Part shown: positions 1 through 64,000 of the stretch, piece by piece
How the letters are laid out: every line of letters starts with the position of its first letter
How positions within the stretch are numbered: the first letter of the stretch is position 1
From: Saprospiraceae bacterium
GTDB taxonomy: Bacteria; Bacteroidota; Bacteroidia; Chitinophagales; Saprospiraceae
Assembly: GCA_028280415.1 (NCBI GenBank)
Contig: JANQLV010000024.1
Location: 62,001 to 126,000 of the forward strand
DNA: 64,000 bases
Direction of reading: 5' to 3'
Program-made: the position numbers and the translations under genes
The notes under the pieces: generated by a model
Databases searched by the model: none
Told to the model about the DNA's origin: nothing
The model's input: the letters and a program-made list of their open reading frames with translations, nothing else

Positions 1-1
1 T

Positions 2-67
2 GCCTTTGATTTGGATGACCAAAAACTTTACTTTCAAAAAAGACGTGAAAAGCGACCTATGCGGTAA
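2..67 (+). CDS. C-terminal fragment of an upstream gene (partial)
   Basis: Reading frame 2 is open from the left edge and ends at a TAA (65-67), giving 21 residues rich in Lys/Arg and ending RREKRPMR. The charged composition and its position 61 bases before the next gene suggest the tail of a gene that starts outside the window. A 21-codon open frame can occur by chance, so the call is weak, and the fragment is too short to assign a family. Confidence 0.35.
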   Translation, partial: AFDLDDQKLYFQKRREKRPMR

Positions 68-128
68 ATTTTAACATTCCCGGATTAAACGTTCCGCCCC
101 CGGTATAGTCAGAAATTGTAAAAACGAA

Positions 129-1421
129 ATGAAAATAAATATACTCCTGATTGTTTCCCTGTTTTGCTTCCACCTCAATGCCCAGATCGATTATTTTCCT
201 CCCCTCCTTGGAAATCAATGGGATACCCTTTCTATTGAAAGCCTTGGATGGTGTACGGATGAAGTCGACAACTTATATGCCACGCTGGAAAACGGGGGTA
301 CTAAAGCTTTTCTTTTATTGAAAGATGGAAAGATTGTTCTGGAAAAATATTTTGGTGACCATGATCTAAGCAGTAATCTGCCATGGAATTCAGCGGGAAA
401 AACCATCACGGCATTAATGATTGGTGTGGCTCAGGAAAATGATCTTTTATCTATTCAGGATAAAACTTCCGATTATCTTGGAACGGGCTGGACCTCTCTG
501 CCCCCCGAGCAGGAAGATTCCATTACTATTTGGCATCAGCTTACGATGACCAGTGGTCTGGATGATTCAGAAGGTTTTTGTATTACGCCTGAATGTCTGA
601 CTTATTTAGCCGATGCCGGTACCCGCTGGGCCTATCATAATGGTCCTTATACCCTGCTTACGGAAGTGATTGCCAATGCCAGCGGTGTGAGTATGAATAG
701 CTTTACCAATACCAATTTAAAATTCAAGACCGGTCTGCTCGGAGCTTATATCCCCATTGGCAATAATCGCGTCTTTTTTGGCCCGGCAAGAGGCATGGCT
801 CGTATGGGCTTATTGATGCTTAATCAAGGAAACTGGGATGGTACTACTGTCCTTGGTGATATGGAATATTTTCAACAAATGATTAGCCCTTCCCAGGAGC
901 TTAATCAAAGTTATGGATTCCTTTGGTGGTTAAATGGCTATGATAGTTTTATGCTGCCAGGAAGCCAAATTGTATTTCCGGGTCCGCTCTCTCCCAATGC
1001 TCCAGCGAATGGCTATGCTGGTATTGGCAGGAATGGCCAGTTTTTGGATGTTATTCCCGGCGAAAACATTGTGGTTGTTCGTATGGGAGATGCTCCCAAT
1101 GATGATCTTGCACCTATCTCCTTTCACAATGAAATGTGGGAACATATCTCCGCGATCATCTGCAATCCAACCTCGACTAGCCAGACAATCCCCGAAAAAG
1201 ATATTCTTATTTACCCTAATCCGGCAGAAGATGTTTTATATATCCAAAGTCCATTGAATAATCTAAATATAAGCCTGTATAATTCCTCGGGAATGCTGAT
1301 TTACCAACAAATCAATACTACTTTACAAATCGACCTGCAGCAAATGCCGGCCGGCATCTATTGGCTCAAAATAGCGGATGTAAATGGCCGAAGTATTACC
1401 CGAAAAATAATTCATCTGTAA
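129..1421 (+). CDS. Secreted serine hydrolase (beta-lactamase/class C-like) with T9SS sorting domain
   Basis: A 430-residue protein with an N-terminal signal peptide (hydrophobic 4-16, cleavage near NAQ). The body resembles the serine beta-lactamase/penicillin-binding-protein fold: SAGK at residues 88-91 is the SxxK nucleophile motif and YHN at 169-171 is the YxN motif. Residues about 355-430 form a type A T9SS C-terminal sorting domain (IYPNPAEDVLYI, then a PAGIYWLKI segment and a basic end), so the enzyme is expected to cross the outer membrane and be surface-attached or released. Family members include esterases, D-aminopeptidases and carboxypeptidases; the substrate cannot be told from sequence. 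It stands alone ahead of the TetR gene. Confidence 0.88.
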   Translation: MKINILLIVSLFCFHLNAQIDYFPPLLGNQWDTLSIESLGWCTDEVDNLYATLENGGTKAFLLLKDGKIVLEKYFGDHDLSSNLPWNSAGKTITALMIGVAQENDLLSIQDKTSDYLGTGWTSLPPEQEDSITIWHQLTMTSGLDDSEGFCITPECLTYLADAGTRWAYHNGPYTLLTEVIANASGVSMNSFTNTNLKFKTGLLGAYIPIGNNRVFFGPARGMARMGLLMLNQGNWDGTTVLGDMEYFQQMISPSQELNQSYGFLWWLNGYDSFMLPGSQIVFPGPLSPNAPANGYAGIGRNGQFLDVIPGENIVVVRMGDAPNDDLAPISFHNEMWEHISAIICNPTSTSQTIPEKDILIYPNPAEDVLYIQSPLNNLNISLYNSSGMLIYQQINTTLQIDLQQMPAGIYWLKIADVNGRSITRKIIHL

Positions 1422-1452
1422 TTTTTATGGTTTTTGAAAACAAATCCAAAAC

Positions 1453-1483
1453 TTGGAATGTTCATTCCAATGAATTACTTTTG
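1453..1483 (+). promoter_or_regulatory. TetR-type operator inside a Bacteroidota promoter
   Basis: Bases 1453-1470 form a perfect inverted repeat (TTGGAATG-TT-CATTCCAA). The TTG at 1453-1455 and the TACTTTTG at 1476-1483 match the -33 and -7 (TAnnTTTG) elements of the Bacteroidota housekeeping sigma factor with a 20-base spacer, so the palindrome lies in and just after the -33 element. A 15-base stretch of it (GAATGTTCATTCCAA) recurs before the next gene at 2066-2080. Autorepression by the adjacent TetR protein is inferred. The predicted transcript start is within a base or two of the ATG at 1485, so the mRNA could be leaderless. Confidence 0.7.
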
Positions 1484-1484
1484 T

Positions 1485-2042
1485 ATGGTGAATAAAAAAG
1501 AAGACATCAAAGCTGCTGCTTTGGAATTATTAATTGAGAATGGCATTCATGCGACGCCTATGTCAGCAATTGCCAAAGCTGCCGGTACCGGCATGGGTAC
1601 GATATATAATTATTTTCCGACAAAAGAATCTTTGATCAACGCCATATACCTTGACATTAAAGAAAAAGAGGAAGCATTACTTTCAGCTTCAAATAAAAAA
1701 CAAACAGTCAAATCTTTGTTTACACACTATTATACCATAGTAAGCAATTTCTATTTGGAATACCCCAATTACTTTATATTCATTGAGCAATTGAAAAGCT
1801 CTCCAATGATTACTCTGGAAAACAAACAAAGAGGCTACCAGGCTATACAACCAGTCATTGATACATTGAAACGAGGTCAGTCAGAAGGGGTCATTAAAAA
1901 AATTTCTATAGATGAACTGCTTCAATTTATTGCAGGCAGCATGCTTTCTCATCTGGCCTGGATTATAAATAATAACAAAGCCAAAGAAGATGTAAAACTT
2001 AGCAATCAATTACGTCTGATTTGGGACGCGATCAAAAAATAA
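1485..2042 (+). CDS. TetR/AcrR family transcriptional regulator
   Basis: A 185-residue one-domain-plus-ligand-pocket repressor. The first 50 residues carry the TetR helix-turn-helix (AALELLIENGIHATPMSAIA, then GTGMGTIYNYFPTKESL), and the rest is a helical ligand-binding and dimerisation region. The frame is open from 1434, but the earlier start would run through the operator and -7 box; the ATG at 1485 begins MVNKKEDIK directly before the HTH and is preferred. It is followed 51 bases later by an SDR gene with the same operator sequence, so it probably represses itself and that gene. The inducer is unknown. Confidence 0.88.
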   Translation: MVNKKEDIKAAALELLIENGIHATPMSAIAKAAGTGMGTIYNYFPTKESLINAIYLDIKEKEEALLSASNKKQTVKSLFTHYYTIVSNFYLEYPNYFIFIEQLKSSPMITLENKQRGYQAIQPVIDTLKRGQSEGVIKKISIDELLQFIAGSMLSHLAWIINNNKAKEDVKLSNQLRLIWDAIKK

Positions 2043-2060
2043 AAATTTTTCATTCAACAT

Positions 2061-2080
2061 GGAATGAATGTTCATTCCAA
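2061..2080 (+). promoter_or_regulatory. Second TetR-type operator, upstream of the SDR gene
   Basis: The sequence GGAATGAA-TG-TTCATTCC (2061-2078) is an inverted repeat with 8-base arms. It shares GAATGTTCATTCCAA with the operator before the TetR gene. It sits 16 bases upstream of the chosen SDR start. Two copies of a palindrome flanking a TetR gene are strong circumstantial evidence that both are its binding sites. No TAnnTTTG box is evident here, so the SDR may be read both from the TetR promoter and from a non-consensus local one. Confidence 0.65.
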
Positions 2081-2093
2081 AAAACAATTTAAT

Positions 2094-2915
2094 ATGCAAA
2101 CAATATTTATGACCGGTACTTCTACCGGATTAGGGAAAGCAGCAGCAGAATTATTCGCCGATAAAGGCTGGAAAGTAATTGCTACAATGAGAAACCCGGC
2201 TAATTCGACATTAGGTGATCATCCTAATATTGAATTGATGGCACTGGATGTAACAGATTCCGAACAAGTCATTCAGGTAGCTAGGGAAGCAACATCTAAA
2301 TACAATATAGATGTGGTTTTTAATAATGCAGGTTATGGCCTGGCTGGTCCTTTTGAAGGAGCTAGTGAAGAGCAGATTTTTAGAAATATCAATACTAATT
2401 TGATTGGCGTAATGAGAGTTACCAAAGCATTTCTACCACATTTCAGAGCCAAAAGAAGTGGCCTTTTTATTACAACAACTTCAGTAGGAGGCAGCATTGC
2501 TTTACCTTTTAATTCCGTTTATCATGCAACAAAGTTTGGACTAGAGGGCTGGAGCGAAAGTATGGACCTGGAATTAAGAAAGTTTGGGATCGGTATTAAG
2601 ACCGTGGCACCCGGAGGCATTAAAACAGATTTTGCCGGACGTTCTCTGGACATGATACAACACGAAGCCTATCATGAAATCTTCGAAAAAGTGGCTGTTG
2701 TCTTTACGGATCCAAAACGAGCAGAAAGTTACTCCAGTGCCGAGCAAATTGCCGAAGTTGTTTATGAAGCCGCTACAGATGGTAAAGATCAACTACGTTA
2801 TTTCGCCGGTGAAGATGCAAAAACCTATTATAAATTAAGACAAGAGCTTGGTTATACTGCTTTTAGAGACGAGATAGATAAAATGTTCTTGGGGCATAGA
2901 TTTTGTAAACCTTGA
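2094..2915 (+). CDS. Short-chain dehydrogenase/reductase (classical SDR)
   Basis: A 273-residue NAD(P)-dependent oxidoreductase with a Rossmann fold: TGTSTGLG cofactor motif at 7-14, NNAG after beta-4 (VVFNNAGYGLAG), catalytic Ser in TTTSVGG and YHATK as the YxxxK motif. It resembles the SDR type often annotated as oxidoreductase next to TetR regulators. The ATG at 2094 is chosen over the one at 2064 because the earlier start lies inside the operator palindrome and the Rossmann strand begins at once after 2094. Its substrate is unknown; control by the upstream TetR suggests a response to a small lipophilic or toxic molecule. Confidence 0.88.
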   Translation: MQTIFMTGTSTGLGKAAAELFADKGWKVIATMRNPANSTLGDHPNIELMALDVTDSEQVIQVAREATSKYNIDVVFNNAGYGLAGPFEGASEEQIFRNINTNLIGVMRVTKAFLPHFRAKRSGLFITTTSVGGSIALPFNSVYHATKFGLEGWSESMDLELRKFGIGIKTVAPGGIKTDFAGRSLDMIQHEAYHEIFEKVAVVFTDPKRAESYSSAEQIAEVVYEAATDGKDQLRYFAGEDAKTYYKLRQELGYTAFRDEIDKMFLGHRFCKP

Positions 2916-2925
2916 ATCACAGGTG

Positions 2926-2960
2926 TAAAGCTTTGGAAATCAGTTATTTCCAAAGCTTTA
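2926..2960. terminator. Intrinsic terminator-like hairpin after the SDR gene
   Basis: A perfect 15-base-pair inverted repeat (TAAAGCTTTGGAAAT / ATTTCCAAAGCTTTA) with loop CAGTT begins 11 bases after the SDR stop codon. A strong U-tract is missing, so termination is inferred from position and stem length. It closes the TetR-SDR unit; the remaining bases to 3146 hold nothing recognisable. Confidence 0.7.
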
Positions 2961-3146
2961 TTCATATTAAAGAAAGGCGTGGAATCCAAATCTGCCCCCT
3001 GATCGTATTTATTTTGTGAGTATTTATCCGAGAATCAAGCAAATCATTTAGTATTGATAGGAACAAAATGTATTGCAAGTCTGTTCTTTGATATACTTTC
3101 AACCGCCGTTTATCGAAAAACCTGTATGGTACAATTACTAATACAT

Positions 3147-3154
3147 TACTTTTG
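3147..3154 (+). promoter_or_regulatory. -7 box (TACTTTTG) for the TonB-dependent receptor
   Basis: TACTTTTG matches the Bacteroidota -7 consensus TAnnTTTG and lies 25 bases before the ATG at 3180, giving a leader of about 23 bases. The -33 element is not clear (only TG-containing sequence near 3124). Confidence 0.5.
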
Positions 3155-3179
3155 AATTCGAAACTATAAAATAAGAAAC

Positions 3180-5615
3180 ATGAGGTTAACTTTTACACTA
3201 CTTTCATTATTAGGTTTTTTCTTCTCACAAGGTCAGACTTCAGGAATTAAAGGTCAACTACAAGACCAAGAAAACAATCCCGTTGGCTACGCAAATGTGG
3301 CACTCTATAGCAGCAAGGATAGTAGTCTGGTAAAAGTAGAGACTAGCGATGACAGCGGCGTTTTTCAAATGCGCACCTTAAATGCCGGAAATTATTTTCT
3401 AAAAGCCAGTTTTGTGGGTGTCGGAGAGATTGAAAAAAACAATCTAGAACTCACCGAAGGACAAATCCTTGATCTTGGGGTTTTACAATTTGGCAATAAC
3501 TCCGTTGAATTGGGAGAAGTAACGGTCACCGCACAACGTGCCATGGTCGAAGTAAAGCCAGACAGAACAGTATTTAATGTACAAGGAACTATTAATTCTA
3601 CCGGCTCGGATGCTATTGAATTATTGCGAAAAGCGCCGGGAGTAACGGTCGATAATAATGATAACATCAACGTTTTAGGACGATCCGGGGTTTTGCTTTA
3701 TGTCGATGGAAAACGCTTGCCCTTAACCGGGGATAATCTCAGTAATTTTCTTAAAAATCTTCCCGCTGAACAAATTGACCGAATGGATATCATTACAAAT
3801 CCCGGTGCAAAATACGAGGCAGAAGGTAATGCCGGAATTATCGACATCCGTTTGAAGCGAGATAAAAATCATGGTACTAATGGTACCGTGAATGGAACTT
3901 TCAGTCATGGAGAATTGCCACAAATGAATACCGGTATCAGCCTGAATCATCGAAATAAGAAAATGAATATTTTTGGGAATATTGGCTATGGCGATTACGA
4001 GCGCTTCAATCTAATGAACTTTTTAGGCCTCCAAAACGGACTTATTTTGGATGAAGTCAATCGGATAAACAATTTTTCCACCAGCTTTAATTATCGAGTA
4101 GGTGCAGACTTCTTTATTGGCAAAAATCAGACTATTGGTTTATTAATCGGTGGTACGAACAGTGATAACCGTACAGAAATCGACGATCGTATTGCAATTT
4201 CCAACCAAAGTACCAGTACACAAATCGATAGTTTTCTGGTGGCTTTTACGAATAGTAATAATGATTTGATTCAAAATACTTTTAATGTCAATTATCGTTT
4301 TTCGAAAGGCGATAAAAGTCTGAACATTGATTTGGATTATGGAAATTATAACAGTGAAATCGATCGCCGTCTGACCAATAATTACTACAAAAGCAAAGCA
4401 CAGGATATTTTGCTGACTCAGGTTATTAATGATTTTGATACACCTTCTGATATTGATATCTATACAGCCAAGTTAGACTATGAGGATAAACTTGCTGGCG
4501 GGAGTTTCGGTATAGGCGCAAAATATAGCCGTGTCGTTTCTGATAATACATTCTTGTTTTTCGATGTGGAAGGCGGAACTGCCATTCAAAATAATCGCCG
4601 TTCCAATATTTTTGATTATGATGAAAATGTAGCTGCTGCTTATACAAGCTACTCCAGATCGATCAATCAAAAGTGGAGCTTTAGTGCCGGACTACGTGCA
4701 GAGTATACGGATATCCTTGGTGATCTTACTACCTTTGACCCTTCCCTGCAGGAGCCTCCCGTAGATACCAGCTATCTTACCTTATTCCCCAGTGCAGGAA
4801 TTACCTGGCAAGTAGCACCAATGCATTCCCTGGCCTTAAATTATGGTCGCAGGATCAATCGACCGGATTATAATGTATTGAACCCTTTTAATAACCAGTT
4901 AAGTGAATTGTCTTTTGAAAAAGGAAACCCCTTCCTTTTCCCGGAGATCGTAAATAATATTGAATTGGGTTATACCCTGAAATACCGCTATAATTTCAAA
5001 ATCGCCTATAGCAAAACGACGGATCAAATCACCCGGCTAATTGCACCGGACGATATTGACGAGCGGGCAAGTTTCATTACCTGGGCCAACCTGGCCACCC
5101 AGGAAATCTGGAGTGCCAATGCAAGTTTACCCATGCAGATCGGTAAGAAATGGAATGCCTTTTTCAATGTTAGTGCCGCTTATCTGGACAATCAGGCAGA
5201 CTATGGAGAAAATGGTGTAGTAGATGTGCAAAAGTTCACTTATAATATTTTTCAACAACATACATTTGACCTTCCCTGGAAATTGAAAGGAGAAATCTCC
5301 GGTTGGTATGCTGGTCCGGGTGTCTGGGGAGGTGTATTTGAGTACGACCCGAGCTGGAGTCTGAACCTGGGTTTACAACGTAAATTCTTCCAAAATAAAC
5401 TCAACGTCCGAATCAGTGCCAATGACATTTTCTACGAAACCGGATGGAGCGGTATTTCCGTATTCAATGGCCTGGAATCTACGGGTAACGGTAATTGGGA
5501 TAGTCGCAGAGTAGGCATCAGTTTAAATTACTCTTTTGGAAATCAAAATGTAAAATCCCGCAAACGAAAGACAGGGCTTGAAGAAGAAGCAAGTCGTGTT
5601 GGTAGCGGAGGGTAA
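3180..5615 (+). CDS. TonB-dependent receptor, outer-membrane beta-barrel family
   Basis: An 811-residue outer-membrane receptor. Residues 1-19 are a signal peptide; about 20-105 a carboxypeptidase-regulatory-like beta-sandwich (SGIKGQLQDQENNPVGYANV); about 113-225 a plug domain (GEVTVTAQRAMVEVKPDR, then LLRKAPGVTVD and GRSGVLLYVDGKR); the rest a barrel of the OMP_b-brl_3 type (GRRINRPDYNVLNPF motif). This class lacks the usual SusD partner and none is encoded nearby, so it is not a polysaccharide-locus SusC. The ligand, perhaps a metal chelate, peptide or oligosaccharide, cannot be inferred. Monocistronic, with its own promoter and a downstream terminator. Confidence 0.92.
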   Translation: MRLTFTLLSLLGFFFSQGQTSGIKGQLQDQENNPVGYANVALYSSKDSSLVKVETSDDSGVFQMRTLNAGNYFLKASFVGVGEIEKNNLELTEGQILDLGVLQFGNNSVELGEVTVTAQRAMVEVKPDRTVFNVQGTINSTGSDAIELLRKAPGVTVDNNDNINVLGRSGVLLYVDGKRLPLTGDNLSNFLKNLPAEQIDRMDIITNPGAKYEAEGNAGIIDIRLKRDKNHGTNGTVNGTFSHGELPQMNTGISLNHRNKKMNIFGNIGYGDYERFNLMNFLGLQNGLILDEVNRINNFSTSFNYRVGADFFIGKNQTIGLLIGGTNSDNRTEIDDRIAISNQSTSTQIDSFLVAFTNSNNDLIQNTFNVNYRFSKGDKSLNIDLDYGNYNSEIDRRLTNNYYKSKAQDILLTQVINDFDTPSDIDIYTAKLDYEDKLAGGSFGIGAKYSRVVSDNTFLFFDVEGGTAIQNNRRSNIFDYDENVAAAYTSYSRSINQKWSFSAGLRAEYTDILGDLTTFDPSLQEPPVDTSYLTLFPSAGITWQVAPMHSLALNYGRRINRPDYNVLNPFNNQLSELSFEKGNPFLFPEIVNNIELGYTLKYRYNFKIAYSKTTDQITRLIAPDDIDERASFITWANLATQEIWSANASLPMQIGKKWNAFFNVSAAYLDNQADYGENGVVDVQKFTYNIFQQHTFDLPWKLKGEISGWYAGPGVWGGVFEYDPSWSLNLGLQRKFFQNKLNVRISANDIFYETGWSGISVFNGLESTGNGNWDSRRVGISLNYSFGNQNVKSRKRKTGLEEEASRVGSGG

Positions 5616-5634
5616 ATAGAGATGGATATTTAAG

Positions 5635-5670
5635 TAATAGGCTTCAGATTAAAAAACCTGAAGCCTATTA
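5635..5670. terminator. Bidirectional terminator between receptor and patatin genes
   Basis: A perfect 13-base-pair stem (TAATAGGCTTCAG / CTGAAGCCTATTA) with loop ATTAAAAAAC, followed by TTTT on the plus strand and preceded by A/T on the other. It lies between two convergent genes and can serve both. Confidence 0.85.
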
Positions 5671-5672
5671 TT

Positions 5673-6557
5673 TTATGCCTTTTTATTAAGATAATTGAGC
5701 GTCGCTTCCTTTCCGGAAGCAATTAATTTATCTTTCGTAGCATCATCGATATCGAAATCCGTCGCGGAGATTCCGAAATCATCAATAATGACTGATCGAA
5801 TAATTTGATCGGGGGCATTATGAAAATCGATATTCTGCGAACGCAGTAAAGTCTCAAAAGTATTTTTGACATATTTCCCCCAATGGCCATAGCCAAAATC
5901 CGCAGAGGTTCTTGCTTTTTGTGTATCTTCTAAACGCAAACCAAGCGTTTCCATATTCGGCTTCCCACCTACATCGAATGCCGTAATCGGATAATTATAA
6001 AGCATTCCACCGTCAACATAGAGATGATCATCGGGATTATTATTAGAAAACTTCCAGGCATTAAAATATAGAGGTATCGACATTGATGCTCTTACCGCTT
6101 CGGCTACAACAACGTCAGGAGTCGTTTCAAAGGAGAACTCTTTGACATCATGCATGTATATATCGGAAGAAAAAACGTGAAGATTCCGGCATCCCGCATT
6201 CTTAAGATCACGGAAGGTCGCATTTTCATCAAAATCGTGTTTGGAATTGGCAATTTGCTCTTTGATCCAGGTCAGAAAAGTATCTCCCGGATGTAAACCA
6301 TAGTAATGGAGTTTTTTAAGCAAGCCTTCTTTGTCATCAAATGAACCCAGATTCATGTTTTTAATAGTCTTGCTGATATCATCCGGGCTGTAGCGAAGGC
6401 TTACCAGGCAAGCAGTAATCGCGCCTGCAGAAGTTCCGGCTACATTCTCAATATTTTCCAGGATTCCTTTTTGGCCAAGAACCTCCAGGGCTCCGGCATA
6501 AGCTACACCTTTTACACCTCCGCCTTCGAAGGCCAAATTTTTAAAAGTTTGTTGCAT
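5673..6557 (-). CDS. Patatin-like phospholipase
   Basis: A 294-residue lipid acyl hydrolase of the patatin/RssA family. The oxyanion-hole glycine loop (FEGGGVKGVAYAG) is at residues 10-22, the nucleophile elbow GTSAG puts the catalytic Ser at 43, and the second member of the dyad is Asp182 in VDGG. No signal peptide is visible, so it is probably cytosolic or peripherally membrane-bound. The frame is open to 6632, but the start at 6557 (MQQTFKNLAFEGGG) is where patatin homology begins. Likely role: release of fatty acid from phospholipid or lysophospholipid. Transcribed alone, convergent with the receptor. Confidence 0.9.
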   Translation of the reverse strand: MQQTFKNLAFEGGGVKGVAYAGALEVLGQKGILENIENVAGTSAGAITACLVSLRYSPDDISKTIKNMNLGSFDDKEGLLKKLHYYGLHPGDTFLTWIKEQIANSKHDFDENATFRDLKNAGCRNLHVFSSDIYMHDVKEFSFETTPDVVVAEAVRASMSIPLYFNAWKFSNNNPDDHLYVDGGMLYNYPITAFDVGGKPNMETLGLRLEDTQKARTSADFGYGHWGKYVKNTFETLLRSQNIDFHNAPDQIIRSVIIDDFGISATDFDIDDATKDKLIASGKEATLNYLNKKA

Positions 6558-6740
6558 GATGCATTTTTTAGGGTTATAAAAATAATAGGCATGACTGATT
6601 AGAATCAGCCTTTTGAGGCTATTAATTACCAATACCTAAATCAGTAACATAAATATATTATCTATTTTCCAAATGTGAAAAAATCTTATCAATTATCATT
6701 ATTTTCGAAAAGAGATAAAGGAATTTAATACCTTCAAAAG

Positions 6741-7907
6741 ATGGATGCTGCCCAAAAAGTAAGTAAAACGAGTATACAACTGCTGCTCTCTGATCCTTTT
6801 TACGGAAATTTTCTAATTGGTATTCCAAAAACTTTCGACCACAATATGCAGTCCATTGGTCTCGGACTCGGCCCATCATCCAAAATAATGTTATTGATTA
6901 ACCCTCGCTTCTGGAGCGAGGCCGGAGAGGAAACAAAAAAAGGTTTAATCAAGCATGAAATCTTACACTTGATTCTCGGACACTTCACTACATATGACTA
7001 TTATGAAAATCGCCTGCTGTTTCACATAGCGGCAGATCTGGAATGCAATCAATTCATCCCTTCTAATCAATTACCTTCCACAGCACTAAGAGCCGAAAAT
7101 TTCGGTTTTTCTGAAACGGATCAGGATGCAGCTTTTTTTTATAAAAAACTAAAAAGCTTATATGCAAAAAAAAGTACCGCTTCACTAGCCCCGCATTATT
7201 CGGAAATCAAAAAACACCGGCACTGGATAATCAAAGAGAAATTCCCTTCTGGCAGAAAAAAAATAATCGCATATCAAATCCAAAAGATGTTGACTCAGAC
7301 TATTCAGTCTATTGAAAAAGCCACAATGGCCAGCAGTGGACTTCCAGAAGGATTAGTTGAAAAAATATCTGTCGACTTTATTGAACAACCTGCTTTACCC
7401 AAATGGTATGCTCAACTCCATAACTTTCTAGCGAGTGGTACAAAAACCTGGCTAAAAAATACTTTGCATCGTCCTTCAAAAAGATACGGCACTGTACCCG
7501 GCATTAAAATTCGGCGTAAGCAAAAGTTATTGATTGCTTTGGATACTTCGGGCAGCATCGATCAACAAGCCTTAAATGAGATTTTTACAGTGATTGAACT
7601 AGTGCGAAAGCAGGTCGGAGCAGTCATCATTGCAGAATGCGATTTTGAGATTCGCAAAATTTATTTATTCAATGGCATTATTCCGGAAGGTATTAAAGGT
7701 CGGGGCGATACAGCCTATGAACCGGTTATCAATTTTGCCAACGAACAATATCAGCCGGATGCCTTGATCTATTTTACCGATGGTTTTGGAACAGCTCCTG
7801 AAATCACTACCCGATATCCTTTGCTATGGATCATTACCTCGGAAGGTATTGAGAAAAACACAGCTGCCTGGTCTCAATTCCCCGGATCAATAATCAAACT
7901 AACTTGA
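6741..7907 (+). CDS. Metallopeptidase-like protein with VWA-type C-terminal domain (DUF2201/COG3864)
   Basis: A 388-residue protein with two parts. Residues about 50-110 hold HEILH (72-76), an HExxH zinc motif with a further His at 81, as in the DUF2201 putative metallopeptidases. Residues about 262-388 form a von Willebrand A-like domain whose metal site motif DTSGS starts near Asp268, with a later FTDGFG. This family normally sits beside a MoxR-type AAA+ ATPase that acts as its chaperone or remodeller; none is present here. Function in the cell is not established for the family; a cofactor-insertion or protein-remodelling role is the usual guess. No signal peptide, so cytosolic. Confidence 0.85.
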   Translation: MDAAQKVSKTSIQLLLSDPFYGNFLIGIPKTFDHNMQSIGLGLGPSSKIMLLINPRFWSEAGEETKKGLIKHEILHLILGHFTTYDYYENRLLFHIAADLECNQFIPSNQLPSTALRAENFGFSETDQDAAFFYKKLKSLYAKKSTASLAPHYSEIKKHRHWIIKEKFPSGRKKIIAYQIQKMLTQTIQSIEKATMASSGLPEGLVEKISVDFIEQPALPKWYAQLHNFLASGTKTWLKNTLHRPSKRYGTVPGIKIRRKQKLLIALDTSGSIDQQALNEIFTVIELVRKQVGAVIIAECDFEIRKIYLFNGIIPEGIKGRGDTAYEPVINFANEQYQPDALIYFTDGFGTAPEITTRYPLLWIITSEGIEKNTAAWSQFPGSIIKLT

Positions 7908-7939
7908 TAAATACCTAAACGTCTTTGCAAGAAAAGAGT

Positions 7940-8083
7940 CATCCAGGATTTTGTTAAAAACATATCGTGAGATTGAATAGTATAGCGTTATGTTTTGAAA
8001 AGCAAGTGTAGGCACCAGATTTGAGGTATTGGGCTTTAGGTAATAAGCGATCCCGGAAAACCTAAGACCTAATGCCTAAAACC
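7940..8083. repeat. Dispersed intergenic repeat, copy A, ending in a 7-base-periodic hairpin
   Basis: It lies in the convergent gap between the VWA and DinB genes. The first part (TCATCCAGGATTTTGTTAAAA) resembles 12157 onward, and the core GCGATCCCGGAAAACCT (8047-8063) is identical to 12363-12379. Around the core the sequence is built of 7-base units: TTTGAGG, TATTGGG, CTTTAGG on the left and CCTAAGA, CCTAATG, CCTAAAA on the right, so the two arms are roughly inverted copies. No ORF is seen here. Confidence 0.65.
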
Positions 8084-8138
8084 AATTGCATATTATTAAT
8101 ATCCTATAAATCCCTTTAGATCAACCTTTTCAAGAGGC

Positions 8139-8657
8139 TCACTGATTATAATTTTTCGATAAAAAAGTAATCTGTGCAAGATGGTGATCATCGTGTTCTG
8201 CTACAAAGAATGCCAGATCGATTAAAAACATGGGGGTTCCCAAACGAGGATGTCTGGCAGCCTTTTGCAAATCTTCTGGCTGTAGATTGCGTAGTAACTT
8301 TAGCAAGGTTTGCCGTTGATCGCGAAAATCCAATACAAGACTTTCCAGTGTTTGTTTATCGTGCCCGGCTTCATGCGTTTTGGTATTTTGTAAATCAGCT
8401 TCTTTTAGATCAGCAAGACCATCGATAATCTGCTGAAAACGTCTCAGCCACAGCGGTTCCAGATCAATTAAATGACCAATTTCTTTTTTAATCCCCCATT
8501 TTCCATCCATGCTAGTTTCCATCTGCCCTTCCTGGAGATTCCGGATTTTGGCTTCCAGACGAAAGGGGGTTCCTTCCAGGCGTTCCAGAATTCCCGGTAA
8601 TAAGCCATTATCTTTAATTGGGGGGAATTTACGCTCGAACCATTTAGTTTTTTCCAT
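8139..8657 (-). CDS. DinB family protein
   Basis: A 172-residue four-helix-bundle protein of the DinB/YfiT superfamily. Candidate metal ligands are the His in GHLIDLEPLW (helix 2) and the two His in EHDDHHLAQI near the C-terminus, the usual three-His arrangement. Such proteins are metal-dependent transferases or thiol-S-transferase-like enzymes, but most Bacteroidota members have no known substrate. No signal peptide. It is divergent from the WG-repeat gene and has its own promoter. Confidence 0.85.
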   Translation of the reverse strand: MEKTKWFERKFPPIKDNGLLPGILERLEGTPFRLEAKIRNLQEGQMETSMDGKWGIKKEIGHLIDLEPLWLRRFQQIIDGLADLKEADLQNTKTHEAGHDKQTLESLVLDFRDQRQTLLKLLRNLQPEDLQKAARHPRLGTPMFLIDLAFFVAEHDDHHLAQITFLSKNYNQ

Positions 8658-8756
8658 GTCAAAAAGATTTTATTGCAAAGCGATTAATAATTCAAGGTAT
8701 GTAAAAAGTCCTTTTTAATACTGAAAATTTCAGAAATAATCTTTCGATACTTATTA

Positions 8757-8764
8757 CAAAAGTA
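8757..8764 (-). promoter_or_regulatory. -7 box for the DinB gene
   Basis: On the minus strand the sequence reads TACTTTTG, an exact TAnnTTTG match, about 95 bases upstream of the DinB ATG. The same spot is 32 bases before the divergent WG-repeat gene, whose own -7 would be the imperfect TATCTTTA starting at 8763, so the two promoters overlap. Confidence 0.45.
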
Positions 8765-8795
8765 TCTTTATTGGTAATAAACAAAAAACAACTTT

Positions 8796-10967
8796 ATGAA
8801 GCCTTTTAGACTATCTCTGATTTTAATTTGTGCTTGCTTTAGTGTTCTGAGTTTTAGCCAAAACGAAAAAGACAGACCTGCACCAGTTCCCGAACCAGCT
8901 GTAGAAGCTCAGGCTCCCCAAAAAGCATTTCGAGGGCAGCGGCAGGGGCGCTATGGATTTTATACCTCCACCGAATGGATTATTCCAAATATTTACGATG
9001 AATTACCAAAGAAGTATTCAAACTTCATGATCGCAAAAAAAAATAATAAATACGGTATCATCAATAAATTGAATGAGGAAATCCTTCCTTTTGAATACAA
9101 GTCTATCAGGCCTGTTTATGTCGACTATAAAGCAAAAATCACAACCGGTTACTATATCATTGAAACAGGGAAGTTGAAAGGAGCTATTGATCAAAAAGGG
9201 AAAATAGTCATCCCTGCCATCTATCCCTATTTTCAGCAGATGGGAGCAGAAGGCTATGTAGTAGGAGATGCCAATGATCATTATGGATTATTGGCGCCTG
9301 ATGGCAAGAGCCTATTTCCCCTTAATCTGGAAAGTAAACCCGCTTCTGCTCATAACAATCATTTTGTCTTTAAAAAAGAAGGTAAATACGGTGTATTGAG
9401 CCGAAAAGGAAAAACGATCATTCCATTCAAATACGAAAGTTTAAAGTTTTATAATTACGGCGAGAATAACGATGATAAATTTTATGTTGCCAGAATGGGA
9501 GAAAAAGCGGGAATGATCAATACCGAAGAAAAACAAATTATCCCTTTCGAATACGATGATATACGCAATACTTCATATCGCGGTTTATTATCCGTTAAAA
9601 AAGATCAGTTGATGGGGGTTCTGGATCGAAAAGGCAAAGTACTGCTTCCAATAAAATATGATAATTTTAAACAATACTCCGATAATTTTTACCTGGTTCA
9701 GAGGGATAATAAACATGGACTGGTCAATCGCACCGGAAAAGAAGTAATCCCCATCGAGTATGATAATATCGAAAGAAAAAGTTTGCGTTATCTGGTTGCT
9801 TACAAAACGTGGAAAAGAGGCGTCCTTGATACTTTAGGTAATGTCGTTTTGGACTTCAATTATCGAAAACTGAGATTCAGTGCGGATAAGCTGATTTTTG
9901 CGGCCAAAGAAGGAGAAGCATTAATGGGCGTTTACAATGAGAAGGGGGAACAGTTACTAGCACCTAGTTATTACGAAGCCGAAAGAGCCTATCACTACTC
10001 TATCGTTTGGAAAACACAATCCGGCAAACGTGCTTTATTTGATAATACCAGTCTCACCGAGCTTACTCCTTTTCAATATGACCGGATAAAAGTGAAAAAA
10101 GATCGAAGGAATGAAGGACAATTCATCATTACCGGATGGAGGGATGGTGTAAAGGTGGAAATTGGAGCAGATGGCCGGGAAGTAGGTGGTCCTAAGATAT
10201 CCAGAGCAGCTATCGAAAGAGAATTAGAAATCAAGAAAAAAGCCATGCTGGATAAAACACTGGGAGATGATAAATGGCTGAACCTGATCAGTATCAAAGG
10301 GGAACAATATTTAGAGGAACTCTATTTTTTAAATAGTGAAAACGGAATTCGAAGAATTTACTTTTTCAAGGATGATAAAAAATGTTTTATCGAACAGACA
10401 TTTAAGCTGATCAATACAGAAGGCAACAAATATTACTTGAAAATCACAAGTTACCCTGCTAATCCTGCCTGTGGTCTTAGCGCTCCGGCAGGTTTTATGA
10501 GGAGCAGCGAGGTAATGGCCCTGAAAACGATACATATTTATGTCGATTATGATAAAAAGTTAAGCATCCGCAATTACGAAAAACGAGGCAAATATACCAA
10601 GCTTGATATCGAAGCTTTAAAAGAATTCAGGCAACTTAAAGTCGTTGCACAGAATCTCGCTGCTAAAATCGAGTCCCGCCCGGGAGGTTTAAAGAATCCT
10701 TATCTAACCATTGATCCAAAAAGCAAGGAAATCAAAATACATTCTCAATATGGCTCGATCGACAATATTGCATTCCTTGAATTTAATGACACCCAAGCTA
10801 TCCTGAAAACAGAATTCTGGGAAAAGGATGCTTATTATTCCCTGACGGGAATCTGGCGCAATGTCACTTATATTGATCAAAATGGCCTAAAAAAGACCGG
10901 CGATCTCGATATCTGTTTTGTAGCCACCAAACCACAAAAATACTGGTTAAGAGAAACTGGAAAATAA
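8796..10967 (+). CDS. Secreted WG-repeat protein
   Basis: A 723-residue protein with a signal peptide (residues 1-21, ending SFSQ). Residues about 45-450 contain roughly nine WG-type repeats, each with a pattern such as KYGIINKLNEEILPFEY, KYGVLSRKGKTIIPFKY or KHGLVNRTGKEVIPIEYD. The C-terminal 270 residues are not a recognised domain. WG repeats fold as beta-rich repeat arrays and are abundant in Bacteroidota envelope proteins; their partners are unknown. There is no T9SS signal, so it is probably periplasmic. No operon partner; followed by the LuxR-type gene after 95 bases. Confidence 0.85.
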   Translation: MKPFRLSLILICACFSVLSFSQNEKDRPAPVPEPAVEAQAPQKAFRGQRQGRYGFYTSTEWIIPNIYDELPKKYSNFMIAKKNNKYGIINKLNEEILPFEYKSIRPVYVDYKAKITTGYYIIETGKLKGAIDQKGKIVIPAIYPYFQQMGAEGYVVGDANDHYGLLAPDGKSLFPLNLESKPASAHNNHFVFKKEGKYGVLSRKGKTIIPFKYESLKFYNYGENNDDKFYVARMGEKAGMINTEEKQIIPFEYDDIRNTSYRGLLSVKKDQLMGVLDRKGKVLLPIKYDNFKQYSDNFYLVQRDNKHGLVNRTGKEVIPIEYDNIERKSLRYLVAYKTWKRGVLDTLGNVVLDFNYRKLRFSADKLIFAAKEGEALMGVYNEKGEQLLAPSYYEAERAYHYSIVWKTQSGKRALFDNTSLTELTPFQYDRIKVKKDRRNEGQFIITGWRDGVKVEIGADGREVGGPKISRAAIERELEIKKKAMLDKTLGDDKWLNLISIKGEQYLEELYFLNSENGIRRIYFFKDDKKCFIEQTFKLINTEGNKYYLKITSYPANPACGLSAPAGFMRSSEVMALKTIHIYVDYDKKLSIRNYEKRGKYTKLDIEALKEFRQLKVVAQNLAAKIESRPGGLKNPYLTIDPKSKEIKIHSQYGSIDNIAFLEFNDTQAILKTEFWEKDAYYSLTGIWRNVTYIDQNGLKKTGDLDICFVATKPQKYWLRETGK

Positions 10968-11062
10968 AGCAATCCGAATTCTCTTTTGATTTTTGGTGCT
11001 GATCTTTTGGAATTGTTTCGAAAAATTGAGATAATGAATCTTCGGAATAATTTTCCACATCA

Positions 11063-11500
11063 ATGAAAAAAATCATCTTTTTATACGGAACGGTTATCGC
11101 TTTGCTGATACTTTTATTACGCTGGATTGATTACCGCCTATTCGTACGTGATATTTCTATTGAAATCTATGTAGGAATCATTGCCGCTATGTTTACAGTA
11201 CTCGGTATCTGGATGGGCCTACGGCTTACGCGCCCCAAAAAAGAAGTGATCATCAAAGAAACCCCCTTGAAAGTTTTCCAGCCCGAACCCGAGATTCTAA
11301 AGTCCATGGGCATCAGCAAGCGGGAATATGATGTACTCAAACTCATGGAGCAGGGCTTTTCCAATCAGGAAATCGCGGACCGACTTTTCATCTCGCTTAA
11401 TACCGTCAAAACTCATGCATCAAAATTATTTATAAAACTCGATGCCAAACGCCGAACACAGGCCATTCAGAAAGCAAAAGACTGTGGATTGCTCCCCTAA
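11063..11500 (+). CDS. Membrane-tethered LuxR-type HTH regulator
   Basis: A 145-residue protein with two predicted membrane helices (about 5-20 and 33-52), a short basic linker and a C-terminal LuxR/GerE DNA-binding domain (SKREYDVLKLMEQGFSNQEIA, then LNTVKTHASKLFIKL; residues 86-142). There is no receiver or ligand domain, so any signal must act through the membrane part or the neighbour. The DUF4199 membrane-protein gene 99 bases downstream is its probable partner; this pairing is familiar in Bacteroidota. Confidence 0.85.
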   Translation: MKKIIFLYGTVIALLILLLRWIDYRLFVRDISIEIYVGIIAAMFTVLGIWMGLRLTRPKKEVIIKETPLKVFQPEPEILKSMGISKREYDVLKLMEQGFSNQEIADRLFISLNTVKTHASKLFIKLDAKRRTQAIQKAKDCGLLP

Positions 11501-11599
11501 AAGTATGATTTCTCCCAAATCACCCTAAAGTATGAGCCTTTTCAGCCCCTTCTGCCCTACTTTAGCGATACATTTGTTAATCAACTTCATTTCAACATC

Positions 11600-12142
11600 A
11601 TGAAAAAAATTGTACTCACTTTCGGAATTATTGCCGGACTTATTACCGGTGGAATGTTTTTTATCATGTCTCCTTCGGATGGAAATATCGATTTTGAAAA
11701 CGGACAACTATACGGTTATATCAGTATGATTATAGCCTTTTCTACCATCTTTTTTGCAGTAAAACAATACCGGGACAAATATAATGAGGGAGTTATAAAA
11801 TTTGGAAAAGCTTTTTTAATCGGTCTGTACGTTACTTTAATCGCGTCCGTAATCTACGTTGTGGCCTGGGAGATTTATTATCAGAAGTACGGCGGAGAAT
11901 TCGTTGCGCAATATATGGAATATACGCGCTCAGAGATGTCAAAGAAAGGAATGAGCGAAACGGAAATAGCAGCTACCCTTGCGCCTCAATTGGAGATGAT
12001 GGAAACCTATAAAAACAATTCAGCCATCCGCCTGGCCATTACTTTTACGGAAATCTTTCCGGTAGGCCTAATCATATCACTTTTAAGTGCTTTGCTCTTT
12101 GGAATTATTTTAAAAAAGAAAAAGAATATTGCAGCTACCTAA
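11600..12142 (+). CDS. DUF4199 family membrane protein
   Basis: A 180-residue integral membrane protein with four hydrophobic segments (about 5-25, 38-55, 70-92 and 150-172) and a soluble acidic loop between the third and fourth. The N-terminal KKIVLTFGIIAGLITGGMFF and the layout fit DUF4199, a Bacteroidota family of unknown function. It lies downstream of a membrane-bound LuxR-type regulator in the same direction, suggesting a joint sensing unit; that is inference. Confidence 0.8.
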   Translation: MKKIVLTFGIIAGLITGGMFFIMSPSDGNIDFENGQLYGYISMIIAFSTIFFAVKQYRDKYNEGVIKFGKAFLIGLYVTLIASVIYVVAWEIYYQKYGGEFVAQYMEYTRSEMSKKGMSETEIAATLAPQLEMMETYKNNSAIRLAITFTEIFPVGLIISLLSALLFGIILKKKKNIAAT

Positions 12143-12518
12143 GTCTATTACGAATCATCCCGGATTTTGCTTAAAATCTACCTCGAAATGGAATATGATA
12201 TTGCTTAGTAGACAGGTATTAAATGTACTGATAAAACAAGGTTGGGACAATGATCACTAGAAATTAAAAAATCATTCGGAACTTTGTTCGATCTTCGTAA
12301 TTCGTTAGTTCGATGCTCGATTTTCGAAATACGATTTTGTACAAATAGGTGTTAGATATTGGGCGATCCCGGAAAACCTCATACCCAAAACCTAACACCT
12401 ATTTTATGAAATTTAAAAGCTCCCTATATTCTACCAACCCCTTTCGAGATACTATAATTCGGGATAACTTTTCTTAATTGATAAACTACCCACAATCAAA
12501 TCGGCAACTCATCAAACA
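12143..12518. repeat. 376-base intergenic stretch with dispersed repeat copy B and heptad arrays
   Basis: No gene. From 12157 it resembles repeat copy A (TCATCCCGGATTTTG). Bases 12286-12334 are a run of 7-base units of the type nTTCGnn (GTTCGAT, CTTCGTA, ATTCGTT, GTTCGAT, GCTCGAT, TTTCGAA, ATACGAT) with one extra base. Bases 12344-12363 and 12384-12403 are a 20-base inverted repeat with two mismatches, enclosing the core GCGATCCCGGAAAACCT shared with copy A; the right arm again has 7-base units (CCTCATA, CCCAAAA, CCTAACA, CCTATTT). It lies between convergent genes and could also terminate transcription. Confidence 0.7.
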
Positions 12519-14885
12519 TTATTTAACCACCAGTTTACCATTACTCAGTTGCTGTCCGCCATCTCGAATTTCGAAGAAGTAAAGTCCGGTCGCTAATCCA
12601 TCTCTGTAAAAAGACAAACTATTGCCAGTGAAACGCTGAGTCCTGAGCAAACGTCCCTGTGAATCATACAACAAGAATGTCCCGTCTGTTAAGGTATAGC
12701 CTTCCAGATTTAAAACCGTCGAGGTACTGATCAGGTTTGGGTATAGCTTTATATCAAAGTGTCGATCAGGTGTAGAAATAATATTATTAATAATATCCAG
12801 GAAATTCTCCCCTATAGTATGGAAAGTGGTATTAGTAATTATCGGCTCGTTGAAATCAAAATAAATTGCCGCCTTGTTTTCAATCACTGTACCGATTGAA
12901 TTGTCGGGCCTTTGTGCAATATTGAATTTTACAAAGCCGTGTGAAGCAGCTTCATTGACATTGCTATCCGGTAACATAATATTTGGATAAGTAAATACCA
13001 GGATATTGCTATCAAGCATCGAAAATCTATAATCGTGACTCGATACCCCGGGATTCACAGTAGCCGGATCGAGCCAGGGAGACAAGGTATCGCGAATAAC
13101 GATATTAAAGGCTGTATCCGTACCTGTATTTTGAAAGCGAATTCGATATTCCAAATCCGTATTCCGCTCAATATAGTGTTCTTCTCCATGGCCAGTCGGA
13201 ATCGCACTTTTATCATTCGGATCGAAGGCACCACGATTTTCCTCGCAGTCTATATCTACCGAAGGACCGGAAGTATACTGTGGAAACTGAGTAACAAAGC
13301 CAAGACTAAAGGTTCCGTCACCATTCACTCCACAGCCTTCAATCGCCGCACTGAGCATTGCGTTAAGAGGATGATTCGGTGTCTGATCTACTTCCATCCG
13401 CCAGGTTGAACCATTGGCCGGAAACTCAAAATCCCGCATTTGTCCAGCTCCTAACTGAATCGGATCAGTATCTCCGTTCATCATAATCATATCATCCTCG
13501 ATCACCAGGTATTCTACCGGGACAGTCATTGGATCACCAGTATTAGTCACTTGAAACGCTACTGTTTCTTCCGTGCATTGTCCGCTGATTTCGATATTGG
13601 AACCATCCCAAAGTGCCGGTAGTGGTCCACAGATAGAATCCGGAAAGACCTGGGCAGTCGAGCAATGGGTTTGACCAAGCTCTGCCTCACAACTTACTTC
13701 CACTTGTACCTGAATACTTCCACATTCATTAAAAGGTACATCTCCAATATCAAAGGTATAGGTATTCTCGTTTTGGCTAGTCCAGGGGATTGAGGTATTC
13801 AGTACAGTGAAAAAAGAGTCAAAAGTCACTTCAATATAGGCATCCTCGGCAGTAACAGTACCATGATTACAATAATCTATATTATAGGTGTTTTCAAAGC
13901 AACGTCGAAGAAAAGGCGTCCCCATGTCTACTTCCATCACGGCACAGCTTGCTTCAGAAGTAGCCCGAAAGTCAATTGTCGATTCAGTATTTTCAACTAC
14001 CGTTACCATTTGATCATTTTCGCAGATACTCCACAGGTTATTGGGCGCCAGGACCGTCACTGTGTAATCAGTGGGAAAAGCGTTTATGTTATAATTACCA
14101 TTCGCATCTGTCACTCCAAAATATTCCAGGCTGCCAGCAACTGCCTTGACAATCCAGCCTTCCAGTAATCTATCCGCCGATTCCGGAATATCCGGTAGAC
14201 AATTGTTATTCTGATCAAAACGCACATTTCCCTTTATCGTTCCACAGGAAATTGCGCAGGGATTCAACACTATACCTCCGTTAACAGCAGAACCATTCAA
14301 ATCTCCCGTTCTTATAGCAACAAAATCCATATTCGTAACATCCACTCCTGAAAGGTTTAAAGAATGAGCAGAGGGATAAGCTGTTTCAAATGGATCATTA
14401 GGATTTGGAAATACAAAATCCGAAGTAACAAATTTGATAGAAGGGCCCGGGAAAGAATTGATAAAGCCCATGATCAAATCGCGATATGCCAGACTATCCG
14501 CCAATTCTAGTACACCATTACCATCCGTATCGGCAGCAATAATTTGGTATGGAGAATCCAATAAGTCTGTTCCATTAAAGTGCTTCGACCAAAGTACAAC
14601 GTCAAAAGTGGATATACCATTATAAGGATTAATAACCCCTCCATAAGGTGTTATAATGTAATTGCCGCTTGATTGGCTGGTGTTAAACTCATAATAGCCT
14701 TCGCCATTCGTCAATACAAGAGCATTTTCATCACCGGAAATTGCAACGGCTGCATTCGAAACAGGATTTCCTTCCCAGCTTATAATATGGCCGCTAATGG
14801 TAGTTTGAGCGCTTAATCCAGCTGAACTTATTATGAATAAGCAAATAAATAAAAGGTTTTTATAATTTTTTGTAAAAGTTTTCAT
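12519..14885 (-). CDS. T9SS-secreted multidomain surface protein with dockerin-like and DUF7619-type domains
   Basis: A 788-residue protein. Signal peptide 1-26 (ending LSAQ); a carboxypeptidase-regulatory-like domain (about 28-90); a dockerin-like calcium-binding pair (STFDVVLWSKH, then AADTDGNGVLELADSLAYRD, about 93-140); a SdrD-like B domain (GNVRFDQNNNCLPD, about 219-300); and a conserved domain with FDPNDKSAIPTGHG and IRFQNTGTDTAFNIVIRDTL (about 565-690). Residues about 712-788 are a T9SS sorting domain (LYPNLIST, then ATGLYFFEIRD). Expected on the cell surface or in the medium; role probably adhesive or structural. Transcribed alone. Confidence 0.88.
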   Translation of the reverse strand: MKTFTKNYKNLLFICLFIISSAGLSAQTTISGHIISWEGNPVSNAAVAISGDENALVLTNGEGYYEFNTSQSSGNYIITPYGGVINPYNGISTFDVVLWSKHFNGTDLLDSPYQIIAADTDGNGVLELADSLAYRDLIMGFINSFPGPSIKFVTSDFVFPNPNDPFETAYPSAHSLNLSGVDVTNMDFVAIRTGDLNGSAVNGGIVLNPCAISCGTIKGNVRFDQNNNCLPDIPESADRLLEGWIVKAVAGSLEYFGVTDANGNYNINAFPTDYTVTVLAPNNLWSICENDQMVTVVENTESTIDFRATSEASCAVMEVDMGTPFLRRCFENTYNIDYCNHGTVTAEDAYIEVTFDSFFTVLNTSIPWTSQNENTYTFDIGDVPFNECGSIQVQVEVSCEAELGQTHCSTAQVFPDSICGPLPALWDGSNIEISGQCTEETVAFQVTNTGDPMTVPVEYLVIEDDMIMMNGDTDPIQLGAGQMRDFEFPANGSTWRMEVDQTPNHPLNAMLSAAIEGCGVNGDGTFSLGFVTQFPQYTSGPSVDIDCEENRGAFDPNDKSAIPTGHGEEHYIERNTDLEYRIRFQNTGTDTAFNIVIRDTLSPWLDPATVNPGVSSHDYRFSMLDSNILVFTYPNIMLPDSNVNEAASHGFVKFNIAQRPDNSIGTVIENKAAIYFDFNEPIITNTTFHTIGENFLDIINNIISTPDRHFDIKLYPNLISTSTVLNLEGYTLTDGTFLLYDSQGRLLRTQRFTGNSLSFYRDGLATGLYFFEIRDGGQQLSNGKLVVK

Positions 14886-15084
14886 GGGAAAAAAGCATTT
14901 TAAAGAGGTCCTCAGATTTAGAAATTCTTAGATGATACAAATGTGCAACGGTTTTTGTAGCCTTTCAAAGACAAAAAAGCGAATTTGTAATTATTTTCAA
15001 TTATAAAACCTCCTTTTTAAAGCAGAATAGCTCATTTTCACAAATATTTTGTAATTTGAATTTATTTTTTCATAATATAAAAAG

Positions 15085-16497
15085 ATGAAAAATTCGCGCC
15101 TTGTTGCCCTACTACAGACCTTGAGTAACAAGGAAATTAAAGAAATTCGAAAATTTCTGCATGATTCATACTTCAATAATCGCCCCGAAGTATACCGTCT
15201 TTTCGATTATTTGAGCGATTGTATTCAGTTGTATAAGGTCATTCCAAGTAAAGAAAAAGCTTTTCAGCAAATATTGGAAAAGGCGAACTATGATGACCAA
15301 AAGATGCGGCTTTGGATGAGTTTTTTATTAAAACTAGTTGAAAAATTCCTGGTGCAAGAAGCCCTTTTCAAAGATGAAGTTAAGATAAAAACTACTCTTA
15401 CAACTATCTATCGAGAACGAAATCTGCCCAAGCATCTGGAACGAAACCTTCGTGAATTACAGATATTACAACAGAAACAGATACATCGTAATGCTGCTTT
15501 TTATAACAAAGACTATCAAATACAATATGAACAGTATCGTTTTGCTTCGGCCAATCGGCGAATGAGTGAACTCAACCTTCAGAAAATGTCTGATGATCTG
15601 GATATCGCTTATCTCTCGGAAAAGCTAAGACAGTCCTGCTTCTCGCTGTCTCATCAGACCATTTACAAAACCGAATATCATTTCGGAATGCTGCCAGAGG
15701 TACTAAGCTACATCGAAAACCAAAACCTGCTCGACACGCCGGCTATTGCTATTTACTATTATGGTTATCAGACATTATCCCAAGCTCAACAAGCTGAATA
15801 CTTTCAATCTTTCAAAAAAAACATAGTGGATTACGGCGATTTATTTCCCGCCGAAGAACTGGGAGATATTTATTTGCTGGCCATTAATTTTTGTATCAAA
15901 CGCTATAATGCCGGAGACCGGTTTTATCTCAAAGATGAATTCGAACTCTATCAACAGGGGCTTCTACAAAATCTCTTTCTAAAAAATAATCTCCTTTCCC
16001 GTTTCACTTACCGCAATATTGTTACCATCGCTCTGATTCTGGAAGAGTTCGAATGGGTGGAGCAATTTATCAATGACTATAAGAGTAAACTCCAAAAGGA
16101 ACATCGGGAAAGTATGTACAGCTTTAGTTTAGCCCTGCTCGAATATAGTCGCAAGAATTATGACCTTGCACTACAGTTATTACAAAAGTCGCCTTACAAA
16201 GATTTATTACTCAACCTGGCTGCAAAAACAGTAATGCTAAAAATTTACTATGAATTAGACGAATTTGATCCCCTGGATGCCCACCTGGAAGCAATGCGAA
16301 CCTTTATCCGCCGCAAAAAGATCATGGGTTATCATCGTGAAAACTATCTCAATCTGATTTACTTTACCAAAAAACTGATGGAAAGCAATCCTTTTGATCG
16401 CGCTAGTCTAAAAACACTCCACGAAGAAATTGAAAAAAGCAAACCCATCGCGGAGAAAGACTGGTTGTTAAGACAGAAGTTGTTTAAAAATAGATAA
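15085..16497 (+). CDS. Conserved helical protein of unknown function
   Basis: A 470-residue protein I do not recognise by name. It has no signal peptide or membrane helix. The sequence is almost wholly alpha-helical, rich in Leu, Lys, Gln and Tyr, with amphipathic repeats compatible with a TPR-like solenoid (for example YGYQTLSQAQQAEYFQSF and ALLEYSRKNYDLALQLLQKS). The beginning (LVALLQTLSNKEIKEIRKFL) is a distinct N-terminal helical module. It is probably a cytosolic scaffold. Monocistronic; unrelated to its neighbours. Confidence 0.75.
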   Translation: MKNSRLVALLQTLSNKEIKEIRKFLHDSYFNNRPEVYRLFDYLSDCIQLYKVIPSKEKAFQQILEKANYDDQKMRLWMSFLLKLVEKFLVQEALFKDEVKIKTTLTTIYRERNLPKHLERNLRELQILQQKQIHRNAAFYNKDYQIQYEQYRFASANRRMSELNLQKMSDDLDIAYLSEKLRQSCFSLSHQTIYKTEYHFGMLPEVLSYIENQNLLDTPAIAIYYYGYQTLSQAQQAEYFQSFKKNIVDYGDLFPAEELGDIYLLAINFCIKRYNAGDRFYLKDEFELYQQGLLQNLFLKNNLLSRFTYRNIVTIALILEEFEWVEQFINDYKSKLQKEHRESMYSFSLALLEYSRKNYDLALQLLQKSPYKDLLLNLAAKTVMLKIYYELDEFDPLDAHLEAMRTFIRRKKIMGYHRENYLNLIYFTKKLMESNPFDRASLKTLHEEIEKSKPIAEKDWLLRQKLFKNR

Positions 16498-16636
16498 TAG
16501 ATGATTTAAGGAAGGAGCGATTGCGAATATGTATTCTTTTTGTTATATTTATCAACAATAAATTTCCCCTAGCTCCAATCTTACGATAAATGCGGCCGCA
16601 TTTGAATTCATTTTTAAAAATTCAAAAACAAAAATT

Positions 16637-17101
16637 ATGTTTACGTTCAAAAGAAATCCAATCTTTTGGGGCTTCTCTGTATTGTACCTACTCGTTGCCT
16701 CAGCCGCTTTTATACCTTCTGAAGACAAAGCGGTCGAATCCGAAATAATTACAATGGAAATCAATGCTGAAGACTTTGGTCCACCTTGCCGATGCGAATA
16801 TCTGGTTTCCGGTGCTAGCGGCTTAAACAGTTTTGTGGTTACTCAAAGTGGAAATCCAATTTTCGATGCTTCAGCACTCGGGAACCATAGCGGAAGCTTC
16901 ACAGTATCCGCGCCATATACTTATACTGTTAGCTGGGAATCCTTCAATGGAGGTACGGCTTCGGTCGGTATGGAATGTTGCAATTTGAATTGTCAAATAA
17001 CATCAGTTACGATCCCAAGTGGTGGTGGTTCAGCAACTGCTTTTAATTACAGCACATCCGGATGTAGCAGCTCCGGAAGCTGCGGACCAGTATGCTGGTA
17101 A
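16637..17101 (+). CDS. Small cysteine-rich exported protein of unknown function
   Basis: A 154-residue protein with an N-terminal hydrophobic segment (about 10-25, ending VASAAF) that looks like a signal peptide. The mature part is Ser/Gly/Thr-rich and predicted beta, with nine cysteines in clusters: CRC near 52, CC and C near 113-118, and a tail with three Cys ending GPVCW. The pattern suggests disulfide bonds outside the cytoplasm. No family recognised. It carries its own strong terminator and no partner gene, so it is an independently expressed secreted protein. Confidence 0.75.
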   Translation: MFTFKRNPIFWGFSVLYLLVASAAFIPSEDKAVESEIITMEINAEDFGPPCRCEYLVSGASGLNSFVVTQSGNPIFDASALGNHSGSFTVSAPYTYTVSWESFNGGTASVGMECCNLNCQITSVTIPSGGGSATAFNYSTSGCSSSGSCGPVCW

Positions 17102-17113
17102 TTATAATATTCC

Positions 17114-17139
17114 GAAAGCTGGCAGTATTGCCAGCTTTC
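17114..17139. terminator. Intrinsic terminator after the cysteine-rich gene
   Basis: A perfect 11-base-pair stem (GAAAGCTGGCA / TGCCAGCTTTC) with loop GTAT, 12 bases after the stop codon. It lies in the convergent gap before the ABC-F gene and can act on both strands. Confidence 0.85.
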
Positions 17140-17162
17140 TCTACTCTTGATCTGAGCTATAA

Positions 17163-18794
17163 TCAAACGGCGACCGCATTCAATGCTTCTCTTTGTTGCC
17201 GGATCCGGTCCGAATGAATATATTCATCGTAGCTTAACAAACTATCAATCATTCCGTTGGGCTTCAGTTCAATAATTCGGTTTGCTACAGTTTGCATTAT
17301 CTGATGATCATGCGAAGTAAAGATCATATTCCCTTTAAATTCAATCATCGCATTATTGAGGGTAGTAATCGATTCGAGATCAAGGTGGTTGGTAGGTTCA
17401 TCCAGCAATAAAAAATTCGGATGTTGCAACATTATTTTTGAAAGCATACAACGCACTTTCTCCCCTCCGGACAAAACACTCGATTTTTTGTGTACTTCTT
17501 CGCCAGAAAACAGCATGCGCCCCAGGAAACCACGGATAAACTGTTCATCTTTTTCTTCAGAAAATTGTCTTAACCAATTGATCAGGTCTAGATCATTTTC
17601 ATTAGAAAAATAGTGCTCATTTTCATTGGGTAAATATTCGTGCTTAATCGTCTGGCCAAATTCAATCAGCCCGGAGTCTGCTTCCTCAACTCCGGCAAGA
17701 ATATTGAAAAAGGCTGTCAAAGCCGTCGTATCCCGGCAGAGCAAAGCAATTTTTTCACCGTGGTTCATCGTGAAGTCAATATTGGAAAAATACATTCGTC
17801 CATCCGGAGCGCGCTTACTCAGATTACTAACACGCAGGATTTGATCCCCGGGCTCCCGTTCTACTTTGAAATGTATAAAAGGATATTTCCGGCTGGAAGG
17901 TTGAATTTCCTCGAGATTGATCTTTTCCAATGCTTTTTTTCTGCTTGTAGCCTGACGAGACTTGGAGGCGTTTGCGCTAAAGCGTTGGATAAACTCCAAT
18001 AGTTCTTTCCGCTTCTGTTCTTTTTTCTTGTTGTCGTTCGCAATTTGTCGCGCCATGAGCTGACTGGTTTCATACCAGAAAGTGTAATTACCCGTTGTGA
18101 TTCTGATTTTTCGATAATCAATATCCACGATATGCGTACATACCATATCCAGAAAATAACGATCGTGCGAGACAACTATAACGGTATTTTTGAAATCTGC
18201 CAGAAAATCGGATAACCAGCTTACGGTCAAAGCATCCAGGTCGTTGGTAGGCTCATCGAGAATCAGAATATCGGGATCTCCAAAAAGTGCCTGTGCCAGC
18301 AGTACCTTCACTTTATCTCCACCACTCAAATCTTTCATTTGTCTATAATGCAAGTCCTCCTTTACGCCCATATTGGAAAGTATTTCCGCGGCATCACTCT
18401 CTGCGGTCCATCCTCCCATTTCGCCATAGGTATTTTCCAGCTCTCCCGCGCGAATATTATCCGCTTCACTTGCATCAGGATTCATGTAAATGGCATCCTT
18501 TTCCACCTTGATATCATACATCTCTTTATGTCCCATAATCACTGTATCCAGTACCCTGAAATCCTCAAACTCAAAGTGATTCTGCTTGAGAACCGCCATG
18601 CGGTTTCCGGGCTCCAAATGTACAGAACCCTGATTAGGGTCAATCTCACCGGCCAGAATTTTTACAAAAGTAGATTTTCCAGCACCATTTGCTCCAATCA
18701 CTCCATAGCAGTTCCCACGTGTAAAATTGACATTTACTTCTTCAAATAATACCCGTTTTCCATATTGCAGTCCAAGATTCTTTGTACTTAGCAT
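17163..18794 (-). CDS. ABC-F ATPase, YbiT-like, with degenerate second P-loop
   Basis: A 543-residue duplicated ABC ATPase without membrane segments, of the ribosome-associated ABC-F family; the closest remembered relative is E. coli YbiT (VLDTVIMGHKEMYD and FSANASKSRQATSRKK are near-identical signatures). NBD1: Walker A GANGAGKST (34-42), signature LSGGDK (158-163), Walker B ILILDEPTND. NBD2 keeps LSGGEKVR (442-449) and LLLDEPTNHLD, but where a Walker A is expected (354-361) it reads CRDTTALT, with no GKS/T. The probable role is translation-factor-like gating of the ribosomal E site. It is preceded by a consensus Bacteroidota promoter. Confidence 0.92.
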   Translation of the reverse strand: MLSTKNLGLQYGKRVLFEEVNVNFTRGNCYGVIGANGAGKSTFVKILAGEIDPNQGSVHLEPGNRMAVLKQNHFEFEDFRVLDTVIMGHKEMYDIKVEKDAIYMNPDASEADNIRAGELENTYGEMGGWTAESDAAEILSNMGVKEDLHYRQMKDLSGGDKVKVLLAQALFGDPDILILDEPTNDLDALTVSWLSDFLADFKNTVIVVSHDRYFLDMVCTHIVDIDYRKIRITTGNYTFWYETSQLMARQIANDNKKKEQKRKELLEFIQRFSANASKSRQATSRKKALEKINLEEIQPSSRKYPFIHFKVEREPGDQILRVSNLSKRAPDGRMYFSNIDFTMNHGEKIALLCRDTTALTAFFNILAGVEEADSGLIEFGQTIKHEYLPNENEHYFSNENDLDLINWLRQFSEEKDEQFIRGFLGRMLFSGEEVHKKSSVLSGGEKVRCMLSKIMLQHPNFLLLDEPTNHLDLESITTLNNAMIEFKGNMIFTSHDHQIMQTVANRIIELKPNGMIDSLLSYDEYIHSDRIRQQREALNAVAV

Positions 18795-18866
18795 ATTTTT
18801 CTTTTTTTCTACATTAAAAAGCTAATTTCCGATATCCAAAGTTGATACCTGATCTATTTGCGGGCG

Positions 18867-18874
18867 CAAAGGTA
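18867..18874 (-). promoter_or_regulatory. -7 box for the ABC-F gene
   Basis: On the minus strand the sequence reads TACCTTTG followed by CGCCC, an exact TAnnTTTG match with the GC-rich tail often seen in Bacteroidota promoters, about 73 bases upstream of the start. No clear TTG -33 element is visible. Confidence 0.6.
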
Positions 18875-19021
18875 CGATTATTTTTAGCTGATTACTTTAA
18901 TTTACTGTTAAATACACTTGAAATCTGCCATTCTTAGCCTAAAATCGGTTATTCGGACGAAAAATAAGGTTACTCATCTTTTCGATATTCAGAAATCCAT
19001 AAAAAAGAAGACCTTTGTAGT

Positions 19022-20083
19022 ATGTCATTCAGAGTCTTTATACATATTGGCTTTTGGGTTTTCTTTGTGATGCTTTACGCTATTACAAAAGTTTTATTTG
19101 CTCCACCGCACCTTATGGAGCTGGCCCCATTAGCACGATTTTCGAGATATTTGCTGGCTGAATTATGTTTTTTCCCCTGGAAAATCCTTCCGTTTTATTT
19201 CGTATTCTATTATCTCGTACCAAAGTATTTTAGAAAGGGAGAATATTTCAAATTCGGGCTTTACGCTTTGATCAGTATTGTGATTTCTCTATTTGGACAC
19301 CGAACGATGGTCTTTCCAGTATCCACTTATATTTTTGGCGAACCGATTGATTTCAATGCTTATAGTTTAAAAAGGATTCTTTTTACCTCACTCGATATTT
19401 TACCCGCTATCGGTTTAGCCTCCACGATTAAGCTGCTGCGAAGCAGTGTCACTTCACAACAAAAACAACAGGAACTAGAGAAAGAAAAACTCAAGTCGGA
19501 ACTTAATTTTTTAAAGGCACAGACCAATCCTCATTTTCTGTTTAATACCCTTAACAACCTTTATGGATTGGCTCGAAAAAATGATACGAATACGGCTCCC
19601 TCGATCATGAAACTTTCGAATATCATGCGCTATATTTTATACGAATGCAGCGCTCCTACCGTACCCATTGAAAATGAAGTCATGATCATTGAAGATTATA
19701 TCCAATTAGAAAAATTGCGCTATGATGATCGTTTAAAAGTTCGATTCGAAAAATCAGTAGATAACTGGCAACAGGAAATTGCTTCTCTGATTTTATTGCC
19801 CTTTGTGGAAAATGCTTTCAAACATGGTGCAAGTGAATCCCGGGTAGATACTTATATCGATATACAGCTGGTCCTGAAAGATCATCATTTATCTTTTAAC
19901 ATAAAAAATACCAGAGATAGTGAAAATATAAAAACTTGCAATTCTCCAAGGGAGGGTATTGGTTTGAAAAATGTCAAACGACAATTAGAATTGGTTTATG
20001 ACTCTCAGTACTCATTGGAAATCCGCCCCGAAAAAAATACCTATTCCGTTGAATTATCAATGCATTTGAACCATGACAGCTAA
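19022..20083 (+). CDS. LytS/YehU-type sensor histidine kinase
   Basis: A 353-residue membrane kinase. Four membrane helices lie within residues 5-138; a short coiled coil (148-165) leads into the His_kinase domain with QTNPHFLFNTLNNL, phospho-acceptor His171, followed by a HATPase domain (LPFVENAFKHGA, then GIGLKNVKRQLE). The gene overlaps the LytTR response regulator by 11 bases, so the two form one translationally coupled unit. A near-consensus -7 (GACCTTTG, 19010-19017) lies 5 bases before the ATG, which would make the message almost leaderless. The signal is unknown. Confidence 0.92.
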   Translation: MSFRVFIHIGFWVFFVMLYAITKVLFAPPHLMELAPLARFSRYLLAELCFFPWKILPFYFVFYYLVPKYFRKGEYFKFGLYALISIVISLFGHRTMVFPVSTYIFGEPIDFNAYSLKRILFTSLDILPAIGLASTIKLLRSSVTSQQKQQELEKEKLKSELNFLKAQTNPHFLFNTLNNLYGLARKNDTNTAPSIMKLSNIMRYILYECSAPTVPIENEVMIIEDYIQLEKLRYDDRLKVRFEKSVDNWQQEIASLILLPFVENAFKHGASESRVDTYIDIQLVLKDHHLSFNIKNTRDSENIKTCNSPREGIGLKNVKRQLELVYDSQYSLEIRPEKNTYSVELSMHLNHDS

Positions 20084-20804
20084 TCAAAAATTAAATTGCC
20101 TGATTATTGAGGATGAACCTATTGCTGCTGAGGTTTTGAGTGATTATATTAATCAGATTTCCTTTCTCGAATTAAAAGGAGTATGTAAAGATGCACTCTA
20201 TGCTTTGGATATTCTGAAAAAGGAAAAGATCGATGTTATCTTTCTGGATATTCACCTTCCCAAGCTCAAAGGATTGGAGTTTTTAAAAATGCTGGAAGAA
20301 AAACCACAAACCATTCTGACCACGGCCTATCATCAGTATGCGCTGGATGCTTTCGAAGAAGATGTTGTCGATTATCTGCTGAAACCTATTGAGTTTTCCC
20401 GCTTTCTTAAAGCAGTCAACAAACTCAAGATGAAACAAAGATTAAAGGCTTTGAAAAAATCCAGCACAACGGATAACTCCAAATCTTATCAGTTTTTTAA
20501 TGTAAATAAGAAAATGGTCAAGGTTTTCAATAATGATATTCTTTATATCGAAAGCCTAAAGGATTACTCTCGCATTTATACCCGGGATACCTCCCTGATT
20601 ACGCGAAAGCAAATTGGAGAAATGGAAGAAATCTTCAAAGAAAAAAACTTTCTGAGAATACATCGCTCCTACATTGTGTCACTGGAAAGAGTACGGGCTT
20701 ATTCAAGTACCGAGGTCGAAGTAGATGGCCGGTCTTTACCAATTGGACGCAGCTATAAGGAGCTGGTAGCAAACGGGTTAAAAGCTTTTTTCCAGGGAGA
20801 ATAG
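20073..20804 (+). CDS. LytTR-family response regulator
   Basis: A 243-residue regulator: receiver domain at 8-120 with acidic pocket E13/D14, phospho-acceptor Asp59 (FLDIHLP), Thr in TTAYH and Lys in LLKPI; then a LytTR DNA-binding domain at about 140-240 (ILYIESLKDYSRIYT, LRIHRSYIVSL). It overlaps the sensor kinase gene and is its cognate partner. Targets are not identifiable here; the neighbouring genes on the other strand show no obvious direct-repeat LytTR site. Confidence 0.92.
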   Translation: MTANQKLNCLIIEDEPIAAEVLSDYINQISFLELKGVCKDALYALDILKKEKIDVIFLDIHLPKLKGLEFLKMLEEKPQTILTTAYHQYALDAFEEDVVDYLLKPIEFSRFLKAVNKLKMKQRLKALKKSSTTDNSKSYQFFNVNKKMVKVFNNDILYIESLKDYSRIYTRDTSLITRKQIGEMEEIFKEKNFLRIHRSYIVSLERVRAYSSTEVEVDGRSLPIGRSYKELVANGLKAFFQGE

Positions 20805-20823
20805 TTATTCCATTTGCAGCATT

Positions 20824-21816
20824 TTAATCGCAACGATCATTATAGGGCATAATCGTATAAAGACTTTCCAAAGATTCCAGGTGAGGCAGGTAATATTTTA
20901 CGAAAGCCTGAGGATCATAAGCAATCAAACCTCTGGGTAATTTACGCTCTTTCTTGTCCCGCCATTTCCAGGGCGCGCGGGCCTTGTCTTGATGGCTCCC
21001 TTCAAAAGTTCCACAGGAAGAAAATGTTTTCCCGTGATTACGCCGATCCCAAAGTCCCTTGTTTTTAAAAATATTAATCAACTCATAAGTAACTTGTCGG
21101 TCATTCGGTCCTTTGGGAGCACCTGCCGGAGTTTTGGTATCCGGAGCAGGATGATAGACGATTCCATCACCTCCTGGAAAATCATAATTATCTTCTGTCA
21201 CACAGTACATCCCGTGTCCTTTCGATTCCTGCCAGGTCTTGGGATGATACCTTCCATTGGTAAAATCAAACTTGATCGTTCCGTCATTTTCATAAACATG
21301 AAAATCATCATGTGCCTGTGAAATAATCGCTTTTAGGTCTCCAAAATTATCTTCGCTAAAAAACACGGGACGTCTGACTACTGTTAGAACACCTTCCATA
21401 TCATTTTCGTGATCTCCCCAGGATTTGAACGACCAATCTCTGGGATGGTAAAAAGCATAAATAATAAACCAGTAATCCGGCGTTTCTACCAATGAATAAT
21501 AGCAATAGGCTCTGAGATCCACTCCCGGCTGATCGAGATTGTCCCAGTTATTGGAAGTATCCCATTCACCGTCGTAATTGATCCTTGTGATATAATCTGA
21601 AACCCCGTTCAATCCACCTACCCGGCTGGTATTATGTACATCCTGATAATGTACCGGAGCCCAACGATGCACCAGATCATTATAGAATCTTTTGGAAGGT
21701 TTTGGTTGTAATAAATCCTTTTTATCACAGCCTGTATTAGCATTAAAGAGCAGGAGCAAAAAAGCTCCTATCAAAATTCTTGTAATCAAAAAGGTTCCTG
21801 AGGTAGAAGTCATCAT
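20824..21816 (-). CDS. Putative lipoprotein of unknown function
   Basis: A 330-residue protein. Residues 11-26 are hydrophobic and are followed by NTGC, a poor but possible lipobox with Cys at about 29. The body is rich in Trp, Tyr, Asp and His, with motifs such as HRWAPVHYQDVHN, YWFIIYAFYHPRDWS and DHENDMEGVL. The pattern (an APV-x-Y opening and a paired DHENDMEG) faintly resembles the Vps62/DUF946 group, but I cannot confirm it. Probably anchored in the periplasm or outer membrane. Convergent with the LytTR regulator with only 19 bases between stops. Confidence 0.7.
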   Translation of the reverse strand: MMTSTSGTFLITRILIGAFLLLLFNANTGCDKKDLLQPKPSKRFYNDLVHRWAPVHYQDVHNTSRVGGLNGVSDYITRINYDGEWDTSNNWDNLDQPGVDLRAYCYYSLVETPDYWFIIYAFYHPRDWSFKSWGDHENDMEGVLTVVRRPVFFSEDNFGDLKAIISQAHDDFHVYENDGTIKFDFTNGRYHPKTWQESKGHGMYCVTEDNYDFPGGDGIVYHPAPDTKTPAGAPKGPNDRQVTYELINIFKNKGLWDRRNHGKTFSSCGTFEGSHQDKARAPWKWRDKKERKLPRGLIAYDPQAFVKYYLPHLESLESLYTIMPYNDRCD

Positions 21817-22101
21817 TGAGCAAAATATTTCTTATACAGCTTTCCAAAATCACAGTTCTTCGCCAAAACTTGAAAATTATCTAATCTTTTCCGGCTTTTC
21901 AAGAGTATAGCCATATTTTCTTTCTATAATCCATTATTTTGCCAAATTATTTTCCATCAACGAACTTTAATAAATTTTTCGTCGTTTGAAAGACGCCCTT
22001 TAAGAAGCAAATTTTGACTGTTTAGGTTTATTGATGTAAGGGAGAAGAGCCATTATTAAGGAAGAAGGGCAAATAAGAAGATAAAAGCAGAGAAACAATA
22101 C

Positions 22102-22641
22102 TCATTGCCTCTGTTCCCGGCTTCTTTTATACAGTTTGGTAGCAATGTATAACACTAGTCCAAAAGCTATAACACCAAGAAAGGCATACAGTGTATTCAA
22201 TCCATTTTTTAAAACTGCCAACAAAACAATTGAGACCAGGAACAAAGTTGGAACTTCATTGAGTAATCGATACTGGAAAGAAGTGTATAAACGAATTCCT
22301 TTTTCCAGTTTTCGGATAACAGATTTGCAATAAAGATGATAAGCCAACAAAGCAAAAACCAGGCTAAGTTTGAGATGCATCCATCCCATTTTGAGATATT
22401 CTGGATTAAGGTAAAGCATTCCAAGACCTCCAATGAAGGTAATCATCATGGCCGGATTACAGATAATTTTATACACCCGCCATTGCATGATATTAAATTG
22501 CTTTTTCAAAATAGATTGTTCTGGCTCGGGTTTATCCAGTGCTTCTTCGTGGTAAACAAACATTCGTACCAGATAAAAGAGACCTGCAAACCAGGAAACA
22601 AATCCCACTATGTGTAATGCTTTCAGATAGAAAAGAGCCAT
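22102..22641 (-). CDS. hemJ: Protoporphyrinogen IX oxidase HemJ
   Basis: A 179-residue integral membrane protein with four to five helices matching the HemJ (UPF0093) family: HIVGFVSWFAGLFYLVRMFVYH near the N-terminus, QWRVYKIICNPAMMIT in the middle and MGWMHLKLSLVFALLAYH with the conserved Lys. It oxidises protoporphyrinogen IX to protoporphyrin IX in heme synthesis in organisms lacking HemG/HemY. The conserved His10 in the first helix is the likely heme or substrate ligand. No other heme genes are nearby. Confidence 0.92.
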   Translation of the reverse strand: MALFYLKALHIVGFVSWFAGLFYLVRMFVYHEEALDKPEPEQSILKKQFNIMQWRVYKIICNPAMMITFIGGLGMLYLNPEYLKMGWMHLKLSLVFALLAYHLYCKSVIRKLEKGIRLYTSFQYRLLNEVPTLFLVSIVLLAVLKNGLNTLYAFLGVIAFGLVLYIATKLYKRSREQRQ

Positions 22642-22766
22642 ACTTGTTGTTCGTTGTTCGCAATGAAAGGTACGATGAATTCGGTGTTTTAAAAAAAGTA
22701 AAATTGGAATTGACAGAAATATTACTCCAGTAAGGTATTGAGTAGTTCATTTCTATTTGGAAGTAG

Positions 22767-24074
22767 CTAAAAAACCTCCAGGTTATCGGACAGGTAATTG
22801 GTCGCGGGAGTTTTCCGAAGCATCCCTTTAAGTTGTAGAATCTCGATGAAGGTCAGACAAGCCTCTTTCTCAATTTTATAAAGCGTTCTTTCGTTTTTCA
22901 AAGCCATTTCCTTCATACTCAATAAAGCAAGCGGATGTAGATTAGTGGTATTTTTATATTTCTCAAAAAGACCTTCAAACCTATTCTCGGTAATCTGTCG
23001 ACGGATAAGCTTTGCTTCTTCTCTAAGCTTTGTAAAAGAAGCATTTAGCGCCGCAAGTTCATCTTCAATCTCCTTTTCCAATAAATCCATCTCAAACTCT
23101 TCATCCAGTTTATCCAGCAATGCCTCATTGATGTTAAGTCGATTGGTCGTTTTGGTCGGGATCTGTAAACCTAATCCAAAGGAAAACTCTCTTTGAATAT
23201 CGAGGTTATTCCTGCCTGCGTATTTCAATTGTACAAAATCCAGAAGTCGCCTGCTTTGAGCTTGTTCCAATTCGAATTCCAGTTGTTCTGCATCAATTTT
23301 CAGCATTTGTAAAGCCTCCTCCAGATTGGCAGAATTGATATTTGCTGTTTCATTTAAAACAAAATCCATTGTTTCTATACTGATCCAGTCACTGGTATCC
23401 AAAACCAATTGTGCACTTTCTTTACTCGCTAATTGCTCAATAATATAACTCCGTTGATTTTCCAGTTCAAAGATATCCCTTTCCAGTTCCTGTAAATCCT
23501 CATCGATTTTCAACAGATTAGTGATATCCGGGGTTTCAGCATTTGCCAGCATTTTTTCGAAAACCGTTTTGCGATCTTCCAAGATAATATTTTTTGCCTG
23601 ATAATACTCCAGTTCCATTTGCATATAATACCAATCGACCATCAGTTCATAGCGACGAAGCAATTCCGCTTCGCGGATCATTTCTGTTCTCAATTCATAA
23701 AAGCGAATATTATTATCAGTAATTCTGTCCTGAGCCTTTCGCGCTTTTTTATTATTAAAGCTAACCCGCAAGAGGTATTCTTGCCGGTTAAACGCCATCT
23801 CATCCGTTTCAGTTCGAAACTCCATCTCGTCAACCAGAGGCATTCCCTGTTCTACATTCTGTAAAAAATTACGTCCTTCCTGCAAAATTGAATAGCCTGG
23901 CAACTGGGAAAGATCGCTCAATATCTGCTTGCTTGAAATAACTCTCTGAGCAATCAAGGGATTAATTGCTTGTACGGTTAATAAAAAAACACAGCATAGC
24001 GATACTTTAAAAAGAGTGCTTAGCCCATGCCTGTCAATAAAAACACGAGTTATCCTGGCTTTAGAAGTTTTCAT
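22767..24074 (-). CDS. TolC-like outer-membrane efflux protein, divergent
   Basis: A 435-residue protein with a long N-terminal segment and a signal peptide (hydrophobic 24-36, ending LIAQ). Most of the chain is long amphipathic helix and coiled coil (about 95-190, 195-300 and 325-400), with little beta sequence. This is the helical-barrel layout of TolC-type channels, though only the Leu/Glu-rich hairpins support it. The start codon overlaps the stop of the HlyD-type gene (TAATG), so the two are translationally coupled. Assigned as the outer-membrane partner of that adaptor by context. Confidence 0.65.
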   Translation of the reverse strand: MKTSKARITRVFIDRHGLSTLFKVSLCCVFLLTVQAINPLIAQRVISSKQILSDLSQLPGYSILQEGRNFLQNVEQGMPLVDEMEFRTETDEMAFNRQEYLLRVSFNNKKARKAQDRITDNNIRFYELRTEMIREAELLRRYELMVDWYYMQMELEYYQAKNIILEDRKTVFEKMLANAETPDITNLLKIDEDLQELERDIFELENQRSYIIEQLASKESAQLVLDTSDWISIETMDFVLNETANINSANLEEALQMLKIDAEQLEFELEQAQSRRLLDFVQLKYAGRNNLDIQREFSFGLGLQIPTKTTNRLNINEALLDKLDEEFEMDLLEKEIEDELAALNASFTKLREEAKLIRRQITENRFEGLFEKYKNTTNLHPLALLSMKEMALKNERTLYKIEKEACLTFIEILQLKGMLRKTPATNYLSDNLEVF

Positions 24075-25174
24075 TATTTATTAACTGAAATGGAAGATTT
24101 AATTTTCTTTTCTTCTTTTTTAACCTTTTGATTAAAAATAGAAAATAAAGAAGCCAGGGAGTTACTACTTTGGGGGTTTAGGGAGTTGAGCATTACCTTT
24201 TCTTTTTGTAAGAAAGGATTATTAAAAGGAATCTGGATCATTACTTCACGCCCATAGGTTTTAATATCGGGCACCTTACGCAGACGCTCGGGAATTTCAA
24301 CAATACGAGAGCCCAGACCGATCACTTTCCCTTCAATTTTTTGCTCGGGATGCAAGGTTGAAGATACAATCAGACTATCGCCTTCTTCCACTTCCAAAAT
24401 CAGGCTTTCATGCACATAGCCTTTAACCAGGGTAGGATTTCTTTCGTAGAAATTAATTAAAGTTGAAAAGGCAGAAATATTTTCTCCTTCTTTGCAAAGG
24501 ATATTTCCAATCAAGCCATCTGAAGGAGCCCGAATAATCAACTGTTCCTGTTCATTTTTATAATAATCAATCTCCCCCTGTAATTTTTCTTTTTGCACCA
24601 GAGAAGGCTGGCCGATCGCGTTTAGTTCATTTTGTAGTTGGGCAATTTCCACATCAAAAGGCTGTACAGCCAATTTTAACTGATCCTGTAGTGATTTGAG
24701 TTTGACCTGATTAGGATTGTTTTCCTGATTAATCTCATTATCGTCCAGTGTCTTTAAATCCTCTAATAAACTTTGATTATACCTGATTGTAGCCTCCAGA
24801 TTTTTAATTTCTGCTTCAATAATTGATACTTTAGTTAACCTTCTGGATTTAAGCTGCTGGATTTGATCCAGTATATTTTGTTTCCTTTGTTGAGCCTCAA
24901 TACCTATGCGCTCTATATCAAAACCGGCATTATCAATTTTCAGATCAATCGCAGACTGCTTCACTTCCATCAATAATTGTCCCTTCACCACGGTCTGACC
25001 GGGTGTGACCAATATCTTGTGTATTAAAACATCTTTGTCATGGCTCAATTCCGTTTCTTTATTTTCAGCAAAACCATAAAAGAAAGCAGATGCTTTTCCA
25101 AGGTTGATGTTCATTTTAAACAAAAGATAGAAAAGCGGTATGACAGCAATGTATAATAGATTAATCCTTTTCAT
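24074..25174 (-). CDS. HlyD-type periplasmic adaptor (membrane fusion protein)
   Basis: A 366-residue adaptor: one N-terminal membrane helix (about 5-20), a split biotinyl-lipoyl domain (LIHKILVTPGQTVVKGQLLM at 51-70 and IIRAPSDGLIGNILCKEGE near 213-232), a long alpha-hairpin in between and a beta-barrel domain after it. Such proteins bridge inner-membrane pumps to TolC-like channels. It is coupled to the TolC-like gene; 263 bases upstream is a DUF4956 gene. No RND, MFS or ABC pump is encoded nearby, so the DUF4956 protein is the only candidate inner-membrane partner. Confidence 0.85.
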   Translation of the reverse strand: MKRINLLYIAVIPLFYLLFKMNINLGKASAFFYGFAENKETELSHDKDVLIHKILVTPGQTVVKGQLLMEVKQSAIDLKIDNAGFDIERIGIEAQQRKQNILDQIQQLKSRRLTKVSIIEAEIKNLEATIRYNQSLLEDLKTLDDNEINQENNPNQVKLKSLQDQLKLAVQPFDVEIAQLQNELNAIGQPSLVQKEKLQGEIDYYKNEQEQLIIRAPSDGLIGNILCKEGENISAFSTLINFYERNPTLVKGYVHESLILEVEEGDSLIVSSTLHPEQKIEGKVIGLGSRIVEIPERLRKVPDIKTYGREVMIQIPFNNPFLQKEKVMLNSLNPQSSNSLASLFSIFNQKVKKEEKKIKSSISVNK

Positions 25175-25437
25175 AAGGCATGATTGATTCTTGTTTATCC
25201 AATAGTGTATTTGAAAATTAGCATACCAACATGTTTTAATTGTATGTGCATTTTCAGTTCGGTTACGGTATCGATAATCAAGAGCTGAAGTAAAGTGATT
25301 ATGTATCTTAAAAACGGATGAAACCTTCGTCTTGATACATCTTTTGTCAATCCTTTTTGCTACTTAAGCGCTCAAATCGATACAAAATCGGTATCGAGGG
25401 GTAAAAATCAAGTAGGGTATTGTTTTTGAGCAACGAA

Positions 25438-26133
25438 TTATATATTTATCCCGGAATTGTTCTGAAAAATCAAGCCAAGCACTTTTAGTTCCGGAAACTT
25501 TTTTAATGCCATCATCAAATGCCCTCCTTTATAGGTATCCCGCAGTTTCAGGCGATATTCATATAATAGCAAATGCGCCTTTTTTTCACCGGGAAAAACC
25601 TTATAACTCATTAAAACATAGTTTTTACAATAAGAGTCCAGCAATTTTTCAAGCTCCGGAAAGGCTTCATAATCCCGTGGCACTTCAATACGCAGTGTCC
25701 CACTCAATGATTTTTTCCGGCTAAAGGAAGATATTCTTAATAAAAAAGCTGCTGCACAAAAACCAATAGTTCCTACAAAGGCAATTAAAAATCCAAAGAC
25801 TCCACAAGCAATCCCCGCAGCAATCGAGGCAAACATAAATACTATGTTTCGGGGATCCCGAACCGTCGTTCGAAACCGAATAATCGATAATGCCCCCAAC
25901 ATCCCCAATCCTCTTGCAACACTATCTCCAATTGCCTGAATAATGGTAGCAGCTACAATTGTAATCAAGACCATCGCCTGCAAAAAGTGATCCGGGCGAT
26001 CTACAGCCCTGCTTGTTTTTTCATAAGTGAATGCAATAATTACACCCAATAGTAGCGCACATAAAACCGTAAAGAATATCGCAATCAGTGTCGGATTGTC
26101 AGAATTATACTGTAAGGATGATATGTCGAACAT
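25438..26133 (-). CDS. DUF4956 family membrane protein
   Basis: A 231-residue inner-membrane protein with three or four helices in residues 15-135 and a soluble C-terminal domain of about 95 residues. The stretch SVARGLGMLGALSIIRFRT, followed by VRDPRNIVFMF, is the signature of DUF4956. Family members usually sit beside VTC-type polyphosphate polymerase or CotH genes; here the neighbours are an adaptor and a TolC-like gene. Function is unknown. A weak hairpin (25377-25397) downstream may separate it from the adaptor gene. Confidence 0.85.
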   Translation of the reverse strand: MFDISSLQYNSDNPTLIAIFFTVLCALLLGVIIAFTYEKTSRAVDRPDHFLQAMVLITIVAATIIQAIGDSVARGLGMLGALSIIRFRTTVRDPRNIVFMFASIAAGIACGVFGFLIAFVGTIGFCAAAFLLRISSFSRKKSLSGTLRIEVPRDYEAFPELEKLLDSYCKNYVLMSYKVFPGEKKAHLLLYEYRLKLRDTYKGGHLMMALKKFPELKVLGLIFQNNSGINI

Positions 26134-26745
26134 CAGGACTATCGTTTAATTTAGGTTAAATGCAATTAAGTATTAACCAAAATAAGAAATCCCTATTTTT
26201 TTCAACCCTTTATCAGAAAATCTGTAAGAATCAAACAAAAATGGGCACTTCCAACTTAGTCAACACGTTGGTCAAATTTTATTGTACAATACTAGATTCA
26301 ACAACGTAAACTAACTACTTTTTTACCTAAAATAGTTTTCTCATTTCTCAATGTTAAGCCAAAGTTAAGTTTTAGTTAATTAAAATGTTCAAAATATTCG
26401 ACATAAAAACAAATATTTTTTTATTAGATAAGTTAAAAATCGTCCCAAAAGGCTTAAAAATTGCCCTTCTTATAACAATTTAATGACGAGTCAGATACTG
26501 CCCTTATTGCGCAAAGCATCTATGACCGCTGGCCCCAGACTTGAATTCAATATTTAAAACTTGATCTAACCGTATCCGGACGCAGGAATCAGTACGTTCT
26601 TTGTTAAATCATTGTACTAACTGTCTACTTATTATTTAAAACAATAATATTCAGATGCAGCATAAAATCCATTTTTAGCAAAACCTAAAAAGAGGATTTC
26701 AAAATATTTTAATTTTCTCACTATTTTCGCCCAAAATCTAAAACT
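26134..26745. other. 612-base divergent intergenic region
   Basis: This gap lies between the DUF4956 gene (minus) and the FG-GAP gene (plus) and holds both promoters. TATTTTCG near 26721 is one base off the TAnnTTTG consensus and 20 bases before the FG-GAP ATG. Most of the sequence is very AT-rich; 26480-26600 is less so but has no convincing ORF (longest is 24 codons from 26483). No hairpin terminator, repeat family or structured RNA was recognised. Confidence 0.4.
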
Positions 26746-29640
26746 ATGATCAGAATTACTACACTGCTCACATTATCAATCTTTATCTATTCTATTTCCA
26801 TCACTGCTCAGGATTTATCGGAAAATATAATCTCCAAGGGCCTGCGTCATCCCGTCAAAACCAAAGCGGCAGATATCAATAATGATGGGCTATTGGACAT
26901 CGTCGTACGCACTTCTGATCAGGAGTTGAACTGGTTACAAAATTTAGGTGGCGGTGAATTTAGTGAACCTATATTTATCACAAATGCTATTTCATCCTTT
27001 AATCTTTTTGATAGAGATAATGATGGAGATACAGATATCATACTTTGCTCTACGGTGGAAGGAATTATCTGGTTGGAAAATATAGCGGAAACGTTCAACA
27101 CTATCCATGTCATTGCAGGCGATGAAATAAGTAGTCGCTCTGCACATTTTGCAGATATCGATGGGGATGGTGATCTTGACGTAGTAGCCTGTAATAATGG
27201 ATTGGGTTCCGTATTCTGGCATGAATATTCAGGCGATGGTAACTATGAAAATGCTGTAAATATCTCCACGACTCTTTCAAATATTTATCAAATCACTCCG
27301 ACAGATGTTGATGGAGATGAGGATATTGATATTATTTCTACTTCTACCCTTGCAGGTACCCGATTATACAGAAATACGGGTGATGGCAACTTTTCTTCTT
27401 ATGAATCGATTGGCGGAGATTCCCGTTCTTTACATGTGGTCGATATCGAAGGAGACAATGACATGGATTTTCTATTGACGGACCTGAATACCATTGTCAG
27501 GCTATATAAAAACGACGGAACGGGAACATTCTCTTCCCAAAGTTTAACCAATGAGCTTTGGGCTCCAACGGATATTGTAGGAACTAATCTTGATAATGAT
27601 GGTGATAAGGATGTTGTAGTGGTCTCTTTTAATCTTCAATCAGTATATCGGATGAAGCAAGATGCTTCGGGGAATTTTGAAGAGCCGGTAGAAATTCTGG
27701 ATGATTTCAATAGTAATAATGCACTGGTCGCGGGCGATTTTTTCAACGAAGGGGTAAACAGCATTATGGCTATTAGCCAAAGTAACAGCTTGATTAAGCT
27801 TATTCGAAATACTGGTACAGGAAATTTTACCTCCGGTGATTTTATTTTTCCGAAATACAGGATTCCTCAAAATGGGCATTATGTTGACATTGATAGTGAT
27901 GGCATCAAAGATATTATTTTCATTTCCGATAACTCAGAAGATATCTTTGTCGCCCTGGGTAGATGTGGAGGAAATTTTGAAAAGCCCGTTTCATGGATGG
28001 CAGTCGGGGAAGGAGATTTACAGCATCTCAAGGTAGCAGATTTGGATCTGGACGGGGATGCAGATTTGCTATTATATCAGCATTACCCAGAAGGAGAGGT
28101 CAAATATGCTTTAAACGATGGAAACGGTAATTTCGGAGCTTTTACTGTGCTTTACGCGGATAATATCTTCGAGCTGGAAATTGCAGATTTTAATGCTGAT
28201 GATTTGCCGGATATTCTGGTCAGAACCAATGATTCTTCCGAGGCGCTTTTTTACTATCCCAATATGGGGAATGCTACTTTTGGTAATCCTTATATTTTTA
28301 ATCATAATCTATTCTGGTCAGGGGATGTTGAAATCGGAGATTTAGAAGGAGATGGAGACTTAGATATTGTCCAAAATCATGGACAGGGAGTCATAAGCTG
28401 GTATATCAATCAGGGAAATGGAGCTTTTGAGGAACAACAATCCCTCGATGATAATTCCAGTCTTGGATATTACAGTTATAATTTAAAAGATGCGGATGGA
28501 GATGGTGATCTGGACATATTTATCGCTCGTTTTTCGGATTTTAAAGTAGTCTGGTACGAAAACCCCGGAGATAATCAATTTAGCACTTCCAATTTGAATA
28601 GCTTACCGACTTATTCAGGTCTATCCTTTTCTACGAATCTGGCTCAAACCTGGGCAGATATTGATTATGATGGCCTGGAAGACCTGGTGATCAATGATCG
28701 GGGGAGCAATCAAAAATTCTTGTGGTATCGCAACTTAGGTGAAGGTGAATTTGCAATACCGATTCTAATTGATGAACTAAATATTTTCAGCTTTTTACAA
28801 GGCTATGATATCGAAGAAGACGGAGATGATGATTTACTCCTGTTTGGAGAATCCAATCATCAGATTTCCTGGCTCAAAAATTCCTTAGGCACTGATACGC
28901 TGGAGATTTTGGTCGAAGTTGAATCCGAAAATGCCGGTCCCTGTTTTGATGAACCATCCGGTTTTATTCAGGTAAATACCAATGCCCCGGTTTGCACCCC
29001 TTACACCATTGACTGGTCAAATCCTGGCTTCGAAGGGTTTAGCCTGGAGAACCTGAGCCCGGATTTATACATTTATACCATTACCAATTCATTGGGCTTT
29101 AGTCTGACGGACTCTGTATTGATCACTGCTCCGGATGAACTAATCCTGAGTGGAGATGCAACTGCTTCTCTGGATGGACTTGCACAGGGCATGGCCTGGG
29201 TGGAAGCAACAGGCGGGGTAGCGCCTTATACCTACGAATGGTCTGATGCCGCATCGAGTACCACTGATACCATTAGCAACCTTAACCCCGGAACCTATAG
29301 CGTCACCGTTACGGATGCACTGGGTTGTACGGAAATAACAAATGCTACCGTAGAAATAATCGTAGCATTAGATGAACCTTTTAATAAGCCGGATATCCGA
29401 ATCTATCCTACGCTTGTCAAGGCTGATGAAATTAATCTTCAAACGTCAACCGGGCTTTCGGAAAATGCAACAATTGTAATTACCAATCAATTGGGACAGA
29501 TTGTAAAACAGTACCATAGACCACAATTGACCACATCCGAGCATTTTGATGTATCAGATTTGAAGAATGGTATGTATTTCTTTAAGCTCCGAGTAGGTGA
29601 GCTGCTCAAAGCGAGTGTTCCTTTTATAATTGTTAAATAG
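26746..29640 (+). CDS. T9SS-secreted FG-GAP/VCBS propeller protein with SprB-type repeats
   Basis: A 964-residue surface protein. Signal peptide 1-21 (ending ITAQ). Residues about 35-720 contain roughly a dozen FG-GAP/VCBS repeats with calcium-binding patterns such as DINNDGLLDIVV, DRDNDGDTDII and DLDLDGDADLLL, forming beta-propellers. Residues about 738-870 are two SprB-like modules (GGVAPYTYEWSDAASSTTD, then LNPGTYSVTVTDALGC). The end (885-964) is a T9SS sorting domain (IRIYPTLVKADEIN, then KNGMYFFKLRV). Role probably adhesion or surface display. Divergent from the DUF4956-adaptor group. Confidence 0.9.
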   Translation: MIRITTLLTLSIFIYSISITAQDLSENIISKGLRHPVKTKAADINNDGLLDIVVRTSDQELNWLQNLGGGEFSEPIFITNAISSFNLFDRDNDGDTDIILCSTVEGIIWLENIAETFNTIHVIAGDEISSRSAHFADIDGDGDLDVVACNNGLGSVFWHEYSGDGNYENAVNISTTLSNIYQITPTDVDGDEDIDIISTSTLAGTRLYRNTGDGNFSSYESIGGDSRSLHVVDIEGDNDMDFLLTDLNTIVRLYKNDGTGTFSSQSLTNELWAPTDIVGTNLDNDGDKDVVVVSFNLQSVYRMKQDASGNFEEPVEILDDFNSNNALVAGDFFNEGVNSIMAISQSNSLIKLIRNTGTGNFTSGDFIFPKYRIPQNGHYVDIDSDGIKDIIFISDNSEDIFVALGRCGGNFEKPVSWMAVGEGDLQHLKVADLDLDGDADLLLYQHYPEGEVKYALNDGNGNFGAFTVLYADNIFELEIADFNADDLPDILVRTNDSSEALFYYPNMGNATFGNPYIFNHNLFWSGDVEIGDLEGDGDLDIVQNHGQGVISWYINQGNGAFEEQQSLDDNSSLGYYSYNLKDADGDGDLDIFIARFSDFKVVWYENPGDNQFSTSNLNSLPTYSGLSFSTNLAQTWADIDYDGLEDLVINDRGSNQKFLWYRNLGEGEFAIPILIDELNIFSFLQGYDIEEDGDDDLLLFGESNHQISWLKNSLGTDTLEILVEVESENAGPCFDEPSGFIQVNTNAPVCTPYTIDWSNPGFEGFSLENLSPDLYIYTITNSLGFSLTDSVLITAPDELILSGDATASLDGLAQGMAWVEATGGVAPYTYEWSDAASSTTDTISNLNPGTYSVTVTDALGCTEITNATVEIIVALDEPFNKPDIRIYPTLVKADEINLQTSTGLSENATIVITNQLGQIVKQYHRPQLTTSEHFDVSDLKNGMYFFKLRVGELLKASVPFIIVK

Positions 29641-29672
29641 GGAATCTGCTATTTATTTTAAAACCAATTATC

Positions 29673-29870
29673 ATGAAATATATCTACGAAGCAGTAAGCA
29701 TCTCTTATAGCATCTGGACCGGTAGAGCAGAGGAAGATTATTTGCGCATCATTAATGAAAAAGGCCAGGAAGGCTGGCGCTTTGTCGGTTTTCTCCCCTC
29801 CTATGCCAAACCCAGAGATGTAAAGGGAACAGAATTAATTTTCGAAAAAATAATCCATGAAAACGACTAG
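29673..29870 (+). CDS. DUF4177 family small protein
   Basis: A 65-residue protein without signal peptide. It fits DUF4177 (N-terminal MKYIYEAVSI, then INEKGQEGWRFVGFLPS and a terminal FEK strand), a small alpha/beta fold of unknown function. It lies 32 bases after the FG-GAP gene in the same direction, perhaps cotranscribed, and converges with the NarL-type regulator. Confidence 0.8.
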   Translation: MKYIYEAVSISYSIWTGRAEEDYLRIINEKGQEGWRFVGFLPSYAKPRDVKGTELIFEKIIHEND

Positions 29871-29906
29871 TTCAAAATAGCTGCACTCTAATTAGTTTCA
29901 ACGGTC

Positions 29907-30569
29907 TCACAGCCAGCGCTGTCGATGTACTAATTGAATGACCTGCGCGCGATTATTTACATGCAGTTTTTCATAAATATTCGAAACGTGCTTTTTTACC
30001 GTCAGGGGAGAGATAAAGAGCGTTTCGGCAATTTGCTTATACTTTTGACCATTAACAAGCAGTTTGAGGATTTCGATTTCGCGCTTACTCAAATCCGTAG
30101 CCTCGCTGATACTCGTACGACGTTGCTGACGTTGCTCTTTACCGATGAGCATATTCATCGCTTTGCGGGCAATGGCCGGACTCATTGGAATTCCGTTGAA
30201 TTCATATACATTTTTGATCGCTTCAAGCAGATTGACCTGGGTATCTTCTTTAAGCAGATAGCCATTTGCTCCGGCTTTGATCGCTTCAAAAATTTTATCA
30301 TTATCCTCAAAGATAGTCAGGACTATAAAACGGATATCCGGATAGCTTACACTCGCATGAGCAATCGTCGAAATACCATCCAGTTCCGGCATTTCCAGAT
30401 CCATTAAAGCAATATCCGGTAAGACTTCCGCAGTTTTACACTGTTCTAAAAAATCCTTGCCATCCCGGGCTTCCATGATCACCTCAATTTCCGGATAGTC
30501 GTACAGCTTTTCCAATACAGTTCTCCGGTTGACCTGTTTGTCATCGACGATTGCTAGTTTGATATTCAT
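29907..30569 (-). CDS. NarL/FixJ-type response regulator
   Basis: A 220-residue regulator: receiver domain 4-125 with D9/D10, phospho-acceptor Asp57 (LMDLEMPELDG), Thr in VLTIFED and Lys in GYLLKED; then a LuxR-type HTH at about 152-215 (SKREIEILKLLVNGQKYKQIA, LTVKKHVSNIYEKLHV). It follows the large sensor kinase by 51 bases on the same strand and is its cognate regulator. Confidence 0.92.
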   Translation of the reverse strand: MNIKLAIVDDKQVNRRTVLEKLYDYPEIEVIMEARDGKDFLEQCKTAEVLPDIALMDLEMPELDGISTIAHASVSYPDIRFIVLTIFEDNDKIFEAIKAGANGYLLKEDTQVNLLEAIKNVYEFNGIPMSPAIARKAMNMLIGKEQRQQRRTSISEATDLSKREIEILKLLVNGQKYKQIAETLFISPLTVKKHVSNIYEKLHVNNRAQVIQLVHRQRWL

Positions 30570-30620
30570 TTTTTATTCTTTTAATTCATTTTTTGTCTGG
30601 ATGCCAAAGAAGCAATAAGG

Positions 30621-33596
30621 TCACTGCCTGCCTTTGATCACAAACCTGTAAATCGTCCCCTTTTCATTCGATTGAAAATCCAGCTCCGCTCCTATTTGCT
30701 CCATTCGCCATTGAATATTTTCCAGTCCATTACCTTTGCTAATGTTATTTTCATCAAAACCTTTTCCATTATCCCCAAGCTCAAAATTAATGGCTTGTTC
30801 TGCTTTAATATTAAAAGTGATACAATCTCCTTCCGCATGTTTGATGGCATTGTGGATGATCTCCTGTAAGATTGCCTTGAGATGTACCACCATTGGCGCA
30901 TCCAGAAGATGATCTTCAGAAAGATGTTCATTGACCAATAATGTATAGCCGCTATCCTCCCCCATCAAACGCAAAGCATACATTTTAATCTGATCAATCA
31001 AGTCTGTGAGGTACATTTTTTTATTATTCAAAATAGATATGGTATCCCTCAGACCAGACATGATATTTCGGGCATCTTCCTGCATTCTGGAAAGCCGTTT
31101 TTGCTGTTCCGCATTTGCCACTTTTCTTTGTAAACTCTGGATATTGGAAATCAGAGCAGTCGTATGTGCCCCCATATTGTCATGTAACTCTCTGGCAATA
31201 CGCTGCCGTTCTTCCTCCAGTACTGCATTTTTTCGCGCTAATGCTTTTTGCCTGGCCAGTGATTTTTTTTGATAAAATAGCCCTACTAAATAAATCAGTA
31301 CTAACAAAAGCAAAGTACATAAACCAATAAACCATTGTTGTTTATAAAATGGCAAGGCAACCGTAAAGTGGTATTCCTGTAAAATACCGGGTAAACCCTC
31401 AGCGAGTTTTAGCTGAAAGCTGTAATCTCCCGGTGGCAACTGCGGATAACGAACCGCATTTTGATCCGTTTGCACCCAATGTTCATCAAAATTTTTTAAG
31501 CGATAACTATACGAAATACCACCGTAGCGGGGAAGTAATAAATCGCGGAAATAAAAGGTCAGCGTATTTTCATCAGAACTGAATTCCCTTTCCTCGGAAC
31601 CATGGGGCAGGTTCTCCGGTATACGATCATTAATACTCAAGGCGGATATTATCAGCGGAATCGAATCTACCAAAGGTTTACTCACGGAAGGGTCGACAAT
31701 AGTGATGCCTCCCATTCCGCTAAAGTACAATCGTTCGTCGGGCGCTTTCCAAAAGCCATAGGAATTAAACTCGGTAGAGGCCAGACCATCTGCTTTACTA
31801 AAATTTTGGATCGAAAAATCCCGGGCATTAATTCGGCTAAGGCCATTATTGGTAGAAACCCAGAGGTTGTGTTCTGCGTCGCTTAGTACGCCATAAATGT
31901 AGCTGTTTTTTAAACCCTGCTGCTGGTTTATTATTTTAAGACTATCATTCAAAATATATAAACCAATGGATGTGGCAACCAATAATCCGTGCAAGGAATC
32001 TCTTTGAATAGATTTGATGATAAGGTGATCAAATCGCCGATCTGTTAAGCATTTTTTATCCCTGCACTGGTATAAGCCCCGGGTCGTTCCAATCCAGTAA
32101 TTTTCTTTTTCCCGATAGAGTTGGGTAACAGGAGCTAAGAAGCAATGTTTTTTAATAACTGTTTTTTTATCAAGATCAAATTCATAAACACAAGAACCAC
32201 TTGCTACCAGAGCCTTCCCTTCTTCTAATGGCTCAAAAAACAAATACTGATCAGAAAACAAATTATCGGGAATTTGTTTTTTTAAATAGAGATAGTAATC
32301 CTCCCATAACATTCGTTTAGCATCGAATTTACCGAAAACATTATTTCCGCTAATAATAAATTGATCTGGCGCTATTTTGCGGAGTCCATTAAAACCCGCA
32401 AAGATTTTTTTAGATTTCAGAACCTCAGGTAAACCAATTTTCGAACTGATATTTTTTCCATTTGTATCAAAAACCTGTAGGCCTTGTTTTAGAACATATG
32501 CATATAAATTCCCCTTTGAATCCGTAAACAGATTTTTGATAACTGGCGGTGGTTGTTGAGGAATTTCAATAGTAGAAAACTGATTATCACCTAAGGGGCG
32601 GTAGAGAACACCTTGCGGGTCAACCGCCAACCAGATATTATCCTGATGTACAATTAAGTCGTGAAGATATAATGTGCTGGCATGTTTCGTTTCCCGATTA
32701 TAGGCATTTATTTTTTTTATAAACTTCAAATCCCGATCCCAGAGTAATACATCTCCTTTCATCGTAACACCACAATATCTTTCTTTAGATTTTTGATATA
32801 CAACATCAAATAAGGGCTCAGCCAATTCTACTGTTTTAATCTGCCGGATACCTTTTTTACTAATTTGCGCAATAGCAAGGTTCCTTTTTTTTCCATTTAT
32901 AAAAGCGGCGAGGATTTTTTTTGAAGGAAGGCACTGAAAAATATTCGTCAGCCTAATTCCTTCCTGGTTTTTTATTCGATATTCCACAGCACCATTTAGA
33001 GTCCCCACTAAAATTTGATTGCTATCACTGGACATCGTATATAACAAATCCGCTTTTTTATCAAAAGCTAATTGAAAACCCCTGGGAGACTGGGCGATAA
33101 TTATATGCTGAGGATTCGTAAAATAAGGCTGATACCAAGTACTCGAAATTTGTATTTCCCCTCTTGCATCCATAATCATCTTATCAAATGGATGATTAGT
33201 GGGTAGTTTTGTGAGGAGCATACTGGTATCGTAAGCCAGCGAAAGCTTTTCAATCGCATAATTGCCAAGAATATAAAGTTCATCCCTTTCTCCCGCAAGA
33301 ATATCATAAACTGCTAAATTGTGTATCCGTCTCTGCTCATTTTGATATCGATACTGTGCTACCGTATTACCATCAAATCGATTGAGTCCATCTTCAGTTC
33401 CAATCCACATATAACCCCGGTGATCAATGGCAATTTTGTTTGCGCTGTTTTGCGAAAGTCCCTGTTCTGTAGAAAGTCTCTGAAAGCCGAATTCCTGAGC
33501 ATAACAAATCCCTGTCTGCATAAAACAGAAAAAAAGCAGCAGCTTAATCCTCGCAGATTTTCCCAAATACAACATTTCAGAATAAATAGATTTCAT
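30621..33596 (-). CDS. Two-component-regulator-propeller (Reg_prop/Y_Y_Y) sensor histidine kinase
   Basis: A 991-residue sensor. A signal peptide or first helix (about 17-33) leads to a large periplasmic part made of Reg_prop repeats (for example DHRGYMWIGTEDGLNRFDG, and later EHNLWVSTNNGLSRIN) forming two beta-propellers, closed by a Y_Y_Y domain (YSYRLKNFDEHWVQT) near residue 700. One membrane helix follows (about 755-775), then a HisKA_3 dimerisation helix with ERQRIARELHDNMGAH (His805) and a HATPase domain (DNGKGFDENN). Unlike the Bacteroides hybrid sensors it has no receiver or AraC part; the separate NarL-type gene supplies the output. The signal may be a glycan or other periplasmic ligand. 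Confidence 0.9.
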   Translation of the reverse strand: MKSIYSEMLYLGKSARIKLLLFFCFMQTGICYAQEFGFQRLSTEQGLSQNSANKIAIDHRGYMWIGTEDGLNRFDGNTVAQYRYQNEQRRIHNLAVYDILAGERDELYILGNYAIEKLSLAYDTSMLLTKLPTNHPFDKMIMDARGEIQISSTWYQPYFTNPQHIIIAQSPRGFQLAFDKKADLLYTMSSDSNQILVGTLNGAVEYRIKNQEGIRLTNIFQCLPSKKILAAFINGKKRNLAIAQISKKGIRQIKTVELAEPLFDVVYQKSKERYCGVTMKGDVLLWDRDLKFIKKINAYNRETKHASTLYLHDLIVHQDNIWLAVDPQGVLYRPLGDNQFSTIEIPQQPPPVIKNLFTDSKGNLYAYVLKQGLQVFDTNGKNISSKIGLPEVLKSKKIFAGFNGLRKIAPDQFIISGNNVFGKFDAKRMLWEDYYLYLKKQIPDNLFSDQYLFFEPLEEGKALVASGSCVYEFDLDKKTVIKKHCFLAPVTQLYREKENYWIGTTRGLYQCRDKKCLTDRRFDHLIIKSIQRDSLHGLLVATSIGLYILNDSLKIINQQQGLKNSYIYGVLSDAEHNLWVSTNNGLSRINARDFSIQNFSKADGLASTEFNSYGFWKAPDERLYFSGMGGITIVDPSVSKPLVDSIPLIISALSINDRIPENLPHGSEEREFSSDENTLTFYFRDLLLPRYGGISYSYRLKNFDEHWVQTDQNAVRYPQLPPGDYSFQLKLAEGLPGILQEYHFTVALPFYKQQWFIGLCTLLLLVLIYLVGLFYQKKSLARQKALARKNAVLEEERQRIARELHDNMGAHTTALISNIQSLQRKVANAEQQKRLSRMQEDARNIMSGLRDTISILNNKKMYLTDLIDQIKMYALRLMGEDSGYTLLVNEHLSEDHLLDAPMVVHLKAILQEIIHNAIKHAEGDCITFNIKAEQAINFELGDNGKGFDENNISKGNGLENIQWRMEQIGAELDFQSNEKGTIYRFVIKGRQ

Positions 33597-33625
33597 TATC
33601 GTATCAAAGCTCTGATTTATTTAGG

Positions 33626-33660
33626 TACAAATAAATACTACCAAAGTAGTATTGATCAAG
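33626..33660 (-). promoter_or_regulatory. Palindrome and probable promoter of the sensor kinase gene
   Basis: Bases 33634-33653 form a perfect inverted repeat (AATACTAC-CAAA-GTAGTATT). On the minus strand a TTG lies on one side and a near-consensus -7 (TTTATTTG, complement of 33628-33635) on the other, about 21 bases apart, so the palindrome fills the promoter spacer. This is the position of a repressor or activator site for the kinase-regulator operon; the binding protein is unknown, possibly the NarL-type regulator itself. Confidence 0.4.
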
Positions 33661-33830
33661 GGAGCCTAAGGTCTTAGTTTTGAATATACATTTTATAATT
33701 CCATGATCCTTTTTCTGTCAAGGCTCTAGAAAACCAAAACTTCCTCCTATCAGGTGCACTTGCACTTTAATCCTGTCTTTGCCTGGCATCGGTGATTGGC
33801 TTGTTCAATATTATGGAAAATTTATCTAAT

Positions 33831-35837
33831 ATGAAAAAATTTATAGCATCCTTCAGTTTGATGCTCATAACTGTGACTTGCCTACTGGCTCAAGCTTTTA
33901 AAGTCGAAAGTGACCGGCGCTTCGACGGCCAGCCAGAAGACATACAAGGGACGATTAAGGAACTCCAGTTTTTCTCCTATAATAAAATGGGAACCATAGA
34001 AATCACGATGAAATATTCCAAGGTATTTGAAAACAACCAGCTAGTCTATCAAAAAATGGATACGGATTGGAGCAAAGGCTTCAGCAAATATTTTTACAAC
34101 AAAGATGGAAAAATAGAAAGCGTAAAAACCTATACTGAAGATAAAGGTAATAGTATACTCGATGAAGAACAGCTATACGAGTATAAGGATAAACAAATTA
34201 CGCTTGCTTTTAAAAGAAAATATCAATCTACCAGTGAAAAACTGGTTTGGAAATACGACAAACATGATAGATTAGTTGGCTACAATAGGTATAATGGTGA
34301 TAATCAGTTAGTATCTGAGCTTGCGCATACTTATGATTTCAATTCGGATAAAAGCTTATTGATGAATACTTTAAAAGTAGAGTATAATGAAAAAGGTCAG
34401 GTAGACAAGACAAAATCTGAAATTTACAGTTCCGAATCTTTTAGTATTGATGGAGAGGATTGTACAAAGGTAAGAATAGAAAAAGTGATTCTTGACGGTG
34501 ATAAAGAAAGTAAAGAAATAGATTATAAGTACGTAAATAGCCGGGGCCATATACTTCGGGAAGGAATACATTCCTGGGGAATGCCCATCATGCACGAGTC
34601 CCGCTATGAATATGACGAAAGAGGAAACTGGATCAGTCTGGCTATATACCAGAAGCCCAAAGGAGACCTTATAACTTTGTACAAAAGAAAAATCACCTAT
34701 ACTGACGGCTATGTAAGTGGCGGTGAAGTACTGGAAACTAAAGTTTCTGAAATTGATGCTTTAAGCTTAAAACCATCTTCCGAACAAGTCTATTATACGC
34801 GATACCCCAGTAAAAAAACCGTAAAAGTAGAGGATGCCAATCTTCGGAACATCTCTTCCAAAGTGACATTCTATGGCGGCTTAAATACCAAAAGCGCTTT
34901 CATGCACTACCCCGAAAAAAACCAAATGATCGAGCTGATCGATTATTATTTGGTAGAAGACGAATTCAGACGTGAGGCCAAGGCACATCAGCTTTCGGAA
35001 AAAGACCATTTATTCAAATCCAGGGGAGGCCATTATTTTATTTTTATCAACGATTCCATTCTATTTAGTAACGATTACAAAAGCTATGGTTTCACAGATA
35101 AAACAGGAATTATTTATACTGAAAAAACAGCTCAGTCTTATGCCTATCAATGGAATAATAATAGAAAAGCTGAAAACATTGCTTTGGAAAAATTACCCGC
35201 AACCTTAAATCATACTTACTGGATCATTACAGAAGGTAATGAAAAAGCAAATGAAAAGGGGCTGTTCCTTCTTAGAAAAGGGCAAATTTATACCGACGAG
35301 AATCTAAAAATTTACCTGCTTGGAGAACACGCCGTGGTCTATATAAAAGATGAAATACTCTTTTTGGAAAATGCTCAAAATTTAAACCTAGATCGGTTTT
35401 ATCCGGTTCGTGAAATCACAAAATCCGAAATTGCTGATTTGCAAGCCAAGTATAGCTCTAAACCTGCCAACAGTTCTGCTAGTCAGGCTTCCAAAGCCCA
35501 AACAAATAAAAATAATTTTGGCTGTTATAATGATATTGCCTGTCTTAACCGCTATGCCATCAATCAATTCAATACGGCTAAACAAAATGGTCAAACCGAT
35601 CAGGAAGCTTATCAAAAAATGGCAAGTACAGTCGATCAGATTTTTCTTTTTAAAAAGGAACTGGTTTTCGAAATGATGATGAAACTCGATAGTAAATACT
35701 TCCTGGAATTAAATAAAGAATTATCTCCTGAGGTAAGGGGATACATTCGGCAAAAAAGCCGGGAAACAGTTAATCAATACACGGAAAAACATGGAAAACC
35801 GAAGATCAAAACTATTTATACAAAACCTAATAATTAA
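33831..35837 (+). CDS. Exported protein of unknown function with YD-like repeats
   Basis: A 668-residue protein with a signal peptide (MKKFIASFSLMLITVTCLLAQ); the GTG-started extension from 33792 is rejected because it precedes this signal. Residues about 30-330 contain loosely repeated Tyr-rich strands (WKYDKHDRLVGYNRYNGDNQ, YEYDERGNWISLAIYQ) that recall RHS/YD repeats. The C-terminal 100 residues (after a Ser/Ala/Lys-rich linker) are helical with a CYNDIACLNRYA segment. No family assigned. First of three tightly spaced envelope genes. Confidence 0.75.
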   Translation: MKKFIASFSLMLITVTCLLAQAFKVESDRRFDGQPEDIQGTIKELQFFSYNKMGTIEITMKYSKVFENNQLVYQKMDTDWSKGFSKYFYNKDGKIESVKTYTEDKGNSILDEEQLYEYKDKQITLAFKRKYQSTSEKLVWKYDKHDRLVGYNRYNGDNQLVSELAHTYDFNSDKSLLMNTLKVEYNEKGQVDKTKSEIYSSESFSIDGEDCTKVRIEKVILDGDKESKEIDYKYVNSRGHILREGIHSWGMPIMHESRYEYDERGNWISLAIYQKPKGDLITLYKRKITYTDGYVSGGEVLETKVSEIDALSLKPSSEQVYYTRYPSKKTVKVEDANLRNISSKVTFYGGLNTKSAFMHYPEKNQMIELIDYYLVEDEFRREAKAHQLSEKDHLFKSRGGHYFIFINDSILFSNDYKSYGFTDKTGIIYTEKTAQSYAYQWNNNRKAENIALEKLPATLNHTYWIITEGNEKANEKGLFLLRKGQIYTDENLKIYLLGEHAVVYIKDEILFLENAQNLNLDRFYPVREITKSEIADLQAKYSSKPANSSASQASKAQTNKNNFGCYNDIACLNRYAINQFNTAKQNGQTDQEAYQKMASTVDQIFLFKKELVFEMMMKLDSKYFLELNKELSPEVRGYIRQKSRETVNQYTEKHGKPKIKTIYTKPNN

Positions 35838-35838
35838 A

Positions 35839-36663
35839 ATGAAAAAATATCTATTATTCTTTTTTCTGTTTCCAGTTTTTTGTGTTGCTCAGGTTCACTT
35901 TTCTCCCGGAATCTCTATCATTTCTGAGTACAGCATAAATCAATTTGATGCTGCAGGAATGAATGGTTTTGTCAATAGTTTTAATACATTTTGGGGCAAT
36001 AGATTAGAAAGGCCATATCAAGAGTTTTCCGGAAAAGAATTTTCGCACCTGAATTTTGGCCTGGGTTTCAGAATCATTTCTACGGGGAAAATAGGCTATA
36101 CGGCTAGCAGTTCGTTTTTATACGGAAGAAAAAAGTACATTCACGATCCGGTAATTTGGGATGGCGGAGTGGAAAATGAGTTAAATTTTAGGGTGCGTGA
36201 TCTACAATGGACCTTCACCAATGGTATACATATCAAAAACCTTATTTATCTCGAATCCTATGTTGATGCCAACTTTCGAAGGATACGCTTAAAACATTAT
36301 ACCGTTTATCAGGATGGTTCCAAAAGTTTGTCCTCAGAATACAAAATCAATGGTTTATATACCGGAACCGTCGCTTCCTTTGATGTAGGGTTTCAGGTCG
36401 GGGTCCGAGTTAAAAGTTTTCTCTTATACCTCAAGCCTTCCTGGGCTTTGAAAAACTTTCCACCGGCTAAAGGATTGGTATCTTTGAGTGATTATGATTC
36501 AAATAATTTCCCTCCTACGGATTTTCCCTCTGACTATATCATCTACGGAACTGATCCGATTCAATTCGTACAAAATGATCTGGGAGTAAAAACCGATGAT
36601 TTCGAAGGTTTTCGTCTGGCAATAGGGCTGGAATATATCCTGGGAGCTGAAAATAACTATTAA
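35839..36663 (+). CDS. Probable outer-membrane beta-barrel protein of unknown function
   Basis: A 274-residue protein starting one base after the previous stop codon, so coupled to it. Signal peptide 1-18 (KKYLLFFFLFPVFCVAQ). The rest alternates polar and hydrophobic residues with many aromatic strand ends (LNFGLGFRIISTGKIGYTA, GFQVGVRVKSFLLYLKPSW, GFRLAIGLEYILGAE), typical of an 8-12 strand barrel. The final strand lacks a classical terminal Phe. An extended start at 35791 would overlap the upstream gene and bury the signal, so it is rejected. Confidence 0.75.
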   Translation: MKKYLLFFFLFPVFCVAQVHFSPGISIISEYSINQFDAAGMNGFVNSFNTFWGNRLERPYQEFSGKEFSHLNFGLGFRIISTGKIGYTASSSFLYGRKKYIHDPVIWDGGVENELNFRVRDLQWTFTNGIHIKNLIYLESYVDANFRRIRLKHYTVYQDGSKSLSSEYKINGLYTGTVASFDVGFQVGVRVKSFLLYLKPSWALKNFPPAKGLVSLSDYDSNNFPPTDFPSDYIIYGTDPIQFVQNDLGVKTDDFEGFRLAIGLEYILGAENNY

Positions 36664-36697
36664 AATATAAAATTTCCAAATACTCAATTTTTAACAT

Positions 36698-37198
36698 ATG
36701 CTAAATAAATATATTCTGTTATTCTTATCTGTCATCTTCTTTGTTGCTTGCAAAGACGATAAGTTTAAATACCCGGATAAGCTGGATGGAGAATGGACCA
36801 TCGAAAGATCCGAACGAATGTTGATCCATCAGGATGGAAGCGTAGAGATTTTTGAAGATATTGAAGATGCGGGAAAAATGGATATTTTCGAGCCCAGCCC
36901 TCCAGCTGAAACACTCAAAGAATTTACAATGGATTATACTAACTTTCTGGGTGAGCAGATTTTCCTGAATAGCTTGCTCTATACAGATGAAGCGAGTAGC
37001 CGGGTGATGATGTCCAAGGTGCTTTGCGATAGTCCTTTTGAATGCGATATCGTCTGGACGGTTGATACCAATAAAAAAAATAAACAAGTATGGTCCACCT
37101 ATGGCAATGAAACGCATTTTTTCTACCCGCCTGATCGATACGATCCAAGCAATGATAATGCACATCTCAAATGGCGGATCACTTTGAAGAGGGATTGA
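36698..37198 (+). CDS. Putative lipoprotein (lipocalin-like size)
   Basis: A 166-residue protein with a lipobox FFVAC (Cys at 18) after a short hydrophobic signal. The mature part begins LDGEWTIERSERMLI and ends with WRITLKRD, the outline of the lipocalin-like/DUF family that in Bacteroidota opens with a G-x-W motif; the assignment is tentative. Third member of the envelope gene group, 34 bases after the barrel gene. Function unknown. Confidence 0.7.
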   Translation: MLNKYILLFLSVIFFVACKDDKFKYPDKLDGEWTIERSERMLIHQDGSVEIFEDIEDAGKMDIFEPSPPAETLKEFTMDYTNFLGEQIFLNSLLYTDEASSRVMMSKVLCDSPFECDIVWTVDTNKKNKQVWSTYGNETHFFYPPDRYDPSNDNAHLKWRITLKRD

Positions 37199-37200
37199 TG

Positions 37201-37340
37201 GTTTGAGGTTTGAGGTTTGAGGTTTGAGGTTTGAGGTTTGAGGTTTGAGGTTTGAGGTTTGAGGTTTGTAAAACTATTATATTTGTACCGACAAATAAAA
37301 TATTTGATTTCTCAAACCCGATACCTCATACCTAAACATA
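37201..37340. repeat. Heptanucleotide tandem array GTTTGAG with opposite-strand partner arm
   Basis: Bases 37201-37268 are nine exact copies of the 7-mer GTTTGAG plus five further bases. After a 42-base AT-rich centre, 37311-37337 reads CTCAAAC CCGATAC CTCATAC CTAAAC, again in 7-base steps and roughly the reverse complement of the left array. It fills the gap before the aminotransferase gene and contains that gene's -7 box in the centre. It shares the CCTnAnA/TTTGAGG unit type with the elements near 8019 and 12344. Confidence 0.85.
37278..37285 (+). promoter_or_regulatory. -7 box TATATTTG for the aminotransferase operon
   Basis: An exact TAnnTTTG match about 56 bases upstream of the aminotransferase ATG. 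The tandem 7-mers supply TTTG sequences at 16 and 23 bases upstream of it (37258 and 37251), so the repeat itself can provide the -33 element. Confidence 0.5.
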
Positions 37341-37341
37341 T

Positions 37342-38649
37342 ATGACAAAGCCTCTTAGCCTTTCTCAACGCGGACAAATCGCTTCCCGGAGCGCAATGAG
37401 AGTCGATCTGGAAGTTTATGCAGAAGCCATCGAGAATCTGTACCACCCGACTAAAAATCCGGAAGGTGCACTTATTTTAAATATGGCGGAAAACAATCTT
37501 AGCTGGCCGCTACTTAGGGAAAAGATCGAAACCGTAGCTCTGGAAAACGGTATCCCGAACTGGGTTTCCAATTATACCTCCGCACTGGGCGCAGCGTCCT
37601 TTCGAGAAGCGCTTGCCGGATTTCTGAGTAAATTTCTCTGCCATTGCCCAATCAGCCCTGATCATCTGGCCTGTTCTGCCGGAGCCACTCCGGTTATTGA
37701 ACTGACTTCCTGGATTCTGGCGGATGCCGGTGATGTAGCAGTATTCCCCGCTCCCAGCTATCCCGTTTATACCCAGGACATTGGCAACAAAGCTGCCGTA
37801 GAACGTTTCGATCTGGTTATTCAAAACACAACCAATGATCGTCCGACCTTAAATAGCAAACACCTGGATGAAACCCTCACCAATATCGAAAGCCAGGGCA
37901 AAAAGTTTCGGATGCTGATCCTGACCAGTCCGGATAACCCGACCGGATACATTTATAGTTTTGAACAATTAATAGAAATTTCAGATTGGTGTATTGAACA
38001 GGAAGTACACCTCATCGTCAATGAGATTTACGGCCTGTCCTTAATTGACACGAATCATCCTGAGCTCCGGGCTGATTATCAGACTGAGGTTGATTTCGTT
38101 TCTTTTGCACAAATAATGCAGGATCGACAAAGCGACTATCTCCATTTATGGTATTCACTTTCCAAAGATCTCGGATCATCCGGTTTTCGGCTTGGCCTAG
38201 TGCATTCACTGAATGAATCATTTATCAAGGCCTATAATAATTTAAACGCTCCGCACATGGTTTCCAATTATACACAGTGGACCTTTCAGGAAGTTTTAAG
38301 CGATCATGATTTTATGGCGGATTATATTCGGAAAAACCAGGCAGCTCTGACGGAGTCCTATGTACTTGTTGTCAAATATCTCCGGGCAGCTAATGTTCCC
38401 TATGTTCCTTCCCGTGGAAGCCTTTTTGTCTGGATTGATTTATCTGCTTTTTTAAAAGATGACTCTGTACAAGCAGAAACGGATTTATGGCTGGAAATTT
38501 ACCAGAAAGCTAAACTACTTATTACACCAGCGAATGGCTTTGGTCATCAAAACAGAGGGCATTATCGACTGGTCTATACTGCTATTTCTAAAACAGGTTT
38601 AGAAGAAGCCATGAGCAGGCTTAGCGATTTTATAAAAAATAAAAGATGA
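37342..38649 (+). CDS. Class I/II PLP-dependent aminotransferase
   Basis: A 435-residue fold-type I enzyme. Visible motifs: SPDNPTGYIYS (PLP-contacting NPTG), VNEIYGLS (the D/N-x-x-Y strand) and SLSKDLGSSGFRLGLV, with the Schiff-base lysine in SKD and the substrate-carboxylate Arg in FRLG. Length and the DLGSSGFRLG segment resemble the ACC-synthase/aspartate-aminotransferase-like branch; the substrate is not evident. Its stop overlaps the Fur-family gene by four bases (ATGA), so the two are coupled. Confidence 0.88.
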   Translation: MTKPLSLSQRGQIASRSAMRVDLEVYAEAIENLYHPTKNPEGALILNMAENNLSWPLLREKIETVALENGIPNWVSNYTSALGAASFREALAGFLSKFLCHCPISPDHLACSAGATPVIELTSWILADAGDVAVFPAPSYPVYTQDIGNKAAVERFDLVIQNTTNDRPTLNSKHLDETLTNIESQGKKFRMLILTSPDNPTGYIYSFEQLIEISDWCIEQEVHLIVNEIYGLSLIDTNHPELRADYQTEVDFVSFAQIMQDRQSDYLHLWYSLSKDLGSSGFRLGLVHSLNESFIKAYNNLNAPHMVSNYTQWTFQEVLSDHDFMADYIRKNQAALTESYVLVVKYLRAANVPYVPSRGSLFVWIDLSAFLKDDSVQAETDLWLEIYQKAKLLITPANGFGHQNRGHYRLVYTAISKTGLEEAMSRLSDFIKNKR

Positions 38650-39056
38650 ACGAATACGAAGAAAAACAGTTAAAAGCCAGAAATATTCGTCCCACTGCAA
38701 TGCGAATACTCGTTTTGCAATATCTAACTAAGCTCCAAAAAGCAACTTCTCTGCTTGATCTGGAAAATCATTTCGAATTATCGGATCGCAGTACATTGTT
38801 TCGCACTATTAAAACTTTTGAGAAAAATGGACTGGCCCATAAAATAGATGATGGCTCGGGAACCATTAAATACGCTCTTTGTGTCGAAACCTGTGAATGC
38901 TCCGTAGCTGATCAACATTACCATTTTAGCTGCGATCAGTGCCGGGCCATATATTGTCTTCCCGAAATAAAAATTGCAAATATTAATCTTCCCAAAAATT
39001 TTAAAATGAGACAGGCTAATCTTGTACTAAAAGGTATCTGTGCAAATTGCAATTGA
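38646..39056 (+). CDS. Fur-family metalloregulator (Zur-like by context)
   Basis: A 136-residue regulator with an N-terminal winged helix (IRPTAMRILVLQYL, then DRSTLFRTIKTFEKNGLAHKI) and a dimerisation domain with the metal sites: the DQHYHFSCDQC segment gives His and CxxC ligands and CANC near the end gives the second CxxC. Fur, Zur, Mur and PerR share this plan. Position between an aminotransferase and a CDF zinc/cation exporter suggests zinc sensing, though the subtype cannot be fixed by sequence alone. Coupled to the upstream gene by an ATGA overlap. Confidence 0.85.
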   Translation: MNEYEEKQLKARNIRPTAMRILVLQYLTKLQKATSLLDLENHFELSDRSTLFRTIKTFEKNGLAHKIDDGSGTIKYALCVETCECSVADQHYHFSCDQCRAIYCLPEIKIANINLPKNFKMRQANLVLKGICANCN

Positions 39057-39098
39057 GTTGCAGAAGACTCCCCTTATCTTTGTAAAAAGATAATTACA
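39053..39098 (+). promoter_or_regulatory. CDF promoter with candidate Fur/Zur operator
   Basis: TTG at 39053-39055 and TATCTTTG at 39075-39082 with a 19-base spacer form a good Bacteroidota promoter overlapping the end of the Fur gene. Immediately after lies TGTAA-N8-TTACA (39081-39098), an inverted repeat between the -7 box and the ATG at 39100. Its position and AT-rich dyad fit a Fur-family operator; binding by the upstream regulator is inferred. Confidence 0.5.
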
Positions 39099-39099
39099 C

Positions 39100-39981
39100 A
39101 TGTCCGATCATCATCATCACCATTCGGGGTCCAATTTAAAACTTGCCTTTTTCCTCAATTTAGGCTTTGCATTAGTGGAAATCATTGGAGGGTTTTATGT
39201 TAATAGTGTAGCGATTATTTCCGATGCAGTGCATGACCTAGGGGATAGCCTCTCTATTGGCAGCGCCTGGTATCTTGACAAAAAATCCAGGCAAAAGGCC
39301 GATGGCAAATATTCTTTTGGTTATCAGCGCATGAGCTTGCTGGGAGCATTGATCAATTGCCTTGTCCTCATTTTGGGTTCTGTCTTTGTAATTATCGAAG
39401 CGACAAAGCGATTATTTGCCCCGCAAGATGTCAATGCACAGGGAATGATCCTCCTGGCTATCTTAGGTGTCATTGTTAATGGCTATGCAGCCTGGAAAGT
39501 TAGTAAAGGCAGTTCATTAAATGAAGAAACAATCTCCTGGCATCTTTTGGAAGATGTTCTCGGCTGGCTTGCAGTTTTAATCGGTGCCGTAATAATGTAT
39601 TTTTATTACATTCCCTGGCTCGATTCGGTACTTTCTTTGGCCATTGCATTTTTTATTTTATATAACATTATAAAAAGGCTGGTAAAAGTGTTACATATTT
39701 TATTGCAAGGTGTTCCGAAAAACATCAACCTGGATCAAATCGAGTCTAATATTTTAAAAATTAAAGGTGTGGACTCTCTGCACAATTTAAATGTATGGTC
39801 ACTGGATGGTGAAAAGCTGGTCTTTTCTGTACATGTCCGGGTAAAAGATTTTATCGAAGCAGCAGAATACCCCAATATCAAGCAAAGTATCATTGCTCTA
39901 CTTGAAAAGCAGCATCTGGAGTTTTGTACGATCCAAATAGAGCGCCGAGCAGAATTTTGTACCTTTGAAAAAGCGGATTGA
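39100..39981 (+). CDS. Cation diffusion facilitator (CDF) divalent-metal exporter
   Basis: A 293-residue CDF transporter with six membrane helices. A natural His cluster (residues 4-8) at the N-terminus binds metal. HDLGDS in helix 2 and the equivalent HLLEDVLGW segment in helix 5 supply the transport-site ligands (HxxxD type, as in zinc CDFs). The C-terminal cytosolic domain (about 205-290) has the usual ferredoxin-like fold. It moves Zn(II) or a similar ion out of the cytoplasm against protons. The upstream Fur-type regulator and dyad suggest metal-dependent control. Confidence 0.92.
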   Translation: MSDHHHHHSGSNLKLAFFLNLGFALVEIIGGFYVNSVAIISDAVHDLGDSLSIGSAWYLDKKSRQKADGKYSFGYQRMSLLGALINCLVLILGSVFVIIEATKRLFAPQDVNAQGMILLAILGVIVNGYAAWKVSKGSSLNEETISWHLLEDVLGWLAVLIGAVIMYFYYIPWLDSVLSLAIAFFILYNIIKRLVKVLHILLQGVPKNINLDQIESNILKIKGVDSLHNLNVWSLDGEKLVFSVHVRVKDFIEAAEYPNIKQSIIALLEKQHLEFCTIQIERRAEFCTFEKAD

Positions 39982-40021
39982 TTGGTTTTGCTTGTTTCGT
40001 AAAATTTTCAAAACTCAGATC

Positions 40022-40465
40022 ATGTTCCTAGCAACAAATATACCCTGGTTTTTCGCTTTGTTTTTATTCCTTTTCAATTACCAAAGTCCGGTTAAAACAC
40101 CAGCTGTCTCCGAGTCAGAAAAATCCTGCATTGATCATATGATATCCATTGATGCTCAGGCGGGTAAAATCAGGAACAGAGCCTGTGAAAAGCAATCCCT
40201 GACTAAAACGATCGAGGAATATGTTGCAACAATAGATGCCGTGGATTTATCGAACTGTCCCAGGGAATTCGCTGCAGCATTTAAGAGACATATTCAGGCC
40301 TGGAGAGCCATGATCCCTCTTTGCGATCCACATGCAAACCTGAGAGGCGAAATGCATGACCTTTTCAAACAAATTGAACAGGGAGCCGGAGGAGCAGCTT
40401 TCAAAAAAGGGTTTGATAAAGTCTGGAGTACCTGGTCGGAAGTCGAAAAGGCTATGGAAAAATAA
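40022..40465 (+). CDS. Small exported protein of unknown function
   Basis: A 147-residue protein starting MFLATNIPWFFALFLFLF, an N-terminal hydrophobic segment serving as signal or anchor; the longer frame from 39965 would overlap the CDF gene and is rejected. The remainder is helical with four Cys (in KSCIDH, RACEKQ, NCPREF and LCDPH) and an FKRHIQAWRAMIP segment. I do not recognise the family. It follows the CDF gene by 40 bases and may be cotranscribed, which would link it loosely to metal handling. Confidence 0.65.
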   Translation: MFLATNIPWFFALFLFLFNYQSPVKTPAVSESEKSCIDHMISIDAQAGKIRNRACEKQSLTKTIEEYVATIDAVDLSNCPREFAAAFKRHIQAWRAMIPLCDPHANLRGEMHDLFKQIEQGAGGAAFKKGFDKVWSTWSEVEKAMEK

Positions 40466-40571
40466 GCTTTGAAGGCGCTCATCAAATAAATATAAACCGC
40501 GAGCACAAAATCTGATGAATCTCTGCGTCCAGAAGTTAACAGAAATTAAATCTGCACAGGTTTTAAAAAAT

Positions 40572-41225
40572 CTAGGAAGCAAGATCACCTCCATTCCAGC
40601 TATTATGTGATTCCAAATACCTACTGAATTCCGGATAGTGTGCTTTAAAATTATTGAGAATAAATTCATAAGGCACATCCGCAAAATGGCCATAATCTTC
40701 GAGGTATTCCATAAACTCCTGCCCATCCCGATTGTATTCCTGAAAAATCGAGTCTTGTACGCCATCAAAATCCAAAGGTGCTACATTACAACGTTCACAG
40801 AGTGCAGCATTGAAAGCCGGAGATGCTTTTAGCCATTTTCCATCGAGAAAGATATTGACCATCCCGTGTGGAGAAAGCTCATTTGTACCCAGTTTTTCTA
40901 CGAGCGTTTCCACCGCAATATGGTTTTTAACCTTGGCCAGCTGAATCCGGGCAGGAATTCCCAAGCCTCTCAGACAGGCAATCAACAAAACCGATTTATC
41001 AATACAATGCGCTTCCTTGCGTTCGGCAATATCACTTGCCCGCCATTTATCTTTATTTAGATAAATATTATAAGCATTATAACGCCAGCCATCCCGAATT
41101 TTCAGATAGCAGGCCACCGCTTTTTCACGATCTGAATATTTACTATCTTTCAGCTCTTGAATCAGATTTTGAATCTTATCGTTTTCATAATCAAAAAAAT
41201 AAGTTGCCTGCAAATATTGATTCAT
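40572..41225 (-). CDS. Transglutaminase-like (Cys protease fold) protein
   Basis: A 217-residue protein of the transglutaminase-like superfamily. Catalytic Cys lies in EAHCIDKSVLLIACLRGLGIPAR (a classical motif, Cys near 74), and the His in SPHGMVNIFLDGKW (near 120); the third residue is not clear. No signal peptide, so cytosolic. Bacterial members are mostly peptidases or cross-linking enzymes with unknown substrates. Convergent with the small exported-protein gene and divergent from the CHAT gene. Confidence 0.85.
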   Translation of the reverse strand: MNQYLQATYFFDYENDKIQNLIQELKDSKYSDREKAVACYLKIRDGWRYNAYNIYLNKDKWRASDIAERKEAHCIDKSVLLIACLRGLGIPARIQLAKVKNHIAVETLVEKLGTNELSPHGMVNIFLDGKWLKASPAFNAALCERCNVAPLDFDGVQDSIFQEYNRDGQEFMEYLEDYGHFADVPYEFILNNFKAHYPEFSRYLESHNSWNGGDLAS

Positions 41226-41304
41226 ATTTTTCGTTTTAAATCAGTATTATTTTAATAATATTCATAAAAGTAATTATTTTTAAGACTATCCCGTAAAAAG
41301 AGTA

Positions 41305-41421
41305 TTATATCAATTTTAAAGTGGTTACTAATAAATCAGTAGGCATCTTATCTTGATTATAATTATTTATTCTGCTAACCTCATATATTTTTTCTAGCAA
41401 TTTATCAGTTATATTTTCCAT
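41305..41421 (-). CDS. Possible 38-residue small protein
   Basis: An ATG-started minus-strand frame between the transglutaminase and CHAT genes encodes MENITDKLLEKIYEVSRI and 20 more residues ending TTLKLI. Its amphipathic helical composition looks protein-like, but the region is very AT-rich, no ribosome-binding site or promoter is seen and the length is within chance. It could be a gene remnant. Confidence 0.25.
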   Translation of the reverse strand: MENITDKLLEKIYEVSRINNYNQDKMPTDLLVTTLKLI

Positions 41422-41476
41422 AGTTCCGGAATAAATAAATAGGCATTTTAAACTACACTGACAAAATATTAAAACT

Positions 41477-44356
41477 ATGAATTTCTCCCTTCGAATTTTA
41501 CCAATAATAATCGTATTTCTTTTTCAAACTTCCATTGCTGCACAAAAAAAACCGAGCATTGATATTTCTATAGACAGCACTAAAGCTTTATTTAAAGTCG
41601 GGAAATATCAAGAAGCTATTAATCACAGTAAGCAAGCTGCATGGGCCTGTGTAAAAGATAAAGAATGTCCTAATGAAAAAGCAGCAATTGCATTTACCTG
41701 GACCGCAAATGCACTCGCCCGTCTTTCTCAATCTGATTCTTGTTTTTATTATGCGCAGCAAGCACGTTCATTACTTCACAAGGACTCTTTAAACCACCAA
41801 TGGCCCCTGGCTAATGTTTACACTACGCTTGGCCACTATTATGGCTTAATAGAAGATTATAATGCCGCCATCGATATTTTCAAACAAAAGCTTGAACTAA
41901 AGTTAGATACTACCTCAAGAGAACATCTACAGAATCAAAGCACAGCTTACAGCAATCTCAGTATTCTCAATAGTTTAAAAGGAGATGTGGAGATGGCTTT
42001 AGAGCTTATACTAACAAGCCTAAAACTGGAAAAAAAAATATACGGTGAGGATAACATAAAATTAGCTACTACTTTTCACAACACAGCAATTTTGTATACG
42101 AGCGCTAAGGAATATGAAAAGGCCCATCAATATAATAGAAAAGCAATCGAATTAACCCTTGAGCATTTTGGTGAAACGCATCCTTATTTGGTGACTATTT
42201 ATAGTAATGCAGCGATCAACTATCGGCATCAAAAGGATTATGAAAAAGCTATACAATATATCTTTAAAGCAGAAGAAGTACTCTTGAAAACAAACGGCAA
42301 ACAACATCCTTACTATGCGAAGCTCAATGTTGATATTGGACGAATTTATGAAAAAATGGGACAATATGAACTAGCTATACAATATGCCGAAAAAGCTAGT
42401 AAAACCCGGGTTCAACAATATAATTTTAAGCATCCGCGAATCGGTAATGATTACATTTGGCTCAGTAGACTATACCTGTTGAATAAAGAATATGATAAGG
42501 CCTGGCAATCCTTAGAAAAAGCAAGGGATATTCTAAATTACGACGAGGCTGAATCAAAAAACTTTGAAGCCATTAATGAATTGAACTACTTATTTTCCTA
42601 TTTTGAACAACGGGTCATCTATTACGAAACCTTATCCACACTAGAAAATCAAACAAGCTACAGAGATTCTATTTTACAATCATTAGATCGTCTAATGTTA
42701 TTATGGGATAACATTGAAGAAAAAACCAATACAAAGGCTGATAAGTTTTTAAAAATAGAACGAGCATTTCCCGTTTTTGAAAAAGCAATCAGTCATCGTT
42801 TTCAAACTCGTGATCGGCAAAAATGGGAAGAAGCATTCATCATCGCAGAAAAAAGTAAAAGTCGTTTACTCTATCAAAATTTTAAAACGCTCCAAGTTGC
42901 CAGTTTTTATAATGTCCCGGACTCTATTATTAAAAAGGAAAATAAAATTCAAAAAAGCATCACTGATTTCGAGACAAAGCGTTTTAAAGAAAAGTTTTCC
43001 AGTAATCCCCTCAAAGACAGTCTAATAAGCGATCTGGAATTAAAAATTTTACAATTTAACCTGGAAAAAGAAAGTTTAACAGAAACCATTAAAAACCGAC
43101 ATCCAGAATATTACCGGTTAAAGCACTCTTCAAAAGATGTGGATATTTCAATAATCCAGTCGACTTTGGATAAAGATGAAAGTATAATCGAATATTTCGT
43201 TGGTGATAGCAGCATTTATATTTTTGTACTTGGTCAAACAAGTTTTTCGGTAAAAGAGATAAAAAAGGATTTCCCTCTGGATGATTGGATCAAGCAATTC
43301 CGCCAAAGCATTTACGGTCACTGGACGAACAAAGAATATTCGGATGAACTCTATCAAAAAAACGCCAATATCTACACGGAGAGCGCTTTTCAATTGTACC
43401 AAAAATTAATTGCCCCCGTCAAACCATTTTTGACTAAACGATTAATCATCATCCCCGATGCCTCCCTCTACCTTCTGCCATTTGATGCTTTACTGGTCAA
43501 CCGGCCCCAACAAAGAAATAATGACTTCAAAACGCATCATTATCTAATTCGGGATTATCAAATAGCTTATAACTTTTCCGCAAATTTTAGAACAGAGGCA
43601 ACTAAAAACAAGCCTAAAGACAATGATAAGAATCTAATTGCTTTTGCACCTTCTTTTAAACCTCTTTCCGGAACGACAACTAATATCCGAAGTCAGTTAT
43701 ACGAGCTTCAATACAATCAGGAAGAAACCAATGTAATTAATTCGATTATTCCAAGTACTGTTTTCCTTGCGGAAAAAGCGAGTAAGGAACGTTTCATGCA
43801 ATTATTCGATACTTCTTATAAGATCGTACATTTAGCTACTCATGGTAAAGCGAATAATAATAGCGGTGACTTTTCCTTTCTCGCTTTCACTCAGCTTGAT
43901 ACTAGTGAAGAAAAAAGTAATTTACTTTACGCCCGTGAATTATACAATACCTCAACCAAGGCTGACATGGTGGTTCTTAGCGCCTGCGAAACGGGGATTG
44001 GAGAATTAAAAAAAGGCGAAGGAATGATCAGTTTATCGAGAGGATTCACCTATGCCGGTGCCCAAAGTGTATTGTCCAGTTTATGGACCATCAACGATCA
44101 GCAAAGTGTTGATTTTTTCAAATTATTTTACCAAAACATCAAAGAGGGGATGCCCAAAGATAAGGCTTTACGACAGGCGAAATTATCTTACCTTGAACAA
44201 AGTCCCCTGCCCGATCCTTATTTTTGGTCCGCTTTTGTAATCACTGGTGATATGACAGCTATTGATTTGAATTCAAGCCGATCGTCCTGGAAATGGATAG
44301 GTTTTGCTTTTGCTCTAATTGTTGTCTTTATTTTTTATAAAAAAATAAGAGGTTAA
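41477..44356 (+). CDS. Exported, membrane-anchored TPR-CHAT caspase-like protease
   Basis: A 959-residue protein. Signal peptide 1-22 (ending SIAAQ); about ten tetratricopeptide repeats between 35 and 380 (for example AIDIFKQKLELKLDTTSREH, AYSNLSILNSLKGDVEMALE, AIQYAEKASKTRVQQ); a helical linker; a CHAT domain at about 625-930 with the caspase dyad His789 (HLATHGK) and Cys837 (VLSACETGIGE); then a single membrane helix (about 938-954) and a short basic KKIRG tail. The predicted topology puts the TPRs and protease in the periplasm. CHAT proteases cleave specific partners (separase-like; Csx29 in type III-E CRISPR; gasdermin activators). The gene is convergent with, and overlaps by four bases, the anti-sigma-like TPR gene. 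Confidence 0.9.
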   Translation: MNFSLRILPIIIVFLFQTSIAAQKKPSIDISIDSTKALFKVGKYQEAINHSKQAAWACVKDKECPNEKAAIAFTWTANALARLSQSDSCFYYAQQARSLLHKDSLNHQWPLANVYTTLGHYYGLIEDYNAAIDIFKQKLELKLDTTSREHLQNQSTAYSNLSILNSLKGDVEMALELILTSLKLEKKIYGEDNIKLATTFHNTAILYTSAKEYEKAHQYNRKAIELTLEHFGETHPYLVTIYSNAAINYRHQKDYEKAIQYIFKAEEVLLKTNGKQHPYYAKLNVDIGRIYEKMGQYELAIQYAEKASKTRVQQYNFKHPRIGNDYIWLSRLYLLNKEYDKAWQSLEKARDILNYDEAESKNFEAINELNYLFSYFEQRVIYYETLSTLENQTSYRDSILQSLDRLMLLWDNIEEKTNTKADKFLKIERAFPVFEKAISHRFQTRDRQKWEEAFIIAEKSKSRLLYQNFKTLQVASFYNVPDSIIKKENKIQKSITDFETKRFKEKFSSNPLKDSLISDLELKILQFNLEKESLTETIKNRHPEYYRLKHSSKDVDISIIQSTLDKDESIIEYFVGDSSIYIFVLGQTSFSVKEIKKDFPLDDWIKQFRQSIYGHWTNKEYSDELYQKNANIYTESAFQLYQKLIAPVKPFLTKRLIIIPDASLYLLPFDALLVNRPQQRNNDFKTHHYLIRDYQIAYNFSANFRTEATKNKPKDNDKNLIAFAPSFKPLSGTTTNIRSQLYELQYNQEETNVINSIIPSTVFLAEKASKERFMQLFDTSYKIVHLATHGKANNNSGDFSFLAFTQLDTSEEKSNLLYARELYNTSTKADMVVLSACETGIGELKKGEGMISLSRGFTYAGAQSVLSSLWTINDQQSVDFFKLFYQNIKEGMPKDKALRQAKLSYLEQSPLPDPYFWSAFVITGDMTAIDLNSSRSSWKWIGFAFALIVVFIFYKKIRG

Positions 44357-45087
44357 ATTTCTTTTAAAAGGAGATTGGCTTCTTCTTTTTTAAAGCCCTT
44401 AGATTCGGATTGAAAATCCAACAAAATCTTTCGGGCTGTTTCTTTTTGATTTATTTGCAGGTAAGCAAGCGCAAGATACCACTGTGCTTCTGATTTCAAC
44501 AAAGCACTTTCATTCGATAAAATAGCTTCCAGTAGAGGAATGGCTTCTTCGGCTTGCTGTTTAGCGAGCAATGAAATGGCGTAATAAAAAGGGGTATAAG
44601 AATTTTCCGGTGCTTCTTTTTCGAGTAAGGCCGCAAACAATAAATTGGCTTCTGCATAGTTCTGTCTATCATAAGCGACCAGGGCCCTGCGCAGTTTTTG
44701 ATCTTCGGAGCCTGGAGTACCTCTCTGCTCAAATACGTTTGGATAAGGTTCAAAATATTTTGCGAAAGCAATCTCAGAATGGTTTGACGGAATTTCTTTT
44801 GTGAAAAAATAATACAATGTTATAGATAAGATAAAAATCCCGAAAGCGGCAGCCATTGCCATTCTTCTTCGTCTCCTGGGTTGGGAACTGACAACCTCTG
44901 TATGAATTTTTTTTAGCTCAGTTTGCAGTTTAGAGCGGGATGATAAACGCACAGATTCTTCTGCTACCTGCTGTGCAAAATCTTCCTTTTGCATTTTTTG
45001 TTGAAACAAAGAAAGCTCCTTTTCATCAAGGCTTTGCTCCATAAATTTGCGAATTAATTTCCGATCTTGTGAAGGAAGATCATTCAT
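44353..45087 (-). CDS. Membrane-bound TPR protein, probable anti-sigma factor
   Basis: A 244-residue single-pass protein. Residues 1-70 are cytosolic and resemble the helical N-terminus of anti-sigma factors (LIRKFMEQSLDEKELSLFQQ; no zinc motif). A basic run (71-75, five Arg) precedes a membrane helix (76-95), so the C-terminal half is periplasmic: about 118-240 form three to four TPR-like repeats (LRRALVAYDRQNYAEANLLF and so on). Its start overlaps the ECF sigma gene by eight bases, the usual sigma/anti-sigma arrangement. The periplasmic TPRs face the TPR-CHAT protease encoded opposite. Confidence 0.8.
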   Translation of the reverse strand: MNDLPSQDRKLIRKFMEQSLDEKELSLFQQKMQKEDFAQQVAEESVRLSSRSKLQTELKKIHTEVVSSQPRRRRRMAMAAAFGIFILSITLYYFFTKEIPSNHSEIAFAKYFEPYPNVFEQRGTPGSEDQKLRRALVAYDRQNYAEANLLFAALLEKEAPENSYTPFYYAISLLAKQQAEEAIPLLEAILSNESALLKSEAQWYLALAYLQINQKETARKILLDFQSESKGFKKEEANLLLKEI

Positions 45088-45694
45088 TTTTCAGCTCTTT
45101 GGCTAAACGACTAAATTCAGCTGATTTAAGAATTATTTTTTTCAACTGTTCTATACATTTGTATTTTTTGTTCCTCGCTACCTGTGCATTATTAAACTGC
45201 ATTATTTCTGCAATTTCTTTCATCGCTACTTTTTTATAAATAGACAATTCTAGTATTTTTTGACAATTATCTCCCAATTCGTTGATTATTGATTCCGCAA
45301 AAACCATCATTTCTTTTTGGAACAATATTTCATTGGCTGAAATATTATTATCCTTGCCCTCATGCGCCGCAACATTGAGGCCAACTTGCCGGTTATTTCT
45401 TTTTGCTCTGTTGATCCAATTATTTTTAGCGATCGTATAAAGATAGGTTTTGATTTTTGCATGGCGAATATATTTTCCATTTTTTACCTGTTCATAAAAA
45501 GTAATTAAGGTTTCCTGAAAAACATCTTCTGCTTCAAAAGTATTTCCGCCTTGTTTAATGACTAATTGCTTAATGCTACCAAAATGTATTTTGTAAAGAT
45601 ATTCTAGCACCGAACTTTCTTGCGGACCTCCCGATTTGAGGATGCTTATTATTTCCTCATCATTATATTTTTTAGCTTTTTTAAATAGCTTCAT
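45080..45694 (-). CDS. ECF-type RNA polymerase sigma factor
   Basis: A 204-residue group IV sigma factor: region 2 at about 22-95 (AEDVFQETLITFYEQVKNG, then KTYLYTIAKNNWINRAKRN) and region 4 at about 135-190 (CQKILELSIYKKVAMKEIAEI, QVARNKKYKCIEQLKK). There is no extra C-terminal domain. It is first in a two-gene unit with the membrane TPR protein and divergent from the T9SS beta-helix gene, a plausible target. The 245-base gap upstream is AT-rich and shows no standard -7 box, consistent with an alternative promoter. Confidence 0.9.
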   Translation of the reverse strand: MKLFKKAKKYNDEEIISILKSGGPQESSVLEYLYKIHFGSIKQLVIKQGGNTFEAEDVFQETLITFYEQVKNGKYIRHAKIKTYLYTIAKNNWINRAKRNNRQVGLNVAAHEGKDNNISANEILFQKEMMVFAESIINELGDNCQKILELSIYKKVAMKEIAEIMQFNNAQVARNKKYKCIEQLKKIILKSAEFSRLAKELKNE

Positions 45695-45939
45695 TATCAG
45701 CCTAAATTACTCAATAAAAACGATTAAAGAAACAGTTGGGACACCTTTTTATTCGCTTCCATTTATTCATACGTCTGTATCCGATAAATATTGTCAGTCT
45801 TGGCCTTAAGCCAAATCGGATTTACATTTTTTCTTAAAATAAAGCCAACCTATCAAAAAATATTTCAAAAAATGCGGTTACGTTTTTTCGACTTGATTGT
45901 TAAAGGGTGAACTTATTCATCACTAAAAAACATAAGATT

Positions 45940-48030
45940 ATGAAAACACATTTTTATCTTCTTTTAATATCCATTTTTTATTTTCAAAAAGTTAATGCTC
46001 AAACACCTAATCCTTGTATGAACGGAGACTACGAGTGGGCTGGTTGTTTCGAAGACGAATTGCTAGATCCGACTGGTACAGGAGTCTGGGTTGCTGTAAA
46101 CATAGTTAATTGTGTAGGAAGTACAGGTTCCACTATTTCTGTCAGTGATTTAGTATCAAGCGGCTACTTAGTTGATCCATCCATTTCCGCCTCTACTCCT
46201 CAAAGCTTAATTATCTTCGGTAATTTAGAGATAGATATCGATTATCATTTTTATCAAAGTAAATTATTTTTTGAGAATGAAACTCATACTCCGGGTGGTT
46301 CAGGAATTGGTATTGCTCCCGGGAAAAAACTTATAATTGATGATACCTATATTTCCTCTTGCGGTTTTGCCTGGGATGGAATAAATGTAAGAGTTGGTTC
46401 TACGCTTGAAATCATCAATAATTCGCTGTTGTCAAGAGCATCTCGAGCAGTGAATGTTAACAATAATACAACGATAAAAGTTGAAGATTCCTCTTTTAGA
46501 TCTAATTCCGTTTCTATTAACATTTCTAATGTCCAAGGTGCCACGTATCAAATCAACCGAAATAAATTCGAAGGGATTTTAAGATTTTTTCCGGACTTTT
46601 TTAACGGAACAGGTGATAACTTTGGAATTACGTTGGTCAATTCAGATCCTGTCACTATCGGGGATGAAAATCATTTTTTAAGTTTTAGAGAAGTAGGATT
46701 AGGCGTAGAAAATACCGAACTCACCTTAGGTAACAGAAACATTTTTGAAAATTCTTTATTTGGTTTACGAATCAAAAATGAGACTGATCCGAACGCGTTT
46801 TATGAAATTTCCAGAAATAGTTTTATCAATAATTATTTTGGATTATCCTCTTTTGCAGTAGACTCTAAAATTGAGCATAATTATTTTGAAATATCAAAAG
46901 TAAATTGGACGCATCCCTTCAATGCCAGAGCGATAACCGGATCAACGGATGATAATACTGTAGATATTAATAACAATGTAATTAATCGCTTAGAATATAT
47001 AGATGAAGTACTTGATGGAATCGTAATCGAAGGTGAACGAGGAACAGTAGATGTATATGATAATCAGATTAATCAATATGGTCGTGGAAGCTCAATCTAC
47101 GTTAGAAATGGCAATTTGATCTCCAGTTTTATTCACCATAATGTGATTACACATGAATCGATTTTTGATGATAATACAGGTATCTATTTTAAAGAATCAA
47201 CAGGTATAAATCAAGCTTATGAGAATACAATCATCAGTAATGCTGAAGACGCTTCTTCCTTTTTCACAGGTATATTGGTTGATAAGGCCGATAATGTAGA
47301 AATCTTTGACAATAATCTAACTTCTAAAGTTAATCAACTTTTTGAGAGTCCTCCCCCAATACCATTCTTCTTTGATCAAAATAATATAAAAGGCATAGAG
47401 TTACTAGCAGCTCAAAATTGTAGGCTCGAATGTAATGAAATCGAAAAATTCCAATATGCTTTGAGATTCACTGGCAATTGTTCTCCAACTACTGTAAAGA
47501 ACAATATCATGAATGAATCGGGAGTAGGAATTATGGTTCATCTTATTTCAAGTTTTGGATCAATAATCAATGGTGCTAATCGATTTACCGGTTCTTTTAC
47601 TTATGCCGAAGCAGTCTGTCACGGTGATCTGACTCAAAATATTTTTCAAGTTGGTTATAATGTAAATGATTTTTACCCAAATCCACACGAACCAGTTGGT
47701 TGGGTTCAACTCAATGGTATAGTAGAGAATTTTGACTGTCCCCCAGGTTCAGGTCCAGGCTCAGGCTCGGGTCTTCAATTAAGAAAAGAAGCCACTTCTG
47801 ACTTTAATCCAACAATTTATCCGAATCCGGTTACCAATGACTTCAAAATATTGGGCATCGACCAATCTGCTACAATTACCATTTATTCTACAAAAGGAAG
47901 ACTTGTTTTTGAAAAAATTATCTCTGGCTCAGATGAAGAAATCAATATCAATACTTTGTCTGCTGGCATGTATATCGTTCAGATCACAAGTGCCGATCAA
48001 GTATCTAATCTTAATCTTATAAAACATTAA
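45940..48030 (+). CDS. T9SS-secreted right-handed beta-helix protein
   Basis: A 696-residue surface protein; the ATG at 45940 opens a signal peptide (MKTHFYLLLISIFYFQKVNAQ), so the GTG-led extension from 45907 is not used. Residues about 190-560 are short Asn/Phe/Ile-rich rungs typical of NosD/PbH1 beta-helices (for example NRNIFENSLFGLRIKN, ISRNSFINNYFGLSSF). A GSGPGSGSG linker precedes a T9SS sorting domain (IYPNPVTNDFKILG, LSAGMYIVQI). Such proteins bind or cleave surface polysaccharides or serve as adhesins; no catalytic motif is evident. Divergent from the sigma operon. Confidence 0.88.
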   Translation: MKTHFYLLLISIFYFQKVNAQTPNPCMNGDYEWAGCFEDELLDPTGTGVWVAVNIVNCVGSTGSTISVSDLVSSGYLVDPSISASTPQSLIIFGNLEIDIDYHFYQSKLFFENETHTPGGSGIGIAPGKKLIIDDTYISSCGFAWDGINVRVGSTLEIINNSLLSRASRAVNVNNNTTIKVEDSSFRSNSVSINISNVQGATYQINRNKFEGILRFFPDFFNGTGDNFGITLVNSDPVTIGDENHFLSFREVGLGVENTELTLGNRNIFENSLFGLRIKNETDPNAFYEISRNSFINNYFGLSSFAVDSKIEHNYFEISKVNWTHPFNARAITGSTDDNTVDINNNVINRLEYIDEVLDGIVIEGERGTVDVYDNQINQYGRGSSIYVRNGNLISSFIHHNVITHESIFDDNTGIYFKESTGINQAYENTIISNAEDASSFFTGILVDKADNVEIFDNNLTSKVNQLFESPPPIPFFFDQNNIKGIELLAAQNCRLECNEIEKFQYALRFTGNCSPTTVKNNIMNESGVGIMVHLISSFGSIINGANRFTGSFTYAEAVCHGDLTQNIFQVGYNVNDFYPNPHEPVGWVQLNGIVENFDCPPGSGPGSGSGLQLRKEATSDFNPTIYPNPVTNDFKILGIDQSATITIYSTKGRLVFEKIISGSDEEININTLSAGMYIVQITSADQVSNLNLIKH

Positions 48031-48085
48031 AACCAAAATGGTTTAGGGTTGAATATTCTATTTGATCCACATTAAAACACCATTG

Positions 48086-48112
48086 TATGAAGGGGGCTAT
48101 GCCTTCTTCATA
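48086..48112 (+). terminator. Hairpin between the beta-helix and cysteine-rich T9SS genes
   Basis: Arms TATGAAGGGGGC and GCCTTCTTCATA pair over 12 positions with two mismatches around loop TAT, 56 bases after the stop codon. It probably separates the two T9SS genes into different transcripts. Confidence 0.55.
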
Positions 48113-48157
48113 TATTCCGCAAACATTATTTTCAATCTTAAATTTTAAAAAGTATTT

Positions 48158-51100
48158 ATGAAAAAAATCTTAAATTTTTATTTACTCATTGCTTTTTTAA
48201 TGTTGAGTTATACTACAGCTCAAGGCACCTGCGGTGAGATCGTTCCCTTTGCATCCGAGCCAGTGGTTGATGGCTGTAATGTAACTTATGAAATGGATTT
48301 ATCAATCGGTGTAAACTGGATATTATATCCGGGTAATGGCTTGCCTCAGTCCGCATCCGTATCTTCAGCTACTAATGGGAGTAATGTCTATACACATACC
48401 TACCAAAATGCGCAGGGTGTTATCTATCCCAACATCAGATATTTTGATGCAAACTGGAACTTCATCTGCTCCAGTTTTTATCCGGTCACTATAAACTGTG
48501 GAACATCCTGTACAACGCCCCCTACTTTAGATTGCTCTATTAAGACCTCTCAGGGAACTATCCTTTCTTCTTGCCAATCTACTACTTGTGCAGGGGATTG
48601 TGTGGTATTAAGCCTTACCGAGCCTGGTTTTAATCCAGCAAATTACACCTACGTATGGTCATCCAACACACCCGTCAATGCAGCACCCAATAATTGGTAC
48701 ACGCAATCGATCTGTACCTCTGACATCTATTCTGTAACTATAACGGATGCTCAAGGATGTACCCAGGTCAGGGATTTCGACATTTCTATTGTCCCACTTC
48801 CAAACATAACTCTAAGTCAGGATGGGCCACTGACTTGTGACAATCCAAATGTGACCATCAATACTAATTCTTCCGGTTATTGTTATCAGTGGAGTGATGG
48901 ATCAAGCAATTCATCCTTAACCGTAAATGCTCATGGTCAATATTGCGTAACCGTTTCAGATTGTGTGACAGGATGTGCCGTCGAATTATGTGAAGATGTA
49001 GTAGCGGATCAGGAAGCTCCGGATCTAGATTGTAGTATTCTCGATCCTGATGATAATTCTGTTTTGGCAAACAACTGCTCCTACGCGATCTGTGAAGGAG
49101 AGTGTGTAATATTATCAGTCAACGGAAATGAGGATTACACTTACTCATGGAGCCCTGTAGTTGGCAATAATAACGAATGGTTTTCTGACAAAATATGTGA
49201 AGCGGGAATTTACACCGTCACGATCACAGCAGCTAATGGTTGTCAACAAGTAAAAACGTTTGATATCACGACCGTCCCTCTTCCGGTAGTAACACTTACC
49301 AGTAATGGCCCCATCAGTTGTGAGCAACCAGAAGTGACCATCACTGCTACAGAAGGCTATTGCTATGAATGGAGTGATGGTTTGGGAAATGATAAAACAG
49401 CCACTGTAACCAACGCAGGAGAATATTGCGTAACTGTTTCAGATTGTAATTCAATTTGTCAAACGATAAAATGTATTACCATTGAAGAAGAACCGGATGC
49501 TTTTGATGTGACCTGTTATATCCTGCAACCATTCCCATTCGAGTCTGCGTCAGAGACTGTTGGGATCATCGAGCAGAGTTGTGAATATACGCTTTGTGGA
49601 GATGAATGTATTACATTATCGGTAGGGGAAGAACCTATGAATACGGGATATACCTATAATTGGGAATCCAGTTTAGGTTATTTTCCTTTTAACGGAGAAT
49701 GGGTCAAGCCCAAACTCTGCGAACCAGGTAATTACAGTGTTACTGTTACCAATCAAGAAGGATGTTCCATTGTTAAAACTTTTACAATCACTAGTACAGA
49801 ATCTCCAACCCTTGAAATAACTGTAGATGGAGAGATCGATTGTAATATGGTAGAAACGGTTACACTCAGTGCTACATTCGATGCGAATTATGAATATTTC
49901 TGGAATCAAAATTTGGGAACTAATCCTGAAGTAGAAGTTTTAGATCCAGGTGAATATTGTGTGACTGTTACGGATGTATTGACAGGCTGTAGAGCCTCTG
50001 AATGTGTAAATTTGACCGGAGGTTCGTTCTGCAATGTGGGAAGTTTTGATGCAAGCGCTGAGATCAATGGCGTACAGGGTGGAGGTCCCTATCTTTTTGC
50101 GGATGGTTTGCTGGAAGGAGAATCTTTGTGTTGGGAATTCGAGCCTAATTCAGTTCCTGATTATCTGATTATTACGATTGGTGGAATAGAAGTTGTAAAT
50201 ACAGGAAATGTCGCAGGCTTAAGTTCTTCTGATTGCAATGATCCCCAAATTAACTATTGCGATTGCGTTGATTATTTTTTGGGAGATTATAGTGATGGAG
50301 ATTGTATAGATTTAGTTGCTGGTAGTGCTTTAGTTACTCAAGATGAGGGAGATGTAGATCCAATTGCACAAGCTACAATTAGTGGGAGCATCCTAATCAC
50401 CCCTGACTTAGCTTGCAAAGAGATATCGGTGACCATTGGTAACGATTGTGGGGAAGACATTAATGAGATTTGGGACGCGTCTCTGTATTGTTGTGATTAT
50501 CCTGTCGAATGCTTCGATGGTTATTTCCCGCCAGTGACCAATGGATATTGTAGAACCAATGATGTCGGCACCTCTTTCCTATGGGATGCAGTGCCAGATG
50601 CTGTTGGATATATTATTACTATTGATCAAGGGAACAGCGAATGTTGTCCTACTGTAGCACCTGCTAATTTTGCCCCCATAAATATTGAAGTCTCTCAAAA
50701 CTTTTTCGTCTTACCAGATGATTTACCAGAATGTTTTAACTGGTATGTACAAGCCGTAGGGCCCAATGGTGAGGTTTCAGCACCAGGCCCTTTAAAATGC
50801 TTCAACGATGCAGCTGTCTGTCAGGAAGTATATGATCTGGAGCCTTGTGAAAATCCGGAAGCACCTGGTCCTGTTAGTTGTGATGTGGTAGCAAATGGCT
50901 TGCAACTGACTTGGCCGGCCCAACCTGTTGCAGTAGCTTACACGGTAGTCGTTAATGTCGGACCAAGCGCTTGCTGTCCAGATATTGAAGAATCAAGTAC
51001 TAGCATTTTCCAGACAACCCGAAATGAACTCATCCTCCCAAGAGATTTCGGCGAATGTTTTACCTATACTATATTCTCTGTTTGTGAGGACTACACAGCC

Positions 51101-51457
51101 TCCCCTGTTTCAGAGCCGTATTGCGTGGATGACATTTGGAATTGTAATGGCAAAGAAGAAGGCCCCAAGGGTAGAAGTCAAAACTTTGATACATTAAGTT
51201 CAAACGCCAATTTCGAAGCCTATCCTAACCCTGCTAAGGACAGAGTAAATGTATTATTCAATGCACTTCAGGAAGGTCAATTGGAAATTCAATTACGAAG
51301 TATTGATGGGCGCTTAATGAATACGATGGTTTCGCAAATTTCCAAAGGAGAAAATATAGTTTCTATGACTACGGAAAAAATTCCTTCCGGTATTTATTTC
51401 TTGCAGATTGAAACCAAGCAGCAAAAAGTATTTAAAAAAGTGGTGATTCAGAAATAG
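48158..51457 (+). CDS. Cysteine-rich T9SS surface protein with repeated Ig-like (SprB/PKD-type) modules
   Basis: A 1099-residue protein with signal peptide 1-22 (ending TTAQ). Residues about 125-620 hold three long repeats, each with a Cys-rich opening (CEGECVILSV, CAGDCVVLSL, CGDECITLSV), an aromatic YTYSWSP-like strand, IYTVTITAANGC and CYEWSDG segments and a final EYCVTVSDC. Two fibronectin-III-like modules with SACCPD or SECCP follow (about 790-1000), then a T9SS sorting domain (AYPNPAKDRVNVLF, IPSGIYFLQIE). The high number of paired Cys implies disulfide-stabilised stalk modules. Probably an adhesin; cotranscription with the beta-helix gene is unlikely because of the hairpin. Confidence 0.88.
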   Translation: MKKILNFYLLIAFLMLSYTTAQGTCGEIVPFASEPVVDGCNVTYEMDLSIGVNWILYPGNGLPQSASVSSATNGSNVYTHTYQNAQGVIYPNIRYFDANWNFICSSFYPVTINCGTSCTTPPTLDCSIKTSQGTILSSCQSTTCAGDCVVLSLTEPGFNPANYTYVWSSNTPVNAAPNNWYTQSICTSDIYSVTITDAQGCTQVRDFDISIVPLPNITLSQDGPLTCDNPNVTINTNSSGYCYQWSDGSSNSSLTVNAHGQYCVTVSDCVTGCAVELCEDVVADQEAPDLDCSILDPDDNSVLANNCSYAICEGECVILSVNGNEDYTYSWSPVVGNNNEWFSDKICEAGIYTVTITAANGCQQVKTFDITTVPLPVVTLTSNGPISCEQPEVTITATEGYCYEWSDGLGNDKTATVTNAGEYCVTVSDCNSICQTIKCITIEEEPDAFDVTCYILQPFPFESASETVGIIEQSCEYTLCGDECITLSVGEEPMNTGYTYNWESSLGYFPFNGEWVKPKLCEPGNYSVTVTNQEGCSIVKTFTITSTESPTLEITVDGEIDCNMVETVTLSATFDANYEYFWNQNLGTNPEVEVLDPGEYCVTVTDVLTGCRASECVNLTGGSFCNVGSFDASAEINGVQGGGPYLFADGLLEGESLCWEFEPNSVPDYLIITIGGIEVVNTGNVAGLSSSDCNDPQINYCDCVDYFLGDYSDGDCIDLVAGSALVTQDEGDVDPIAQATISGSILITPDLACKEISVTIGNDCGEDINEIWDASLYCCDYPVECFDGYFPPVTNGYCRTNDVGTSFLWDAVPDAVGYIITIDQGNSECCPTVAPANFAPINIEVSQNFFVLPDDLPECFNWYVQAVGPNGEVSAPGPLKCFNDAAVCQEVYDLEPCENPEAPGPVSCDVVANGLQLTWPAQPVAVAYTVVVNVGPSACCPDIEESSTSIFQTTRNELILPRDFGECFTYTIFSVCEDYTASPVSEPYCVDDIWNCNGKEEGPKGRSQNFDTLSSNANFEAYPNPAKDRVNVLFNALQEGQLEIQLRSIDGRLMNTMVSQISKGENIVSMTTEKIPSGIYFLQIETKQQKVFKKVVIQK

Positions 51458-51473
51458 TAAATCTATTTGATAT

Positions 51474-51517
51474 AGCAACATGAGAAGTTCTAATTCTTTG
51501 GGATAGCTCATGTTGCT
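51474..51517 (+). terminator. Terminator-like hairpin after the cysteine-rich T9SS gene
   Basis: A perfect 11-base-pair stem (AGCAACATGAG / CTCATGTTGCT) with a 22-base loop begins 16 bases after the stop codon. It isolates the T9SS gene from the two peptide genes downstream. The long loop makes it weaker than the other terminators here. Confidence 0.6.
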
Positions 51518-51578
51518 TCTAATTGACAGTTATTTCACCAATCAATCTAATTAATTATTCATTTCTAAATTTTTAATC

Positions 51579-51719
51579 ATGAAATCATTAAAATTAAAGC
51601 ATCAAAGAATTCAAGTGCTAAAACAAAAATGCACGCTTCAGGAATTGCTGGTTTCAAAGTCACAACTTAAGGCAATTAAAGGTGGAAGTATTGTGGAAGA
51701 AAACGCTGAAGGCTTTTAA
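51579..51719 (+). CDS. Double-glycine-leader peptide precursor, copy 1
   Basis: A 46-residue gene too short for routine calling. The leader (MKSLKLKHQRIQVLKQKC, then TLQELLVSKSQLKAIKGG) ends in Gly-Gly with the ELL-x-SKSQLK-x-IKGG pattern of Bacteroidota peptide precursors exported by peptidase-containing ABC transporters. Cleavage after GG would release SIVEENAEGF, a ten-residue acidic peptide without Cys. Copy 2 lies 32 bases after its stop, and most differences between the copies preserve or conservatively change residues, supporting real coding. No modification enzyme or exporter is near. The leader holds one Cys (residue 18). Function unknown: signal, small bacteriocin or substrate of a distant enzyme. 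Confidence 0.8.
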   Translation: MKSLKLKHQRIQVLKQKCTLQELLVSKSQLKAIKGGSIVEENAEGF

Positions 51720-51751
51720 ATCATTATTCATCATCTATTAATTTTTCAATC

Positions 51752-51892
51752 ATGAAAACATTAAAATTAAAGCACCAAAAAATTCAAGTGCTAAAACAAA
51801 AATGCACGCTTCAGGAATTGCTAATTTCAAAGTCACAGCTCACGGCAATTAAAGGCGGGAGCATTGTAGAAGCAGATGCCGAAGGCTTTTAA
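51752..51892 (+). CDS. Double-glycine-leader peptide precursor, copy 2
   Basis: A 46-residue paralogue of the previous gene. Leader MKTLKLKHQKIQVLKQKC, then TLQELLISKSQLTAIKGG, core SIVEADAEGF. Against copy 1 only seven residues differ: S3T, R10K, V25I and K31T in the leader, and E41A, N42D in the core with the SIVE start and AEGF end kept. Conservation of the core ends and of the GG suggests both peptides are functional products. A strong terminator follows, so the pair forms its own transcript, with the promoter between 51518 and 51578 (no exact TAnnTTTG seen). Confidence 0.8.
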   Translation: MKTLKLKHQKIQVLKQKCTLQELLISKSQLTAIKGGSIVEADAEGF

Positions 51893-51916
51893 ATTATAGA
51901 AAATATTTATCATTCC

Positions 51917-51948
51917 GTGATTTGGGAATATTAGCGTTCCCAAATCAC
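51917..51948 (+). terminator. Intrinsic terminator after the peptide genes
   Basis: A perfect 12-base-pair stem (GTGATTTGGGAA / TTCCCAAATCAC) with loop TATTAGCG followed by TATTTT, 24 bases after the stop of peptide copy 2. Confidence 0.85.
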
Positions 51949-52039
51949 TATTTTCCGCCCTCCTCCCTTCCTCTTCCGTTTCCACACGATCAGAATATTT
52001 ATTATCTTCCCGCATGTCAAATTTCCTAAACTTTAGATC

Positions 52040-52612
52040 GTGCAAAATCTAATTGATAAAATCAACTCTTATATTCCACTCGGTGAAGAAGAGCTTAGTT
52101 TCTGTACACAATTTTATAAGTCTCGGGAAGTAGCTAAAGGGGAGCTAATTATCCAGCCGGGGAACCATGTCAGGCACTGGCACTTCGTGGATCAGGGTTG
52201 CTTTTGCTTTTATTTTTTGAAAGATGGGAAAGAGAAAGTGATTGAGTTTTTTACCGAGGGGGACTTTTTTACGGATATCTATGCCTACCTGCAGGAAACG
52301 CCCTCTAATTCCTTTGTCAAAGCTACCGAGGATTCCAGAGTATATTCTGCTTCGAAAGAAGATGTACAAAAGACTTTTGATTTTTCTCATAAAATGGAGC
52401 GTATCGGACGATTGACCATGCAGGATACCGTACTGGAAACCTTTCGGCGGATTGCCCATCTCAACAATTACTCTAATGAGGAACGCTATTTAAAGCTGCT
52501 GGAAAAACGCCCTTCTCTCTTTCAAAGGGTCCCTCAATATATGATTGCTTCCTATCTTGGCCTTACTCCAGTTGGCCTCTCTAAAATCAGGCGACGCTTA
52601 AGTGGCGGTTAG
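52040..52612 (+). CDS. Crp/Fnr-family transcriptional regulator
   Basis: A 190-residue regulator starting at GTG (an in-frame TAG two codons upstream fixes this). The N-terminal cyclic-nucleotide-binding-like beta roll spans about 20-115 (VAKGELIIQPGNHVRHWHFV, VIEFFTEGDFFTDIYAYL); a dimer helix and a short winged helix follow (MIASYLGLTPVGLSKIRRRL at about 167-186). The phosphate-binding motif for cAMP is not intact, as usual in Bacteroidota homologues, so the ligand is unknown. It is 193 bases upstream of the acyl-CoA operon and might control it. Confidence 0.88.
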   Translation: MQNLIDKINSYIPLGEEELSFCTQFYKSREVAKGELIIQPGNHVRHWHFVDQGCFCFYFLKDGKEKVIEFFTEGDFFTDIYAYLQETPSNSFVKATEDSRVYSASKEDVQKTFDFSHKMERIGRLTMQDTVLETFRRIAHLNNYSNEERYLKLLEKRPSLFQRVPQYMIASYLGLTPVGLSKIRRRLSGG

Positions 52613-52774
52613 TTCAATCTGTCAAATTCAAGTCTTAACGCTTCGTTTTACACGAAAATACCCTTCTTTACAATGTCTCACTACTTTATGCTATTTCAAG
52701 AACATTGTGCTCAAAAAATTACCGGAGCATTAACTTATTAAACCTGTTTAATGAAATTGAGTTAAAAATTCTTT

Positions 52775-52797
52775 TTTTTTGGTTTACAACCAAAAAA
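52775..52797 (+). promoter_or_regulatory. Palindrome directly before the acyl-CoA dehydrogenase start
   Basis: A perfect inverted repeat (TTTTTTGGTT-TAC-AACCAAAAAA) ends nine bases before the ATG at 52806. It could be an operator (for the Crp/Fnr-type gene just upstream or a distant fatty-acid regulator) or an mRNA hairpin affecting initiation. No TAnnTTTG box is visible. Confidence 0.45.
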
Positions 52798-52805
52798 TTT
52801 AAGTC

Positions 52806-54620
52806 ATGCCGAGTAAGTATTTAGATAATGATTCTTTGAAGTTTTTATTATATGATGTTCATCAATTACAAGATGTATTGGACAGAGATTACTTTTCTGA
52901 TTATGATCAAGAGGCTGTCGGAATGTTTCTCGATTCGGTAAAAGATTTTTCTGATAAGGAGTTGTTCCCTTATTTCCAGGAAATGGATGCTGATCCGGCA
53001 CGTTTTGAAGATGGAAAAATTCTTACGCATCCGCAGGTAGGAGTGATGATGAAAAAAGGTGGAGAAATGGGCCTGATCTCCGGAATTTTTGACTATGAAG
53101 ACGGAGGGCTGCAATTACCTACGATGGTACACACAGCAGCTACTTATATTCAGGACGCAGCCAATAATCATCTCCCCGGATATACCGGCCTGACTTTGGG
53201 AGCAGCCGAATTGATTATTCATTTTGGCAATGATCATTTGAAACAGGCCTATACCCCCCCAATGCTACGTGGAGAATGGGGCGGAACCATGTGCCTGACC
53301 GAACCACAGGCCGGGAGTTCTCTTTCTGATATCACTACTTCTGCCAGTCCAACGGAAAAGGGCTATTACAAAATCAAAGGACAAAAGATCTTTATCTCCG
53401 CCGGGGATCACGAGCATGTCGATAATGTGGTACATCTCGTATTGGCCAGAATTGAAGGAGCCCCTTCCGGAACTAAAGGGATTTCCCTTTTTGTCGTTCC
53501 AAAAAAACGTATTAATGAAGACGGGAGTCTGATCCCAAACGATGTAGTCACCGCAGGAGATTTCCAGAAGATGGGACAAAAAGGCTATTGTACTACCCAT
53601 TTGATGTTTGGTGAAAAAGAAGACTGCCAGGGCTGGCTCGTCGGTCAGGCTCATAATGGACTGCGTTATATGTTTATGATGATGAACGGTGCACGGATTG
53701 GGGTCGGCAGAGGTGCCGCCGCTATTGTGATGGCAGCTTATCAGGCATCGCTGGAATATGCTCAGGAAAGAGCTCAGGGCAGGAAACTGACCAGTAGCGG
53801 AAAAAAAGATGTACAGCAAGAACAAACTTTGATCATAAACCATCCCGATGTCCGAAGAATGTTGCTTTTACAAAAAGCCGTAGCTGAAGGTTCTTTAAGT
53901 CTTGTTTTATTGGCTTCAAAATATCACGACCTTTCCAGAACAGCCGAAAGCCCGGAAGAAAAGGAACGCTACCATCAAATGCTGGAATTACTAACCCCTG
54001 TGGTGAAAACCTATCCCTCGGAAATGGGCGCAACTGCAGTTTCCAATGGTTTACAGGTACTCGGCGGTTATGGCTTTTGTTCCGAATATATTTTACAACA
54101 ATACCATCGCGACATCCGAATATTTTCCATCTATGAGGGTACTACCGGTATTCAGTCACTCGATCTTTTAGGTAGAAAAATGACCATGAATGGAGGTGCT
54201 GCTGTTCAGCTTTTGTCAAAAGAAATAATGTCTACGATTGCTAATGCCAGTCAGTATGATGATTTAAAACCCTATGCGCTTAAATTAAAGGAAAAGCTCC
54301 AGCTTACTCAGGAAGTAATGGGCTTTTTACTAGAATTTGCAAAAAGAGGAGATTTTCAACGTTTTACTGCCGATGCTAATCTGTTTATGGAATTTTTTAG
54401 CAATATTGTACTTGCCTGGTTATGGCTGGATATGGCAAACCAGGCAAAACAAGCGCTGCTTACCGGAGATAAAAAGTTCTCCGAGGATTTTTACGAAAGT
54501 AAAATTCATACCATGCGCTTTTTCTACAAATATGAATTAGTAAAAACGACTTCTCTGGCAGAGGCTTTAGTCGATCCGGATGTTTTGACCATCCCCACAG
54601 AGAAGAAAGTATTTGCTTAA
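52806..54620 (+). CDS. Acyl-CoA dehydrogenase (about 600-residue type)
   Basis: A 604-residue flavoprotein that introduces the alpha-beta double bond in acyl-CoA. The N-terminal helical domain (about 35-150), the FAD/acyl middle domain (MCLTEPQAGSSLSDI, near 160; FISAGDHEH near 195) and the C-terminal helical domain (ARIGVGRGAAAIVMAAYQ; LGGYGFCSEYILQQYHRDIR; IYEGTTGIQSLDLLGRK) are complete. A further about 130-residue C-terminal extension places it in the long subfamily that includes FadE5 and DmdC-type enzymes. First gene of a fatty-acyl operon. Confidence 0.9.
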   Translation: MPSKYLDNDSLKFLLYDVHQLQDVLDRDYFSDYDQEAVGMFLDSVKDFSDKELFPYFQEMDADPARFEDGKILTHPQVGVMMKKGGEMGLISGIFDYEDGGLQLPTMVHTAATYIQDAANNHLPGYTGLTLGAAELIIHFGNDHLKQAYTPPMLRGEWGGTMCLTEPQAGSSLSDITTSASPTEKGYYKIKGQKIFISAGDHEHVDNVVHLVLARIEGAPSGTKGISLFVVPKKRINEDGSLIPNDVVTAGDFQKMGQKGYCTTHLMFGEKEDCQGWLVGQAHNGLRYMFMMMNGARIGVGRGAAAIVMAAYQASLEYAQERAQGRKLTSSGKKDVQQEQTLIINHPDVRRMLLLQKAVAEGSLSLVLLASKYHDLSRTAESPEEKERYHQMLELLTPVVKTYPSEMGATAVSNGLQVLGGYGFCSEYILQQYHRDIRIFSIYEGTTGIQSLDLLGRKMTMNGGAAVQLLSKEIMSTIANASQYDDLKPYALKLKEKLQLTQEVMGFLLEFAKRGDFQRFTADANLFMEFFSNIVLAWLWLDMANQAKQALLTGDKKFSEDFYESKIHTMRFFYKYELVKTTSLAEALVDPDVLTIPTEKKVFA

Positions 54621-54625
54621 ATTGG

Positions 54626-54685
54626 CTTCGGTATTCGACATTCGAACATCGAATACCGAATAACTAGAACCGAAGATCGAAAAAT
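54626..54685. repeat. Heptad TTCG/CGAA palindromic intergenic element
   Basis: From 54626 the sequence divides into consecutive 7-mers: CTTCGGT, ATTCGAC, ATTCGAA, CATCGAA, TACCGAA, TAACTAG, AACCGAA, GATCGAA. Bases 54627-54660 form an imperfect palindrome with 12-base perfect outer arms (TTCGGTATTCGA / TCGAATACCGAA). It fills the whole gap between two operon genes up to the next ATG, and has the same unit type as 12286-12334. Confidence 0.75.
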
Positions 54686-55441
54686 ATGACTGTAAAAGAC
54701 AAAGTGGTAATCATTACTGGAGCCGGAGGTGGAATCGGAGCAGCAACGGCCAAACTATTTGCCCGTAAGGAAGCGCGAGTAATTATTTCCGATATCAACT
54801 TTGGAAACGCCCAGCGCACAGCTTATGAAATAAGTCAGGAAGGATTTGCGGCAACAGCTACCAAAACCGACGTTAGCCGCTATGAAGAAGTCGAACAACT
54901 AATCAAAGAAACGGTAGCAGATTTCGGTCGGCTGGATGTGATCGTTAATAATGCCGGCATTGGTCCAAAGCAGCCTGCAAAAACGGCAAAACATAGCCTG
55001 GAAGATTGGGATCGCATTATTGCGGTTAATCAAACTGGTGTATTTTATTGTATGAAATTGGCTCTACAACAAATGATGATCCAGGGATACGGAAATATTG
55101 TCAATATCTCTTCTCTCGCCGGTCTCAAAGCTTCGGGAAATAATATTTCCTATAGCGCCAGCAAATTTGCCGTAGTTGGAATGACAAAATCGGCTGCGCT
55201 GGAATACGCTTCGAAAAATATCAGAATCAATGCAGTCTGTCCGGGATATACGCAATCCGACCTGTTGGATCAGTTAAAAGCAGTGCGTCCGGATATGGAA
55301 GATATCCTGCTGCGTACAATTCCCATGCGGCGTTTTGGAGAAGTTGAGGAAATAGCGGAAGCAGTCGTTTGGCTAGCCTCGGATGAAACTAAATTTATCA
55401 CCGGACAAACCATCACCCTCGACGGTGGAACTTCGCTTTAA
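54686..55441 (+). CDS. SDR-family dehydrogenase (3-hydroxyacyl-CoA or 3-oxoacyl reductase-like)
   Basis: A 251-residue classical SDR: TGAGGGIG (11-18), NNAGIG (about 90), catalytic Ser in VNISSLAGL and YSASK (about 155-159), and the C-terminal TGQTITLDGGTSL typical of FabG-like enzymes. In a four-gene acyl-CoA operon it probably interconverts a 3-hydroxyacyl-CoA and 3-ketoacyl-CoA; the sequence alone does not separate this from other alcohols. It is separated from the dehydrogenase gene only by the heptad palindrome and from the isomerase gene by 14 bases. Confidence 0.88.
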   Translation: MTVKDKVVIITGAGGGIGAATAKLFARKEARVIISDINFGNAQRTAYEISQEGFAATATKTDVSRYEEVEQLIKETVADFGRLDVIVNNAGIGPKQPAKTAKHSLEDWDRIIAVNQTGVFYCMKLALQQMMIQGYGNIVNISSLAGLKASGNNISYSASKFAVVGMTKSAALEYASKNIRINAVCPGYTQSDLLDQLKAVRPDMEDILLRTIPMRRFGEVEEIAEAVVWLASDETKFITGQTITLDGGTSL

Positions 55442-55455
55442 TTAAAACCTAAGAC

Positions 55456-56232
55456 ATGCAATATCTGAACATTACGCGGAAAGCAGCATATGCAATCGTA
55501 CAATTAAACAGAGGAAAAGTAAATGCTCTCAATCATGACATGGTCGAAGAGATTAGAGATACTTTTAAGGATTTTGCAAAAGATGATGATATACGTGGTG
55601 TTATCCTCACCGGAATTCCGCATATCTTTTCAGCGGGATTGGACCTGATCGAGTTATATAGTTATGATAAAGAAAAAATGAATGATTTCTTTATTTCATT
55701 TGGTAGCATGCATTTGGAACTGGTACATTTCAAAAAGCCTTTAATAGCAGCCATTACCGGACACTCCCCTGCCGGAGGAACCGTAATTGCTCTGGCTGCT
55801 GATTACCGGATCATGGCCGATGGTGAAAAATATACCATAGGATTAAATGAAGTCGCTGTAAACATACAAATAACCAATAATCTAATTGAAGCCTACTCTT
55901 TTTGGATTGGCAGAGGTAATGCGCATCGTTGTGTTTTGGAAGGCAGGCTTTTGCATACGGATGAAGCATTGCAGGTTGGATTAGTCAACGAAATTTGCCC
56001 CCTGGAAGAAGTTTTAGACAGAGCTGAAAAAAAAATGCAGCATTATTTATTAGCAAATAATGAAATTTTAATCAATACAAAAGCTAAATTGCGAAGGTCC
56101 TGGCTAGACAATCTTACGAATGATGCCAGTGAAGATTTAAAGGAATCCAATAGAATCTGGTGGTCTCCGGAAGTTCGCACAAAAATGAAACAATATATCA
56201 ATTATTTATCTAACAGAAACAAACACTCATGA
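55456..56232 (+). CDS. Enoyl-CoA hydratase/isomerase family, Delta3-Delta2-enoyl-CoA isomerase-like
   Basis: A 258-residue crotonase-fold enzyme. HIFSAGLDLIEL and ITGHSPAGGTVIALAADYRIMAD form the CoA and oxyanion-hole segments, and YTIGLNEVAVNI carries the Glu seen in mitochondrial ECI1 (the IGLNE motif); HRCVLEGRLLHTDEALQVGLV is also ECI1-like. This favours isomerisation of unsaturated acyl-CoA over hydration. It helps to degrade unsaturated fatty acids. Its stop overlaps the next start (ATGA). Confidence 0.88.
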   Translation: MQYLNITRKAAYAIVQLNRGKVNALNHDMVEEIRDTFKDFAKDDDIRGVILTGIPHIFSAGLDLIELYSYDKEKMNDFFISFGSMHLELVHFKKPLIAAITGHSPAGGTVIALAADYRIMADGEKYTIGLNEVAVNIQITNNLIEAYSFWIGRGNAHRCVLEGRLLHTDEALQVGLVNEICPLEEVLDRAEKKMQHYLLANNEILINTKAKLRRSWLDNLTNDASEDLKESNRIWWSPEVRTKMKQYINYLSNRNKHS

Positions 56233-57239
56233 GTATGAATAAACAGGTAATCCTCAAAAAACGACCAGTGGGTATGCCCGATGCCTCGACCTGGGAATTG
56301 ACAAAGGAAGCAATTCCTGAAGTTGGTGAAGGGCAAATACTTATCAAAAATCATTATATATCTCTTGATCCCGCAATGCGCGGCTGGCTTGATGATCGAA
56401 AATCTTATATCCCCCCGGTTGCAATCAATGAAGTAATGCGAGCCGGTAGTATTGGTGAAGTAATCGAAGCGAATAAGCACCCCAAGTTTAAGGCAGGTGA
56501 TTTCGTAACAGGTTGGGGAGGGGTACAGCAATATTCACTTTCCAATGGAGATATGTATTACAAAGTTGATCCCAATCTGGCGCCTTTGCCTACCTATATC
56601 GGAACATTGGGTATGCCAGGAATGACAGCCTATTTCGGAATTCTGGAAGTTGGAAAAATTAAAGAAGGAGATATTGTATTAGTTTCCGGTGCTGCCGGTG
56701 CAGTTGGAAGCGTTGTTGGTCAAATCGCAAAAATCAAAGGCTGTACAGTCATTGGTATTGCAGGTGGTCCTGAAAAAACCAGGTATTTGATGGAAGAGCT
56801 TGGTTTTGATGCCGCTATTGATTATAAAAACGAAAATATCTACGAAGCCATTAAAAGAAATTGCCCAAAGGGAATCGATGTTTATTTCGATAATGTGGGA
56901 GGCGAAACTTTAGATGCAGCATTAGCTTCTTTAAGAATGCATGCCCGGGTAGTCATCTGCGGAGCTATTTCTCAATATAATAATCGTGAAAGGATCAAAG
57001 GCCCCAGTAATTATCTTTCACTATTGGTTAATCGGGCAACTATGCAAGGCATGGTCGTAATGGATTATGCACAAAATTATAAAGATGCCGCAATGGAAAT
57101 GGGTATGTGGATGATGCAAGGCAAACTGAAAACCCGGGAGGATGTTTACGAAGGTATTGAAAATTTTTATGAAACCTTCACCCGTCTTTTCAGTGGTGAT
57201 AAAAAAGGGAAACTGGTATTAAAAGTTCTGGAAGATTAA
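56229..57239 (+). CDS. NADP-dependent MDR-family oxidoreductase (CurA/YncB-like)
   Basis: A 336-residue zinc-independent medium-chain reductase. N-terminal YISLDPAMRGWLDD is the signature of the prostaglandin-reductase/CurA group; the nucleotide fold has VSGAAGAVGSVVGQIAK (AxxGxxG) and VYFDNVGGETLDAAL. Family members reduce the double bond of enones using NADPH, suggesting saturation of 2-enoyl substrates alongside the acyl-CoA enzymes. Last gene of the operon, coupled by four-base overlap and followed by a strong terminator. Confidence 0.9.
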   Translation: MSMNKQVILKKRPVGMPDASTWELTKEAIPEVGEGQILIKNHYISLDPAMRGWLDDRKSYIPPVAINEVMRAGSIGEVIEANKHPKFKAGDFVTGWGGVQQYSLSNGDMYYKVDPNLAPLPTYIGTLGMPGMTAYFGILEVGKIKEGDIVLVSGAAGAVGSVVGQIAKIKGCTVIGIAGGPEKTRYLMEELGFDAAIDYKNENIYEAIKRNCPKGIDVYFDNVGGETLDAALASLRMHARVVICGAISQYNNRERIKGPSNYLSLLVNRATMQGMVVMDYAQNYKDAAMEMGMWMMQGKLKTREDVYEGIENFYETFTRLFSGDKKGKLVLKVLED

Positions 57240-57254
57240 TTTTTCTCTGAATAA

Positions 57255-57299
57255 AGTGTCTCCTCTATGCATCTGGTCTATTTCCACAGAGGAGGCACT
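57255..57299. terminator. Bidirectional terminator
   Basis: Arms AGTGTCTCCTCT (57255-57266) and AGAGGAGGCACT (57288-57299) pair over 12 positions with one G-U, followed by GCTTTTT. It sits between the convergent MDR and Gfo/Idh genes, ending both transcripts. Confidence 0.8.
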
Positions 57300-57304
57300 G
57301 CTTT

Positions 57305-58618
57305 TTAAAAGATATTCGGCTTCCAGCCTTTCTCGTATTCTCTTCCCCATAAGGCCATCGCTTTCGGGCTGTTCATTACCTTCCCGCTATTCGTATCAAT
57401 CTGCAAAGTCTTTCCACTTGCCTGAGCCATATTCCCGAGATGACACATCAATGTACTCTTGTGAGCTTCTTCTATATTCGAAGCCAGCTCCGCACCTTCC
57501 CGTATCGCATCCAGAAAATTTTGTAAATGATATACATCTAATGCACCAATTCCTTTTATATCTGTTGTTGCCGAAAGGCTTTTTTCTTTTTCCTCCCTGA
57601 TTACTTCACCTTTCAAATCATAAAGAATATAAGCATTTCGATCCAGCAGTATCGTACCTTTGGTCCCGTGGATCGTTGCGCCACGTCCTCGACCAAACTT
57701 GGGTAAATTATTGCAACTGATTCCTTCCCAACTCAACATTTTTCCTCCTTCGAATTCAAAGCTGGCAATCTGCGTATCGTAAAACTCCCAATCATCCTTA
57801 AAATGATAACGCCCTCCGGAAGAGGTAACTTTTGTTGGAATATCCACGCCGAGCGCCCATCGGCAAATATCCATTTCATGCAGACCGTTATTATTGATCT
57901 CGCCTGTCCCCCAATGCCAGAACCAATGCCAGTTATAATGCACCCAATTGTCCTTATAGGCTTTGCGCGGAGCTGGTCCCTGCCAAAGTTCCCAGTCCAG
58001 CCAATCCGGAACGGGCGTCTCTTTACCCTGACCGATGCTACCTCGGGTATTGGTATACCAGGCTTTTCCATTATAAACTTCTCCAATGATTCCTTCCCTG
58101 ATTTCCTGCATTGCTTTGATCGAGGTAGGCGCAGAACGTTGTTGATTTCCAATCGCCAATACGCTCCCTGTTCTTTTCTGTACTAGCATCAACCATTCTC
58201 CTTCTTGCGGATTGTGGCAGCAAGGCTTTTCCAGATAAACATCTTTTCCTGCATTCATCGCCATAATTGCCATGGGTGCATGCCAGTGATCCGGTGTAGC
58301 AATCGCCAAAGCATCAATATCTTTATTTTCTAAGAGCTTCCTTACATCCTTATAGGTTTCGGCTTTGCTTAAGCCATTTTCCTGCATGCTTTTTTGAACC
58401 CTGGCAAAAACCCTGGAATCAACATCGCATAAAGCAATTGTCGATGCATTTTTACTCGCCGCGATCGCACCAACATGTGCTTGTCCCCGCCCGTTCAATC
58501 CGGCAACGGCAAAGTTGACCCGCTCGTTAGCGCCAACAATACGGGAATAACTACAAGCAGGTATTGCAAATAAAGAAAGCCCGGTAATGGTTTTTTTAGC
58601 AAAGGTTCGTCTGTTCAT
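57305..58618 (-). CDS. Tat-exported Gfo/Idh/MocA-family oxidoreductase
   Basis: A 437-residue protein. The start at 58618 opens a twin-arginine signal (MNRRTFAKKTITGLSLFAIP), so the enzyme is exported folded with its cofactor; the longer frame to 58699 overlaps the upstream gene and is rejected. A Rossmann fold (VAGLNGRGQAHVGAI) and EKPCCHNPQEGEWL (the EKP catalytic-site motif) define the family. Likely role: NAD(P)-bound oxidation of a sugar ring hydroxyl in the periplasm. Its start is two bases after the stop of the DUF1080 gene, so they form an operon. Confidence 0.9.
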   Translation of the reverse strand: MNRRTFAKKTITGLSLFAIPACSYSRIVGANERVNFAVAGLNGRGQAHVGAIAASKNASTIALCDVDSRVFARVQKSMQENGLSKAETYKDVRKLLENKDIDALAIATPDHWHAPMAIMAMNAGKDVYLEKPCCHNPQEGEWLMLVQKRTGSVLAIGNQQRSAPTSIKAMQEIREGIIGEVYNGKAWYTNTRGSIGQGKETPVPDWLDWELWQGPAPRKAYKDNWVHYNWHWFWHWGTGEINNNGLHEMDICRWALGVDIPTKVTSSGGRYHFKDDWEFYDTQIASFEFEGGKMLSWEGISCNNLPKFGRGRGATIHGTKGTILLDRNAYILYDLKGEVIREEKEKSLSATTDIKGIGALDVYHLQNFLDAIREGAELASNIEEAHKSTLMCHLGNMAQASGKTLQIDTNSGKVMNSPKAMALWGREYEKGWKPNIF

Positions 58619-58620
58619 CC

Positions 58621-59985
58621 TTAGAATTCTTTGATTTTTATACTTCGAAAATGGACGGTATCGCCGTGATCCTGCAAGAGAATATGACCTTGTGGCCACT
58701 GCCCAAATCCATTCCAGTTTTTGTATTTGCTATAAGCCACCAAAGCCCTAAACATCTGGGAGTAGCGGTTGTATTCTACGGCTTTTTCGCCATTAAGCCA
58801 ATGTTCAACCAGTCCATCCCGGGAAACAATTCTGGCCCGGTTCCATTGTCCCACGCCTTTGAATTGTTTACTTCTCCCTTCTGTATTCAAATTTTCAGCT
58901 GCAATCAGATCGTATAAAGAGGCCACTGTTCGGTTGCCATTTACTCCTTTTTTTGCATCGGGATGTTTGCGATCATCCAAAATTTGAAATTCACAACCAA
59001 TCGCCGAACCTGCTCCTTTATTCAGTTCGGCATCTACAAAATACTTGATGCCACTATTTGCCCCTTCGGTGATCTTAAATTCCAATATCAACTCAAAATC
59101 ACTATACAAATCTTTGGTGATGATATCGCCCCCACCTGTAGACTCTCCACCATCAGAAGCCAGCACTGTCAATACCCCGTTCTCTATTTTCCAGCCCGAC
59201 TCAGGAAAATGAGCCTGTTTCGCTCCCCGCCAGCCTTCTGTCGTTTTACCATCCCAAAGCAATCGCCAGCCTTGCCTTTTTTCCCAGGCCGTAAGCTGAT
59301 TAAGCAAAAAACTAATTTGCGGAACTTGCGGATCGTCTGGCCAGACAGATTTTTGCAGGTCTTTCTCCAGTATACGAATATTTCGCCAACGAACCTGTGC
59401 ACCAGCTTTTTCATTTCTACCAATACTATGCACCTGTAAGCCAATAAATCCACTTGCAGTCATATCATCAACCAAATGCGCGCATTGTACTCCGTTGACC
59501 CAGGTTTTGATCGTATTGCCTATGGCTTCCACATGAACCTTATTCCAAATACCATTTCTAAAAGCCATTCGACTTTTTTCGTTACGGGATAGCGGATACA
59601 TCCAGCCGCGCCGCGCCTCATCATAAATCCCCCCGCTAAAAGCCCGTTTACTCGGATCCATTTCTACCTGATAACCATGAACTCTGCCTTTTTGATAACT
59701 GGCTTCGCTATTACTTCGAATCTGTACTCCGGAATTGAGCGAGGGGTCCAGTAATATCTCAAATTCCAAAATAAAGTCTCCGTATTTTTGGTTCGTTGTC
59801 AAAAAACTATTTGGCGTATTCGAAACTGTAGTACCAACAATTTGACCGTTTTCAACTTGAAAAATTGCTTTTCCTCCGAGCTGTGTCCAGCCATCCAGAT
59901 TTTTTTCATTGAAAAGTGTAACCCATTCCTGAGCAGATAATTGAAGAACAATTAATAAACATGCAGCTAAACTTAATTTCTTCAT
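58621..59985 (-). CDS. Exported protein with two DUF1080 (3-keto-disaccharide hydrolase/lyase) domains
   Basis: A 454-residue protein: signal peptide 1-18 (ending LSAQ), then two DUF1080 jelly-roll domains, about 20-210 (WVTLFNEKNLDGWTQLGG, GDFILEFEILLDPSLNSGVQI) and about 242-454 (WRLLWDGKTTEGWRGAKQAH, DFELILEFKITEGANSGIKYF). Both keep the NSG-(I/V) motif. DUF1080 enzymes act on 3-keto-glycosides, either hydrolysing or eliminating the glycosidic bond after a partner oxidises C3. The Gfo/Idh gene directly downstream is the probable partner. The double domain could combine two steps or two bond specificities. No T9SS signal: periplasmic. Confidence 0.88.
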   Translation of the reverse strand: MKKLSLAACLLIVLQLSAQEWVTLFNEKNLDGWTQLGGKAIFQVENGQIVGTTVSNTPNSFLTTNQKYGDFILEFEILLDPSLNSGVQIRSNSEASYQKGRVHGYQVEMDPSKRAFSGGIYDEARRGWMYPLSRNEKSRMAFRNGIWNKVHVEAIGNTIKTWVNGVQCAHLVDDMTASGFIGLQVHSIGRNEKAGAQVRWRNIRILEKDLQKSVWPDDPQVPQISFLLNQLTAWEKRQGWRLLWDGKTTEGWRGAKQAHFPESGWKIENGVLTVLASDGGESTGGGDIITKDLYSDFELILEFKITEGANSGIKYFVDAELNKGAGSAIGCEFQILDDRKHPDAKKGVNGNRTVASLYDLIAAENLNTEGRSKQFKGVGQWNRARIVSRDGLVEHWLNGEKAVEYNRYSQMFRALVAYSKYKNWNGFGQWPQGHILLQDHGDTVHFRSIKIKEF

Positions 59986-60022
59986 TGGGCCTTATTATAA
60001 ATGACTTGAGTTGTTGTTATAA

Positions 60023-60760
60023 TCAAATCGTCTTATGTAGATTTTTGATCGCATTAAAAACGCTCCTTCTGGTTATCTTTTCGTTGCGATCCATGTGTTC
60101 GATTTCATCTATTAAAACTTCTAACAAATCCCGGGCTTCATTTCTTCGATTTTCCTGAAGCAGGAAATTGGCATATTCCAGCCGGTGCTCATAATTTGTA
60201 AATTGATGGTTCATTGCCTGAAAAACCTCCTCCGCTTTTCGATGCGCTCCGGTGTTAAACAAAGCCCAGGCATAAGCAATCCGTTCTTCCGAGTTTTGAA
60301 AAATCTTTTCATTTTCAATGGGCTTTACATAATCAATAATCACATCATAATTTTTATTTAGATAACATGCTTTGATCAATCCCATCAGTAAATCCGGATC
60401 ATCCGCATAACTGCCTTTCAGACAAAATTTATATAATTCAATCGCTTTTTCATAAGCGCCTACTTTTACATATTCTTCAGCCAGTAAGGTCTTATTCTTA
60501 ATCGTATCACTAAATACTACTTCTCTTTCCAGTTTTTCGATTTTGTGGTTGGTATTGACCGCCTGGTTCAGGTTTTCGGTAACAGTACTAATAGTATTTC
60601 TATTATAAAAATAATAATAGAGATAGATCAAAGAGCCGATTAAGGGCAGGAAGATAATCAACCAGAACCACCGTTGTTCGGTATTATTTTTATAGGCATG
60701 ATACAAGCAGAAAGCGGAAAGTATCAGTGAAAAAGGGAAAATCAAACTCATTCTCAACAA
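60023..60760 (-). CDS. Membrane protein with TPR repeats
   Basis: A 245-residue protein: two N-terminal membrane helices (about 3-19 and 30-52) then a soluble region with about five TPR-like units (AEEYVKVGAYEKAIELYKFC, AWALFNTGAHRKAEEVFQAM, ANFLLQENRRNEARDLLEVL). The helix-pair start with a FLPLIGSLIYLYYYF segment looks like the PLDc_N-type membrane hairpin. Role unknown, probably scaffolding. It lies 37 bases upstream of the DUF1080 gene on the same strand and may share its transcript. Confidence 0.8.
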   Translation of the reverse strand: MLRMSLIFPFSLILSAFCLYHAYKNNTEQRWFWLIIFLPLIGSLIYLYYYFYNRNTISTVTENLNQAVNTNHKIEKLEREVVFSDTIKNKTLLAEEYVKVGAYEKAIELYKFCLKGSYADDPDLLMGLIKACYLNKNYDVIIDYVKPIENEKIFQNSEERIAYAWALFNTGAHRKAEEVFQAMNHQFTNYEHRLEYANFLLQENRRNEARDLLEVLIDEIEHMDRNEKITRRSVFNAIKNLHKTI

Positions 60761-61109
60761 TTTATATGCGTATACAACTCATTCAGCGTTCACACTTTGT
60801 TCATTGAAATTGTTAAAAAATAGAGGTTAAAAATAGTATAAGTGCTTGATTACCAGGACAAAAATGCGAATGTATCAGGAATCAATGACTTGTAAATATA
60901 CCATCAGCCTATTTTTTAACAACTTCTATAATAAAAGATATATACATATGATGCATGCGATTCGGTGGTTTTCATATTTATACTTTGAGTTTTTAATACG
61001 TGGTCTCAGACTCCATGAGTGTTATCGGGTTTTGATATTCTTTAAAAAGAGCCTGAAATTTCGGGTTCTGAAAATTACAAAATAAAAACTAAACCCTTAC
61101 AGCCCTGGC
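60761..61109. other. 349-base intergenic region
   Basis: AT-rich gap between the GalU-like gene end and the TPR gene start. A 79-codon plus-strand frame (60846-61085) has a composition unlike the local genes (many Phe, Arg and Tyr, no domain) and no upstream signals. A short hairpin (GAGCCTG / CGGGTTC with G-U pairs, near 61049-61068) is compatible with a weak terminator for the minus-strand GalU gene. I see nothing else. Confidence 0.4.
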
Positions 61110-61970
61110 TTATAATTCTCTTATCCATTTTTTTAATTCTTCCTTTAGTCCCGGATCTTCCAAACCAAAAAGCAAATTTGTTTTAATGAAGCCCAATTTA
61201 TTACCTACATCAAATCGTTGTCCCTCAAACCGCCAGCCGTATATCGCTTGTTTTTGTAACAATAAAGACATGGCATCTGTTAATTGGATTTCATTATTGT
61301 ATCCTCTCGAGGTCTTTTCAAGTGCGGTAAAAATATCGGGTGTTAAAATATAACGACTGGCAATAGCCAAATTGGAAGGTGCATCATCAACAGAGGGTTT
61401 TTCGATAAGGCCATTTATTTCAAAAAGGCGATCAGTCAAGGCCCGGCCATCAATTACTCCATAACGATGGACAATCGCCCCGGGTACTTCCTCCAGGGCG
61501 ACTACCGCAGCTTGTTTTTCTTCGAAAACCTCGATCAATTGCCCCAAAACCGGATCGCTATTCCCGGAGCGAAGAATCGTATCCCCCAGCAATACAGCGA
61601 ATGCTTCGTCTCCAACAAAGTCCCGACCATAGCGAATCGCATCTCCTAAACCATTCATCTCTTCCTGAAAGGCATATTCTATCTGCAATCCCCGGTTTAT
61701 ATTGCGAATATTTTCCAGCGTTTCGAGTTTATTTTTTTCTTCTAAAAAAAGCTCAAGGCTTTCCTTTTTTCGAAAATGGTCCCGAATTGCAGGTTTATCT
61801 TTATTGATAACAATCAGGATATCCCTAATGCCCGCAGCTCTGGCTTCTTCTACGACATATTGGATGACCGGCTTATCCAAAACCGGAATTAATTCTTTTG
61901 GAACAGCTTTGGTAGCTGGCAGCATCCGCGTTCCAATACCGGCAGCGGGAATAATAGCTTTTCTAAGCAT
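61110..61970 (-). CDS. galU: UTP-sugar-1-phosphate uridylyltransferase (GalU-like)
   Basis: A 286-residue nucleotidyltransferase: N-terminal PAAGIGTRMLPATKAVPKEL is the sugar-nucleotide pyrophosphorylase motif, followed by FAVLLGDTIL (metal-binding Asp) and LIEKPSVDDAPSNLAIASRY. Length and motifs match bacterial GalU, which makes UDP-glucose. In this operon, however, it follows a glucuronokinase with an eight-base overlap, so UDP-uronate formation from uronate-1-phosphate is a plausible use. The ATG at 61970 is preferred to 61979 since it gives MLRKAIIPAAG. Activity toward glucuronate-1-phosphate is inferred. Confidence 0.85.
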   Translation of the reverse strand: MLRKAIIPAAGIGTRMLPATKAVPKELIPVLDKPVIQYVVEEARAAGIRDILIVINKDKPAIRDHFRKKESLELFLEEKNKLETLENIRNINRGLQIEYAFQEEMNGLGDAIRYGRDFVGDEAFAVLLGDTILRSGNSDPVLGQLIEVFEEKQAAVVALEEVPGAIVHRYGVIDGRALTDRLFEINGLIEKPSVDDAPSNLAIASRYILTPDIFTALEKTSRGYNNEIQLTDAMSLLLQKQAIYGWRFEGQRFDVGNKLGFIKTNLLFGLEDPGLKEELKKWIREL

Positions 61971-62964
61971 GATCCACAATTTTTGGTTTGATTAACTTAA
62001 TCCGGTGCGAGGCCAATTCTTCTTTTAATTTTCGGAAATGCTGATCATCATCATAAGTCCCAATGATTGCTCCCCCCGAACCTGTAAATTTTGCACTTGC
62101 TTTGAGTGCCCGAGCTAAAGTGATCAACTCCCGTTGTTTTTGAGGAATCGGACAAATCGATGCCCGAAGGTCAAAATTCATATTTATTAAATCTGCAATT
62201 TTTTCCCTTGTTCTATTTTTTAAACAAGTATATACCTCATCCGTTAGCCTTGCAAAATTTTGCATAGCACTTATAATATCTTCATGTCCATGATCGAATA
62301 ATTGCCGAAGATTATTATGCAGGACCTCCGACCCTTCGGCTGCTGTTTCCAAATAAGCTACATAAAGGTTTGGTAGTAAATCCGCAGCAAAAGTTTCATA
62401 CCTTCCATAGCCTTGGGCATCCATTATTTTTTTATCAAAATCCATATAAACCGGCCGTTCGTAAACCTGTGCAACCCGGTCTTGTAAACCTGCTGAAATA
62501 TTTAGTTCCTCTTTTTCTACCGCTAAAGCCAAATTGGCCAGTTCCGGTTTTGCAATTTCTATTTTATAAAAACGACACAGTGCCTTCAAACAGGCAATCA
62601 CAATAGCTGAAGAGCCCGATAAACCCAAACGAACCGGAATATCCGAATAATAGCTAAGGGTGAAGTTTTTATTCTGGAGCCGCATATCATTTTCTTCGGT
62701 ATAGGAAAAGAATTTATAGATCGTTGCTTTAACTAATCTCAAGCCACCATAATAACCGTAGTATTGAATATGTTTTTCAAATTCAGCTCGATCCTCAAAA
62801 GCATTCTTATCTGCATACTGTGGAACAATCTGAATTTCTCTGCTCTTTACAATTTCAACTTTAGCTGAAAAATTACGAAATACAAAGGCAATCGTTTTTC
62901 CATAATAGCCATCCGAAGGGTTTCCGATCAGTGCAGCACGAGGATAAGCATAGCTGGTAATCAT
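61963..62964 (-). CDS. Glucuronokinase-like GHMP-family sugar kinase
   Basis: A 333-residue GHMP kinase. YPRAALIGNPSDGYYGKTI, YYGGLRLVKATI, VRLGLSGSSAIVIACL (the ATP-binding motif), NISAGLQDRVAQVYE, MNFDLRASICP and KFTGSGGAIIG closely follow the plant glucuronokinase that phosphorylates D-glucuronate at C1. This is closer to it than to galactokinase, mevalonate kinase or the heptose kinase branch. It is 12 bases after the TRAP permease gene and overlaps the uridylyltransferase gene. The inferred pathway is uronate, uronate-1-phosphate, then UDP-uronate. Galacturonokinase activity is the main alternative. Confidence 0.85.
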   Translation of the reverse strand: MITSYAYPRAALIGNPSDGYYGKTIAFVFRNFSAKVEIVKSREIQIVPQYADKNAFEDRAEFEKHIQYYGYYGGLRLVKATIYKFFSYTEENDMRLQNKNFTLSYYSDIPVRLGLSGSSAIVIACLKALCRFYKIEIAKPELANLALAVEKEELNISAGLQDRVAQVYERPVYMDFDKKIMDAQGYGRYETFAADLLPNLYVAYLETAAEGSEVLHNNLRQLFDHGHEDIISAMQNFARLTDEVYTCLKNRTREKIADLINMNFDLRASICPIPQKQRELITLARALKASAKFTGSGGAIIGTYDDDQHFRKLKEELASHRIKLIKPKIVDHA

Positions 62965-62976
62965 TTAAAAACAATT

Positions 62977-64000
62977 TTACAAACCAAACAAACCGGGAAG
63001 CCACAAAGATAGCCCCGGGAAAAAAGTAATGAATAATAATATAATAATCATTGCGAGTAATAAAGGCATGAGTGGCCGAACCACATCGGCTACAGAAACT
63101 TTAGCTACACCACTACCTACGAATAGAACCGTTCCAACCGGAGGGGTACACAAACCAATACAGAGATTGAGCACCATCACCATTCCAAAGTGAACCGGGC
63201 TCATCCCAAGTTCTGTAACTACTGGTAAAAAAATAGGCGTAAAAATAAGAACGGCAGGTGTAATATCCATAAAGGTCCCAACAATTAGTAAAATGAGATT
63301 AATGATCAGAAAAATCAGGATGGAATTACTTACCGATTCCAATAAAAAACGGGTCATTAGTTGGGGAATACTTTGAAAAGAGAAAACCCATGACATAGCC
63401 ATTGAAGCACAAATCAAAAACATTACAACTGCTGTAGTCCGCGCACTGGCCAGCAAAATACCAGCCAGATCATAAATTTTGATTTCCCGATAATAAAAAG
63501 CCAGGACAGCCGCATAAAGCACTGCAATAGCAGCGGCTTCAGTAGCCGTAAAGATACCTTTTACAATTCCGCCAACTACAATTAGCAATAAAAGCAAACT
63601 GAAAAACGACCGCTTAAAATCCTGCCATAACTGCCTCCAGGAAACGCGCTGGCCAGCTGGCAATCCCTTGCGTTTTGAATAAATCGCCGCGGTCAGCATT
63701 AAGGCCAGACCAAGCAAAATACCGGGAATATATCCCGCCATAAATAAAGCACCGACCGAAGCGGCACCACCACTGGCCAAGGCAAAAATAATCAGTACAT
63801 TACTCGGCGGAATTAGCAGCCCGGTAGTAGCAGCAGTGATATTGGCTGCTGCACTAAAAGGCCGGGGATAGCCTTCATCCTCCATTTGATCTGTCATAAT
63901 CCCACCTATGGCAGAAGCGGCGGCTACAGCAGAACCGGAAACTGCTCCAAAGAGCATCGCCGCCAGGATATTTACATAAGTCAATCCCCCGGGCAGGCTG
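62977..64000 (-). CDS. TRAP transporter large permease subunit (DctM-type), partial
   Basis: The C-terminal 341 residues of a TRAP large membrane subunit; the frame runs open through the right edge (the apparent first codon at 63984 is only a TTG), and a full DctM has about 430 residues. Segments such as NILAAMLFGAVSGSAVAAASAIGG, PPSNVLIIFALA, FMDITPAVLIFTPIFLPV and GLCTPPVGTVLFV are typical, with about nine membrane helices visible. TRAP systems import carboxylates, including uronates, using a sodium gradient with a periplasmic binding protein and small subunit, which should lie outside the window. Twelve bases ahead of the glucuronokinase gene. Confidence 0.92.
   Translation of the reverse strand, partial: SLPGGLTYVNILAAMLFGAVSGSAVAAASAIGGIMTDQMEDEGYPRPFSAAANITAATTGLLIPPSNVLIIFALASGGAASVGALFMAGYIPGILLGLALMLTAAIYSKRKGLPAGQRVSWRQLWQDFKRSFFSLLLLLIVVGGIVKGIFTATEAAAIAVLYAAVLAFYYREIKIYDLAGILLASARTTAVVMFLICASMAMSWVFSFQSIPQLMTRFLLESVSNSILIFLIINLILLIVGTFMDITPAVLIFTPIFLPVVTELGMSPVHFGMVMVLNLCIGLCTPPVGTVLFVGSGVAKVSVADVVRPLMPLLLAMIIILLFITFFPGLSLWLPGLFGL

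What the first reader, a model, noticed from the sequence alone, without database searches (positions are those of the whole stretch)
41477..45694. TPR-CHAT protease, membrane TPR anti-sigma-like protein and ECF sigma factor as a proteolytic signalling switch
The exported TPR-CHAT protein carries an intact His789/Cys837 dyad and a C-terminal anchor, so its protease faces the periplasm. The gene encoded tail-to-tail (four-base overlap) is a single-pass protein with a sigma-binding-like N-terminus and periplasmic TPRs, overlapping an ECF sigma gene. In type III-E CRISPR, a TPR-CHAT protease (Csx29) cleaves a partner and releases a sigma factor; here the same three kinds of part appear without any CRISPR gene. 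A signal sensed by the TPRs could trigger CHAT cleavage of the anti-sigma protein and free the sigma factor. The topology and adjacency are seen; the cleavage is hypothesis.
Basis: partly seen in the sequence, partly recalled or inferred. Interest (0 to 1): 0.82.

Follow-up and report, generated by a model that had tools for sequence, protein, structure and literature searches.

The report
Caspase-like protease beside sigma-factor switch
Bacteria related to the one in this window carry, often in many copies, a trio of genes for a caspase-like protease outside the inner membrane, a membrane-spanning inhibitor and the gene-switching sigma factor that the inhibitor probably holds; it looks like a protease-triggered signalling switch but has not been tested in the laboratory.

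Summary
The three genes are real and intact: exported TPR-CHAT protein (41477-44356 +), single-pass TPR membrane protein (44353-45087 -), ECF sigma factor (45080-45694 -). The grouping is not chance. In the window's genome 13 of 22 CHAT matches have an ECF gene within 6.5 kb (null mean 3.9, p 2e-4; within 2 kb only 3 of 22, p 0.19). In 147 other genomes of its phylum, 42 of 52 full-length relatives of the membrane protein lie within 7 kb of a CHAT gene (43 of 78 without my length filter). Layouts vary but the set stays together, also in named Flavobacteriia, Cytophagales, Bacteroidales and Saprospiraceae. The membrane protein's N-terminal segment has anti-sigma similarity in its family (16 of 27 members; not the window copy). 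The CHAT protein's solved relatives are Csx29, separase and DdvA, a transmembrane anti-sigma factor with CHAT in the same chain. So the pathway unit is well supported; cleavage of the anti-sigma factor by CHAT remains inference. T9SS-secreted proteins are enriched beside the modules. Best filed as a new variant of a known kind: a split, CRISPR-independent counterpart of DdvA and of Csx29-Csx30-CASP-sigma.

The parts
41477..44356 (+). TPR-CHAT protease gene, 959 aa, predicted exported and anchored at its C-terminus
41558..43099 (+). helical TPR superhelix, residues 28-541 (Pfam TPR matches within it)
   Evidence: AlphaFold2 mean pLDDT 85, pTM 0.81
43379..44251 (+). CHAT domain, residues 635-925
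   Evidence: PF12770 E 8e-60
43841..43843 (+). catalytic His789 (by alignment)
43985..43987 (+). catalytic Cys837 (by alignment)
44282..44338 (+). C-terminal transmembrane helix, residues 936-954
   Evidence: hydropathy; helix 935-958 in the model
44353..45087 (-). single-pass TPR membrane protein, putative anti-sigma factor, 244 aa
44887..45087 (-). cytoplasmic N-terminal helical segment, residues 1-67, anti-sigma-like at family level
44800..44874 (-). transmembrane helix, residues 72-96 of the model
44719..44769 (-). periplasmic juxtamembrane motif AFAKYFEPYPNVFEQRG (residues 107-123); Arg122 lies in a low-confidence linker and is a candidate cleavage site (inference)
44359..44703 (-). periplasmic TPR domain, residues 129-243
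45080..45694 (-). ECF sigma factor, 204 aa
45907..48030 (+). T9SS-sorted beta-helix protein, divergent from the sigma gene; possible sensor, cargo or target
48158..51457 (+). second T9SS-sorted protein

Best explanation
A membrane-spanning signalling module. The sigma factor is held in the cytoplasm by the N-terminal segment of the single-pass protein (inferred from family similarity and gene pairing). Its TPR domain and the anchored TPR-CHAT protease face each other in the periplasm (inferred from predicted topology). When the TPR parts, or a T9SS-exported partner encoded beside them, sense a signal, CHAT cleaves the periplasmic side of the anti-sigma factor, probably in the flexible linker after the YFEPY motif; an intramembrane M50 protease and cytoplasmic proteases would finish the job and free the sigma factor. 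Shown here: the parts, the dyad, the conserved association and the co-diversification. Inferred: sigma binding, cleavage, the site and the signal. That the three proteins work in one pathway I put at about 0.85; cleavage by CHAT as the trigger at about 0.5.
For: Anti-sigma family near CHAT in 42 of 52 full-length hits in 147 other genomes of the phylum; 31 of 33 family-bearing genomes (own included) have CHAT against 40 of 115 others, Fisher 3.8e-10; without the length filter 43 of 78 hits and 40 of 49 genomes against 31 of 99, 5e-9. Own genome 13 of 22, p 2e-4. Named genomes: 25 of 80 CHAT loci have the pair within 6 kb, 20 of them within 1 kb. Distances between paralogous modules of one genome correlate: sigma-anti 0.71, anti-CHAT 0.71, sigma-CHAT 0.69, each p 0.0005; anti-CHAT given sigma 0.43, p 0.0045 (13 modules). 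Dyad found in 55 of 56 linked CHAT proteins. Csx29 (E 2e-16) and separase in the fold search; DdvA by sequence E 4e-8, with the letters ATHG and AACEGG at the dyad. N-terminal anti-sigma similarity in 16 of 27 members, best E 4e-6. Two M50 genes in the genome.
Against: No cleavage or binding was or could be tested. The window's own N-terminal segment matched no anti-sigma model at E 0.1, and the N-terminal profile found no convincing anti-sigma structure in the PDB (best Nif11, E 0.003). 79 of 125 CHAT matches in the other genomes have no such partner within 7 kb. In the window's genome the excess vanishes at 2 kb (3 of 22, p 0.19). 15 of 56 linked CHAT proteins show no C-terminal TM by my test, and one (L084) lacks a recognisable Cys. 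The candidate Arg is present in only 33 of 73 sequences (basic in 51%). Over all 79 modules the sigma-CHAT correlation given anti is not significant (0.125, p 0.09).
Confidence: 0.5

Rival explanations
1. CHAT and the T9SS protein are outputs: the sigma/anti-sigma pair senses something by itself and turns on the protease, which acts on secreted or envelope proteins.
For: T9SS-sorted genes are enriched between or divergent from the pair: 17 of 52 and 12 of 41 against 50 of 552 background genes, p 3e-5, with the caveat that the profile was built from such neighbours. Shared two-block motifs between sigma and CHAT upstream regions are slightly more frequent than between modules, p 0.047, 26 tail-to-tail modules.
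Against: The promoter signal is marginal and the window's own pair scores below average. The anti-sigma family depends on CHAT much more than CHAT on it (42 of 52 against 46 of 125), which fits a partner better than one of many targets. DdvA joins anti-sigma and CHAT in one chain.
Confidence: 0.25
2. CHAT regulates the anti-sigma factor by binding, not by cutting it, as the fused CHAT domain of DdvA may do.
For: DdvA carries CHAT in the same chain, and its inactivating signal is unknown.
Against: The dyad is kept in 55 of 56 linked proteins, which suggests catalysis.
Confidence: 0.18
3. An anti-phage defence system, as in type III-E CRISPR.
For: Homology of the CHAT domain to Csx29.
Against: No PADLOC match for any of the six window proteins scanned; no cas gene beside it; predicted periplasmic location; T9SS neighbours.
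Confidence: 0.05
4. Neighbours by chance in a genome rich in both gene families.
For: The genome has 22 CHAT and 81 sigma matches.
Against: Permutation p 2e-4 and the phylum-wide association.
Confidence: 0.02

Closest known systems
DdvA/DdvS (PDB 8rot, 8rw5: 'transmembrane anti-sigma factor DdvA'; ECF/anti-sigma pair of Myxococcus xanthus in PMC4374960, passages seen)
   Same: ECF sigma with a transmembrane anti-sigma factor that carries a CHAT domain; sequence match E 4.2e-8 with both dyad motifs visible; Foldseek E 4e-13.
   Different: One chain of 991 aa against two proteins here; none of 201 CHAT proteins in my loci matched the N-terminal anti-sigma profile at E 1. Overall superposition is poor (TM-score 0.24). 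I did not see the paper of the structure; that 8rot is the Myxococcus protein I take from the name.
Type III-E CRISPR CASP: Csx29, Csx30, CASP-sigma (PMC10028731, passages seen)
   Same: TPR-CHAT protease, sigma inhibitor, ECF sigma; cleavage of the inhibitor relieves it there.
   Different: Cytoplasmic and RNA-activated through Cas7-11; here exported, membrane-bound, and without cas genes at the locus.
ECF54 group of Actinobacteria (PMC8999054, passages seen)
   Same: ECF genes with CHAT, subtilase and carboxypeptidase proteins in their genetic context; proteolytic control proposed.
   Different: Said there to lack an anti-sigma factor; here there is a dedicated one.
DegS/RseP-RseA regulated intramembrane proteolysis (recalled, and cited in PMC10028731)
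   Same: Membrane anti-sigma factor, periplasmic first cut proposed.
   Different: Serine protease DegS there; caspase-like CHAT here, and no cut shown.
EACC2-caspase systems with ECF sigma and DUF1822 TPR genes (PMC8195603, passages seen)
   Same: Caspase-fold peptidase coupled by neighbourhood to an ECF sigma and a TPR protein.
   Different: Different peptidase architecture and organisms; no membrane anti-sigma factor mentioned in the passages that I saw.

Membership tests
ECF sigma factor | sigma region 2 and score above the ECF cut-off | tested here: met
   PF04542 E 3.5e-12; sigma70-ECF 59.8 bits, cut-off 42.9. Region 4 was not matched by Pfam in this copy; it was in 8 of 26 relatives.
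CHAT peptidase | CHAT domain with His-Cys dyad | tested here: met
   PF12770 E 8e-60; His789, Cys837
CHAT peptidase | proteolytic activity | not testable with these tools
   needs an enzyme assay
Class I anti-sigma factor | N-terminal anti-sigma domain by sequence | tested here: inconclusive
   16 of 27 family members match NCBIfam antisigma (best E 4.4e-6), 9 match PRK13920; 4 match an ISL3 transposase model, a sign of helical cross-matching; window copy: no anti-sigma match at E 0.1. zf-HC2 below cut-off in L173; PDB search by sequence negative.
Class I anti-sigma factor | binds its sigma factor | not testable with these tools
Type III-E CASP system | Cas7-11 effector with the TPR-CHAT protease | tested here: not met
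   RAMP matches only on contig C4, in frames of 281 and 395 aa; no CHAT match there
DdvA type | anti-sigma domain and CHAT in one chain | tested here: not met
   two genes here; no fusion among 201 CHAT proteins at E 1
ECF54 | CHAT in context and no anti-sigma factor | tested here: not met
   putative anti-sigma gene overlaps the sigma gene; sigma group itself not classified

The most novel reading that the evidence does not exclude
A phylum-wide, CRISPR-independent signalling family in which a periplasmic caspase-like CHAT protease is the first-cut protease of dedicated TPR anti-sigma factors, duplicated into about a dozen parallel channels in one genome and tied to T9SS surface proteins as sensors or targets; modules of this kind may be the stock from which DdvA (by fusion) and the Csx29-Csx30-CASP-sigma module (by capture into CRISPR) arose.
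Probability: 0.35. Interest if true: 0.82.

Novelty: new variant of a known kind. Interest (0 to 1): 0.68.

Why it matters
Few class I anti-sigma factors have been recognised next to ECF genes in Bacteroidetes (6% against 32% over all phyla, PMC7406223, passage seen), so how these many sigma factors are controlled is open; a TPR-type anti-sigma family with a dedicated CHAT partner would answer part of it. It would also give caspase-like CHAT proteases a physiological, non-CRISPR substrate, and a natural counterpart for the protease-sigma circuits now used as RNA-triggered tools.

Tried and rejected
Promoter sharing between sigma and CHAT upstream regions: marginal (p 0.047) and not seen for the window; not used as support. 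Cleavage site: a basic residue after the YFEPY motif looked striking in 26 sequences but is present as Arg in only 33 of 73; kept as a candidate only. Fusion of anti-sigma and CHAT inside my own loci: none of 201 at E 1. PADLOC: no match. Anti-sigma domain by PDB sequence search: negative; by Foldseek the whole model gave TPR proteins at E just above 0.001, which says nothing on the N-terminal part. VIA alignment could not be run. The length filter was chosen after seeing the list, and the profile (A5) was built mostly from sequences beside CHAT; the unfiltered counts are given. Matches per genome are capped.

Literature: ten searches gave no paper that describes this module in Bacteroidota; the library lacks most subscription papers and all bioRxiv preprints, and I saw only listings and passages.
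Full report
What is there. The window holds an exported TPR-CHAT protein (41477-44356 +), a single-pass TPR membrane protein (44353-45087 -) and an ECF sigma factor (45080-45694 -). The CHAT dyad is His789/Cys837, invariant in 11 paralogues. Hydropathy predicts a signal segment and a C-terminal TM for CHAT and one TM with arginines on its N-terminal side for the membrane protein. AlphaFold2 models are good (membrane protein mean pLDDT 87; CHAT protein 85, pTM 0.81).

Not chance. The window's genome (7.1 Mb, 81 contigs) has 22 CHAT matches and 81 sigma70-ECF matches, 22 of them partial or weak (under the family's cut-off). CHAT matches with an ECF gene within 6.5 kb: 13 of 22, null mean 3.9, maximum 11 of 5000 randomisations within contigs; within 2 kb: 3 of 22, null 1.5, p 0.19. 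The wider distance is needed because one to three genes often lie between. A profile of twelve membrane proteins taken from CHAT neighbourhoods finds 14 matches of 100 bits or more in the genome: the twelve themselves, one about 12 kb from a CHAT gene (C5:343570), and one without CHAT near the end of its contig (C62:221698).

Phylum. In 148 genomes drawn evenly from the phylum (own included), the membrane-protein family (E 1e-10) is found in 49 and CHAT in 71. Of 52 full-length matches outside the own genome, 42 lie within 7 kb of a CHAT match and 18 within 1 kb; of all 78 matches, 43 and 19. Genomes: 31 with both, 2 with the family only, 40 with CHAT only, 75 with neither (Fisher 3.8e-10); unfiltered 40, 9, 31, 68 (5e-9). 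In the other direction 46 of 125 CHAT matches have a family member within 7 kb. So the membrane protein needs CHAT more than CHAT needs it.

Named organisms. 25 of 80 have a sigma plus membrane-protein pair within 6 kb and 20 within 1 kb; of the 38 with more than 6 kb on both sides, 13 and 11. The 20 include Kordia, Aquimarina (four), Zobellia, Aureibaculum, other Flavobacteriaceae, Owenweeksia, a Chitinophagales, a Cytophagales and a Bacteroidales bacterium, Flavilitoribacter and Saprospiraceae. Layouts are tail-to-tail as in the window, divergent, or co-directional.

Co-diversification. For 13 modules of the window's genome, tree distances correlate between sigma and membrane protein (0.71), membrane protein and CHAT domain (0.71) and sigma and CHAT (0.69), each p 0.0005; membrane protein and CHAT given sigma 0.43, p 0.0045. 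Over 79 modules from many genomes the values are 0.69, 0.33 and 0.31, and the partial ones 0.17 (p 0.04) and, for sigma and CHAT given the membrane protein, 0.13 (p 0.09). Modules thus duplicated largely as units although their gene order changed.

What the membrane protein is. Its N-terminal 67 residues form helices 6-16, 22-32 and 35-67 before the TM. In 27 relatives this segment matches NCBIfam's anti-sigma model in 16 (best E 4.4e-6) and a putative anti-sigmaE model in 9; 4 also match a transposase model, so single weak matches should not be trusted, and the window copy matches none of the anti-sigma models at E 0.1. The PDB search with this segment was negative. The periplasmic part is a TPR domain. 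Between TM and TPR lies a motif (YFEPY in the window) and a linker with Arg122, pLDDT about 64; Arg is found there in 33 of 73 relatives. I call it an anti-sigma factor on gene pairing, topology and family similarity together.

What the CHAT protein is. Against the PDB the CHAT profile matches DdvA (8rot, E 4.2e-8) and the TPR-CHAT of type III-E systems (E 2.7e-5 to 0.02); the model's best Foldseek matches are Csx29 (8eey, E 2e-16), Craspase TPR-CHAT, human separase and DdvA. The DdvA superposition as a whole is poor (TM 0.24), the shared part being CHAT. DdvA is titled a transmembrane anti-sigma factor, and PMC4374960 (passages) says that the ECF factor DdvS becomes active when its anti-sigma DdvA is inactivated by an unknown signal. 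A protein that joins what is split here is strong support for one pathway. The dyad is found in 55 of 56 CHAT proteins near a sigma gene; 41 of these 56 have a C-terminal TM and 50 a signal-like N-terminus by my test, against 24 and 32 of 43 without one.

Neighbours. Genes with a T9SS sorting domain make up 17 of 52 genes between pair and CHAT and 12 of 41 divergent neighbours of sigma, against 50 of 552 other genes (p 3e-5; the profile was built from ten such neighbours, a bias). In the window the two genes after the sigma promoter are of this kind. They may be sensors, cargo or targets.

Mechanism. Most likely: signal on the periplasmic side, CHAT cuts the anti-sigma factor, an M50 protease (two in the genome) follows, sigma is freed. 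Only the anatomy and association are shown. The main rival is that CHAT and the secreted proteins are outputs of the sigma factor; the promoter test was marginal (p 0.047, window below average). A defence role has no support from PADLOC.

Known and new. Csx29-Csx30-CASP-sigma (PMC10028731, passages) is the model for cleavage; ECF54 (PMC8999054, passages) shows CHAT near ECF genes in Actinobacteria without an anti-sigma factor; EACC2-caspase systems have ECF and TPR genes (PMC8195603, passages). None describes a split, membrane-bound CHAT/anti-sigma/ECF trio in Bacteroidota in what I could search. I file it as a new variant of a known kind.

Noticed in passing
L023:5921-13127 (G000 C43): One CHAT gene lies between two sigma/anti-sigma pairs, one on each side.
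   Followed up: partly
L033:413-11314 (G000 C46): Several CHAT-type genes in a row, without sigma or anti-sigma genes nearby.
   Followed up: no
L024:3147-4973 (G000 C38): A gene of the thiol-activated cytolysin family (PF01289, E 3e-36) lies between the sigma/anti-sigma pair and CHAT; only the domain match was noted.
   Followed up: no
L150:6044-6899 (G000 C58): A sigma gene followed by a relative of the anti-sigma gene that is interrupted by a stop.
   Followed up: no
L198, L213, L222, upstream of the sigma genes: The flavobacterial sigma upstream regions share a GTTAACCTT-like element, perhaps an autoregulated promoter; not obvious upstream of CHAT.
   Followed up: partly
L174, L188, L217, L218 (Aquimarina): A similar CHAT neighbourhood without sigma recurs, with genes of about 1000, 120, 254 and 320 aa: another context for CHAT.
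   Followed up: no
window 40572-41225: Transglutaminase-like protein (PF01841, E 5e-12) divergent from the CHAT gene.
   Followed up: no
G000 C4:40807-47374 and C13:56378-57229: CRISPR genes (RAMP, cas1) elsewhere in the genome, on contigs without CHAT matches.
   Followed up: partly
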